DNA from: Sympetrum striolatum
Lineage: Eukaryota > Arthropoda > Insecta > Odonata > Libellulidae
Reading direction: 5' to 3'
Length of the DNA: 64,000 bases
NCBI GenBank assembly: GCA_947579665.1
Contig: OX388350.1
Span: 88,865,152 to 88,929,151, forward strand
Under the pieces are notes generated by a model. The model had not been told where the DNA came from. It ran no database searches and saw nothing but the letters and a program-made list of their open reading frames with translations. The position numbers and the translations under genes were made by a program. This document shows positions 1 to 64,000 of this stretch, piece after piece; within the stretch, counting starts at the first letter, position 1; each line of letters starts with the position of its first letter.

Positions 1-1626
1 CATACTCACAATGGAAACGATGTTAAACGATTGCTACAAATTTCAGCTCCAAAAGCACACCGCACAATATGGAATCTTTGCTGTGGAGTCTACGTGGCTA
101 CTTCCCCCTTTTTCTTGAACGAGGGTGTAACGCATATGCGAACGTGGTACCAACTAGAGGTGGGCGGCGCGCCGCCGACAATACCGGGCACGCCGCCGCC
201 CCCGAAGAAATAACTACAGCGGGCCGCCGCCGGAAATTTCATGGGCGACGGCGTGGCTTGGCTTGGATTTAAAAACTAAGTCCCACAGTTGAAAATATGC
301 TGACAAGTAGTTCGAAGAAATACCCTTTGAACTGATAGATAGGGCTTTCTACTAGGGCGCTGAGCTATACGTGAAATCGATTCGTGTTACGATCAGGATT
401 AATTTCCGCAACCACACTGCCAGCTCGCATTGTTTGCTTATTGAAACTCCAAGAAGAAACCTCTCAATGCTAAGAAAAGCAGATTAGAGCCGCAGCGTAT
501 AAATAAAATGGTGTTCATCCACGAAAACTATGCCTTATGCAAAGATATTGTGATGAGAGTTTAGATATAAGATAAGAATTTGATACTACTAATACACAAA
601 ATGGACGTAGAATTAAGAAAATTTCACATTACACGGAAATGTGCCCCTATTTTAATTTTAAGCCTGAAAAAAATTATGGTGATGTTTTCATCGATATTAT
701 AAAATGTTTTGGTAAAAAATAGTATGTATTGATAAAAATATGCTTGGCAGCTTTGACGCTTATCGGAGCCCGTACCATAAAGTGTATGACACTCAAGCGC
801 CATGCTAACATCAACTCATTGGTTAGCATTATTTGACACTCTTCACATTCAGCACCAAGAGTTCAGGACTTCAGGGGATGAAAAATGATCTCTTATCATC
901 ATTAAAAAGATGATTTTATGGCGTCCAGAACGACTCTACTTTGGCCCTAGCTACATTTTAGATCTCAGGTTCAAGCAAATCCCGTTTACAGATGGACAAA
1001 GTTTGCAGAATATCGGAGAACTTATTTCCCTCTTTTTCAGTTAAGATTCAAACGTAGGACTCGAAACAGTGGCTACTGCGCCCACTGTATCCGCCAATTT
1101 AAGAATTTCGTCACAATATTGAAAACTTGTCACCTCTGCAAATGAAAACCCCCCAAGAACGCAAAGTGAAGATGAGCTGAAGAAGTACATGGATGAGATT
1201 ACATTGGATACAGAAGTGGTTCAACAGCCAACTCCTAATGCAAGTTGCTCTAAAGTATCTTTCTACACTATGGACACAAAAAGGAATAGGTTGGAGAGGG
1301 ACAAAATGATTTTGTTTTTAAATCAAAACTGGAGGAATTGACTATTTGAATATTTGTGTGTGAATGTGTTTTAGTGGATTTCTCTGTGAAACATTCTAAA
1401 TGCATTGCTATTCCATCATTTGCTTGCTAGTTTTTTTAAAGTTAAATTATAATTAAAATCATGCCTATTCGTTTAGAATTTCTAATAAAGTCAGTATATA
1501 TGGAAATTCATGTTCATCTACGTAACTACATATTATTATCACTATCATGAATTTTAGCCCAATATTTTGTATTATTTTTTTAAGAAAGATGAAAAAGTTG
1601 TTAAAATTTACATTACTCATGATCAA
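1..1626. other. Intergenic, no recognised feature
   Basis: AT-rich sequence with no convincing coding region. The only compositional anomaly is a short CpG- and GGC-rich patch near 155-260. It could belong to a promoter or exon of a neighbouring gene outside the window, but nothing in the sequence decides this. Confidence 0.5.
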
Positions 1627-1800
1627 TGGCGCAGCCAGGATTGGCTAATGGGGGGTCTAATGCTGCCGAGAAAACGAAAAATGCCTACATGCCCGCTACT
1701 TACTACAATATATGTCAATTCTTTCAAAAACTAAATGCATTGAAAACCAGAGGAGTTTGACGCTTAAGTGATGAACTTATAACACTTTCCATGATAGTAT
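1627..1800. repeat. Dispersed repeat, copy 1
   Basis: This stretch shares a colinear run of blocks with 47085-47277: GCAGCCAGGATT, an AACGAAAAATG block, a TATGTCAATT block followed by TTTCAAAAACTAAA, a GAAAA(C/T)(C/T)AGAGG block and ACACTTTCCA(T/A)GATAGTA. The two copies differ by many substitutions and small indels, so they are old. The family is not identified; a nonautonomous DNA transposon or LINE tail is possible. Confidence 0.65.
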
Positions 1801-2660
1801 GGATCTCTAACAATCTCCTCTAAATTCGGTCTCTTCAAGACGTCCCAGGATTCGATCGTCTGCATCCTGTAATTCCATCTGTTCCTCTTTTGCCGATTGC
1901 ATCAAGACACGAACATAGGAGGAATCAGTTTCATTGATCGAAGAATGCTGTATTAGAATCGATTTCTGAGGAACACTGATCATAACATTCGTTAAAATAT
2001 TGCAACATGGATCCATTAAGCATTTCAAAAGATTGAATTTTTGCTTCCTTTATTTTCCTGTGCTGAAGTCTCTTTGATGTGTGAACCCCACGTGACATGA
2101 TAGATCGATCTGTAGCCAAATTAAATTAAAAAGATTTTTCCGTATTCCTATTGAAAAAATAATTTTCGTTTTATTTATCGCAGCACATCAATTCCCAAAA
2201 AAATCCGTCAAAAATTACATTTCACGTTATACAGGACATTTATAGAAACATTTTAAAGGTTCGTGTTACATTTCAATGCACGTTATACATCTGGATATAC
2301 GGAAATTTTTAAACTTACAATTTCAAAGCAAAATTGCACTTACCTTGTTATAATAAAATCACTCTAAACTCCAATTGTACACCATATAAATTCCTCACAA
2401 ACTCAGTAATATTTTATCAAAGGATTAACACAGAAAACGTTCTTCATTCTATTACAACACGCAATCTACTACAAGGTCGAGACGCAAGTGCAAAGAATTT
2501 GTTTAGAATAGAATGGCTGTTCGGGTATAAATATGCCTTTAGTAACGATCGTCATCTCAACCAGAAAGTGTCGGCAGTAGCTTTGATTACCTTGAAGGAG
2601 AATCCTCAGAAGGATGTATATCCTTCCTCTAACAAGCAAAATGTGAATAAAAATGAATTT
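1801..2660. other. No recognised feature
   Basis: AT-rich sequence with short open frames on both strands, none with recognisable protein signatures. Confidence 0.5.
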
Positions 2661-2685
2661 AAAAAATTCTTCGAATTTCCCATAG

Positions 2686-2840
2686 TATTTTGTTCAAAGC
2701 GACCGGTTCCGACCATTACAGTCATCTTCAGGCAATTGGTATTACTGCAATTTCTGTAATACAGTATGTCTGTCATTTCTGTAATACTAATTGCCTGAAG
2801 ATGACTGCAATGGTCGAAACCGGTCGCTTTGAATAAAATA
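2686..2840. repeat. Inverted repeat with GACCGGTTTCG core
   Basis: Two 60-nt arms (2686-2745 and 2781-2840) are reverse complements with about four mismatches, around a 35-nt centre. Weaker similarity extends about 20-25 nt beyond each arm. The arms carry GACCGGTT(C/T)CGACC and GTCATCTTCAGGC, a core that recurs in the palindrome at 47342-47506. This looks like a palindromic MITE-type or foldback repeat. No target duplication was established. Confidence 0.8.
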
Positions 2841-3817
2841 TTGTGGAAAATACGAAGAACGTTTTCAAATTTATTTGCTATGGCGTTCCACAACATTCGG
2901 CCTGAACATCTTGATTTTATAAGTAAAATGTGAACTTAGAAAAGGTAGACCACCTGTGCAGGAGGTCCCCATTGTATTCGGAGGATGTCTTATCTTTAGC
3001 TATCGTTCCTGTCTTCGAATGATTTCCTAGGACCTGGTGCCAACCCTTTTTACCCTTATTTTGAAATAATTTATCAATAATCTGAACACATAGAATTGTG
3101 AGCAAAACCCAGTCTATTTCTCCTCTAGGAATGCCTTCCGAAGCCTGAATGAAACTTTCACTTCCTTTGAGCATTCCTTCACATCTGGTTTTCCCAAGGG
3201 AGAAGACTAATTATTTTAACAAACTAGAAATGCCTGTTTCATTACTTAAACTTTTCATAAAAAGAGTAGACAGTTTTTCTCCCAATTTATTCAAGCATTA
3301 TCTTTTCTTTTTCACCTTAGAATAAAAAGAGCTTACAATCAATTTCGTAGACTTAAATTCTGAGGACTAAATTATACCCTCTATGAATGAACTATGAGGA
3401 ATTAATTACATCCTTAATTCTCCCTCGCCCTTTCGTACACCAACCTTCTCACATGTTTAAACGTTCTGGTATAAACCAAATAAACATCAAGCAATAAAAA
3501 AAGTAATAGACAGCTTCCATATTGCACAATATATGCACAACTGGATGCACTTATATCCTTCTTCCACTTGACTCCGATCAACTGAGAACTGGCGCCTGAT
3601 CCCAACTGCTAGAGGGCCAAGTTGCTACGTGTGAACAGGTTTGCAACTCAGCGTCGCCGCAGTGAAGATTTAAGTACCGTTAGAAGCCGCGCGTACTCTC
3701 AAAAAGTTCCTCCGTGTGAATGCGAGGCGCAACCCATCCGGCCTCAACCATAAAACCCGCGCAGCAAAAGTCCCCTCGTGTGAACCTACCTTAAAGGTAA
3801 TAGTACAAAGGCAGTGG
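2841..3817. other. Mostly unannotated; GC-rich stretch with GTGTGAA motifs
   Basis: 2841-3600 holds nothing recognised. 3600-3800 is locally GC-rich and repeats short CGTGTGAA motifs (near 3630, 3713 and 3776). Such motifs are frequent in terminal parts of arthropod PIF/Harbinger-like elements, but no complete element could be delimited. Confidence 0.4.
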
Positions 3818-5657
3818 GAATTTTTCAGGTAGTGAGAGAAGTAGAAGGATCGCTAGCCCAAACCGTCTTAAAACTGACCCTTCGGCTAGGAACACATTCA
3901 CCGGTTTCCCCCGGCCGGCAAACCATAGTCGGTTTTTAAGCTGGGTCACAAGGGTAGTAAGCAGTAGAAGTAAATGGAGCCTTTCACACTAGCCGAGAAT
4001 AGATTATAGACCTCTGGGTCGCCGGATAACAGCCGCCCCAACGACTGAAGAGGACGGCACCGGGTTTGGACCTTTATGACCATTTACGACCATTAACGAC
4101 CGGGTGTGGGTAGTAATGCACGTCGGTCAAATGAGCGCTTTCACATTGAACGGTTGTTGCCGGGTGCCTTCCCCCATCCCTTGCTGATTATTTTGACCTT
4201 TTAAAGCCTCCAGCATTAATTATTTTTTCTTCGGCAACTTTTGAATGTAAACATACATCAGTTATCATTCACGGAGAAGTAAGGTTCATTCTTTTTTTTG
4301 ACATGCGGCCGCTGCCGGGTAAAAACAATGTTGCTATATGAATGTTTCATTATACGCCTCCACTTTGACAAATTCTTATTTAAGCGTACTTCCAATTATA
4401 TATTTTTTAACTACCGGCAATTCACCAATCACTCACTGATATAATGTTTTATCATATGAAGCAATATTTTAAGAATTAATTATATAAAGCATTATGTAAA
4501 GAATTTAATTTCCGAAAATAATTTGCTGTTAACTAGGGCAGGTAAGGAACAGAGTGTAGTGATATGTGATAACCAAAAACATGTGGACAAATGACGTGAT
4601 TTTATTGATAACAATAACATTCTTAAATAAGATCCAACCATGTCCAATCAAATGTGTGTGAGTGAAGAAAACGAATTTACTCTCGGATAGAGGAAATCAC
4701 ATCCGATAATTTGTATGAAATTTGGTAGAATATATCCTTAAGAAGAAAGTGAAAAAAACGGACAGGAGCAAAAATCTCTCCGCGAAACTCTCACCCTTGA
4801 GAAATCCCAAGATTTCATGGAGGAGAATACTACTCCTTGGGGAGATCTCATACCGGTTGTGGAATGCCCTTCCCGAAAATATCAAAGCCTGTTTCTATTC
4901 ACCATCAACAAATAGGAGTACTCTTGGAGAATTGGATTTACCAATATAACTAAAAATTGTTAATAGAATATTGCCTAATGATGCTAGCTCACTAGCGAAA
5001 CATGTCGCCTAAATAAAAAATCTATGGAGGTGTACTAAATTAATCTTTCATTCCCTGTAATTTCCTTTGCCGAATTTGCCTCTGACGCGGATATAAAAGT
5101 CGCCGCCTGTAGGAAACACAATGCTTCCGTTCCCGAAATAGAAGGTATTAAAAAAGGAATAATTTTTTCTATAATGCTCAATCTTTATCTCCAACGTCCT
5201 TTTCTCAACGTGGTCCCTTGCCATTACCCTCTCCTCTACTATTGCTTTAAAATATGGACGTGCCGAATGACATAGTGAATGAAGACGAAATTAGCAAGTA
5301 ATTTAAAAAATTAAAGTTATTTGTACCGAAAATTCCAAAAAGAATTGATTTTTCACCAACACCGGAGAAGCAACCGGGACAGTTTATGGCTAGCCCGGTT
5401 CTTGTGAGTGAAAGTATCCCTACCCCGATTTCACGACCATTTTATGACCGACCGGACGAGCGAAACCGGTGAATGTGTTCCCAGCCTTCCTCGGCGGAGG
5501 GACCTAATCTGCTACCTAACCCTCACTCCAGGGGGTAGTACAGGTACACTGACTATATTGAATAGGATTTGAAAAATTGTAAACAATTGAAATTAGGAAC
5601 TATTTCTTTTCATCTTCGTATCCTTCGTCCAAGCAGCGTTCTTCCGATCGACGTTCT
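3818..5657. repeat. Host repeat A, copy 1, interrupted by a DNA transposon
   Basis: Bases 3818-3883 plus 5487-5657 together match, in reverse complement, the uninterrupted stretch 10340-10605. Shared landmarks are TTTTTCAGGTAGT, GCTAGCCCAAACC, GGGACCTAATCTGCT, GGGGGTAGTACAGGTACACT and CGTATCCTTCGTCCAAGCAG. The 1.6 kb between the two parts is an insertion, listed separately. The repeat itself is unclassified. Confidence 0.8.
3884..5486. mobile_element. Nonautonomous TIR DNA transposon, PIF/Harbinger-like (inferred)
   Basis: The left end reads GGCTAGGAACACATTCACCG and continues GTTTC. The right end is its reverse complement with one difference (GGCTGGGAACACATTC...). The direct repeat TTC flanks both ends (3881-3883 and 5487-5489). 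The related copy at 10340-10605, read in reverse complement, has a single TTC at the same place and no insert, so both ends and the 3-bp target duplication are supported by an empty site. Length is 1603 bp. No transposase is recognisable inside. A 3-bp duplication and GGC-type ends fit PIF/Harbinger, whose usual target is TWA, so the assignment is provisional. Confidence 0.78.
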
Positions 5658-7739
5658 ACGACGAAAAATAAGGATTGTAATAATTTTGCTAGAATCATGA
5701 AGAATAACAAATTGTACATTTTCATCATAACGTGGTTCCACAAGACACCGCCGGAGACTGTGAATTTTATTTCTTACTTTGCTAGAAAGTAGCTGGGAAC
5801 ACATGCAACGCTGTTCATTTCAAAGGACTTAGGCGGTTTTTTTTAAAGAGCTGAGAAATCTCGATGTAATCATAGGAATAGTATTTTGTCGTATGCTTGT
5901 AGATGCCTTTCCTCTTTATGTCTGAAATATGATTTCTTTTACGTAATGAAATTAGTTATGCCCTTTCACTTCAGATATTGGAACTTTTACATGGAAAGGA
6001 TTGTAAGATGGAAATTCAAGTCGTTAAGTTTCTCTTTGGAAACATTTAATGTTACAAGAGTTGCGGTAGAATGTTCATGAAAGTACTATGTCGCCTTCTA
6101 CACATTGATAGCTTACAGAAAAAAACTTGCAGTGACGTTCTTGCATTAATTTGCAAGCAAATTGATCAAATTATTTTTTCCTACAATTAAGTTCCTCGAT
6201 ACTTACATACTACGTAATTTCGATAGTTTCGTAATGGTACTAATATATTTAAGATAGTGCATTATTTGTAAGCACTTATAAGTACGAGTATATCAGAAGC
6301 TTCGATGAGCAAACCAATGAAATGAATAGTGGAACGTTCTTCATCGAGAGTGAACTTTAGTGAAACTTTTCCAAGTGAAGTTGTCGAGATTAGCCGTGTA
6401 TGTTATCATTGACGCTCTCTCTTTACATAAAATCAGTCGTACTAGATTGGACTGAATGATACCGTTGCATAACTATCTAGTTTTCTTCGCTATTAACGCT
6501 TTCCATAGGCGAAAGGATCTAGTTATTATCAATTCTATGTCCTTAGATAACAAGGCGTAATTCTCTGGCCAGTGGTGATTAAGGAATTGGTTAAGATTTT
6601 CTCCTTTCTCAGTGATCAGTTAGTAATTGCATTACTTACTATTGTCATACAAAAGCAAATGTTTCGATCAATATGTGAATTAAATTTCAAGAAATACTGT
6701 GGAAGTTATGGTCAGGCACAATCTCATGACAGTTTGTTTCATACTTTATCTCTGATAGTTTAATAGACATCAAAGCTTGGCTAGCAACGATACTATAGCA
6801 AATAATATTACTGGCGAAGTTAGATTATCATGTCTTACGTTTATAATCGTTTGTTTACATGAAGAGATACACCACGGCAAAAACATTAATTCATTATAAG
6901 GAAAATAACTCTATAACTGCGGATATGTATACTTTTTTCAATGAATTTAATATCAATATAATTCATGTATATGTATACCATGCTCATAACATAGTTTGCG
7001 AATCTTGCTATCATATTTAGTATAGAATTTTATTTTGAAACAAATTTGAAAACAAATAGGCCTGAAACGATAATGCCACGTAATAAAATATCAAGGAGAA
7101 TAAGAGATAACAATCGATGATAATTAAGAGAGATAATTTCATTTTTATAAGCGACTAGTACAAGCTTTAATGACATTCCAACAGTCTAATGACTTACAGG
7201 AAAACATGAACTTATCGGGATATGATCATCATTTGCTTCGACATTTCATTTTATTTTATTAACGAAAAGCATCATCAGCACAGAGTCAGTACGTTGTTTC
7301 AAAATCCTGAGTAATCCTGATAAAGGATAAAATTTGGAAAGGAGAATGATTCCAAGTCTGCAACTAAAATTCATTTGCAAGACCATCAGTTGAACGCCAA
7401 GCAAATAAATAGCAGCCCTGGAGAGACCTTTGTGAAACTGCAACCACCGGTCCTGTCAAAATATTCTCCAAGTTTCTTCTAAATATCTATGAAAAAGCAA
7501 TTGATTGCTTACACGAAATCCCTAAAAAGCGTGTCCGGAGTTTAATTCTTACTTCTCAATGCACGATTACCGTAGACAGAGCTACTTTATCATCATTTCT
7601 ACTTTATAAGGTTTAAAATAACTGCGATCGATTTATTTCAAAATTATCCATTTATAATTTTGAAATATTGGATATGCCTTTCAACTGCACGTAAATTATC
7701 TTGAGTAAAAGCTTGGGGGTTATCGTCCCCAATATTGCT
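5658..7739. other. Intergenic, no recognised feature
   Basis: AT-rich DNA with no protein signature, RNA gene or clear repeat. Confidence 0.5.
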
Positions 7740-7945
7740 ATTGTAACTAACAAGTTTTGTTTATAATAACAACGGCTTGTTTACAACCTCAAAATTTTAA
7801 GAAATTTTCTTGCATTTTATCTATATTTTCACAATTTCGAATCGAAATCTATGTTTCACGAGAAATTAAGAATCTCTATTTATTTTCCTTTCTTTTGATG
7901 CTTGTCTCGGGCTTAGTGCTCCTTTTTTGCTAATAGAATTTTTTA
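7740..7945. repeat. Dispersed repeat, copy 1 (partner at 57350-57555)
   Basis: Blocks shared in the same order with 57350-57555 include GTTTGTTTACA or its variant, TTTTATC-A-ATTTTC, CAATTTCGAATCGAAA, AAATC(T/A)(C/T) and TTTCC(C/T)TTCTTTTG-TGCT. Identity is moderate. The family is unknown. Confidence 0.6.
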
Positions 7946-8354
7946 CATTTACAAGATTCAGAATTTTACCCCGCAAGTTACCGATTGGCTTATGGCAGGG
8001 GATGTATAGACGATATATATTCATACCTATTCGATCCCGTAAGCCTCTCTATTGCTTCGAGGAAAACACTACCAGAAATAGCTGTGTTCTGGCAATTGTA
8101 TCCCAATAATACTTTTATTAATAACATTTTATGTTGACGCCTCTCGTAGATCGCGTTCGTTTCGTTCTAGAATGTGTTCGACCTCATCTGAAGATTCTGA
8201 GAAGATGCAATTTTTCAAAACGCCTCCGTCGGTTTTCTGATCCTCTCTCCTGTAGTGAGGTCCACCCGAGATTTTGCAAAAGAAATAAAGCCTGCAGCGG
8301 TAAAAGTCGTACCAAATTAACTAACCTAAAGCTAACTTACTTAACGGGCACTAT
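7946..8354. other. No recognised feature upstream of LINE
   Basis: No recognised content. The LINE coding frame can be followed upstream to about 8355, then is lost, which is consistent with 5' truncation of that element. Confidence 0.45.
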
Positions 8355-9750
8355 CAGATATGCTTCACTGTAGACAATGGTCAAGTTAAGGATTTTACCT
8401 CGTGCATTGATTCAGAGATGTGTCCCATCGAGATATCGGTTGATGGAATTGGAAAATTATTGCGAGATATTGATAGGAAAAAGGCGCCAGGACCCGAAGG
8501 TATTCCCGCTGTTGTAATAAAAACTTTAGCCGATGAAATTGCTCCGCTTCTACAGATTTTCTATCAGAAATCATTAGATGAGGGAACCGTCCCAATGTCG
8601 TGGAAAAAAGCTAATGTCACTCCGGTGCCTAAGAAAGGGCGCGCGTCAAAACCAGATGATTATAGGCCTATTTCATTAACTTCAATTTTTTGCAAAATAA
8701 TGGAGCATATTATAGCGAGCTCTATCATGCGCTTTCTTTCTGAAAAGGGAGCAATCAGTCAGAGCCAGCACGGATTCCGTAAAGGTAGGTCTTGTGAGAC
8801 CCAGTTAGCGCTTTTTATGAATGACGTATCTAAAGCAGCAGACGGCGGTGTTAGATCAGACGCAGTTTTCCTAGATTTCAGGAAAGCTTTCGACACGGTT
8901 TCTCACGAAAAGCTTATCCAAAGGCTGAGTGCCTACGCGATGGACGAAAAAGTTATCACATGGATCAAATCTTTTCTAGAAAACAGATCTCAACGCGTTG
9001 CATTAGACGGAATTTTATCTGACGAAATAATTATCTCATCAGGAGTTCCACAGGGAAGTGATCTTGGTCCGATTTTATTTCCAATTTACATTAACGACCT
9101 CGTAGATAACGTAAAGAGTAAGGTTAGATTATTTGCCGATGATACCCTGATATACACAGGTTGGTGTAAAAATTTGCAGCTGGATTTAAATACAAATAAA
9201 TGCGTTTCCATGAGTTTTATGCGCTCCGCAAACGTTGAGAAGATGCTCATCGAGAGTCAAAGAAATAGCTTATTTTTCTCTTATTCTTCCGAGTCTAGAA
9301 TACTGCTTTGCGGTTTGGGACCCACACGAAGTAGGTTTAGTCTCAGATTTAGAGATGGTCCAGCGTAGAGCAGCCCGATTCATCTGCGGGGATTTCAGGT
9401 TTGATAGCAGCGTTACGGCAATGATAGAGTCCCTCAGTTGGAATTCACTACAGATGAGAAGATCTGAATATCGTCGGAAACTTTTCGAAAAGTTCATTCG
9501 TTCAGAATTTATAGACGAAGTAAGTGAAATGTTAGTGCCAGGAAAGAGCGAACGCGATCTCCAAAAGACATCAACAAAACGTTTAAGAGAAATGATCGCA
9601 AAAATAGATAATTGCTTTTGGTCGTTTTTTCCCCAGGCTATTAAAGATGCTAATAGGGTGGATTGAGTTATGGTGGTGTTATTACACCCTCTGCCATACG
9701 CCTCTGGCGTCTCGCGGGGTACATATCTAAATCTAAAATCTAAATTGATA
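8355..9750 (+). pseudogene. Non-LTR retrotransposon RT, CR1/jockey-like, 5'-truncated and deleted
   Basis: The protein is a reverse transcriptase of a non-LTR retrotransposon. Visible in order: the finger motif KKAPGPEGIP, the palm motif DYRPISLTSIFCKIMEHII, QHGFRKGRSCETQL, motif A FLDFRKAFDTVSHEKL, motif B GVPQGSDLGPILF and motif C LFADDTLIY. After motif C the frame runs directly into WCKNLQLDLNTNKC and then into a distant C-terminal region, so roughly 100 residues of the thumb region are missing. A frameshift near 9215-9240 moves the C-terminal part (LEYCFAVWDPHE, then RRAARFICGDF) into another frame, ending with a TGA at 9664-9666. The 3' UTR ends in a TCTAAA-type tail (9727-9750). The endonuclease domain is absent. 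The copy is dead. Confidence 0.88.
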
Positions 9751-9893
9751 TCACCAAAGAGTAACACTGAGCCAAGGGGAAGTAGGGACGAGAGACAGTT
9801 CTCAAGTGTAGATAGGTCAGTAGAAGGTGGAAACATCTAATAAATATTTTATTTTTCGCATATCGGTTGTTGGGATTGTGATTGAGTTCACAC

Positions 9894-10120
9894 CAGAATT
9901 TATAGACGAAGTAAGTGAAATGTTAGTGCCAGTAAGGAGCGAACGAGAGAGGCATCGACGAAGCGTTATAGGGAAGTAATCGCAAGGACGGATAATCAGT
10001 TTTGGTCGTTTTTTCCCCAGGCTATTAGAGATGCTAATTGGGAGGAATGAATAATGGTGGTGTACGACACTCCCTGCCATACGCCTCTGGCGGCTCGCAG
10101 GGTATACATCTAAATCAAAC
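9894..10120 (+). mobile_element. Second 3'-end copy of the same LINE
   Basis: From AGAATTTATAGACGAAGTAA onward this copies the C-terminal codons and 3' UTR of the LINE at 8355-9750: GTTTTGGTCGTTTTTTCCCC, GAATGAATAATGGTGGTG versus GAGTTATGGTGGTG, and the CCATACGCCTCTGGCG block, ending in a CATCTAAATC tail. It is a severely 5'-truncated copy of the same family in the same orientation, about 150 bp downstream, with small indels. Confidence 0.85.
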
Positions 10121-10339
10121 GTGCTTTAATAAGGGAACGGTATTTTTAGTTGTCTTGAGTCGAAACGGGAACAGGGAGACGAAAACAAGCCTATTATGTT
10201 TCCAGCGTCAACTTTTAATGTCACCATGAGTCTGAAAGTCTTGCGAATTCTGGTTCTTGAGTTGTAGGCGATCATACCCATATACATATATAGAAACTTT
10301 TCCTTTTATTAATTTTTTTATTCATCTCCAGATATATAG

Positions 10340-10605
10340 TATTTGATGGTTAAAAGCAACGTCGATCGGAAGAACGCTGCTTGGACGAAGGATACGAAGA
10401 TGAAAAGAAATAGTTCCTAATTTCAATTGTTTATAATTTTTCAAATCCTATTCAATATAGTCAGTGTACCTGTACTACCCCCTGGAGTGTTGGTTAGGAA
10501 GCAGATTAGGTCCCTCCACCGAGGAAGGGTTAGTTTGACGATGGTTTGGGCTAGCAACTCTTCTACATGTCAAACTACCTGAAAAATGCCCCAATTAATT
10601 GGCAT
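10340..10605. repeat. Host repeat A, copy 2 (empty site, inverted)
   Basis: This is the reverse complement of 3818-3883 joined to 5487-5657, without the 1.6-kb insertion. It supplies the pre-integration allele used to define the ends and TTC duplication of the element at 3884-5486. The two copies lie inverted about 4.7 kb apart, with a LINE and unannotated DNA between. Confidence 0.8.
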
Positions 10606-12555
10606 TAACCCAACATTCTTCCAGCGATGCTGGCCGATGTTCAAAAGCCAATCCGTATCATTGAAATAACATTAAAATGAAGGGTAAATCATAAGATTGA
10701 TTTGAGGAAATTACAATTCCCTACTATGAATTTTGACGCACAAGACAACGTAAAATTAATTTAATGGGCAATATTAAAAGTACCCGAACCACTTTTAACG
10801 ATTAGCATTATAAGTAAAGATTTGGGAGACTTTCCGGAGGAATGTATTCTGTTTGAAGTTCCTCCCTTATCTTGCCACGTCAGCAAGGGGAGAGGATGCT
10901 ACAAATAAGTACGGTAGCTTCCAAATTTGTGTGCAGCCCGGAAAGCAGTCATGGGTGAGCATAACCATGCATTGGAGGCCACCATCAAATCTGAACATAA
11001 AGGACATTACAAGGATCCGTAATAATGTGCGCTAAAACATGTATGCACGTTTCTCTGCAAACTGATAAACCAAGGTTAAAAACTAATTTTTACTCAAAGG
11101 CATAAGCTAAATGCCTAATTGCTGTACAAGATATCCTCCTGTTCATCATTGAATGTCCTCGGCAATATTCCCTAAACATGGTTTAATTTTCCCTTTCGCA
11201 AAAGCTTTATGTCTATCACCTGAGGTACTTTAAGGAGCACAGTATCTCACATCCCACTTATGACGTTTTTCTCTATTCTATATATATAAAAAAGGAAAAC
11301 TATAAGAATTTAACTTTTAAACCAGTAAACTTTGTTCGATACAACCCTCCGACCGTTTGTCCTATACAACCCGAACTTCAACGCCTTGATTATGCGTATT
11401 GCCAGGTCTAGGTATATTTACTTCCTACAGTATAAAGAATAGCAACCCTTGCATCTAACAAAATACTAAAGACGTTAATGTACTTATATTCAGATAAGCT
11501 ACGTAGCTTCAAAGTTATCTCTGGAAAACTCGCAAAAAAAAACAAATAATTGACTATTACTTGCAAACGCACATACTGTTCGATATTGCAGGCGTCCTAA
11601 TTACTCACAAAAGTGGCTAAAAATGAGATGTCATCAGCAGCCAAAGCATTAAATAATACTTTTCCGATGCAAACGGCAGTCCGATACTACCAGACCTTCC
11701 GCGTTTTTACTTTTAATTTCTTAAGAGTTTAGAATGCATTCAGCGATAGGTGTGGTTGCAATCGCCCCAAAGTAATTTATTTCTAATATCCAATCATTCT
11801 TATGGAAATCGCATTGCATTATTCGAATGGTGACAAAGCGATAGCTGAGATCTTTAGAACATCTGTTAAGCCTCTGTTACATACAAACTCCTCAAATCAA
11901 AGAAAACAGAAGATATTGGGAAGAAATTGCCTTGAGATAGATGGAGAAAAATGACTTTTGATGGTGAATATCGACAAAAGAATGAATAGAGTCAAGGTAA
12001 CAAAGCAATATAATAACAATAGTAAATTGTCTTTATTTGGGCGAGATTGAGACTAAAAAATCTCTTATTCCATCTAACTCATCGTCATTAATTATAAAAT
12101 TAGAAGTAGAAACAATTAGAAGAATTGTGGATGTGAAAAACCAAAGAGATTCTGAGGAAAAAATCCACAGCAGGAAAACACCCACGAGGAAGGGGGGTGT
12201 GAAAAACCTGCGCGAACTAATCGATAGTAATAGCTAAAAGATAAGAAAAAAGAACATTAAAAAATAAAGAAATGCACTACCAATAAGTTTTTAAATACGA
12301 TATATAAATAAGAATCAGTTCACATTTTAAAAAAGATAGCAATGTACAAAATAACATAAAACAAACAAAAAAGAAAAATAAGGAAAAAGTACATGGATTT
12401 TCATCCATAAAGTACAATATGAGACATAAAAAGAGTATTATAAAAAACATTATTGAAATAATACACACAGTATATACAACTCAAAATTTTATATAACAAA
12501 GACATTTAGGTAACTCTAAATAAGAAAAAAGAAACAGGTGAGAATTATTACTTAC
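10606..12555. other. Intergenic, AT-rich
   Basis: No recognised gene or RNA. 12240-12540 is extremely A-rich on the + strand and may be 3' UTR or tail sequence of the LINE that follows on the minus strand. Confidence 0.45.
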
Positions 12556-12559
12556 AAAG

Positions 12560-13530
12560 ACAGAGAAAGCATCTTATGCGTTGAGAGGAAGAGCAAAATG
12601 AGTATTTACAGGATGGAGGAGATTTATTTTCATGTCAGGGCTTTGAAAGATTCCAGCAAGGATAGAGAAGATGATTCAGTAAATTCATATTGAAAGAAAG
12701 TAGTAGTGTGGCTTTGGGATTCGGAAGTCTATCTAGCCGAAGGTAAGTAAGGCATTTTCTCTTGAAAGAGGACACAGAGAGCTTGGTATTAGCCGGAAGA
12801 GAATTCCATAGCTTGCATTTGCAATGCAGGAGTTGTGGAATGTTTCAGTTCGGTGGTGAGAGAGTTAGCAGAAGAGGTGGTGAGAGAGTCAAGTAGTTTT
12901 TTGCATCTCCTTGTGTTACGGTTATGTACTGAATCCAAACATACGAATTCGTTTGCGATGTATTCAGGAGTATGTGTGTGTAGGATGTTTCGGAATGAAC
13001 AAAGAATGTGTAGCTCTCTGCGAGAATCTAACTTCAACTAGCCTAATTTATCTTACGATTCAGATACATGGTCGTATTTTCTCAAATTAAAAATAAATCT
13101 CACAGCTGCATTCTGAGCTCGCTGCAGTTTAAGAGTTAGTTCACCGGACAAGTCTTGGTAGATAATGTCTCAAAGTGAGGCATAATTAGAGACTTCACGA
13201 TCTGTGCTTTCAGAGAAGAAGGGAGAAAATATCCTAAGCGCCTGAGATTTTGAAGGGACATATATACTTTCTTACAACAATTTGTTACTTGCTGCGACCA
13301 TTGGAGATTTTCATTTATGAAAAGGCCAAGATTATTTACTGAATTACTCAAGGGGATTTCAAATCCGTTTAAGGTGGGCTTGGGAATCATATCGACATTA
13401 AAATTCTTTAAAAGTTTAGAATTGCCAATGATGATGGCTTACGACTTGGTTGGGTTAAGGGCAATGAGGTCATTTCTGCTCCATTCCTTTAAAAGCTCGA
13501 TCTTAGTTCAACAAATACATTGATTGAGGA
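12560..13530 (-). pseudogene. LINE C-terminal RT region, degenerate, minus strand
   Basis: Read on the minus strand, 13500-13136 encodes a typical C-terminal segment of a jockey/CR1-type reverse transcriptase: LNPTKS, a stop codon, AIIIGNSKLL, then NLGLFINENLQWSQQV and SLQNLRRLGYFLPSSLKAQIVKSLIMPHFE. After a frame change it continues with LQRAQNAAVRFIFNLRKYDHVS, and then a separate open stretch 13037-12789. The catalytic part of the RT is absent. Stops and frameshifts show an inactive 5'-truncated copy. It is a different family from the LINE at 8355. Confidence 0.75.
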
Positions 13531-14171
13531 AGGTCTGTTGAACTGGAGTCTAAATAGATTATCATCATTCGATAATATATGCACTATATAATCCATAGAC
13601 TTCAGGTCTACGTAATCCGTAAAATTTCAATGGCCTACCGAAATAATAGTTAAAATTATTTTGAAATAAAGTTTAGAAACATATTAAAAGGCATTAAAAT
13701 TAGAATCTAGTAAGGTTTACGACTTTTTCTAATTGACTTATTTATCTCTCGCCGAAGTGATCGATTAGCAACATCATTTAAGAATATCACCGAAAAAGAA
13801 CCACTAAATTAAGCGTATTAAAAAAATGAATGTAAAATTTTGACGAATGGCCAATCGGAATAACAAAATAGATACGTAAAAAAGGCAAATGAATGAGGGT
13901 GACCTCCGGAATGAGCATTGCTGAAGAGAAAATCGGAAAATATTCCTCGTAATTGTATCTTTTTAGTATTTATTTGGATGCTAAGATGTTTCTTTTAGTA
14001 AAATCAAAGACAGACATCGAGATGACAATTGAAACAAACTTTGTTTGTATTCCCAGGGAAAAACCTTTTTTTATATCGTCATCATTTCTTCCTTCCAAAA
14101 AGTGGAAACTTATACTTTTGATAATAACGGGGTTATGTTCTTAGTATGATATTATTTTAAAGGTGAAAAAT
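13531..14171. other. No recognised feature
   Basis: AT-rich sequence with only short uninformative frames. Confidence 0.45.
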
Positions 14172-14388
14172 AGTGACTTGGCTGGGACCCAGGTCTCCCA
14201 CTTTCTGGGCAACCACTCAACTACCACGTCCTTCTCACTTCTGTAGACGGTCAGCTAAGTGGCGCGCGCCTCCCAACCACAATGTCCTCTCTAGGACTCA
14301 CACGAACGAGGGAAACGTTGAACTCGGTAGTTCGGTGGGTAGAACACCTGCCCGGAAAGTGGGAGACCTGGGTCCCATCCAAGTCACT
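14172..14388. repeat. tRNA-related SINE pair forming an inverted repeat
   Basis: Arms 14172-14225 and 14326-14388 are near reverse complements. The right arm reads GGTAGTTCGGTGGGTAGAAC, like an A box, followed about 30 nt later by GACCTGGGTCCCATCC, a degenerate B box. The left arm is the same module inverted, with GGTAGTTGAGTGG as its A-box-like part. This fits two head-to-head copies of a short tRNA-derived SINE head, or one palindromic element. No poly-A tail is evident. Confidence 0.65.
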
Positions 14389-15238
14389 ACTCAGTATAAA
14401 TTTGGTTAAGCAGCACACTTTCATGTGAAAATTCAATTCTTTCCAACATTTGACATTAGTTCGCTCAGAAGAGAGAATTCCTATTATTGAAATCATTTGA
14501 ATGTTAGCGACCCAAAGTCCTTTCCCTCCTAAACAGCATAAGAAAAAAACTAACACAGAGAGAAAGAGTGATAAAGGGACTGTCGTTTATCGAAGTCAAT
14601 TACTCTCGGATAAATGCAGATCGATGAATCCACTCGCATCCCATTGGAGCTCCGCGATGACGTACACTGGTGACGTCACTACTCTCGCTATCGATCCTGG
14701 CGCCCTCTTTCTGCCGAAGGCGATATTTACGTTACATTTCCATGCGGTTGTAATAAGAGGCCATCGTATTGTAAACCATTGCAATAACCCAATTTTAAAA
14801 ATGCGTTCTAAATGCTTTTGGCTGTTCAATCGATAGTCTCAGTCTGCGCACATGAAGACTTTCGCCAGGACGAAACCACTCGTTTTCTTCAATTTCATTT
14901 TACATTCATTTCGGTGACGAGCAGCGCCACCTCAATTTATTCCGATGAATGGACGAAATCGGAACGAGAAAATTTCGACAGAACGTGACTTTCCTTGAAT
15001 GCGTTTCCATTCGAAACAATAATATATTAGAGACACGAAGTTTACTTCAACCGCGTAAACTGGAATCAAAAGAAATATTTCCCTCTTGAAGAGACTCCAT
15101 TGAGGCCTTCCAAATTATTCAACAAATAATGGGATTATTTTAAATTCTCAACCATCGTCCGAATTAAGCGCTTTAAACGAAAACTTGAATTTTTGTAAAT
15201 TGTACTCCTCGCATTATAACTTAAGGAAAAGTGAAATT
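14389..15238. other. No recognised feature
   Basis: Moderately GC-balanced sequence. No gene or known repeat seen. Confidence 0.4.
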
Positions 15239-15295
15239 CAGGGGTCTCCAAACCCGAGGACCGCATTAACTATAAAACAGGAGTTTGGGGACCGA
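15239..15295. repeat. Short hAT-type terminal repeat remnant
   Basis: CAGGGGTCTCCAAACCC at 15239 is followed by its approximate reverse complement GTTTGGGGACCG ending at 15294. CAGGGGT-CCAAAC ends are characteristic of hAT-superfamily termini. Only about 57 bp remain, so this is at best a tiny internally deleted copy. Confidence 0.4.
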
Positions 15296-15511
15296 AAAAG
15301 AATCAAAACATAGATGTTGTTTTTAATTATTAATTTAATATTATTAAATACAATAATAATTCTATTTTAATTCGGTAAAAACGTTACATCCGCGTAAACG
15401 GTGGCAGGATACACGTAAATTTCCGTGATTATTTTCCGTGGATAAAAAGGTCTGCCGGATGAGAGGGAGACTGACACAATCAATTCTGGATCCACGAAGA
15501 TGCATACAATT

Positions 15512-15590
15512 GACTCTATACAATACCTTTGAATAGAGACTGAGACTGACTGACTGAGAGGAGACTGACAATACAATACCTTTGAATGCC
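15512..15590. repeat. Short tandem duplication
   Basis: ATACAATACCTTTGAAT occurs twice, near 15518 and 15572, separated by GACTGA/GAGACTG repeats. This is a simple local duplication. Confidence 0.6.
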
Positions 15591-16220
15591 CCAGAGGAAG
15601 GAATTACTGTTTTTCCTCGAAACGAGCAACCAAAAGCATTTGGTTTTATTAAATATAATGAAAAAAATGGAAATTTTCAAATTATAAATATAAATCCAAA
15701 GAAAATAAATGGGCGTATTTATTGCCAAGTTATCTACGTTACAGACTTTTTATTTTACTACAAATAAATCGCCTTTAATTAAAAGAAGGGATGATGAATG
15801 TAACAGATACGTATCGTTCGGTATGTTGGACATTGGTTCTTCTTTGTCTGGAAAACAAAATGTCATCCTAAAGATGAAACCATAAATGTGTGTGATTGGT
15901 GCTAATCATTCTCTAGAATGGAGGAATCTAAGACGCAAAGTGGCAGCCCTGATTGCCTTCGCTTCTAAGCAACAGATAACTCGGTGAATTCATATTATCG
16001 GACTAAGCGCATCACGTAGAAAAAATTAGCATCTCATACCGTTGTTGACAACATATTGCCACTATCTTTAGATCAAATCTTTCGGTTATCCTATTTAGGG
16101 CCATCTTTTCATGTTTCTAATTTGTGTCACTCAATGTAGAGTCTATTTGATAGGATGGGGCAACATTTGAGGAAAGAAATAAATGCAACGAACGCCATCC
16201 AAATAACGATAATTCAACCG
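15591..16220. other. No recognised feature
   Basis: A short open frame at 15582-15767 has no recognised domain. The rest is AT-rich with no further signal. Confidence 0.4.
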
Positions 16221-16230
16221 CGGGGAAAGG

Positions 16231-17087
16231 GGTACAGGGGAGCCCGGGGCAGAACCAAATCGAAAATACGTTTTAAAATACAACGGGTTACTTAAGAATG
16301 CTGTAAATTTTTCTATGAACACATTATAGATTATTAATCTATAAAATACAATTATATCGTAAGAAAACGTATGACCGATATGTTTATTTTCATAAACAAA
16401 GCATTATGTCGTTCTGCCCGTTGTACCATGCCCGGCAGAGTGGGGTGGTAAAGATAACTGACTACAAAAACAATTAAAACTAGTGGAATTGCAGACAATA
16501 TTAGTTTAATCTACATTTACATTGCTTAAAGTTGCTATAAAGGTTTAACTACAGCTGTCACTGAATGAGACCTTTCCTTAAACCTATTCACAAAATTCAC
16601 ACTCTAGGACATCAGCTATTTTTTATAATTCCATGGCTGTTGCATCAGATGTTGCTTTGCGAACACATTAAGTTGGATGTCTCCTAAGAAATATATCTGA
16701 AATCGATAGTAGTTAACAACATTGCACGGAACTACTCCACGGATTCAGGTTAGGGAGCTGAAGTCCCTCGAGAAAGATACGTATACAAACGTTTTACTAC
16801 ACGAAACGAAATACTATTAAAATTACTTGAAGCATTTACTAACTATAGCTGTAATGTAAACAAGTATGTATACTTCTCCCTGGTTACAAGAACCTCAAAA
16901 GTTACAATGCGGTAGCAAAAAAATCACACAACGGAAACTTCAAACACCAACGCTCAAGTAAACCAGACTAACATAAATGCCGTAGAGTAACATGTTGGTC
17001 TATTTATGCTTATTGTCGCTCAGAAGCAATATCTTTTTGACACAGTAAAACGACGAACTTCATGGCACTCTGCCCCGCCTTCCCCTA
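16231..17087. mobile_element. Putative nonautonomous DNA element with GC-rich ends
   Basis: The left edge GGGGAGCCCGGGGCAGAA and the reverse complement of the right edge AGGGGAAGGCGGGGCAGAGT are similar GC-rich terminal repeats in an AT-rich background, about 850 bp apart. A related CCCGGCAGAGTGGGG sequence occurs inside near 16430. No coding capacity is seen, and target duplications could not be defined. The superfamily is undetermined. Confidence 0.45.
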
Positions 17088-17185
17088 AGTTTAAATGATC
17101 AGCATGAATTTGAAATAACTCAACGAATGAAGTATCGTTTCCCCAGAATTACGACCTCCTGCGAATTAAAAATACTAATCACAGT

Positions 17186-17342
17186 GGAAAAAACGGACTT
17201 TAAAAAAGTCTGACGGGGCCGTAAATCGACACAACCCTTGCTCACGAAGTCCCCAAAATGCTTTTTAAAATGTTCTGGCCGCTTAGATGGTTCCCGGGTT
17301 CGATTCCCGGCCCCGTCAGACTTTTTCAAGTCCGTTTTTCCT
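17186..17342 (+). repeat. tRNA-derived SINE with an inverted tail copy
   Basis: The core at 17250-17342 shares ACGAAGT-CCCAAA, AATGTTCTGG and the tail CAGACTTTTTCAAGTCCGTT with the sequence at 62860-63012. It carries an intact B box GGTTCGATTCC at 17297-17307 but lacks the A-box region kept in the other copy. The tail segment 17309-17341 is repeated as its reverse complement at 17186-17220, so the locus folds into a hairpin with about 33-bp arms and an 88-nt loop. Confidence 0.7.
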
Positions 17343-17814
17343 TTGGAATTTTCCTCTTATATGCAAAGTTACCTCAACCCTTTCACTAATCAGTTTGCTA
17401 AAATGAAAATTCGCGAAGTCGTAATTTGAAACTGAGACAGCGAAATCTACAAAGATAGTACAGTGCAAAGTAAAATTATAAATACCCAAACTTAATTAAT
17501 TAGTTCACTAAGTTATTAAGCACTGCATTCACTCTGGAAATCGAAAATTTTTCGATCGTAGAAACGAATAGCGAAACAAACGCGTTGATAAGTGGGTATC
17601 ACCCGAAACTGGCCTTAGGTTCGTTGAGGCCCACGCATGCAAGGCTGCGATAGGGCATTATGTACTAAATACCCGCCATATATTACTTATTTTTCGCCAC
17701 AGTTCCTTTGCATTTAATGTACTTGCTGCATTACTAAACGACAATTTTTGCTACAAAACGACGGGACATGTTTTAACTATTAACTAAAAATGTTGTATCT
17801 ATTTTTAATATATA
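17343..17814. other. No recognised feature
   Basis: AT-rich sequence leading to the B-box array. Nothing recognised. Confidence 0.4.
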
Positions 17815-17968
17815 TTATTCCTTCTCCGGATTCACTCATATGTATTCATATATATATATCTATCTATTATATATAGATGCTTCTCCGGATTCATTCATGG
17901 ATATACCTATCTATTATATATAGATGCTTCTCCGGATTCATTCATATATATACCTATATAGATAGATA

Positions 17969-19071
17969 GGATACAAATTCACAGCCTAAACTACAAGCGT
18001 CATTGATCTGAAATTTTTATGACATATTGGCCATAACGTGAAACCCCCAGGAAAAAAGAGACTTTGATCCTCAGTGTCATAGGTTCGATTCCAGAGGGCC
18101 CCAAAGTCCCGATTTTTCCCGTTTGAATGCATTGCCGTGATTTTCGGGAATTAAAAAAAAATACTTTCCGGATAGGTAGAGAAGTAAAACTCAAGGTGCC
18201 TATATTTATGGTCTTGGACTTTCGAAAACATCAATCACTTTTACAAAAGTTATCCTGGGTTCGATGCTAGGACGATGCAAAGATCTGCCCTTTAAAATAC
18301 ATGGGAGCCGTTTTTCATTATTTTTTTAGATGCACTTATCGAAATGATAGGATGTTCGTGCTTGGCTGGAAGATGTATGGTACGAATAAGTTTTAGAAAA
18401 AAATTTTCATAAGACCGTACTGTTCCTGGGTTCGAAGCCAGAGCACAATAACGTTTCTCTCATAAGGAATATAAAGGAAAAGTAGGACGTCATTTGAGGC
18501 AGTTGTAACCAATATTTCTGCTTGAATTTGCATACGCGGTTAGAGATGGTGTTTTTCTTTTGTGCTGCATAGAAAGTATTGCCTGAAAGACCCGGGTTCG
18601 ATGCCGGGCGGTAAAAATATCACCCATATATAATACTATGGGGTATCTTTTCATAATTTTTTTATGCATTTATCGATATGTAAGGGAGCTCTTGCTTAGA
18701 TGGAAGATGTATATTAACACTTTGTTTAAGAAAAAAAATAGATAAGACCATGCTGTTCCTGGGTTCAATGCCAGAGCACATTATAATTTCTCAAATAAGG
18801 AGTGTATGTGAATAGTAGGACGTCGTTTGAGGTAGTTGCACCTAATAGTTTTGCTTGAATTTTCACACATAGTTTGATATGGTAATTTTCTATTTTGCTG
18901 CATAGTAAGTACACCAGGAAGACCGGGGTTCGCTGCCAGGTGATTAAATTGCAGCGAATTCTACGAATATTTTGAATTTTTTTTTTCTTTTGATGTCCGT
19001 CCCGATATGATGCCGATATGAAATTAGTGTTGTCGATCTGCTTGCAGTATGCAAGCTACATTTTACTCGTA
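17969..19071 (+). repeat. Array unit 1 (class II, + orientation)
   Basis: Length 1103 bp. B-box cores start at 18082 (F), 18258 (E), 18429 (G), 18595 (A'), 18762 (G) and 18927 (A), with spacings of 176, 171, 166, 167 and 165. The unit ends with the hairpin terminus at about 19040-19071. Confidence 0.85.
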
Positions 19072-19128
19072 TCTATTATATATAGATGCTTCTCCGGATT
19101 CATTCATATATCATATATATATATAGAG

Positions 19129-20236
19129 AGGATACAAATTCACAGGCTAAACCACAAGCGTCATTGACTTGAAATTTTTACGACGTATTGGCCATAACGT
19201 GTAACCTCCAGAAAAATTGCGACTTTGAACCTCAGTGTCATGGGTTCGATTCCAGAGGGGCCCAAAGTCCCAATTTTTTCCATTTAAATGCATTGCTCAT
19301 ATTTTCAGGAATTTTAAAAAAATACTTCCCGGATAGGTAGAGAATTAAAACTCTAGGAGCCTATATATATAGTTAAGATCTATCGAAAACATAAATGACT
19401 TTTACGGAAAATATCCTGGGTTCGATGCTAGGACGATGCAAATATCTGCCCTTTAAAATACATGGGAGTACTTTTTCATTATTTTTTTGACGCACTTATC
19501 AAAATGATAGGAAGTTCGTGCTTAGCTGGAAGATATACGGTAAGAGTTAGTTTTAGAAAAAAAATTTCATAAGCCCGTTTTATTCCTGGGTTCGATGCCA
19601 GAGCACAATAACTTTTATCTCATAAGGAATACAAGGGAAAAGTAGGACGTCGTTTGAGGCAGTTAAAAGCAATATTTCTGCTTGGATTTGCATATGTAGT
19701 TAGAGATGGTGATTTTCAGTTGTGCTGCATAGAAAGTATTGCCAAAAAGACCCGGGTTCGATGCAGGGTGGTAAATATATCCCCCATATATAATACATTG
19801 GGGTAACATTTCATAATTTTTTTATGCATTTATCGATACGATTCGTAGTTCTTTCTCACATAGAAGATGTATATTAAGATTTACTTTATGAAAATAAAAT
19901 AGATAGGACCATACTGTTACTGAGTTCGATGGCAGAGCACATAAACTTTTCTCTCATCAAGAATATAAGGGAAAAGTAGAACGTCGTTTTAGGCAGTTGC
20001 AGATAATATTTCTGCTTGAATTTTCACGGATAGTTAGAGATGGTGAACTTATAATGTGCTGCATAGTAAGTATCACCAGGAAGACCCGGGTTCGATGCCG
20101 GACGAATAAAATGCAGCGAATAATCAGAATATTTTCAATCCATTTATTTTTCTTTTGACGGCCTTCCCGATATGATGCCGACATGAAATTAGTGTTGTCG
20201 ATCTGCTTGCAGTATGCAAGCTACATTTTACTCGTA
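19129..20236 (+). repeat. Array unit 2 (class II, + orientation)
   Basis: Length 1108 bp. Cores start at 19243, 19419, 19589, 19755, 19923 (degenerate, AGTTCGATGGC) and 20089, with spacings of 176, 170, 166, 168 and 166. Order and termini are as in unit 1. A (GATA)n tract follows. Confidence 0.85.
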
Positions 20237-20258
20237 TAGATAGATAGATAGATAGATA

Positions 20259-21530
20259 GGATACTAATTCACAGCCTAAACCACAAGCGTCATTGACTTG
20301 AAATTTTTACGACGTATTGGCCATAACGTGTAACCGCCAGAAAAATTGCGATTTTGATCCTCAGGGTCATGGGTTTGATTCCAGAGGGCCCCAAAGTCGC
20401 GATTTTCCCCATAAGGATACATGGCGGGGATTTTCGAAAATTTTTTTGGTGCATTTCCCGGGAAAGGAGAGATTTGAAATTCAAGGGATCGCTAGACGAC
20501 GGGCATATCTAAAGGAAACCATAAAGACATCTACGAATATTATCCTTGGTTCGATGCTAGGTCGGGGCAAAAATCGGCCGTTTAAAATGCATTGTGGCAA
20601 TTTTTAAGATATTTTTTGGACCCTTTTCCGATGGCATAGAAACTTGAAATTCGGTATGAGGTTAGATACTATAAAAATATATCATATTCGAATTTTTTTA
20701 TATTCGCTGATGTTCCTTGGTTCGATCCAAGAGGGGTTTTAATTCCTCAATGCATTTCTTACGGAGATAACGGAAACAAACTTTAGGTACTTCCCGGCAC
20801 GATATCGACTTCAAACTTTGCATATAGAAAGATCAAGTCCATACAAATCAAACAGTGCATTCACAGCTAGCAATGTGTCCTGGGTTCGACACCAGGTGTC
20901 TCTGCAATCAGAAGTTGATCCGATTTTTAGGAATTATTTTAAAACCTTTACCAATAATATAGAAACTTGATATTTGGCATATAGATAGAGATCATAAATA
21001 AATTTCAGAAACATTTTTTAGATTTCCAAGAAATGCATTGAGAAGTGCAAATGGCCCTCTGGGATCGAACCAAGGACCATCAGCGAACATTTAAAATTCA
21101 ATTATGAAATATATTCAACATATATATCCACGTGCCGAGTTTCAAGTATCCATGTTATCGGGAAAGGATCCAAAAAAAATCTTCAAATTCGCCACAATGC
21201 ATTTTAAACGGCCGATTTTTGCCCCGACCTAGCATCGAACCATGGACCATATTCGGCGATGTCTTTTGATTTTAGTTGGATATGCACGGCTTCTAGCGAT
21301 CCCTCGAATTTCAACTCTCTCCTTTTCCGGGAAGTGCCTCAAAAAATGTTTCGAAAATCCCCGCCATGTATTCTTATGGGGAAAATCGCGACTTTAAGGC
21401 CTTCTGGAATCGAACCCATGACACTGAGGTTCAAACCCGCAATTTTTCTGGCGGTTATACGTTATGGCCAATACGTCGTAAAAATTTCAAGTTGATGACG
21501 CTTATAGTTTAGGCTGTGAATTAGTATCCT
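20259..21530. repeat. Array unit 3, foldback unit (F-E-D-C then D-E-F inverted)
   Basis: Plus-oriented cores start at 20372, 20548, 20719 and 20883. The series then flips to minus-oriented cores at 21061, 21231 and 21406. Both outer ends are the same non-hairpin terminus, and no hairpin terminus is present. The switch lies between 20990 and 21040, where module C/B sequence (GATTTCC) joins an inverted D module (AAGAAATGCATTGAG). The unit is a near-palindrome of about 0.55-kb arms. Confidence 0.85.
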
Positions 21531-21580
21531 ATCTATCTATCTATATCCTTGAATGAATCCGGAGAAGCATCTATATTTAA

Positions 21581-22655
21581 TACGAGTAAAATGTAGCTTG
21601 CATACTGCAAGCAGATCGACATCACTAATTTCATGTCGGCATCATATCGGGACGGCCCTAAAAAAAAAAAAGGATTGAAAATATTCTTAAAATTCGCTGA
21701 AATTTTATCGTCTGGCATCAAACCCGGGTCTTCCTTGTGAACCTACTATAAAGCACAATAGAAGATCACCATCTCTAACTATGTGTGAAAATTCAAGCAG
21801 AAATATTGGCTACAACTGCCTCAAAAGACGTTCTAATTTTCACGAATGTAAATGGCTCTCGGGACTCGAACCAAGGACGATCTTGGAAATCTAAAATATT
21901 TTACTGAAAGTTATTAATGGACTCTATCTATATGCCGAATTTCAAGTTTCTATATTATTGGGAAAGGTTTCAAATTAATTCCTAAAAATCGGATCAACTT
22001 CTGATTGCAGAGACACCTGGTGTCGAACCCAGGACATATTGATAGCTGTGAATGCACTGTTTGATTTGTATGGACTTGATCTTTCTATATGCAAAGTTTG
22101 AAGTCGATAACATGCCGGGAAGTACTTAAATTTTGTTTCCGTTATCTCCGTAAGAAATGCATTGAGAAGTGCAAATGGCCCTCTGGGATCGAACCAAGGA
22201 CCATCAGCGAATATGTAAAATTCAATTATGAAATATATCCAACATATATATACACGTGCCGAGTTTCAAGTATCCATGTTATCGGGAAAGGATCCAAAAA
22301 AAATCTTCAAATTCGCCACAATGCATTTTAAACGGCCGATTTTTGCCTCGACCTAGCATCGAACCCAGGATATTTTCCGTAAAACTCATTTATGCTTTCG
22401 ATAGATCATGACCATATATATAGGTCCCTTGAGTTTTGATTCTCTACCTATCCCGAAAGTATTTTATAAAAAATCCCGAAAATCAAAGCAATGCATTTAA
22501 ACGGGAAAAATCGGGACTTTGAGGCCCTCTGGAATCGAACCCATGACACTGAGGTTCGAAATCGCAACTTTTCTGGCGGTTGTACGTTATGGCCAATACG
22601 TGGTAAAAATTTCGAGTCAATGACGCCAGTAGTTTAGCCTGTGAATTAGTATCCT
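21581..22655 (-). repeat. Array unit 4 (class I, minus orientation)
   Basis: Length 1075 bp. Inverted cores start at 21714 (A), 21862 (B), 22019 (C), 22185 (D), 22355 (E) and 22531 (F), with spacings of 148, 157, 166, 170 and 176. The hairpin terminus starts at 21581. Confidence 0.88.
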
Positions 22656-22718
22656 ATCTGGGTATATCATGAGTGAATCCGGAGAAGCATCTATATATAA
22701 TAGATATATATATATATA

Positions 22719-23797
22719 TACGAGTAAAATGTAGCTTGCATACTGCAAGCAGATCGACAACACTAATTTCATCTCGGCATCATATCGGGACGGTCCTCAA
22801 AAGAAAAAAAAGGGGATTGAAAATATTCTTTAAATTCGCTGCAAGTTATTCGTCCGGCATCGAACCCGGGTCTTTTTGGTGATACACACTATGCAGCACA
22901 ATAGAATTTCTCCATCTCTAATTATGTGTGAAAATTAAAGCAAAAATATTGGGCGCAGCTGCCTCAAAAGACGCTTTAATGTTCACGAATGTAAATGGCT
23001 CTCGGGACTCGAACCAAGGACGATCGTGGAAATTTAAAAAATGTTTCTGAAAGTTATTAATGATCTCAATCCATAAGCCAAATTTCAAGTTTCTATATTA
23101 TTGGGAAAGGTTTCAAAATAATTCCTAAAAATCGGATCAACTTCTGATTGCAGAGACACCTGGTGTCGAACCCAGGACACATTGATAGCTATGAATGCAT
23201 AGTTTGATTTGTGAAGACTGGTTCTTCTATCACGCTAAGTTTTAAGTCGATAGCATGCCGGGAAGTACCTATAATTTGTTTCCGTTATCTCCGTAAGAAA
23301 TGCATTGAGGAATTTAAATGGCCCTCTGGGATCGAACCAAGGACCATCAGCGAATATGTAAAATTTGATTATGAAATATATTTATAATCTCCAACTCCAT
23401 GCCGAATTTCAAGTTTCCATGACATCGGGAAGGGGTCCAAAAAAAATCTTAAAAATCGCCACAATACATTTTAAACGGCCGATTTTTGCCTCAACCTAGC
23501 ATCGAACCCAGGATATTCTCCGTAAAACTCATTTATGTTTTCGATAGTTGATGACCATATATAAAGGTTCCTAGAGTTCCGATTCTCTACCTATCTGGGA
23601 AGTATTTTTTAAAAATTCCCGAAAATCTAAGCAATGCATTTAAACGGGAAAAATCGGGACTTTGGGGCCCTCTGGAATCAAACCCATGACACCTAGGTTC
23701 AAAATCGCAATTTTTCTGGAGGTTATACGTTATGGCCAATATGTCGTAAAAATTTCAAGCCATTGACGCTAGTGGTTTGGCCTGTGACTTTGTATCC
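22719..23797 (-). repeat. Array unit 5 (class I, minus orientation)
   Basis: Length 1079 bp. Cores start at 22857, 23005, 23162, 23328, 23499 and 23674, with spacings of 148, 157, 166, 171 and 175. It is separated from unit 4 by the shared spacer and a (TA)n run. Confidence 0.88.
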
Positions 23798-23860
23798 TCT
23801 CTATATATATATATATATATATGATATATGAATGAATCCGGAGAAGCATCTATATATAAT

Positions 23861-23948
<88 letters not shown>

Positions 23949-23964
23949 ATATATATATATATAT
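23798..23964. repeat. (TA)n microsatellite with array spacer
   Basis: A long TA tract with one embedded copy of the GAATCCGGAGAAGCATC spacer near 23834. Open frames of alternating Tyr/Ile on both strands are artefacts of this tract. Confidence 0.95.
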
Positions 23965-25621
23965 ATCATCATCATCATCATCATCAGCCATTTTCAATCC
24001 GACGTCGGATGTAGGCCTCCCCAAGTACTTTCCAATTTTCTCTGTCCTGAGCTTCTCGTTGCCACGTTACACCTAAGTACTTGATGATGTCTCTGTTCCA
24101 CCTGTCCATAGGTCGTCTTCTTGGTCTCTTCACATCTCTTGGTATCCAGTTGAGAACTGCAGATGTCCAACGGTTGTCGTTTCTTCTTGCAATATGGCCT
24201 TCCCACCTCCATTTCAGTGATCTTACCTTATCTATTATGTCTGTAACTCCAGTCATCATTCTCACCCAAGTGTTTCGTTTCCTGTCTCTTCTTGTGATTC
24301 CCAGCATGCAGCGCTCCATGCTCCTTTGCGTTGTCTGAAGTCTCTGGGTTATTGCAGCATTTAACACCCAAGTTTCACTTCCATAGGTCAAGACAGGTAA
24401 AATGCATTGGTTGAAGACCTTCCTCTTCAAAACCATTGGCATTCTTGACTTCAGAATGTGTGAGTTCCTTCCAAATGCGCTCCAGCCAAGTTTCATTCTT
24501 CTGTTTACTTCATTAATCCTGTTTTTCTCTCCTGTTGTTACAAGTTGTCCCAGGTATGTGTATTCCAAGCAAACATCCAGAGGTTTTCCTTGAAGTTTGA
24601 CTGGCTCTTGCACTGTAAAAGAATTATACATTACCTTTGTTTTTGTTAGGTTTATCCTGAGTCCTATCTTCTGTCCTGCTGTGTTTAGCTCTTCAAGTCT
24701 TGAAGTTAGATCTTCTGCGTTAGCTGCAAAGAGAACTATATCATCTGCAAAACGGAGGTGACTGATGTACTCCCCATTTACTCTTAACCCCTTCTCTTCC
24801 CAATCAAGGGTTTTAAAAACTTCTTCTACAATGGCTGTGAACAAGATGGGAGACAGACCGTCACCTTGTCGAACTCCCTTCTCAATCTTGAATTCATCGG
24901 TCTCTTCATGAAGCATTACAGAAGCTGTGGCATTCTCGTAGACACTGCGCAAGAGGCGGATGTACTCAGAATCTATCCCTTGATTCTTTAGAGCTTTCAG
25001 AGTGGAGGAGGTACTTACCGAGTCGAAGGCCTGTTCATAATCTACAAAGCAAAGGACGAGTGGCATCTCGTATTCATTCGTTCTGTTTATAATTTCCTGT
25101 AATGTGTGGATGTGGTCCATAGTGCTGAAGCCTTTCCGGAATCCCGCTTGTTCTCTAGGCTGGGCTGAAGACAGGGTCATCTTAAGACGTTCCGCTATTA
25201 TCCTCATGAATGTTTTGTAGACAACTGGAAGGAGGCTAATGGGGCGATAGTTCTTCAAATCTTCTTTGCTTCCTTTCTTGTGCAGAAGGGCAATCCTTGC
25301 GTGGTTCCATTCCTTGGGAATCATTCCTTGTTTTAGACAATTACTGAATAATTGTGCTAAAACATTAGCAATCTCTGTTCCACCAGCTTTCAGATATTCC
25401 GCCAACACCCCATCTGCTCCTCCTGCTTTCCCATTCTTCATCTGCTTAATCGCCGCCATTACTTCTTCTGGGAGGATTGAGAGAAGATTTTGTGAGCTTT
25501 GGCTTTCATCTTGGTTCTCCTCTTCGGCGTTTCCTATCTTCTTGTATAGGTTGCCAAAGTATTCTGCTACAATCCTCAATATTGCTGGTCTGTTATATGT
25601 TGTGGTGCCATCTCCTTTCTG

Positions 25622-25624
<3 letters not shown>
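23965..25624 (-). mobile_element. RTE-like LINE, 5'-truncated, RT ORF open
   Basis: On the minus strand an uninterrupted frame of about 545 codons runs from 25624 to the TGA at 23986-23984. In order it contains a linker ending PEEVMAAIKQMKNGKAGGADG, palm/finger motifs (KNYRPISLLPVVYKTFMRII, AGFRKGFSTMDHIHTL), motif A LVLCFVDYEQAFDSVS, motif B GVRQGDGLSPILF, motif C HLRFADDIVLFA, then LRINLTKTKVM and YLGQLVTTG. It ends with a long basic C-terminus containing WRWEGHIARRNDNRW. The N-terminal endonuclease is missing. The stop codon sits at the start of a (TGA)n tail, so there is almost no 3' UTR, as in RTE-clade elements. Both flanks are (TA)n, hiding any target duplication. An open frame suggests a recent insertion. 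It interrupts the B-box array between units 5 and 6. Confidence 0.9.

Positions 25625-25689
<65 letters not shown>
25625..25689. repeat. (TA)n(CA)n microsatellite
   Basis: The continuation of the tract into which the LINE inserted, ending in a short CACACACACA run just before the hairpin terminus of unit 6. Confidence 0.9.
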
Positions 25690-25691
<2 letters not shown>

Positions 25692-26960
25692 GAGTAAAAT
25701 AATGCTTGCATTCTGCAAGCATATTAATGATACAAATTTCAAGAGATTATCACATCAAGAAGGCCCACAACAGGAAAAAAGGGGATTGAAAATTTTCTCC
25801 CAAATCGTTGTATTTTATTTTAAATGGTAGAAATTTGCACCAACCTGGCGTCAAACCCACGCAAATTTGGTGACAGTTTTATAGATGTAATTAAATAAGA
25901 GTGGGTTTACTGGGACCTCTATAATTTTGCATTCCCTATCATACAGAGATGTACCTGAAAAAATTTTCGAAACTGGGACATTAGTAATTTGAAATTCCCG
26001 CCTTACGTTCCAAAGACGCCTGCTGTTGAACTCACGATCTTTTGGATGATGTGTATAACTCCCTGATAAAAATAAAATTCATTTAATTCAAATTTTAAAG
26101 TCGATATCTTACCGGGAAGATCCTAAAATACGACTTTGTTATTCACATATAATAGGGTAATGTAAATGGCTCTCTGGGATCGAACCGAGGACCATCAGCG
26201 AAAACTTAAAGAGCACATATGAAATTAATTTATTATCTCTATTCATATGCCGGGTTTAAAGATTCCATGTCACCGGGAGAGGGTTCTAAATCTTAAAAAT
26301 AGGAGAAATTTCTAATTTTAGAGACGCCTGGTGTCGAACGCAGGCCCAATTGGCAGACGCGAATAAATATTATAACTTGATCTTATTTAATGCAAAGTTT
26401 GCAGTCGATATCATGCCGGGAAGTGTGTACCTAAAATTGGATCCGTTATCTCCGCAAGAAATGCAATTACGAATGTAAATAACTCACTGAGATCGAACCA
26501 AGGACCATCATCGGAACGATCGACAACGTACATAAAATATATCCATGATATCTATCCACATGCCGAGTTTCAGGTTTCCATCTTATCGGGAAAGTGTGAA
26601 AACAATATCATAAAAATAGTCCCAATGTATTTTATATGGGAGATATTTGCCCTGACCTAGAGTCGAACCAAGGATAATCCTCGAGGAGGTCTTTATAGTT
26701 TTCGTCGGAAATGCAGGTTTTCTAGCGAGCCCTCGAATTTCAACTCTCTATTTTGCCAAGAAGTGCCTCAAAATAATTCTCGAAAATCCCCACAATGTAA
26801 CTCTATGGAGAGAATCTGGACTTTGGGGCCTTCTGGAATCGAACCCATGACACTGAGGTTCAAAATCGCCTTTTTTCTGGTGGTTACACCTAATGGCTAG
26901 TGCATCGTAAAAATTTCAAGTCAGTGACACTTGTGGAACATGGTTAGAATTTTGATCCCC
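25690..26960 (-). repeat. Array unit 6, seven-box variant (minus orientation)
   Basis: Length 1271 bp. Cores start at 25847, 26024 (degenerate, CTGTTGAACTC, a C-type module), 26176 (D), 26330 (C), 26489 (D), 26659 (E) and 26835 (F). The C and D modules appear twice, consistent with a duplication of a C-D pair and loss of B. Sequence divergence is higher than in units 4, 5, 7 and 8. Confidence 0.8.
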
Positions 26961-26996
26961 TATGAATGAGTGAGTGAATGAATGTCTATATATATA

Positions 26997-28070
26997 TACG
27001 AGTAAAATGTAGCTTGCATACTGCAAGCAGATCGGCAATACTAATTTCCTATCGGCATCATATCGGGACGGTCCTCAAAAGAAAAAAAAAGATTGAAATT
27101 TTTCTTAAAATTCGCTGAAATTTCATCGTCTGGCATCGAACCTGGGTCTTACTGGTGAACTTACTGTGCAGCACAATAGAAGATCACCATCTCTAACTAT
27201 GTGTGAAAATTCGAACGGAAATATTGGCTACAACTGCCTCAAAAGATGTTCTAATTTTCACGATTGTAAATGGCTTTCGGGACTCGAACCAAGGACGATC
27301 TTGGAAATCTAAAAGATGTTTCTGAAAGTTATTTATGATCTCTATCTATATGCAGAATTTCAAGTTTCTATATTATTGGAAAAGGTTTCAAAATAATTCC
27401 TAAATGTAGGATCAACTTCTGATTGCAGAGACACCTGGTGTCGAACCCAGGACATATTGTAAGCTGTGAATGCACAGTTTGATTTATAAAGACTTGCTTT
27501 TTTATCATGCAAAGTTTGAAGTCGATAGAATGCCGGGAAGTACCTAAATTTTGTTTCCGTTATCTCCGTAAGAAATGTATTGAGAAGTGCAAATGGCCCT
27601 CTGGGATCGAACCAAGGACCACCAGCGAGTTCTTAAATTTTATTATAAAATATATTTATGATATATATCCACGTGCCAAGTTTCAAGTTTCCAAGTCATC
27701 TGTAAGTAATTAAAAAAAATCTTAAAGATCGCTATGTAAATTAAATGGGAGAATATTTGCCCTAGCCTAGCATCGAACCAAGGATAATAATTGTAGATGT
27801 CTTTGTGGTTTCCTTTAGATATACACGGCATCTAGCGATCCCTCGAATTTCAACACTCTCCTTTTCCGGGAAGTGCCTCAAAAAAATTTTCGAAAATCCC
27901 CGCCATGTAATCTTATGGGGAAAATCGCGACTTTGGGGCCTTCTGGAATCGAACCCATGACACCGAGGTTCAAAGTCGGCTTTTTCCTGGAGGTTACACG
28001 TCATGGCCATAACGTCGTAAAAATTTCAAGTCGGTGGCACTTGTGGAACATAGTTAGAATTTTGATCCCC
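26997..28070 (-). repeat. Array unit 7 (class I, minus orientation)
   Basis: Length 1074 bp. Cores start at 27132, 27280, 27437, 27603, 27769 and 27945, with spacings of 148, 157, 166, 166 and 176. The non-hairpin terminus is the diverged form ending in GTTAGAATTTTGATCCCCTA. Confidence 0.88.
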
Positions 28071-28121
28071 TATGAATGTATATATATATAGGTATATCCG
28101 GAGAAGCGTCTATATATAATA

Positions 28122-29200
28122 GACGAGTAAAATGTAGCTTGCATACTACAAGCAGATAGACAACACTAATTTCACGTCGGCATCCTATCGGGACGGTCCT
28201 CAAAAGAAAAAAAATATTGAAAAAATTCTAAAAATTCTCTACAATTGTATCGTCTGGGATCAAACCCGGGTCTTCCTGGTAAAACTCACTACGCAGAACA
28301 ACAGAAGATCACTATCTCTAACTTCGTGTGAAAATTCAAACAGAAATATTGACTGCAACTGCCTCAAACGACGATCTGCTTTTCACAAATGTAAATGGCT
28401 CTCTGGATTCGAACCAAGGACAATCTTGGAAATCTAAAACATGATTTTTAAATTTATCTAAATTTTCTATCTAAATGCGGAATTTCATGTTTCTATATTG
28501 TTGGGAAAGGGTTCAAAATAATTATTGAAAATTGGATCAGTAACTGATTGTAGAGACACCTGGTGTCGAACACAGGACACATTGATAGCTGTGAATGCAC
28601 AGTTTGATTTGTATGGACTTGATCTTTCTTTATGCAAAGTTTGAAGTCGATATCCTGCCGGGAAGTACCTACAATTTGTTTCCGTTATCTCCGTAAGAAA
28701 TGCATTGAGGAATTTAAATGGCCCTCTGGGATCGAACCAAGGACAATCAGCAAATATGTAAAATTCGATAATGAAATATATTTATGACATCTAACCTCAT
28801 GCCGAAATTCAAGTTTCTATGCCATCGGGAAAGGGTCCAAAACAAATCTTAAAAATCGCCACAATGCATTTTAAACGGCCGATTTTTGCCCCGACCTAGC
28901 ATCGAACCATAGACCATATTCGAAGATGTCTTTCTGATTTGCGTTGGAGTTGCACGGCTTCTATCGATCCCTCGAATTTCAACTCTCTACTTTTCCGGGA
29001 AGTGCACGAAAAAAAATTTCGAAAATCCCCGCCATGTATCCTTATGGAGAAAATCGCGACTTTGGGGCCTTCTGGAATCGAACCCATGACACTGAGGTTC
29101 AAAGTCGGCTTTTTCCTGGAGGTTACAGTTTATGGCTAATACGTCGTAAAAATTTCAAGTCAGTGGCACTTGTGGAACATGGTTAGACTTTTGATCCCTA
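28122..29200 (-). repeat. Array unit 8 (class I, minus orientation)
   Basis: Length 1079 bp. Cores start at 28256, 28405, 28562, 28728, 28899 and 29074, with spacings of 149, 157, 166, 171 and 175. Confidence 0.88.
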
Positions 29201-29290
29201 ATGAATGAATGAGTGTATATATATAAGCGTCTATATATAATAGATAGGTACATCCGGAGAAGCGTCTATATATAATAGATATATAATAGG

Positions 29291-30765
29291 TTCGAGTAAA
29301 ATGTAGCTTGCAGTATGCATATTGGTAACACAAATTTCAAGTCGACATCATATCGAGAGGGTCATCAAAAGAAAAAAAGGATTGAAAATATTATCTTGAG
29401 AATTCCGCTGATGGCTGAGAATGAGGAAAGAGGCACAGAATACAGCGAAACGTACATCAGTTGATCTCAATTTTGATGGTGTTTGGAGTATTCTGTGACT
29501 CTTTCCTCATAGAAAGTATTCTTAAAATTCGCTGCAACTGGTCCGTAGGTCGTGGACCCGGGACTTCCCGGTGATACTTACCATGTAACAAAACAGAAGA
29601 TCACCATCTCCAACTATGTATGGAAACTCAAGCGAAAATATTTGCTACAACTGCCTCAAACAACGTCCTACTTTTCCTTTATATTCTTTATGTGAGAAAT
29701 ATTAATGTGCTCGGGCATCGAACCCAGGAACAGCATGGTCTTATCTATTTTTTTTCTTAAACCGAGTATTAATATACATCTTCCAGCAATGCAAAAACTT
29801 CCTATCATTTCGATAAGTGCTTTAATAAAATAATGATAAACTACACCAATGTATTTTAAATGGGAGATTTTTGCATCGTCCTAGCATCGAACCCAGAATA
29901 TTTTCAGTAGAAGTCATTAATGTTTTCGATAGATCATGACTATATCTATAGGCTGCTTGAGTTTTGACTCTCTACCTATCCGGGAAGTATTTTTTAAAAC
30001 TTCCAGAAAATCAAAGCGATGCTTTTAAATGGGAAAAATCATGATTCCTTGAGGCCTTCTGGCATCGAACCCATGACACTGAGGTTCAAAGTCGCCTTTT
30101 TTTGGCGGTTAGACGCTATTTTTCCTTATTGTATGCTATTGTTTGCTTGGTTCGATCCCAGAGGGCCATTAACATTCCACAATGAAAATCTTATGAAGAT
30201 AACGGAAACAAATTTTAGGTACTTCCCGGCATGATATCGACTTCAAACTTTGCAGTAAATAAGATCAAGTCCTAGCAAGTCATTTTGTGCATTTACAGCT
30301 TCCAATACGTCCAGGGTTCGACACCAGGCGTCTCTACAATCAGTCACTGATCCGATTTTTAAGAATTATTTTGAACCCCTTCCCAATAATATTAAAACTT
30401 GAAATTTGGCATATATATAGAACTTATAGATACATTTCGAAAACATATTTTATATTTCCTAGATCGTCCTTGGTTCGAATCCAGAGAGCTATTAACATTC
30501 GTGAAAAGTAGGTCTTCGTTTGAGGCAGTTGCAGCCAATATTTCTTCTTGAATTTTCACACGTATTTAGAGAAGATGATCTTCTGATGTGCTGCATAGAA
30601 ATTTCACCAAAAAGACCCGGGTTCGATGCCAGACGATTAAATTGAAGCGAATTTTAAGAATATTTTCAATCCTTTTTTTCCTTTCCGGGACCGTCCCGAT
30701 ATAATGCCGTTATGAAATTAGTGTTGTCGATCTGCTTGCAGTATGCAAGCTACATTTTACTCGTA
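29291..30765. repeat. Array unit 9, foldback unit with hairpin termini at both ends
   Basis: Minus-oriented cores: one degenerate near 29548, then 29714 (G), 29883 (E) and 30061 (F). These are followed after only 88 bp by plus-oriented cores at 30149 (D), 30315 (C), 30472 (B) and 30620 (A), with spacings of 166, 157 and 148. Both ends carry the hairpin terminus, although the left copy is abbreviated (GCTTGCAGTATGC only). The junction near 30110-30140 fuses a minus half-unit to a plus half-unit, the mirror image of unit 3. Confidence 0.82.
29421..29510. repeat. Small hairpin insertion inside unit 9
   Basis: Arms 29421-29443 and 29488-29510 are reverse complements (ATGAGGAAAGAG-CACAGAATAC, one mismatch). 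Related units are continuous at this place (GATTGAAAATATTCTTAAAATTCG), so about 120-130 bp was inserted here. It is a possible miniature foldback element. Confidence 0.7.
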
Positions 30766-30770
30766 TTAAT

Positions 30771-30810
30771 ATATAGATATGTGTGTGTGTGTGTGCGCGC
30801 GCGCGCGTTT
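30771..30810. repeat. (GT)n(GC)n microsatellite
   Basis: A run of GTGTGT followed by GCGCGC directly at the end of the array. Confidence 0.9.
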
Positions 30811-33800
30811 AAGCGAAGTTGCTCAAAACACGCATTAATCCTCACTCACACATATATATAGGAGTATGGAGTTCTTTATTTTATTTCACGAATGACTGTC
30901 ATTAGTGAGGTGGCTTCTGGTTGAATAGGGCAATATAAGTAGTAAAAAATCATTGGTTTCTAAACAAATGGCGTCTTCAGCGCCAGGCAGCGACTTGAGA
31001 GCCTCCTGGCGGCGGTGCGTCGCACTCATCAGTCGATCCGGAGGTCAGGTGTGGTCGAGTCGTCGCACGAATGGACAAATAAAGTAAACGGACGAAGTGG
31101 AAGCGTAGGAAAAGTGCGGAAGGAACTGAGAGTGAATAAAGTGCAACGGATGGATCGATATGGAATGAAGAGGACGACAGAGCATTAGAACAAGAGTGGA
31201 AAGCTGCCTTCTGGATATCTTTGGGTAAGCGGCCCTTATCATTAGGAAATACTCCAGCAGCAATAGAGGCTGTGATTTTGGTCGCTTCCTGACAAAGGAA
31301 TCGATCTTTGCTCCTCACTTTGGCTTATATATGAAAATTCACGGAGGGATGGGTAGGTTCAAAAATTAATTTTAATCAATTAAGCGGAGCGTCAAGGGAA
31401 GTGGATCCATTCCACGAATATCTCGAAAAAGCAGGGATGTATTAATATGGAGGCAAATAGAACAGTGAATGATCGAAAATGAATGGATATTTGAGAGAGA
31501 ACTCATTTTAAATATGTCCTCACATATGGCGAAAGATATGATTACCGAAATAAGGGAAAACATGGAGGAATATAAGAATAACGAAAGAGTGATGCGAATT
31601 GAGAGGAAATGAATAAAAGGGTGTTATTATTGCCAAAAGGCCAAGAAAATTGTCTAAATATTATATATAAGCAGGGCATATGTCTGATGAAAATGTAAAG
31701 GCTTTACTTATTTACTGGAAATCGCTACTCTGCAATGTCTCCATTCGATCTTTTTGAGTAACTTCATTCATTATAAATATAAATACGAGATTAGCATTTA
31801 ACACTAGAAATAAGCCCCCATTGTGTCTCTACCGTTGCGCCTGTCAGCCTATTGAAAACCTTCGAAACGTTCGAACATTCGTTAGTCACATATGTATAAT
31901 CTTAACGCTACAGGAGAAAAGTACGTCAGATTAAGGTATTTTCTTCTTTTCCATTTGAACAAATTCATAGGCATCGTTGTCGCAAAAAAATAAAAAGCGA
32001 AGACGAAAGCATTTATTTTAAATTTATTGAGAGCCTCAGTGTGTGTCTATATTTCAAGGTAACATCGGGCATATATTCAAGCGAAGACAAAATTTTACTG
32101 GAAAGATTTTTAAATCTGTCGCTCTCCAAATGAAATGGAAAAATTGGTAAGCGATTTGATCAGCGGCAAACTCTCAATCGAAAAAACCGCCGATCGATTC
32201 TGAGTTCTCTTGCTTCAGTTCGTTTTCTTGAATTCCTCGAACTTAGGTATTTTACGTATTCATCAAATAAATCGTTAGTGACGTGAGGCAAAGGGTATAT
32301 AAATACCAACATCTCAAACTTCCTTTCCTCCCTTTGATATCCAATAACCTCACTAACCATTCTTCAAATTCATACCTGGCGAAAAGTTTCCTCCGCTAAT
32401 ACATTTCAAGCCAAAATCCTAGCCTTCTTTTCGTCCCTTATTGATTGCTTAAAAACACTTTCTTGTTAATATTTTTTGCATTAACATTCTCTCAATTTTC
32501 ACCTAAATATCCCTTTTACCCCTAACCTTTCGCATTGATTATTCCCAGTTTACCTTAAAAGCCACCAGCGCTACCGCCTTTAAATCGTGATTAAAACAGC
32601 ATTGAATAAGGCAAACATGACATCAACTTATCAAATGCTCTGATGAATTAAATGACCAAAGGTATTACTGTAAACAAATAATCATAATTACTTTCTAAAG
32701 CAGCATTTCATATAAGAATTAAGTTCAACAATCGCCTTGACAAGTCGTCAGGGGAACTGGTTGTTTATGACCGAGAAATCATGCAAATCTTTTGTATTAT
32801 TCCACCTAATTCTCGTTATTTAGAATCCAAAACGATATTACAACATCAAAATAAGAATTTTTAATTTATTTTCCGTCTTTTGGCACTAGTTTCGATTCAG
32901 TGAGGGCATTTAATTTAATTCTGCAAATGAAATGAATTCTGCAACTGTAAAACTTGTCTTATTGATTTCTTACGGAGAGTACTTCTGCACAAGAGTGGAT
33001 ACTGTCGGCCTGTACTGGCAGCCCCTACCTTCCTCGTGTGTAGGTTCCCGACACTGCACATCGCTTTGCAGATTCCTTGCCAAGTTAGCACTCGTTTCAA
33101 ACTGGAATCTAAGTTATTAGCTGTTCCTGGCGAGGACTTTTGCTTTTTTTACATTTTCCCGATGGTTTCAGGCCTTGGCCCTGCATATGAAATTAACCTC
33201 ACGTATGCGTTTCAATTTATAATTATAGAAATAAACTATTTCCTATAGCAAACTAGCATGTCCATAATTCGATGACAATTTCACATTGTCTTAATCGATC
33301 TCATTTCCCTGCATTCTCATCGCTGACCGCGGCTGAATTAAGACATACTCGATTCATGAATCTCCTTCAATGAGAAAAGGAGGACATTTTTTAGAATAAT
33401 TCCATTTATATTCCAAATAAAAAAATACAAACACTTTTCATCTTCTTCGAAGATTTTTTCACTTCTCAATTCAACTCAACTTCCTATAATTCCAAATCGA
33501 AGCATATTGCAAGTTTATTACAAAAGATGTATACTGATTCGAACTACAAACTTATTGATAATAAGTTTCATCAATTTCCTGTGATAAACATCTATGTTTG
33601 GTAGGCCACAGATGTGTATCTAGTAACCTCTATAAATCTGAGATGGTGGCTTTAGTAATGGATCATCGGAAGGCCCCCTAGGGGAACTAATTGTAAGTCT
33701 ATTCAAGAATGCTGCTGACCCCAACTCCACCTACATTTCGATTATACCTAAATTCCCCGTTCTACCGAATTCCTCCCAAAAACCTTTTCGGATTCTCTCA

Positions 33801-35062
33801 TGAATCATTCTCAAAATAATTGTTGCCTCAGAATTTTCATGTTAATAAATAACTGAATTCTTAAAATAAGAAAAATGTCTGCAATTCGATTGTAATTATA
33901 TATTTTATAAAGTACATTAGATGGACTTTTATACTTGCAGGTATTCGACACCTTTCAATCGACATGCAATGTGAAAAATATGAATGCAATAGCAAACTTT
34001 CAAATATGTAGATGAACATATCAATTTCCGAGCTGAATATTGATCCGAAAGAAGCGAGCTTGACCTTAATTCCAGCGACAATTCTTCGACGTCTTTCTGG
34101 GGCTTCTCTTACAAAAAAAAAACGATAAGCCAACGTTCGTTAAGATCTTTATGAAGCAAATGCGTCGTACGAACTGAAATCGGAGAAAACGAAGACACTT
34201 TCGATAGAGGAGACCATTTTGTTTGTCCTTTGACCTCATTGTTGCGCAGCTGAAACTCAAAGAGCGCTCTAAAGAAGGCTTACTTTACAAAAACATAGCA
34301 TTCGATTGGGTCTTAAATTCATAATATAGATAAGATTAAAAGAAAACGTACTTCGAACAAATCATGTTTTTGCTGCCTACTATAGTGCATGACATGAGAG
34401 GTCAAACTTGAAGCCACAGGCACAGAAATCTTGAGTATTGCGAGTCGCATTGCGTTTTCCCTAAAGAGTAATTTCTGCACTTCAGAAAAAAGAAGTGTTA
34501 TTAAAATTTCTTTGGCAACTGTGGTCTTTCAGGTCACCCACCGTGGATTCAACCCGAGCCGCAAGTGTTTCGCCATAGGCCTACTAATTGAAGCCCAGCA
34601 CTTCAAAAATAATCATTATAAATACTAAAAGTATTAATTTATAGCCGATTCGTCGTAATAAATAGAATATAAAACTTCTTGATCCTCAATTGAATGATTA
34701 AAATTTATTGTCGGCTTTAAAAATTTAGCTCATCTTCCGTTAACAAGTTTAACTCGTTCTACCAATGTTCATGAGTAACGTTTGTAGTTTTTCAGTGCTT
34801 TCCCTTGTGCTGCTCACAAAGGATTGAATTCATTGAATTCCGAATCGAATGTTCAAAAAAAGTTCTTAAACCCAATTTACAATATCACTCTAATTATCAA
34901 CTGCAGATGGTAGCATTCGAGAGAAGACAATACTTAAGCCAGTCAAAGGCAATACTTTAGCTAGACAGAATTAAAATTAAAATTGGTCTATCTTTATACA
35001 TGAGTGTTCTATCTTCCGGTAGGTTCATCTCCTTCATCTCCCTATAGTTAACACCCCACCCG
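30811..35062. other. Intergenic, no recognised gene
   Basis: A GC-richer stretch at 30960-31320 has an open minus frame of 113 codons without a recognised domain. It could be part of an LTR or UTR. The remainder is AT-rich. A solitary B-box-like sequence (inverted, GGATTCAACCC) occurs near 34548 but has no array context. Confidence 0.4.
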
Positions 35063-35605
35063 TTATGTCATCCAACTTCTTTTGTCTCCGTATTCCCCTT
35101 TGTTTTTCCCCTGAGTTCTACCCTCAATCTTCAACAATTCCTTTCCCTTCAATATGTGACCCATACATTTCTTCTGTGGATACTTAATCGTTTCAATTAA
35201 AGCCCTCTCCTCCCCAACCCTCTCCACCACCTCCGTATTTGTTTTCCTATCAACCCAACTTACTTTATCCATTCTACGCCGTACCCACATTTCGAAGGCC
35301 TCCAAACTTTTGACATCCTCCTTTCTAAACGTCCACATTTTGCACCCATAAAGCGAGACACTAAAAACCAAGTATTTCACCAATCTTTTCCTGATTCCGT
35401 TATCAAGACCTTAGGTCATCAATTCCCTTCGCTTAATAAGGCTTCCTTGGCCAAGGCTATTCATTTTTGAATCTCATCTTTGCATCCTCCCTCCCACGAA
35501 AGCGTTCTTCCCCAGAAACAAAATGTATCCGCATGCTCTAGTTTTTCCCCATCCACCCTGTAATATAACAGTTGATCCCCCACTTTGGGCGGTGGAGCCG
35601 TCTTG
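35063..35605 (-). pseudogene. RTE-type LINE C-terminal fragment, degenerate
   Basis: On the minus strand, codons read LLYYRVDGEKLEHADTFCFW, then RTLSWEGGCKDEIQKRIALA and KEALLSEGN. This is the region just after the RT catalytic core in endonuclease-RT LINEs. After frame changes MVKYLVFSVSLYGCKMWTF and ALIETIKYPQKKCMGHIL follow, typical of the C-terminal domain. The RT active site is absent. The fragment is abutted by LTR-like sequence at about 35640. Confidence 0.75.
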
Positions 35606-35639
35606 CTGAAAGTATATTCCCGACAACAATTAAGGGTAG

Positions 35640-37735
35640 CCATGTTGTAAGTTTTTGGGTATTGGCTGTTGTGGAAGAGTGTTTGGGTTGACGCGAGAGC
35701 GTGTGGTTTGAGTTGAGGAGTGTGAAGTTCTGTACTTGAAGTTTCATGAAGCAATCAATAAAACAAGCGTTATATTTCATTTTGGCACCCAACGTGTGGC
35801 ACAATTAGATCAAAATATGTTAGATAAGGATTAGAACTCGCGAGTAGAACTTGCGAGTAAAGATTATTGTTAAGCTACGTTAATATTACATACCACGAGG
35901 AGAACCTGAGAAAATGACATAGGGAGGTACGAGAGCATACAAGTACAGGAAGATGGTGACGGTGTTGAAGAGTTTGGGCGAATTAAAGAAGGCGGAGATT
36001 CAAGAGGAATTAAAACAGCTGGGTATGAATAGCGTGGGACGGAGTTAATTGAGTGGTTACGATCCGCAATTGAGGGAAAGGGAATAGATGTTGATACCTA
36101 TCGATTCAGAGAAGTGGACGATCTGATTTCAGTATTGTTACAGAGAAGGAGAAATGAGGCTCTAAGAGAAGGAGGGAATAAGGGAAGAGGAAAGAAAGCG
36201 TGAGAAGAGAAGAATGAGAGAAGAACGGGAAGAAAGGAGGCAGGATGAACTCAGAACGATGTTATACGAACAAGCGAAGCAGTAAGGAGAGATGAAAAGA
36301 GGGCTGCTGTCTCATGTAAAGGAAAGTGTGGAGGCAGCAAACGCGGAATGGGATGAAAAGTTAAAAGTCTGCAAAGAAAGCAACGAGAAAGGACAGAATG
36401 AAATTCGCTCGGAAGTTGAGGGAAGATGCAAGGACGGTAAAATCGCAATGAGCCAGAGGGATGTCGATATCACAGGTCCCCGCAGTAAGCATCAGGGTAC
36501 CGCATTTCGATGGGCGAAAAGGGCTGAAGCGCTATATTAGTGAATCAGAGGAGAACATGGGACTACATCAGCTGACAAAAAGGGGTACGCTAAAGATCGT
36601 CAGACAAGGAATGATGGGACAAGCAGGTGGATGGATGACAGCTACGTCGGACATGGAAAGCTTCAGACAGTTGTGTTTGGCGCAGTATTGGGGTAAACAA
36701 CAGCAAATGGAGGTGAGGAGGATGCTCGATTCCAGCTTGTATAACAGGGGAGGGAACACGAGCGGAGTGGAGTACGCTACTATGAGTGCGGCAAAGGAAT
36801 TGCGACCCCCCGATGGAAGATGAAGAAATCATCTATAGTACTGAACACCATTTTGACCCCAGGTCAATGCAGCCATAATTTCGCAGCACATCACATCTTT
36901 ACCGTAATTTTTGGAACTACTTGGACGTTACACATCGTGCAGGAGCAGCCCCGAGGGATGAGATCTTTCAAAGAAACGGCGACACCGCGGTCACCGAGGG
37001 TCAGCAGGAAAACTGAGGAGGTCGCGATGTGTCCCAACACACCAATGACCGAAGAGAATGGGACAACGATAATACGGAGGAGAAGAAGCTGCCGGGAGAC
37101 ACGCTCATGGGAAGCATTTTACTATCACCAAGAGAGTTATTGGAAGAAGAGAAGGAAGAATCAGGGAAATCATATGCCCGGAAATAGAGATTAGAGGCAT
37201 CAAAGCAATGGCACTCGTGACTCAGGTTCAGAAATCATATGTATCAGTGAAGAATATTTAGAAGGAAATTCTAAAATGGAGCTGCTAGTAAGAGGAATCC
37301 AGGTGATGGGATCTATTGGAAGAGCTTAATTCTAGGCACGGATGCGATGGGAGGCTCTAATTGATTACAGTGGTCACACAGTCATCTTAACACAAGATGT
37401 GTCCATTCAGGGGAACAAACATCTCGTCACAACGGCTGGTGATGCATGTTGAAGGACTAATGAAGGAGCCATATATAAAACGAGCAGAAGGAGATATTTC
37501 TACAGAGGGATTAGAGAGCAGTATTGAGCAAATACCGGAACTGTCCGGAGAAGAAAAACAATTATTAGCGGAAGTAATTAAGGAGAGGAAGGAAATATTT
37601 AGGAATATGCTAGGGAAAACAAAAGGGTATTCATATAAAATGGAAGTGAGGGAAGAAAATGAATTTCATCACATATGTTACAACATTCCGCTAAATCTAC
37701 GTACGAAGGCAAGGGAGGTTATTTAAATTTTAAGT
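35640..37735 (+). pseudogene. Gypsy-like LTR retrotransposon, 5' half, degenerate
   Basis: A candidate LTR end near 35640-35780 is followed immediately by TGGCACCCAACGTGTGGCAC at 35783, which resembles a primer-binding site. Downstream lies an Arg/Glu-rich gag-like region (36150-36540), a gag body containing FDGRKGLKRYISESEE and SFRQLCLAQYWGKQQQMEVR (36461-36823), an aspartic-protease-like DSGSEIICISEEYL around 37217-37260, and the start of the RT (ELSGEEKQLLAEVIKERKEI, then an N-terminal RT segment) at 37495-37725. Several stops and frameshifts separate the parts. The catalytic RT, RNase H, integrase and 3' LTR are missing. The Gypsy assignment rests on the order gag-protease-RT and the motif style. 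Confidence 0.75.
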
Positions 37736-37916
37736 TATTGTTTTCTTGAATGCAACCAGACAAAAATATTTCATCGGGACCAGTGAAAGGATGTAAAATA
37801 AACAACATCATTACTGTCCTTTTTTGTGCAAATGCATATGGAAGTGATGAGAAAATTACTTGCTAAGTAAGGCGTCACTGAAAACCTTCTATGCTTTAAT
37901 GCGAATTTAGGGAAGA

Positions 37917-38335
37917 ATGTACAAGAGAGCAATTTATTCTCTACAAATATCATTACTTAGTGATCAATACAAAATTACAAGCAAGGATAAGGCAGCACTG
38001 TTAGACGTTTGTCTGTTCATCCTGACATCCTATTTCAGAAAAAAAACATCTACAACTTCATTTCAGTCAGAACCAAGTCATTATTCGATTTTCTTAAAAT
38101 TGATGACAGTTTTCTCCTCGAACGTCTTACTATATAGTCAAATAATGCTTCATTTCAAGAAGCCAGAAAGGTTTCAACACTGAGGGCAGTGAAAGATACA
38201 GCTGAAGGAGCGGTCAAGTTGATGCAAGACTTTCATGGTTTAATCACGGTTGAGGAGGAGCAAAAGCAATTTTTATTACGTTGCGTACAAGAACACTGGA
38301 AGATTTATCAGACAGTAAATAAACACAATTTGGGA
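37917..38335 (+). pseudogene. Degenerate fragment of a repetitive hypothetical protein
   Basis: The frame at 37917-38183 reads QYKITSKDKAALLDVCLFIL. A second frame at about 38158-38320 reads TLRAVKDTAEGAVKLMQDFH and ITVEEEQKQFLLRCVQEHW. The pairing resembles a hypothetical protein that recurs in many arthropod genomes, where a similar DTAERGV...EEQKQFLLQVV C-terminus occurs. I cannot assign a function. The frames are shifted and broken. Confidence 0.35.
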
Positions 38336-38392
38336 ATATCGTTTTATTTACGAAATAAACACTGAGTTCTGGAACCCTTCCATACTAAATCA

Positions 38393-38895
38393 GTACAAAT
38401 TTTCATTTCTCATCTTTGGCATGGAGTCGGCACGGGTTACCATAACTCAATCTCAATAATATTTATTATGTGAGTTATAAAGGCCAAACAGAAAAAAACA
38501 AAGGGTATGCATAATTGAATTTGCAAACATATGGAAGAAAATAAATTCCTATTAACTCGAGATCTATACAGTAATGCAGATTAATGGTGTGGTTGCCTAA
38601 CTCCAATATTCAGTTGCTAGTTTTTTATAAACAAAAGCTCACCGAGTTAAACGATTCAAAACGTGTCCACTATTTTAAAGCAAAGAACGTGCCCTAAAAG
38701 ATTCATGTGAATCCGTTAGTTAATTTCCCATTAACCAGGTGTTCCCCTTGTCAGTACAAATTTTCATTTCACGAAATTGTTTGGCATCAAGTCAGCATGG
38801 GTTATCATAATCCAATCACAATAATATATATTAGGTAAGTTTATAAGACCAAGTAGAAAAAAATAGAGCGTATGAGCAATTGAATTAGCAAAATA
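38393..38895. repeat. Direct repeat, two ~140-bp copies
   Basis: 38393-38530 and 38752-38890 share CAGTACAAATTTTCATTTC, TTTGGCAT-(A/G)AGTC-GCA, GGGTTA(C/T)CATAA, CAATCACAATAATAT and a GAAAAAAA-A(A/G)AG tail in the same order. The offset is about 360 bp. This is a diverged tandem duplication. Confidence 0.7.
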
Positions 38896-40365
38896 AATTT
38901 TCCAATATGTCTTGGGACACCCTAATACACGCACACACACACATACATAATACTTTGTAGTTTATGTACAATGTCAATTTTTTTAATATGAATAATAATA
39001 ACATATTGTTATGCAAAATGTCTTAGTTTACATTCAACAACACCATACATTTGGAATCTAGGTACAGTATTTCATTGGTAGAAGTTAGCAATATGAACAA
39101 ATCAGTGTTTGTTTTTGCATCTTTAATCATTTTGTAACTTATCAAAATATGTTCCCAGTACTAAATAACACCTATTCATATTATTTTGGAGGCTTCGGGC
39201 TCAACAGTTAATTTTGAAGGAAAGACATTCTGATATATTGATAAAAGCATTCAAAAATACCGATGTGAGGCATTGCAACATGAACTTCAAATATAATAGC
39301 AAACAAAATCAGTTCTGAGTAACACCAAAAATCAACGTAACCAACAGTGGGTGAAATACTCCAACCTCTGTTAAACTATTACATTTTATATGCGAATTTT
39401 TTCAATAAAAGTTATTATTCTTATCAGGAAAGTGCATGGAATAAAAAAATTAAACAATAAATATTCATTAATTAAAAAAAAATAACTAGACGTAACATTA
39501 GTCATAGAGCTTTAAACTTGATTAAAAAAGGCTGAAACTCCAAAACTGTTCATGCAAAAACAAACAACTATAGTAAATAAACAAAACCAAAGTTATTTTG
39601 TACATCCAAAACTAATACATGAATTATGAAAATTTTCAAGTGATAGGTAGCTCCCTCAGACTTTTGCACAGTAAAGTTAATCTACATTTATCTCTGAATA
39701 AAATGGATTTAAAAGTCACAATCCAAAAATAAAAATAATTTTAGATAACTTATATTACCTTAGAATATGGAAATGGATGAGGTGGTGAATATATTTCAGC
39801 AAGGAACATTTATTATGGGTTTGAAAATGAAGCTCAAAACATAACTAAATGCTTCCATCAAACATATATGGAAAATAAAATGTTGAACTGCCACTCAGTT
39901 AAGAGAGAGAAGGAAAAAGTTCATCATTGGGTGGAATTAACCCACATTTCACTTTAGTTAAGAAATATGTAAGTAATGTGACCAGTGTGAGATTTTAAGT
40001 TGAAAACCATAAGTAATATGGGATCATATTAAATAATAAACGCAAAATTCCACAAAACTAAACTTAGATGCAACTTGTTTGAGCGAACCGCTCATCCTCA
40101 GGCACAAGATACAAATGCAACAAATTCTTCAGCAGTTGGGCATAGGAACTAGGAGATCTAACCGAAGCTGATAAAGGAAAGTGTGTGGTGATCATGAATA
40201 CAGTGGGTTGCATTAATGAGTGTGAGCATTTCTTCCTTGATATCAACATAGTGCCTATTTCTGACCCAACTCCAGATTTACTGATAAAAGTGAAGCAGTT
40301 AATAAATTTGTGTACCACAGTGCCCAAGTGATTATTATTATTATTATTTATATATTATATTATTA
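38896..40365. other. Intergenic, AT-rich
   Basis: No recognised gene. 40064-40330 precedes the Penelope-like fragment and may be its degenerate upstream part, but no motif confirms that. A (TTA)n run lies at 40330-40370. Confidence 0.4.
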
Positions 40366-41340
40366 TTATTTACTGTTTGACAATTGTGTATATAAGCAAG
40401 CAGATGATCTGGCTATGGGTTTTTCACTTTCCCCCCTTTTCTCTGAATTGTTTATGAATAAGTTGGAAACTGCATTATTTGAGAGTGATTCTCCGTTGGT
40501 AAAATATGTTGGCTTTTGGTGCGAGGATGATGTATTTTGCTTGTGGAATGGTACTTTTAGACCATTAGACAGTTTTCTTACTCTTTTAAACACATTACAT
40601 CCAAAAAATCAAATTTACTCTCAAAATTGTACTCAATAATCTAATTAATTTTCTTGATCTTACCCTCTCTAAAATAAAAAAACTCTATTGATTTTGCGAT
40701 TTACAGGAAACCTACATACACAAACCACACTATCCACGCAGATTCAAACCACCCCGTATCACAAAAACATGCCGCTTACCACAGTCTCATACACAGACTC
40801 CTACACATACCCCTTACACCAGAAAATTTCATACATGAACTCAACATCATTACACATATTGCTGTTGCTAATGGTTACACAGAAAAACTTTTAAATACTA
40901 TCCTTGCCCACAAACACAGAAAAATATACTTGGCTAAATTCTACCCCACCTGTTCCAACAATAAAAACAAAACTATTTGGGGAAAACTTCCTTTTCTTGG
41001 TCCCTTAAGTTACAAATTAGGAAATATACTCACTTCATTCGACATAAACCCAGCTTATTACACAACACACACTTTAAGGAATTCTCTGCTTAATAACAAA
41101 TACACGCTACTTTTACACTCAAAGCAGGAATATAGAAATTACATTGCAATGACTGCAGTGCTATATACATCGGCTAAACTTCATGCAACTTACAGACAAG
41201 AACAAAAGAACACTTTTCATCAACATTATTCAGCTCATTCAAAAATAATTCAGACACTTCACACTTTGCCAAACATTTATTAGAATACAAACATTGCTCC
41301 CACTTTACATCCACACTTTACACACACAGCGTCCATTATA
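40366..41340 (+). pseudogene. Penelope-like element, RT C-terminus plus GIY-YIG remnant
   Basis: The first frame contains LAMGFSLSPLFSELFMNKLE, corresponding to RT motif B. It continues with a motif C in which the usual aromatic-V-D-D is CEDD, then LWNGTFRPLDSFLTLLN and LHPKNQIYS. After a frame change the Penelope linker follows: INFLDL-type residues, RKPTYT, NHP and LLHIPLTPENFIHELNI. Another open frame at 40930-41283 covers the region up to the nuclease. In a parallel frame at 41124-41300 a GIY-YIG endonuclease is visible as AGI, a stop, KLHCNDCSAIYIG, another stop, and SHFAKHLLEYKH. N-terminal RT motifs are absent. The fragment is clearly inactive. Confidence 0.8.
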
Positions 41341-41770
41341 GCGAGGCTTCTTGCAGGAGGCATATCTCGGAATCGTCAATTGATGTGACAGACCAAGTCC
41401 AACAAGCCAAAGGTTATGTGAGGCGAGTTATCTCTTCTAATGGCAGAAAAATATTAAATACAAAAATTATTGTTACCTAATTCATGCATTTGTTTTCCAC
41501 AAGGCGCCTCTCCCTTCCTCGGCAAAGATGCTTCACGGAGCTTTGATTAAAAACTTCTCATGAGTTTCATGCTCCCCTTTATCCCTCTGTACATCTTATC
41601 ACCTTCTCTCTTGTTTTTCTTTCAGTGATGACCCCTTTAGTCAGCGCTGGAATTTTAAATTGAGTTCCCATCATATTGGCATTTACCCGTGGGATTTGTT
41701 TTCATACGAAGCTTGGCACCAAATTGTCTGATTGGTGGGAATATAGGAGATGAAAGCAGTGGTGATTTGG
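41325..41770. repeat. Partial copy of the pogo-like element at 61559-62407
   Basis: Shares TCCATTATA-CGAG, CTTGCAGGAGGCATATCTCG, GTCAATTGA, TTCATGCAT, a CTCCCTTTATCCCTC block and GGTGGGAATATAG with the interior of the element at 61559-62407, in the same order. The terminal TIRs are not preserved. It abuts the end of the Penelope-like fragment. Confidence 0.75.
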
Positions 41771-42616
41771 ATTCCTTCTTAAAAGGGATTCAAAATATTC
41801 TTAAAAATCACTGCAATTTATTTTAAACAGTAGAAATTCAATTCTCTAATAAATATATTAATGATTTTTGAGTGCTCTTATGTAAAGTAATTCATTATTT
41901 AGTACCAGGTGAAGAATGAAAATCGTATATGCATACCTAGTGAAAAATATATATCATCCAAAACAAGTTTTGGTAGATATCTTTAAAATTTTGCCAAGTT
42001 TTTTCAAAATATAACTATTCTGCTTGGTTTAAAAATTCAAAAACATCAATTCTTAAATTAAGAAAAATAAACTTTCAACATTTTTACCAATTCTCTATAC
42101 AGGGCTACCAAAATTAAAAAAAAACATCTCTAATATGAATAAATAGACTTTCATCACATATTTCACATTATAATTTACATAAACAGTTATTTATCATTAT
42201 TCAGGATTGAAACCTTAGTAAAGATTATTATATTTGAGATTAAATTCTTTTCCATTTAAATTTATTTCATTGTCATACCTTCTCTCTGCTTTCCAACCTA
42301 AGATGGAGTGAACTAGAAGCAACAGTCATCAATTAATATCAATTTTAAGATAATTACAATATGGTGTATCTATTCCCAAAGACATAGTGAGAAGAAATTA
42401 CCTACCTACTCTGATAAGCCTTGCAGTGCAAAGTATCAAGATATACGTGTTGTGATTCTTACAAATTAAATACAACTTTGCTTACAAGGAGCATATTTTA
42501 ATTACCATTTTCCTTTTTTTCCTAGGTAGACATTCCCCTTCAAGGAAAATGTCTACCCATGCTGGCTAGCTAAAAGCCAAATTTTATTAACCAATTTTGT
42601 TGGCTTTCCTTTCATG
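41771..42616. other. No recognised gene; faint array-terminus similarity
   Basis: 41785-41850 (GATTCAAAATATTCTTAAAA, then CACTGCAATTTATTTTAAAC) resembles the sequence just inside the hairpin terminus of the B-box units. No B box follows. The remainder is AT-rich. A short complementary pair around 42525-42556 (AGGTAGACATT, TCAAGGAAAATGTCTACC) forms a hairpin. Confidence 0.45.
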
Positions 42617-42618
42617 TA

Positions 42619-42685
42619 CAGTAAAACCTCTCATTAACGAACTCCAAGTTATCATAATTTTGTGAGTTCATTGGTTAGAGGATAT
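42619..42685. repeat. Pogo/Tigger-type TIR remnant
   Basis: After a TA dinucleotide the sequence CAGTAAAACCTCTCATTAAC matches the terminal-repeat style of pogo/Tigger elements. An imperfect inverted copy (GAGTTCATTGGTTAGAGG) follows at 42664. No transposase and no second end were found. Confidence 0.5.
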
Positions 42686-43451
42686 TTGCACATTGCATCC
42701 CTCAAGGGGCAAGCAATTTGATCCTCTACTGAACTATCAAGAGAAAGTTTTATAAAAAACCAAAATAGAGGTCAACCTTTTACAGATGGCTGGATTTGTT
42801 TTGTCAAAGTAAGCCAGTGTTGGATGTAAATTTCAATGACCTAAAGACCACAACAAAATAACTTATAACCACTCCTTACTTCAAAATGAACCTTACTTAA
42901 CCCTTCCTCAACTGTGCCCTGAAAACTTCAAAAAACAGCTGTGTGGGGTACCCCAACGTTTTTTCGCGAATATTACGTTGTTTAATTTGTTTTTCTTTTA
43001 CTCAACCTTTAATTATGTTTAGAAATACATTATTGATTATTTTGTTGAGATTATCTTTTATTTTTTTTTTGGAGGTAGCATTAGAGTTTTGATCATTATA
43101 TGGGATAATATAGTACAATTAAATTTGAATAACCTTATTTTATTTTAATTATTCATTTAAATACATTTCAACTGTTACAAATTGGGTACACAATAAAAAT
43201 TGGATGTATAAAATATAGAATATTACAGTAAGTGATATAAATCTTTTTTTTCCTATGCAATCATTACAACAAATTTGTTTTTGTTTCCTCTCTGTGTGAA
43301 GGACGGACAGCTTTTCCTCTACAGTAAACTTTTGTTTTTTTATCTTGATTCCTTGGGCAAAAGTGGAAACGAATTTTTTTTGTAATATTGTTTTGTGAAA
43401 CATTACTTTCTTTACTCTCACATACATTGTTTTCTTTCAAGAACATACATA
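42686..43451. other. No recognised feature
   Basis: AT-rich. Short frames carry no known domain. Confidence 0.4.
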
Positions 43452-44722
43452 TAAGGGTGGTCTGAAACGTTTCCGACCTAACAAAGATACAAGACAATTT
43501 TTCTGAATTTTTTTTTTTAATTTTCAACATAGTCTCCTTGCAACTCTACACACTTCTCCCAGCGATGCTCCGATCTCTGTAACCCGTCCAAATAGTACTC
43601 GGCGTTTTTCTCTGCAAAATAATTGTTCACGAAGATGATTGCCTCTTCATTTGACGAAAATCTCTGTCCTCCGAGCGCAACTTTTAGATGAAGGAACAAA
43701 AAGAAGTCGCTTGGGGCTAGATCTGGTGAGTAAGGCCAAGCAGTTCAAATCGTACTTTGTGGATTTTCGCCATGGCAATTGCTGAGGTTTGAGACGGTGC
43801 GTTGTCTTAGTGAAACAGGATTTTCTTTTTCTACAAATGTGGTAGTTTTTCCACAAGTTCTGCCTTCAGCTTGTCAAGTAATGATGCATAGTATGCTCCT
43901 ATAATGGTTCTTCCTTTTTGAAGATAATCGATTGAAATAACTTCATGATTATCCCAAAACACAGTCGCCATCACTTTCCCAGCCGAAAAAACAGTTTTTG
44001 CTTTTTTTGGAGCCGGTTCCCCCGTGCAGTCCACTGCTTGGACTGTAGTTTTGCTTCGGGCGTATAATGGTGTATCCAAGTTTCATCTACAGTAATTAAT
44101 CGGTGCCAAAACTCAGATTTATTGCGCCTAAACTGCGCCAACAGAGCGTTGGAAATGTTCATTCGAACACATTTTTGGTCTAATGTGAGCAAACGCGGCA
44201 CCCAACACGCGGACAGCTTTCTCATGCCTAAATATTGATTTGATATGTGACAAACACGTTCTTTTGACATGTTCATAACCTCTGCTATCTCCCACATATT
44301 GATTCGGCGGTGATCTAGCACCATTTGGTGAACTTTGGCGATGTTTTTGTTGGTAGTTGCAGTACGTTCATCCTCTCTCAAGCTCTTACGGCCACTTTTA
44401 AATTCAGCTGTCCCATATTTCACTGTGGTGAATTATGGTGCAGAGTCCCCATACACAGAATCCAACTCATCTTTGATTTGTGTAGGCATATTGCCTTTCA
44501 AAAAAGAATATTTAATGACAGCTCGAAACTCGATTTTGTCCATTTTCACAAAAAACACTCACATAAACTCACTCAAACGACTGTTACATAACAACGGCAC
44601 TTCCAAAATGGCTGAAACTTTGGTGAGTAACTGCCAACAGATGAACAAGGAAATTCACTAGCTTTTATTTACAAGTGCTGCCATCTTCACATTGAGGTCA
44701 GAAACTTTTCAAACCACCCTCG
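43452..44722 (-). mobile_element. Mariner element, full length, inactive
   Basis: Terminal inverted repeats (AGGGTGGTCTGAAACGTTTC at the left; AGGGTGGTTTGAAAAGTTTC from the right) lie inside TA dinucleotides at 43450-43451 and 44723-44724, giving a 1271-bp element. The transposase is read on the minus strand from an ATG at 44543: an N-terminal helix-turn-helix region, then WVPRLLTLDQ and VDETWIHHYTPEAKLQSKQW with the first catalytic Asp (about 44083). Near 43804 is DNAPS with the second Asp, and near 43721 is SPDLAPSD with the third. Defects visible: a stop about codon 37, a frameshift near 43990-44020, stops just before DNAPS, and a shortened, frame-shifted gap between the second and third Asp. 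DD34D mariner family; not functional. Confidence 0.92.
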
Positions 44723-44724
44723 TA

Positions 44725-47084
44725 TTGCTGCTTTGAGAAATGAATGAAAGTTTTGAGACAGAGTTTTTCTTTGGAGAGCATTACACTGACTCAGTTCAAT
44801 TGATAGTTCTCCTAGAAAGAGCCTACTTCGACTTCGGTCACTTTGTTTCCAATCACGATGGTTTTCTTTCCAAATTACACATTAGTTTAGTGCAGTCATA
44901 TCTGTAATTATGATAAATATTCTGATGGGCCATCTTCTTGTGCTACAAACACATGCATATTCACAGGTCATTTTGTCCCCATTCTCAACAGCCTCTTTAG
45001 TACGGTTATACTGCATAATAATTTCTGGTTTGTTATTGTAATCTGGACCTGCTTTTTCATCTCTATCATGTTGAGTATAAAAAAGAATAACCGCTTAATC
45101 TAATGAATCAATTGAAAAATCTGTAAGAAATGGTGACTGAATTGCCACAATCACACGATATGACATTGTGTATAGCAATCCAAGCAAAAATGGCTGTGCC
45201 ATATATAGATATATAATAGTTTCAGAACGTCTAGCAGATTAATTGAAAAAATCCAAAAGTCTTCGGACAGTATACATTTTTTGTATTGTGACGAAGCCTC
45301 AGGGACAGATTCTTAGGATTCTCATCAATTGCTATCTGTTGCATTGCTCCTTTGTTAGAAATTAATGATTCCAGATCAATAGCTCTGGATGGGAATTGAG
45401 TTATTGCAGGTTTTTAAAGTGATAAAAATTTCTTTGTTCTTTTGAACATCTGGAAACCAAGTACTGAGGCAATTTGAGTTTCTTATTTCGCTGATAGAAG
45501 GCCAAGAGTTGGAGATAAAGAAGAAAGAAATTCGACGATCGAGGGAGGTTGCGAGATATTTCGAATCCAAAATGGAGACTCAATCTGGTTAAGGGGGGTG
45601 ATTGTTTTGCTTCCTCGGTAGATGCAGCATCTTTTTGCAGATCAAAAATGAATTTATCCCCACGGGGGATCAAGCGTGCGTATTCAGTACTGCGTAGGAA
45701 GGATACAGCAAAATTCTGATTAGATTAAATGAATCAGGTTGATAAGGAACTCATCTGGATACACATACACACACACGTCTTTATTGGGGGAAATTGGGAC
45801 TAATCTTCCATTTAACCCTTGTGTAATACATGCACACTTAAAACAAGAATATAACTAATAGTATGCACAGTTTGCTTAATAAGGAGTGTGGAAATTGAGA
45901 GGAAATATGGAAACAACGTTTGTGAATAAAATTATGTGTAACTTTGATTACAAAGAAAATTACCAAGGCAAAAAAACACTCACAGAGGATGTTAAAAACA
46001 TGCGAAACGTATAGGAAAGGTAGAAAGAAAGATAGATCTACAGACCACAACATAAATGATAATAACATTTTCATATGGTATTTTTGGATAAATTAATCAG
46101 CAAAATAAAGTGTGCTTTGTCGTAGCATGTTAAAGATAAATTTCATTAGTCAGTAGTGGTATGAGCATCAGATTTCCTGTCCCCTATAATTTAGATATTA
46201 AAATAACTAAAAATCAAATCGTAAAATTATAAAGCAAGTCAAGTACATGATATGGGCCAGTATATGGAAAACAACATGCAGGATCTACTTAAATGTGGCA
46301 AAAGACACATTCCATATGCTCTTACAAATGAACGGCATACCCAAATTTGTATTTTATGCTGATTATAATCCTCTGGCCAACCGCTCCCCAAAACCGGCCA
46401 CCCATGAGGCTACCCTGCCCCCACCTCCAGGCCTCTTATGCGCCACTAATAGGTCAATGATTGACCTATGATTGACCATTGATCTTGAGCATCAAAATAT
46501 TTTCTGACCGGATCCGCCTTTCTAGGCATTTTTTGTGACCAACTCTGAACACACGCCCAAATATTCCACGCAATGATACGTCTTCCACTCTGAAGCGAAG
46601 CAATGAATTTGATGAATTGCAACACGTGAATACATGGTGTCAAGAAAAAAACTAGGTACACTATTTTCTGTTCAGCAACATGAAACTTAGGGGTCATTAG
46701 TGAACCAATTTTCAAAATTCGCTACATATTATCATAGGTTGCTTTTACAAAGCTTTTAACTCCTTTTAATTTTATCATGAAGACAAACTTCCATGAAGTT
46801 ACACCTGAAAATGGTGATTTTATACAATGCATCAGCCTTGAAAACATATAAAAATTTGTGTTTCTTTTAAAATCTTTTTAAAACTAGAGAAATACATTCT
46901 TTAAAAGCTATTCAACTGCAAAATTTACTAATCAGGATAGTAAATTTATTGGATAAACCACGAAGAACGCCATCTCAAAAATTGATGAAAAAAACGTTTT
47001 TTTCGCGTTCTTTTCGAGACGAATGAAAAAAACGTTTTTTCAAATGTTTAAAACGTTTAATTTTTTTCGAGGTTCCCATCTCTA
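44725..47084. other. Intergenic, no recognised gene
   Basis: AT-rich. None of the open frames shows a recognisable domain. A CA-rich stretch at 45760-45778 is the only simple repeat noted. Confidence 0.4.
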
Positions 47085-47277
47085 GTCGCAGCCAGGATTT
47101 GCGAATGGGAGGGGTCCAAGGAAACGAAAAATGTCTACTTTACAGGGGCTCGTATATTCATGCTCGTTACTTATTACAAATATGTCAATTATTTCAAAAA
47201 CTAAAAACAATGAAAATTAGAGGGGTTTAATGCTTAGGTAGCCTACTGATTACACTTTCCAAGATAGTAGTTTACAT
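47085..47277. repeat. Dispersed repeat, copy 2 (partner at 1627-1800)
   Basis: Same block order as the copy at 1627-1800, beginning GCAGCCAGGATT. It ends close to the palindrome at 47342. Confidence 0.65.
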
Positions 47278-47341
47278 AAGCGAACTATTGGAAACTTAAA
47301 TTAATTGACGAAGCTGTCACTTTGTGGAACTCCATAACATA

Positions 47342-47506
47342 GGAAAGGAAGAGAACACTTTGTCTAAATTCCACAGAAAATTTATTGTGCGACCGGTTTC
47401 GACTAAGGTCAAGTCATCCTCTGCCAGAAGATGACTAGACCTTAGTCGAAACCGGTCACACAATAAATTTTCTGTGGAATTAAGACAAAGTGTTCTCTTC
47501 CTTTCC
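47342..47506. repeat. 77-bp-arm palindrome with GACCGGTTTCG core
   Basis: Arms 47342-47418 and 47430-47506 are reverse complements with three mismatches in 77 positions and an 11-nt loop. They contain GCGACCGGTTTCGACTAAGG and AAATTTTCTGTGGAATT. The GACCGGTTTCGAC / GTCATC core links it to the inverted repeat at 2686-2840. Near-identity of the arms implies recent origin or gene conversion between arms. Confidence 0.9.
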
Positions 47507-50500
47507 ACATATTGGAATCTTGTCATAAGTGTTTTTTGGATGAGTCCAATATCTATTAAAAACTCATTTTTTTCTATGCTGAAGTTTTTTAGTGTTGTAG
47601 ATATAAACTTCCCAAGTTTTTGAGTATCCTTTCTTCCAAGAGGTTGCCAAGTGTGAGAAGGAAAAAAAATTAATTACGATTATTTGGCCAGCGACATAAA
47701 ACGTAATATCTACTCATTAGATCCCCACATTGGCGCGCCCATGCTGATTTGAATATATTTCGTTATTAGACTATATCACCAGCAGGTTTCTCAGAAGTAA
47801 CTTCACCCCATCATAAAATTAACTTCTCCTCTAAGAACCAAAAATCATTTATATCAGATGAAATTTTCTGGTGGGCTTATAATTAAGCCTGATTTCGTTA
47901 TTTATGTATTAGCTAAGTATTCAGTTGAATGCGTCACAAACCGAACATTAAAAATTCGTCTGCATTTAAAAATACAGTATACTCTTGATTATAGTGGATA
48001 ATATAATTGAATTTGCAGAATTAAATGTATGTGTATGTTTGCTGGCGAATCAGCCTCTCGGGCTATCATCGCCATTGCAGAATTAAAGTTACACACCAAG
48101 GTGAAAAAAATGAGGTCGTCAACTTATAATTATTTAGACCAAGTAGTAGTTAGGCTGTTTAACCGGCAGAGAGCTGACGCAAACCCAGTTTAACGCAACC
48201 TGTTCAAAGAAAACAAAATTTTTCCATGAATTGAAATTTTGAAGGGGCATTGCATGTCCACGTGGTTGACAGGATAAGTCATGAGGTTCGTTGGATTCTA
48301 TTACCAGAGAAAAAATTGGTGGAAGAAGGAAAAAGGAAGCGGGAGAATTTAAGCCACAGTTTTAACAGCTCATCAAATTTATTTCAAGCCATCAAGTCAC
48401 TGTTCCGATAAATCTGTGTGTACCTTATGTGCACAATACCTTTCAGCTGACTGATTCACTTCAAAAATGGTATATTATTAATAAAATCATCAACAATTAT
48501 TTTTAGTATTATCTTGTATTGCTCCAATACTTCTTCAAATTTCTACGGAAATTCGGTCATCGAATTATGTTCGTAAATATACAGCAAAATAACAGGTAAT
48601 CATAAAATAAGGATCAGTACATTTTCAATCAGCCCAAGTAATGAAGAGTCTACTTTACAGACTTTTAATCGTACAGTATGCTTAATAAAGGAACCAGTGC
48701 CTTTGGAATCGTCACTTAACTCATCTTGAGATGTGCCCTCCGATAACAGCCCTAAAAAAGGCAGTCTTAATTTATGCATCTAATAATGGTCATTTCACAA
48801 AAAACCACACAGCCATTAACTTACGTTTTTCTGATAGAGGCGTTGAACTATTCGCGGATTGTGAAAAAAAAATTTCGGATATCTATCTGTACCTTATGAA
48901 ATCCAAACTAAACTCTCCTTCGAACTGTTCACTGTGAATTTCTCAAAAGCACTACTCACGAGCCTATCTTTGCATTCAAACCCTTGAAACAGTCACATGC
49001 AAAAGATCTAACTGAGCATTTTATCAATCCGTTTGTCTCTCAAACGTAATCTTAACCTCTGTTTTTAGGGGTTAAGTTTTGAATTACTTCTCGAATGTTC
49101 CCTTGTATTTTTGGGAGGAGTAAACAAATCAGCACTTTTGAATTTTTCTCATGGGAATCTTATCTTGTGGTGTGAGTCATCTAAGTAAAGGATAGGCTTA
49201 AGAAGAGCACACATTGAACATAGTGTGCAAATACTCGTATAGTTGCGTCTCATTGATATCGATGTCGGCTCTAGGCCTACTCTTCTACCGAAAACATCAT
49301 CTTAGCTGAAATCTGAACCATACTTACGGGTATGCGGAGCTTTCGCTAAATTTACCAAATAGTGTATCTCTGAGACTTGCGTGATGATTGGGGTTTTGTA
49401 CTCTTCAGCAGAAATAAAAGCTCAGAGCTAGTCTCTGGGGGGGGTTTGAACCCCTAAAAGTTTCGTTTGCGTTCGAGTACGATAAGGGGTTTTTCCAAGC
49501 AACGGATCTTGTCTGCCTCGGAAAACAGGATACATGCGCTAGGCTTCACCCTGGTCATTTCCAAACTTTGTTATCTTTGAGTTTTCTGAGCCTTTGATCT
49601 TCTGAGTTTAGTATTCTGGTTAATGGTAGATGTCTGTGGGTTATACCATTACTTTTTTTCAGGTAGAAATTTGGAGGGTCTCCGTCCTAATCTGGACCCT
49701 TATCTCCCCTTCACAGGTACGGAGCACCCGACCTTCCCATTAGGGGGGACCATAAAAATACTGACCACATGGAATACAATTGGGTTGGGGGGGGGAGGAT
49801 TTCTAGATTTTTGCAAGAAATCCCTCCCTCCAGATATCTACCATTAACTGGTATTCTGGTTAGGAAAGAAAATAAAGGAGGAAATAAAGACCTTCATTAT
49901 TGATGAGAAGTTCAGGATTTTGGAGAGGTATTCAAACTCCACGAAACAAATATATACTTACTCAAAGTACAAGGAATTGGAGGAGACAGTAAGACACTTA
50001 CAGGGCATTCCAGGTGAAGGTGTGCTCGTTAAGGGAAAAAGCACTTAAGGTGGCCATTGTTTTTGGCATCGAATATTTCTGTGGATGTATCGAGCAATTT
50101 GGAAAGAGGTATAACATTGATGATACAAAACTTGATGTTCAATTTTGTAACTTATCGTATTTCCCGGCGCCTAGGAGGACGCACCCCAGTCTTTGGAATC
50201 AAAATTTTGGAAAAAAATTGTTTATATTTTATAGCAAGAGAGTTATGTGATTCATGTTTGTAACATCAGAAATCGATTAATGTTTTTCCATGCATTTCAC
50301 TGAATTAAAAAGACAGCAGAGGCGGCAGAAATAGATGGTTATAGCATATTTATTACTGTTAGTTGATTCATTTCATTGATTCTTAATATTATGGAAATAT
50401 TTTAAAGGTCACCATTTTAAATATAGAATTTTCTGTAATTACCAGATATAGCAAATGTTATTTTCACCAGAAATATCAAAATCTGGCAATATCAAAATGT

Positions 50501-51204
50501 GTAATGTGGATAACTTATAGAGGAATAACATAGCATTAGCATTGACTTAAAAAAAACTTCCACATCAAAGACAAATTGCAATTTTAGGAGACTTATTTTG
50601 AGTTAAAAACTGCATCCTCGATGACAGGAAACACGGTAGTATTACATAATGAATTTAGCGGAATTGTTGGCCCTCTTGGCACTATCAACCAACGAAACGA
50701 CAGTTGTCACGACAATTCCACTGAAAACTGAATTCCATACACAACTGTGTGTTACAAAATTGAACTCCTTGACTTCTGTGGTTTAACTATGTTGCTTTTT
50801 CAAGGAAATTTTGTTTAACAAAGGAATAATATAATCTGCAGAACGGAAAGAGGAAAGTACAAAGAATAAGAATAAAATACTCCATAATATTAATAATGCG
50901 CATTCGTGAAATGTTTACCTCCTTTTTCCTGAGTATTTTTCCCTTTAAAAGTTATTTCCCTTGATTTACACTTTTCCCCCAGTTTACGCCACTATTCATG
51001 TGGTCCCTTCAAAAACGTAAAAGAGGGCTACTACTGTAAGTATTTCCACGTTCATGACCTAGGATTGGGCAAATTAAAATAAAAGGTATATTTTTTTCTA
51101 TCCTGTAATAGAAATGGTTTTTCATACATTTTCCATTGATTTTCACTATCTTTACATCTATTTCCTTTCTCTCTCATTAATATCAAACAATAATTTCATT
51201 TCAG
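47507..51204. other. Intergenic / upstream of MFSD6-like gene
   Basis: No recognised gene. A frame near 49870-50020 reads SNSTKQIYTYSKYKELEETV, a helical-looking segment, but it has no recognised domain. A first noncoding exon and promoter of the MFSD6-like gene should lie in or before this region but could not be located. Confidence 0.4.
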
Positions 51205-51283
51205 GAAAAGTGAGGCAGGATAGCAACCATAATTTCCAAAAGGAATGGACTACAACAATTATAACAGGCCTCTGGGGCAGCAG
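51205..51283 (+). CDS. MFSD6: MFSD6-like transporter, exon with start codon
   Basis: A splice acceptor TTTCATTTCAG ends at 51204, and a donor GTAGTC starts at 51284. The ATG at 51245 opens 13 codons (MDYNNYNRPLGQQ), leaving phase 0. The acceptor upstream of the ATG implies an earlier 5' UTR exon that is not identified. The start is chosen because this short frame joins in phase to the Gln/Tyr/Gly-rich exon at 51766, with which it shares composition. Confidence 0.75.
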
Positions 51284-51765
51284 GTAGTCAACCAATGATA
51301 TTTTTAAAAATTACTTATTTCATGAGATACTTAAAAATTCACAGAAAAGAAAACATTATAATCCCAAAAATGACCTTACATTTGTAATTTAATCATCATT
51401 TTTTTTCAATCTGCATTTGCTAAATTTCATTTGCCAACATCCCAAATTAATTCATTAATAATATCAATAAAGGGTCAAGACAATCAAAACTTTTCAACAC
51501 AGTAATAAAAACTATAAATTAGCTTCATAAATTCTATTTATCAATAAAAATCATAGGTGGATAAAATAAACATTTATTTATAGAGATAATTGAAACAGCA
51601 AAAGGGTAAAGACTTTCCAAATCCTGGGGCTTTGAACCTAGCAAATATTTATAATAGTCAACACTATAATCTAATATAGATTTGAATGTTAGAATACATA
51701 TTTTTAACATAATTATTACATTATGAATTTATTTCAATACTATTTTAAATTCCAACAAGGATCAG

Positions 51766-51993
51766 CAAAACTATGGCCAACAAAATTATGGTCAACCAAA
51801 CTATGGGCAACAAGAGTATGGTCAGCCACATTACGAGCAGCAGAACCATGAGACTTACCAGCCACAGCCTGTAATGGACCAAGGAGGGAATATAGAAGAC
51901 ACTGGATCTACATTTGGAGCTCCAAAAGGAGGCATTCGTCCGAGGGTTGATCCCGATGCTGCTGGGGAGGTGGACCCTGAGAAATACCCACAG
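51766..51993 (+). CDS. MFSD6: MFSD6-like transporter, exon 2 (low-complexity N-terminus)
   Basis: 76 codons in phase 0, beginning QNYGQQNYGQPNYGQQEYGQ and ending before donor GTAACT with DPEKYPQ. The start is a tandem of about five NYGQ-like repeats, a disordered segment expected in the cytosolic N-terminal tail. The acceptor is taken as GATCAG at 51765. An alternative AG at 51759 would add two codons (Asp-Gln) without changing the frame, so both may be used. No membrane segment lies in this exon. Confidence 0.78.
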
Positions 51994-52196
51994 GTAACTT
52001 TAAATACAGGAAAATAAATAGTATTAGGCATATGTGGAATGACATTATTGACAATTAAAACAAACTTTGTAATTTTCACGCTTAAATACATATTTTATGA
52101 TGAGTTTCTGCTATGTTAATCTCAATTAATTTCACCATCATCAAATGCCACACATTAGAACCATATAATTTGTGAATGAGTATCAACATGTTATAA

Positions 52197-54000
<1,804 letters not shown>

Positions 54001-55103
54001 TACGAGTAAAATGTAGCTTGCATACTGCAAGCAGATCGACAACACTAATTTCATATCGGCATCATATCTGGACGGACATCAAAGGAAAAAAAAATTCAAA
54101 ATATTCGTAGAATTCGCTGCAATTTAATCGCCTGGCAGCGAACCCCGGTCTTCCTGGTGTACTTACTATGCAGCAAAATAGAAGATTACCATATCAAACT
54201 ATGTCAGAAAATTCAAGCAAAACTATTAGGTGCAACTACCTCAAACGACGTCCTACTATTCACATACACTCCTTATTAGAGAAATTATAATGTGCTCTGG
54301 CATCGAACCCAGGAAATGCATGGTCTTATCTATTTTTTTTCTTAAACAAACTGTTAATATACATCTTCCATCTAAGCAAGAGCTCCCTAACATATCGATA
54401 AATGCATAAAAAAATTATGAAAAGATACCCCATAGTATTATATATGGGGGATATTTTTACCGCCCGGCATCGAACCCGGGTCTTTCAGGCAATACTTTCT
54501 ATGCAGCACAACAGAAAAACACCATCTCTAACCGCGTATGCAAATTCAAGCAGAAATATTGGTTACAACTGCCTCAAATGACGTCCTACTTTTCCTTTAT
54601 ATTCCTTATGAGAGAAACGTTATTGTGCTCTGGCTTCGAACCCAGGAACAGTACGGTCTTATGAAAATTTTTTTCTAAAACTTATTTGTACCATACATCT
54701 TCCAGCCAAGCACGAACATCCTATCATTTCGATAAGTGCATCTAAAAAAATAATGAAAAACGGCTCCCATGTATTTTAAAGGGCAGATCTTTGCATCGTC
54801 CTAGCATCGAACCCAGAATAACTTTTGTAAAAGTCATTGATGTTTTCGAAAGTCCAAGACCATAAATATAGGCACCTTGAGTTTTACTTCTCTACATATC
54901 CGGAAAGTATTTTTTTTTAATTCCCAAAAATCACGGCAATGCATTCAAACGGGAAAAATCGGGAATTTGGGGCCCTCTGGAATCGAACCTATGACACTGA
55001 GGATCAAAGTCTCTTTTTTCCTGGGGGTTTCACGTTATGGCCAATATGTCATAAAAATTTCAGATCAATGACGCTTGTAGTTTAGGCTGTGAATTTGTAT
55101 CCT
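54001..55103 (-). repeat. Unit 10 (class II, minus orientation)
   Basis: Length 1103 bp, equal to unit 1. Cores start at 54134, 54299, 54467, 54632, 54803 and 54979, with spacings of 165, 168, 165, 171 and 176. Module order A-G-A'-G-E-F matches units 1 and 2. Confidence 0.87.
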
Positions 55104-55194
55104 ATCTATCTATATAGGTATATATATGAATGAATCCGGAGAAGCATCTATATATAATAGATAGATAGGTATATAGATAGGTATATAGATAGAT

Positions 55195-57349
<2,155 letters not shown>

Positions 57350-57555
57350 ATTTTTTAAAACTTTTATCGTCAAGGGAATGGGTTTGTTTACACATGGAAA
57401 TTTAGTCGAAATTTTCGTATATTTTATCGAAATTCTCGCAATTTCGAATCGAAAACGATATATCTCGACCAAAATAAAAATCTTCATTCTATTTCCCTTC
57501 TTTTGGTGCTCCTTTCGACTCCTTACGACCGTTCTTTCTAATTTAGTTTTAAAAA
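57350..57555. repeat. Dispersed repeat, copy 2 (partner at 7740-7945)
   Basis: Shares block order with 7740-7945, including CAATTTCGAATCGAAA and TTCCCTTCTTTTGGTGCT versus TTCCTTTCTTTTGATGCT. Just downstream, GGGTTCGAACCG at about 57626 is a solitary B-box-like sequence. Confidence 0.6.
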
Positions 57556-59298
57556 AAAAATGAACCCTGGAACGAAAAAAACGAACTTTACGTGTATTTC
57601 TTATGCAAACTATTTTAATCGTCTGGGTTCGAACCGTGGACTTTCGGGAAATTATAACTACCACTTGATCATCCCCGGGAAGACCTTTAATGATGTTATA
57701 AGTTCGAACATTGTGCGACATCTGGTTTTCGAGATTATGTGGAATATACATACACACATACAGGCATTTTTATAGATATATAAGAATAAGATTAAGAGCT
57801 GAGAGCAGTAAATAATACAATATATATGCTTCTTCAAATGAACATAATACAGAAAAACTAAGGCAGATCCTGTAAAAGACAGAAACCTGCTTAAGCCACA
57901 AACATTAATAATATTACTGCACATACACATGGTTTTTGAATAAATCTGCATAACTTGGTTGGAAATCTATAATCCATTAACCTTGCATATGAACAACTAA
58001 CATTCAAACATGTGAATGGCAGAAAAAATTCGCTTGTTTTCACAAGCATTTGCCATTGGCTTAAGCCATTTGCTTCATTACTACGATCATTTGCCATCTC
58101 AAACAAATGAACAATTGGTTAATCCTAATATAATGAATACTAAAAAAACACTCAAACTAGAGGACTTTATTTTGATAGTTGACACTTAAAGTTTCAATAT
58201 GAACTTAGCTTGGCTCTGGTATTCGTCAAACACTGATTCTGCTGATGCATGGTCATCAACATTATCATATCTCAACTCTTAGCAAAGGGTAGGATTGCCT
58301 TCCTAGCAACAGTTCTCTTGATCTTTCCTAACTTTATGGAATCTTTACTGAAGTAATAACCTCAAGACAATATCCTAATGGTAACACCACAAAGCTGGCT
58401 TTCTCCTTGCTGGTACTCAGTAATGGCAAGATGTTTCAATGGAATGAGCTCTCTCAGAAGAAGCAAGTAGAAATTAGTAATCTGAGACTATTTTCTCTAG
58501 CTGCTTATTCTTAGAGCTTCTATTCAGCCTTTTAAGGCATCTTTCCTATTTTTCCCACAAACAGTACTTTTCAAGTAAAACTGATGCATTAACACAATGT
58601 TGCTATGATTGCAATTGGTCATGTGTTTGCAGAGAAGCTTAAAGGAACAACGTTCTTACATATACCATCTTTCTCCAAAAACAATTTAATGGCTCCTTTA
58701 AAGCTAATCCTCATCATCACAAATTCTTAAATGTCCATCAAGTTGAGGTTAAATTTCGATTTTCCAAGTTTAAGCTGATTTTTCACTTTAGATATTGTTA
58801 GAGTACAGACTTTGATAGGATCCAACTGACCTCAGATATTTCTAGATATCTCTCAGCTGTTAACATTACTTAAGCTTGTTTGCTAACTATATCTTGGGGA
58901 AAAAAATCAAGAAGAGCACAGTTAATAAAATATTGAGATAAAACAGAATTACATATTAATAAACAGCCACTAGGAATTAAATTTACAAATATATTGTTTA
59001 AATTAAATTATAGATTTACTATGAATGAAAAAAACTATTGTGAACACTTGTCTACACTGTGATGGGCCATTAGAATTGGAACATCAATTAACAGTCCTCA
59101 TTTGAGTTTGGAAATAATAGGTCCCAAAGACTGAAGTTTTGGAAATGCTGTCATTATGTATTGTCAATTTATTTTAAATTTAAGAGTACAATTTCATAAT
59201 TTTGGTAATATAAGACCAAAGAAGAAATATTTAAAAATGGTTACTTATGTATCAATTACAATGATGCTTAAGAATTAATTTCTTTACTCCTCTTACAG
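57556..59298. other. MFSD6-like intron 3, last part
   Basis: AT-rich intron. No further feature recognised up to the acceptor TCTTACAG at 59298. Confidence 0.5.
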
Positions 59299-59581
59299 AA
59301 CACAAAAGGGAAAACTGCTCCTACTGGCATCACTGTCCTGTTGGATTTTGTTCACGGTTCCCCTCGGCTTCATTCAGCCTCCTGCCACTTCCTGCATCCT
59401 GCGTCACAATCACACAGAGTATGTACTTAGAACTCCTGGATCTGAAGATGGAATGCGCTACCTACATAAGAGGAGCATAGCTGAAGAAGAGGAGGATGAT
59501 GAAGAAGAAGTGGAAGTTGTTATGGAAGCCAGGGGATTGGAAGATGGTATGGTCATACTTCCATTTGACATTCAGAAAAAG
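59299..59581 (+). CDS. MFSD6: MFSD6-like transporter, exon 4
   Basis: The first base completes the Arg codon left open by exon 3 (AG+A), and the donor GTAAGA starts at 59582 in phase 0. Residues begin RTQKGKLLLLASLSCWILFT and continue VPLGFIQPPATSC. The RxxKGK basic turn followed by a helix is the expected helix 2-3 loop and helix 3 of the MFSD6 family. Then comes a hydrophilic loop with NHTEYV, a possible N-glycosylation site, followed by a strongly acidic stretch EEEEDDEEEVEVV near 59487-59520. The long loop suggests the large luminal/extracellular loop known in this family. Confidence 0.88.
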
Positions 59582-61558
59582 GTAAGATTACATACTTTGA
59601 TTATATCAAGAATAATTTATTACGCTATTATTTAACTTGAAATATCTACAGATTGATTGCAAAGTCAGACAGAAAGATCATTTACACCCCTCCATTAAGT
59701 GTGGTTGCCCTAAGGATTGGCCAAGCCATCTCATCCCAATTTACTAATCGTTGCAAACTTTAACCTTTTTGCTCTGGAGGAGGAAAAATGTATTCAGTGA
59801 ACGCATTCCGATGCTTTGAAATTCTTCACCTGTGCATCGCACAAATCATTAACATTGCATGGACCAAGGATGGTATTTTACGCTTTACAGACCTTACCTA
59901 GATCCTCTACTTTGCAAAAGCGCTGGGGCAACTCTCTCCTCTGGCTAATCCATAGACCCTTTCTCTGCTTGAGACCAAGGAAAGGTTATTGCATGTGCTT
60001 TGCTTAAGAATCATTTGTTGCACTTAATGTCAATATTACCTTGGAAATAAGAACCTCCTGTTTTGCTGATAATGTAAGACTTTTAAACAAAACTCTGATA
60101 TTAACAGGGATTCAAAATGATTTCAAGTTGTTAGATGTAATTCCAGATAAGTACTTAATCAGAGCTGCATTACTATAATAAATGTGTTAATATTGACAGT
60201 AGAGCTTTGATTAAAAGTGGTATATTATCAGAAAAACTTTTCATGTCAAAGGTATTACTGACAATGAGTGCAACAGTTAATTCTTTAAAAGAACTTCATG
60301 ATGAAATTTAACTTAGCAGGAGGAAGCGTGCACCTTAAACCCAAGGTTGAACAAGGAGTGAAAAATTGTGACACGACTGGGACAGTCCCAGTCATGTCAC
60401 AATTTTTCACTCCTTGTTCAGCCTTCAATTCTTTAAAAAATTACAGCAATAATATTTATTTTGCCGTAGTCTCATGCTACAAATGAACCCAAGTACTGTC
60501 CTGTCTCCCACTAGTAGCTGAAGTAAGGGTTCAAACCCTCACAGTTATGGGTAATGCAGTATACCTAGAAGCTCTGCTTTCTGTTATACTAACAATTATA
60601 CCTGCTTCACATACAGACAAGAGTAGGTCATAGGAGAATCTCCATTGTGTATAAACCAGAACGGGAGGGTTACCTCTTACCATTACCTTGTAAATTAACA
60701 TAATATTGGTCATTGATTGATTCCTTCAACTATTCTTCCAAACACTGTCTTTTATGGTTAATTTATTTGTCTCATTTTATTCACCAAAAATTTTCAATAA
60801 CTTCTCTCTTTATTTGCTCTAAAAAGGACAAACACACAACTTGCTACCAAGGATATCTCTCATAATTTCATCTTAATGAAACTGTGGGAGGAAACTAAAT
60901 TTTACACTATTAAATATTCACTGGGATAAGAACAAGTGTATAAGGAGGAGAAAATGTGACTGAGAGTTAAACAAGACTTTAACCACCAAATGCCATTACC
61001 AGCTGCCTTGCAAACAAGTAATTCCAAAATATAGTATTGATAATAAAATGTTCAGAATAGTTAACTAGAAAGCAAATACCTCGGTTCAGATCCCACTTAT
61101 CCATTTCATTTCCACATATTTTATGACCGTTGATCCTTTTTTTACAACAAAAGTTGTATGATCAAATAAGAATCTCGAGAAGGCCCAACAAGACAGTCTA
61201 CAAAATACGGATGTAAATATTTTGAAATCCTTATTAAGTTATAGTTTCATAGATATTCAATAATTGACACAATAGCAACAATATTAATACATTGAATAGA
61301 TATTTGCATAATCAACCTACATATTATGAGCATTTGCTTCTGAATTAGAGAAGTTGCAATGAAGATAAAATATTCCTTCCTGAATTCACTTAACACTAAC
61401 ATAGCAGTCAAAATACATAAATGGAGAGTATATTACTCTTAAATCTATAATGAAATACTTTTTGAATCGAAATTAAGGCTAAATTGCAAATATTTACAGG
61501 CAGTAACATAATATGAAAAGGGGGCTAGTTGATAAAATATTAAATCATGATCACATTA
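59582..61558. other. MFSD6-like intron 4, first part
   Basis: AT-rich intron with no coding signal; one strong hairpin listed separately. Confidence 0.5.
60343..60425. repeat. Near-perfect intronic hairpin
   Basis: Arms 60343-60383 and 60385-60425 are reverse complements with two mismatches in 41 positions around a single base. Sequence elements include ACAAGGAGTGAAAAATTGTG and GACTGGGAC. It lies in the sense strand of the MFSD6-like intron, so the pre-mRNA would contain a long stem. It is flanked by no obvious TIR or target duplication. Confidence 0.92.
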
Positions 61559-62407
61559 CAGTAGAAGTCCACCATAACGAGTGTGGCAGATAACGAGAGT
61601 TAATTTATAGCAATTGAGATCTTTGCTGTTCACTGTCACACATCAAAAACAATAGGGGGTTACGTCCATTATAACGAGTAGCTATTTCTGAAGCATTGGT
61701 ATACGAGTGCCACATTTCTATGCTTGTCTTGCAGGAGGCATATCTCGGAATTGTCAATTGACGTGAGACCAACAATTCCAACAAGAAAACAGTAATCTGA
61801 GGTGCATTACCTCTTCAAAGAGCAGGATAAAATTGTTTCCTACTTCATGCATTTTTCCCAGAGCTTGCTCACTCCGCAAAAATGCTACAGGGAGCTCTGA
61901 TTAGGAACTTCTCCCCTTTATCCCTCCCTTCATCTTATCCCCTAATCATTTGTTTAATTTTTATACGAAAGTTGGCACCAAATCGTTTGATCCAGGATTG
62001 GTGGGAATATAGTGGATAAAAGCAGTGCTGATCCCCAGGGTAACCTCTTCCCCTCCCTCGCTATAGTCATTGCATGCGATTGTAAAATAGTTTGAGAATT
62101 CAATTTGATATGAAAAAGGATTATCTAATTATATACCACTTCGATGATAATGGAGCAATAATTGTCCACATTTTATATTAGAGGAGGCACTTTGGTTATG
62201 ATTTATGAATTAATGAAATATTTTTGACACAAACATGTGTTATTTTTTCACAATATGAAGCATTTGCATAAGGATTAAAAACCATACAGTTCCATTCTGC
62301 CGCAGTTGCTGCCCTTGGATTCAAGAGGATGAACATAATCTAATTAGAGATTGGCTATAATGAGTACTTTTCCTATTTTGGTCTGCTCTTGTTATAACGG
62401 ACTACTG
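61559..62407. mobile_element. Nonautonomous pogo/Tigger-like DNA transposon
   Basis: Ends are CAGTAGAAGTCCACCATAAC at the left and, read from the right, CAGTAGTCCGTTATAACAAG, flanked by TA (61557-61558 and 62408-62409). TA targets and CAGTA ends with ATAACGA subterminal motifs match pogo/Tigger elements. Length is 849 bp with no transposase. Internal ATAACGAG motifs recur at 61575, 61593 and 61671. A partial copy lies at 41325-41770. Confidence 0.82.
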
Positions 62408-62859
62408 TACTTAGGGCTAATTATACATCAGAACTGTATTTTAAAACATGATTCATAAATTAGGGCAATAACTAGTTACCTTTATATATCCACGAAGATA
62501 TTTAAAAAGTTGTCATTTTCTAGCTTAATAGAATATTCCATTCTTATATAAGTTGGTATATCAAATTAGTTTTATGCAGGAATTTTAAAATGTAGGATAC
62601 AATAATAAACAGATAAATGCAAAAGTAGGCTCCCAGAGCTAACATATTTCTTGAAAGGATAATAAATTGTTAACTGATGAAATTGGCAGAAGAAATTCCC
62701 ACTGTAGCATGAGAAAGGACCTGAGATGACATCTATTATGCGAGTTTAGAATGTCTTATGTGCAAAAAGAATTGTATTCTTTCCTTGTGATTCCTGAAAG
62801 GGCTTTCTCCTATACATCACTTAGTGTAGACGATGCCCCGAGGTCATGACAGTGCTGCA

Positions 62860-63012
62860 TACTCGGTCTTGCCCAATACGAAGTTCCCAAAGCAGCTTGT
62901 TAGAATGTTCTGGAAGGGTAGTCTAGTTGGTTAAGGCAACTTCTCAGACAGCGGAAAATAACAGGTATGATTCAAGGCCCGATCAGACTTTTTTCAAGTC
63001 CATTTTTCCTGC
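62860..63012 (+). repeat. tRNA-derived SINE
   Basis: Contains an A-box match TAGTCTAGTTGGTTAAGG (about 62920) and, 40 nt downstream, a weak B box GGTATGATTCAAGGCCC. It ends in the tail CAGACTTTTTTCAAGTCCAT. Head and tail match the SINE at 17250-17342, including ACGAAGTTCCCAAA and AATGTTCTGG. The A box is intact here but lost there, while the B box is intact there and weak here. Confidence 0.75.
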
Positions 63013-63602
63013 CCCTACATGCAGAGATAATTTAACCCTTTCCTTCCAAAAGCAGCTTTGATTTGATCATAAGTCAGGGATTATAGATATTAATAATTTT
63101 CAAGTAAAATCTGTGCATGTAGATCAGAGCTTTTAAGTACTTGTATTTTTAATCACAAAAAGCCTCTTACTTGCCAATGCAGAGTACTTGAGTAACAGAA
63201 ATTTTAATAAATTATATATAAACCAATTTAATCTAACTTGATTAAGATTAAGTGACTTGGGATATTTTGATCATGGATTCTTTAGGCCTAACAGTTTTGT
63301 CATTCAGTCTTAGCACACACTGATAAATATCCTTATTATTTTTGATGTTTCTTTCATTTTTCAATTGTTAGCCCTATCGGTAGTTCAAAGGTTTTTACTG
63401 TTGTAATAATAAATTCTTACTGCAGTTGCCTACTAATACTACCGCAGTGTTTTGCCTCCTTTATCACCATTTTGATTGGTGAATTTTCACTACTGAATTG
63501 CATCAAATAATTATAAATAAGATAATTTAATAAAAGATTGAAGTGAAGTAGTCAAGAGAGGTACACTAACATAAATATTATAAGTCACCTGTTTTAATTT
63601 AG
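63013..63602. other. MFSD6-like intron 4, last part
   Basis: AT-rich intron up to the acceptor TTTAATTTAG at 63602. Nothing recognised. Confidence 0.5.
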
Positions 63603-63719
63603 GAATTTACTCCAGATGAGCGAGATGTTCTCAAAGACGGCCCCTTTCCACCAAATCTGCAGGGAAGTAGGCACCATTTCCATAGACCTTCTTATTCTGA
63701 AGGAGGAGGCTTAGTGCTG
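63603..63719 (+). CDS. MFSD6: MFSD6-like transporter, exon 5
   Basis: 39 codons in phase 0 between acceptor TTTAG and donor GTGAGT. It reads EFTPDERDVLKDGPFPPNLQ and continues RHHFHRPSYSEGGGLVL. It is hydrophilic and continues the long loop of exon 4. Homology is weak here; the exon is supported by intact phase-0 splicing to exon 4, an open frame and codon-like composition. The remaining transmembrane helices must lie beyond 64000. Confidence 0.75.
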
Positions 63720-64000
63720 GTGAGTAGACATGAACTGAAAATTGTAACCACTTGCTTTTCAAAATTTACTTCAATTTTAGATTAGACTAAAACATCAACA
63801 TATGGTGAAATTAATCCATGAAAAGGAAAAAGATTAATTATAGGCAGTCGACTCACCTTATGAAAATAAAAAAGGAAATTGTGTATTATATTGACAAAAA
63901 AATTGTCATATTGTTGCATACCAAATGTTAATAGAGCTATATAGTATTTCATGATTGATGAAGCGCGACCAGCACAGAAAATCTTAATAAGAGAGATTTC
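63720..64000. other. MFSD6-like intron 5, partial
   Basis: AT-rich sequence after a consensus donor. No feature recognised before the window ends. Confidence 0.5.

Follow-up and report, generated by a model that had tools for sequence, protein, structure and literature searches.

An abundant six-module Helitron-like element of Sympetrum striolatum whose largely conserved B boxes suggest TFIIIC-aided spread

Mobile elements known to make use of TFIIIC are retroelements with Pol III promoters or, as with Ty3, inserters near tRNA genes, and we know of no role described for a constrained internal cis-element in a Helitron-like element. For canonical Helitrons, the accessible parts of the literature on the 3′ hairpin quote 16-20 bp and 10-12 bases. 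In one open-access library, nothing was returned for TFIIIC together with satellites or higher-order repeats, or for the B box together with satellites and Pol III. Within the excerpts that the same library displays, no link between Helitrons and TFIIIC was seen, and the sole text to join a Helitron with A and B boxes was a SINE motif scan. The literal string GGTTCGATTCC was likewise used there as a text query, and the matches to the box and hairpin strings were unrelated by title.

Here, we analysed a window of 64,000 nt from Sympetrum striolatum (GCA_947579665.1, OX388350.1), to which all coordinates refer, along with 36 loci that were fetched from the assembly (1.35 Gb) as the top hits to a single query; some of these loci are copies of each other (L043 and L044), so that counts from them are non-independent. 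As the sequence-only reading of this DNA had proposed, the window holds a higher-order repeat in which six modules follow a fixed order, with defined unit ends and a spacer. The spacer is a microsatellite, and all boxes inside a unit share a single orientation. What that reading overlooked is the dispersed, Helitron-like mobile nature of the unit, as the array is a pile-up of a mobile element of about 1.16 kb instead of a local satellite (Table 1). Its figure of about 58 box matches, one per module, holds for the modules themselves (58, of which 54 are full and 4 partial), but exact GGTTCGANNCC occurs only 33 times in 17815-30770, the other modules of the array being mostly one base off the 11-mer. 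Throughout the window, there are 43 exact occurrences of GGTTCGANNCC, against 0.21 expected from shuffles. Two unit types, X and Y, can be told apart (mutual identity of 61-69%), and some units in the array are truncated or lack some modules. Moreover, the array runs on the plus strand until ~21,031, on the minus strand until ~30,121, and on the plus strand again until 30,763, while a nested unit pair is located outside it at 53,962-56,267.

Table 1. Units and related features of the window, in window coordinates.
Feature	Position	Strand	Remarks
Whole array of Helitron-like units	17798..30763	both orientations	LINE-interrupted; holds 9/11 of the window's end-A copies
Unit X18, type X	17910..19069	+	modules 1-2-3x-46-3x-46
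5′ end example	17910..17944	+	A, then TCTATTATATATAGATGCTTCTCCGGATTCATTC, then CTAT/ATAG microsatellite
3′ end example	19025..19069	+	hairpin GCTTGCA-GTA-TGCAAGC, TACATTTTA, CTCG
Unit X19, type X	19072..20234	+	
Type Y unit, cut after module 4, then part of one more module	20240..21031	+	start approximate
Inverted partial Y unit	21022..21548	-	modules 3-2-1
Unit Y21, type Y	21583..22704	-	modules 1-2-3-4-5-46
Unit Y22, type Y	22721..23863	-	
LINE reverse transcriptase ORF	23984..25621	-	in the array's TA run, outside the unit proper
Diverged type Y unit	25691..26969	-	5′ edge approximate
Unit Y27, type Y	26999..28123	-	
Unit Y28, type Y	28124..29279	-	3′ CTCG adjoins 5′ TCTATT of Y27, without spacer
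Truncated type X unit	29293..30121	-	part of module 1, then 2-3x-46
5′-truncated Y unit	30146..30763	+	partial module 3, followed by 4-5-46 and the end
5′ terminus of Y55	53962..54002	+	severed by nested X54
Unit X54	54003..55165	-	98.2% identical to X18; inside 5′ microsatellite of Y55
Remainder of Y55, type Y	55166..56267	+	

The element opens with TC after a flanking A, continues through the microsatellite and the six ordered modules, and closes with the hairpin, TACATTTTA, and CTCG before a flanking T. Modules are 148-176 bp long, their median spacing of 166 bp being of nucleosome scale, and exactly six of them are found in 137 of the 158 runs in the fetched loci; classes 1, 2, 3x, 4, 46, 5, and 3+5 are monophyletic. 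The 5′-TC terminus of a Helitron is present, as A followed by TCTATT with unique flanks (for example at 17798 and 53962, and in L012, L016, and L030). Among the loci, the base preceding the 5′ end is A in 85/87 cases and the base following the 3′ end is T in 156/156, as it is in 10/11 cases in the window, where the one other end is followed by A. The 3′ hairpin has a 7-bp stem and a 3-base loop, lies 13 bases from the end, and is predicted at -9.3 kcal/mol (ViennaRNA defaults). In place of the Helitron 3′-CTRR, however, CTCG is found in 11/11 aligned window copies, and thus, while the ends and the A and T flanks resemble those of Helitrons, we call the element Helitron-like. With respect to HINEs and Helentrons, the trio of central tandem repeats, microsatellite, and 3′ palindrome is present, but the A before the 5′ end departs from their TT insertion site, and the subterminal inverted repeats that they carry at both ends, 11-12 bp in length, have no counterpart in the two copies that were tested, the best candidate in X18 being 7 bases long and equalled or exceeded in 80/200 shuffles.

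Dispersal is evident from the 30-base 3′ end (ending in CTCG), which is found unaltered 18,835 times in the genome, as against none for the reversed pattern, and from identical ends within unrelated flanks. X18 has 41 full or near-full matches in the genome at 97-100% (itself counted), and its likeness to X54 ends at both termini. Although the unit is a repeated multimer of diverged monomers, as in a satellite higher-order repeat, it is not confined to long head-to-tail arrays, given that it occurs as a single unit (L012), in both orientations, and on many contigs. We infer that it moves in the manner of Helitrons. Rep-domain matches in the genome number 93, of which 37 lie within open frames of at least 1,000 aa, and no autonomous partner with these ends was found in three short stretches (L045/L046 and L047, the latter being 2 kb in the vicinity of a Rep ORF). 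Searches of the phage and IMG/VR collections and of GTDB contigs gave no match.

The insertion flanks also bear on whether the mobile unit might instead be the inverted pair as a whole, that is, a foldback or long-TIR DNA transposon with TA target duplications. This pair opens with CGAG, closes with CTCG, and has TA on both sides; in the loci, moreover, TA adjoins 152/156 of the 3′ ends and 84/87 of the 5′ ends, and it lies on both sides of the insertions in L012 and L042. L012, however, is a solitary unit with asymmetric ends, X54 severs the 5′ end of Y55 as a nested insertion would, and L028 keeps the A and T flanks without a TA duplication, its two sides reading TA and CA. We consider a foldback transposon highly improbable.

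Turning to the box itself, column identity in the window is 97% within the box and 58% in the rest of the module. When modules of the 36 loci are collected with a box-masked profile, GGTTCGA is exact in 823/953 and has one mismatch in 120/953, and the full GGTTCGANNCC is exact in 649/937 locus modules. Comparing the core with the whole module in genome-wide copies, as the sequence-only reading had suggested, came out in favour of the box in these 36 loci, where distant unit pairs differ at 4.2% of box positions against 34.1% of the rest and 49% of the NN. Within module classes, 12/461 box positions mismatch (2.6%) as against 14.2%, with none of 20,000 random column sets this low, and on a tree made without the box block the parsimony steps per column are 1.6 for the box and 7.8 elsewhere. 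Here, we noticed that, both in the window and across the loci, the NN of the B box are the least conserved pair among the 11 columns, which bears out the proposal of a constrained, B-box-like site. The match of the motif to the known B box is partly post hoc. Positions of base-specific contact by human tau-B within the B box have been reported (PMC11811891, in its accessible part); taking these as the positions read, they are kept at 96-99.5% (the last C at 80%), as against 70% and 41% for the unread NN, among 951 rows chosen for having no more than two mismatches to GGTTCGA, a selection that favours the core. At the B-box position where A is also permitted, G is found in 924/951.

TFIIIC would, on this likeness, be the favoured candidate binder. 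Alternatively, the box may be a site for the element's own machinery or for another host DNA-binding protein, present six-fold in the way of internal transposase or Rep sites and resembling a B box by chance, a reading that we regard as somewhat doubtful but quite conceivable. Consistent with it, constraint on the 3′ terminus is comparable to that on the box (2.15% against 11.2% upstream), a C that precedes the box by four bases (96%) and a G two bases past it (98%) show equal constraint though they lie beyond the B box, and, going by a title cited in PMC7492417, a role in promoting rearrangement has been put forward for conserved boxes of satellite monomers. On the other hand, the pattern of free and fixed columns fits GGTTCGANNCC, and the dyad symmetry, by reading, is broken by the NN.

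How the difference varies with the divergence of unit pairs bears on a further alternative, namely that the units are a host-kept structural satellite or boundary whose boxes are selected in place. Unit pairs 1-2% and 2-4% apart have box ratios of 0.22 and 0.27, i.e. boxes are about four times less changed, and this would be expected under selection on resident copies as well. The higher-order module order, the nucleosome-scale spacing, and the many-unit clusters that occur in the genome are also in keeping with such a role. Against this, pairs less than 1% apart show parity (0.44% for the box and 0.47% for the rest in 93 pairs, albeit with few changes), X18 and X54 differ at 1/42 box positions against 18/1,028 elsewhere (again few changes), and thousands of 3′ ends are scattered, with L012 a single unit in unique flanks. 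We find a host-kept satellite improbable.

That the array could be transcribed by Pol III, as had been suggested from the sequence, finds no backing in the modules, and we rate as very improbable that they are Pol III units or decayed heads of tRNA-derived SINEs in which the box survives because it belongs to a functioning internal promoter. The B box sequence would suit this, as would the slight excess of pairing in a stem around the box with an 8-base loop (3.56/5 pairs against 3.50 in the control, sd 0.03), and a 6-base loop similarly gives 3.61 against 3.53 (sd 0.03). However, a perfect A box is found in 1/66 modules of the window and 1/937 of the loci, fewer than in shuffles (2.9 and 35), true T-arm geometry reaches 3.45/5 pairs against 3.46 in the control, and T runs are not above shuffles. 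ARAGORN found no tRNA genes in the modules, and Rfam gave no match at the gathering threshold, nor any tRNA family up to E = 10. The modules thus have the B box of a tRNA-derived SINE, but neither the A box nor the tRNA-related head.

Separately, a canonical-looking Helitron in the window bears GGTTCGAACC, upstream of which an A-box-like stretch can be read. This could be taken to favour a Pol III origin, but the likeness of the modules to its box falls from E 0.0002 to 0.46 once the 11 bases are masked. Two lone modules, at 57.6 kb (within a Helitron) and 53.8 kb, likewise match at E ~1e-4 with the box and not at all once the box is masked, and therefore we claim no homology for them. A CENP-B box was dismissed by eye against its consensus.

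Taken together, the abundance of the six-module element and the retention of most of its boxes suggest a TFIIIC-aided spread. The account that we tentatively prefer, at close to an even chance, is that the cluster consists of copies of one non-autonomous Helitron-like element whose B boxes would be kept as tau-B (TFIIIC) sites for its spread. Presumably, the element would be moved by rolling-circle proteins encoded elsewhere, with copies entering TA-rich stretches, one another's microsatellites among them, which would give rise to head-to-tail and inverted arrays. We propose that the modules keep the B box because the element needs tau-B sites to spread. With the A box absent, TFIIIC would bind without leading Pol III into productive initiation, and the element would thereby act as a mobile array of sites like extra-TFIIIC sites, whose B-box sequence it has. 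Bound sites might then keep the element DNA open, or set a nuclear place or replication time suited to rolling-circle copying. The bolder form of this proposal, in which a rolling-circle-type transposon evolved, as its means of propagation, six tau-B sites unaccompanied by A boxes, turning the genome into a TFIIIC landscape where element sites may far outnumber tRNA genes, is one that we hold plausible but on the doubtful side.

Were TFIIIC-aided spread to hold, a DNA element would be keeping the high-affinity half of a Pol III promoter six times over, TFIIIC docking would be parted from Pol III transcription, and the copies would offer a natural experiment on how TFIIIC binding by itself affects chromatin. 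At least 18,835 3′ ends would correspond to roughly 100,000 boxes (an estimate that takes most copies to have six), with consequences for how much TFIIIC is available and how chromosomes fold. As copies span all degrees of divergence, more data could tell selection while the element spreads from decay once it has inserted. If the binder is not TFIIIC, what remains is an internal cis-element under strong constraint within a Helitron-like element.

Previously described non-autonomous insect Helitrons, as far as the accessible parts of the articles go, include Hel-2 of Lepidoptera (PMC4344730) and Hel1 (PMC6544945), and these share with our element a 5′-TC end, a short 5′ inverted repeat, a microsatellite just inside the 5′ end, a 3′ hairpin, A/T flanks, and an apparent lack of coding sequence. 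The Sympetrum element differs from both in having CTCG instead of CTRR and six modules that have diverged, stand in order, and hold a constrained box, and no such box is described in those parts of the two articles. HINEs, the non-autonomous Helentrons (Cg_HINE of the Pacific oyster, PMC7492417, in its accessible part, and DINE-1), are alike in the central tandem repeats, the left-flank microsatellite, and the right-flank palindrome, whereas our element has no subterminal inverted repeat that we could find, A and T flanks instead of TT, and a fixed order of six modules. tRNA-derived SINEs have the B box in common with our element, though the latter is without a consensus A box or tRNA fold and has Helitron-like ends and a hairpin. 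Among B-box repeats, the CeRep3 ETC clusters of C. elegans (PMC6950938, in its accessible part) similarly place a B box within a repeat family in dense cis clusters. While CeRep3 has both A and B boxes and comprises putative tRNA pseudogenes, the Sympetrum element, which shows neither a consensus A box nor a tRNA-like fold, carries six boxes per mobile unit as putative sites.

The repeat reported by the sequence-only reading is real, although its numbers need correction. By profile search, we located 66 full and 4 partial modules in the window, with 54 full and 4 partial ones in the reported array, which holds 33 exact copies of the B-box-like 11-mer GGTTCGANNCC; the claimed "about 58" box matches, one per module, therefore stands as a count of modules and not of exact boxes. 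In the window as a whole, the exact 11-mer occurs 43 times versus 0.21 expected from shuffles, including 8 copies at 54.2-56.0 kb and one each at 17297 and 57625. The fixed order of six modules was likewise seen, as the plans 1-2-3-4-5-6 (type Y) and 1-2-3x-46-3x-46 (type X), truncated cases aside. In a module tree, classes 1, 2, 3x, 4, 46, 5, and 3+5 form well-supported monophyletic groups, and the deepest forks are weak. Along the array, orientation switches twice, and inside it lies a LINE reverse transcriptase, whose protein has a 96% identical counterpart on a 4-kb ENA contig (P0001) and its nearest named relatives in Diaphorina citri and moths.

At the right-hand end of the unit, 11 window copies align to ...GATCTGCTTGCAGTATGCAAGCTACATTTTACTCG, with the last 30 bases exact in 8/11, and this end is followed by TA in 8/11 and by T in 10/11. 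The left-hand end, preceded by A, reads TCTATTATATATAGATGCTTCTCCGGATTCATTC and leads into a CTAT/ATAG microsatellite. The type X units X18 and X54, which face opposite ways at a distance of ~36 kb, are 98.2% identical up to the left- and right-hand unit ends, where the similarity breaks off. X54 splits the first 41 bases of the type Y unit Y55 from its remainder, as would be expected of a nested insertion into the microsatellite of another copy. Moreover, two units are joined directly at 28,124/28,123, where CTCG abuts TCTATT.

Features of the window and their coordinates
Feature	Position	Strand	Remarks
Small foldback	17197-17335		GACGGGGCCG...CGGCCCCGTC; perfect tRNA-type T arm CCGGG-TTCGATT-CCCGG inside; no tRNA call by ARAGORN
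Reported array	17815-30770
Unit X18	17910-19069
LINE reverse transcriptase, open	23984-25621	-	(TGA)n tail; in the array's TA run
Lone degenerate box-like stretch	53756-53822	-	TGGGTTTGAATCCAGG; beside the second cluster
Unit Y55	53,962-54,002 and 55,166-56,267
Unit X54	54003-55165
Canonical-looking non-autonomous Helitron	56377-57786	-	Hairpin CCCGTTGA/TCAACGGG, then CTAG followed by T; GGTTCGAACC at 57626, tRNA D-loop-like stretch upstream; likeness to modules depends on the box itself

On 36 loci, each sampled around a good match of unit Y, a module profile with the box masked found 1,006 matches, and 137 of the 158 module runs preceding a 3' end comprise exactly six modules. Here, A precedes the 5' end in 85/87 cases and T follows the 3' end in 156/156. 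Five arrays lie wholly inside a locus; in the three with intact outer ends and both flanks examined (L012, L028, and L042), A and T border the outer ends as well. L012 is one unit alone between unique flanks, the L017 array ends within a module, and that of L018 starts with a stray 5' piece. Read in element orientation, the two flanks of L028 differ (TA versus CA), so that a duplicated TA does not account for this locus. The Helitron Rep domain has 93 matches in the genome (37 in open frames of at least 1,000 aa) versus 0 in 14 control genomes, and none joined to these unit ends was found in three short stretches examined.

Within this genome (1.35 Gb, 544 contigs), unit X occupies at least 41 places at 97-100%, X18 included, a lower bound from 40 scored of 1,088 first-look candidates, and unit Y has at least 64 matching pieces, from 40 scored of 6,878 candidates. 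Exact copies of the 30-base 3' end number 9,385 on the forward strand and 9,450 on the reverse (control pattern, 0); at 1.16 kb per copy, we estimate that the element would add up to about 22 Mb. For the first 100 listed 3'-end places of contig C1, the spacing is ≤3 kb in 58 of 99 gaps (27 at 1.0-1.3 kb, 21 at 2.15-2.4 kb), and single ends make up 13 of 28 clusters. At G000:C8:97062731-97089708 (loci L043 and L044), good matches are 5,576-5,578 bp apart in 3/4 gaps; about five units seem to have been amplified there jointly as a larger repeat.

Selection has acted on the box of this very abundant mobile element. Mean identity over the window's modules is 97% in the seven core columns (GGTTCGA) versus 58% elsewhere, and the two free B-box positions (NN) are the least conserved of the eleven. 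Within-class mismatch is 2.6% in the core versus 14.2% elsewhere, a level reached by 0 of 20,000 random seven-column sets, and when the tree is inferred from columns outside the box block, the core takes 1.6 parsimony steps per column versus 7.8 for the others. The element's last 30 bases stand at 2.15% versus 11.2% upstream, so that constraint on the box about equals that on the element's end. Among 953 box-spanning locus modules, GGTTCGA is exact in 823, with one mismatch in 120, two in 8, and three in 2; exact counts for four shuffled heptamers are 0, 0, 1, and 0. Of 937 locus modules, 649 match GGTTCGANNCC over its whole length; the shortfall stems largely from one class that has T in place of the final C.

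Pairwise divergence among the 137 six-module units bears on when selection acts. In pairs <1% apart, boxes differ by 0.44% versus 0.47% elsewhere, though this bin (93 pairs) rests on few changes and pairs in all bins are non-independent; at 1-2% and 2-4%, boxes are about fourfold lower (0.31% versus 1.41% and 0.81% versus 2.99%). With growing divergence, the rest climbs to 34.1% and the NN columns to 49%, and the box stays flat at 3.5-4.2%. X18 and X54 differ at 1/42 box bases and 18/1,028 others. The plateau fits copies that decay once inserted, new ones being founded only by good-box copies; a measure of selection on copies already in place would also be compatible with the 1-4% bins.

The A-box, T-arm, T-run, and tRNA-family results speak against the modules being a Pol III gene. 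A perfect A box upstream of the box is found in 1/66 window modules versus 2.9 in shuffles, and in 1/937 locus modules versus 35, a contrast inflated by relatedness. T-arm-geometry pairing around the box is at control level, with slightly more than control in stems with 8- or 6-base loops; T runs in modules show no excess over shuffles, and no tRNA family matches them up to E = 10.

In the human τB structure, where the B box spans positions 65-75, base-specific contacts are reported at G66, T68, C69, and G70, and on the other strand at G69, G74, and G75 (PMC11811891). Taking 65 as the first G, conservation here is 98.8, 99.5, 96.1, 97.2, 98.7, and 80.0% in the contacted columns versus 70.2 and 41.4% at the uncontacted positions 72-73 (951 rows, chosen beforehand to have no more than two mismatches in the core). 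The same paper quotes 370- and 56-fold drops in yeast TFIIIC binding when the C and G of TTCGA are changed (PMC11811891). Counting against TFIIIC, a C four bases 5' of the box (96% kept) and a G two bases 3' (98% kept) in loci L009-L044 are constrained like the box and unexplained by a B box. Docking of TFIIIC is the preferred candidate function of the box.

A search of one open-access library, mostly at title level, brought up no paper that connects TFIIIC or B boxes with Helitrons. In C. elegans, extra-TFIIIC clusters lie on CeRep3 repeats in which A and B boxes are both present (PMC6950938). Insect Hel-2 Helitrons have a 5'-TC, a 5' inverted repeat, then a microsatellite, and a 3' hairpin (PMC4344730), and HINE elements combine central tandem repeats with subterminal inverted repeats, a microsatellite, and a palindrome (PMC7492417). 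Unlike a canonical Helitron, the present unit lacks the CTRR 3' end, and unlike in HINE, no subterminal inverted repeats were found in it; we therefore file it as Helitron-like, a member of neither Helitron nor HINE.
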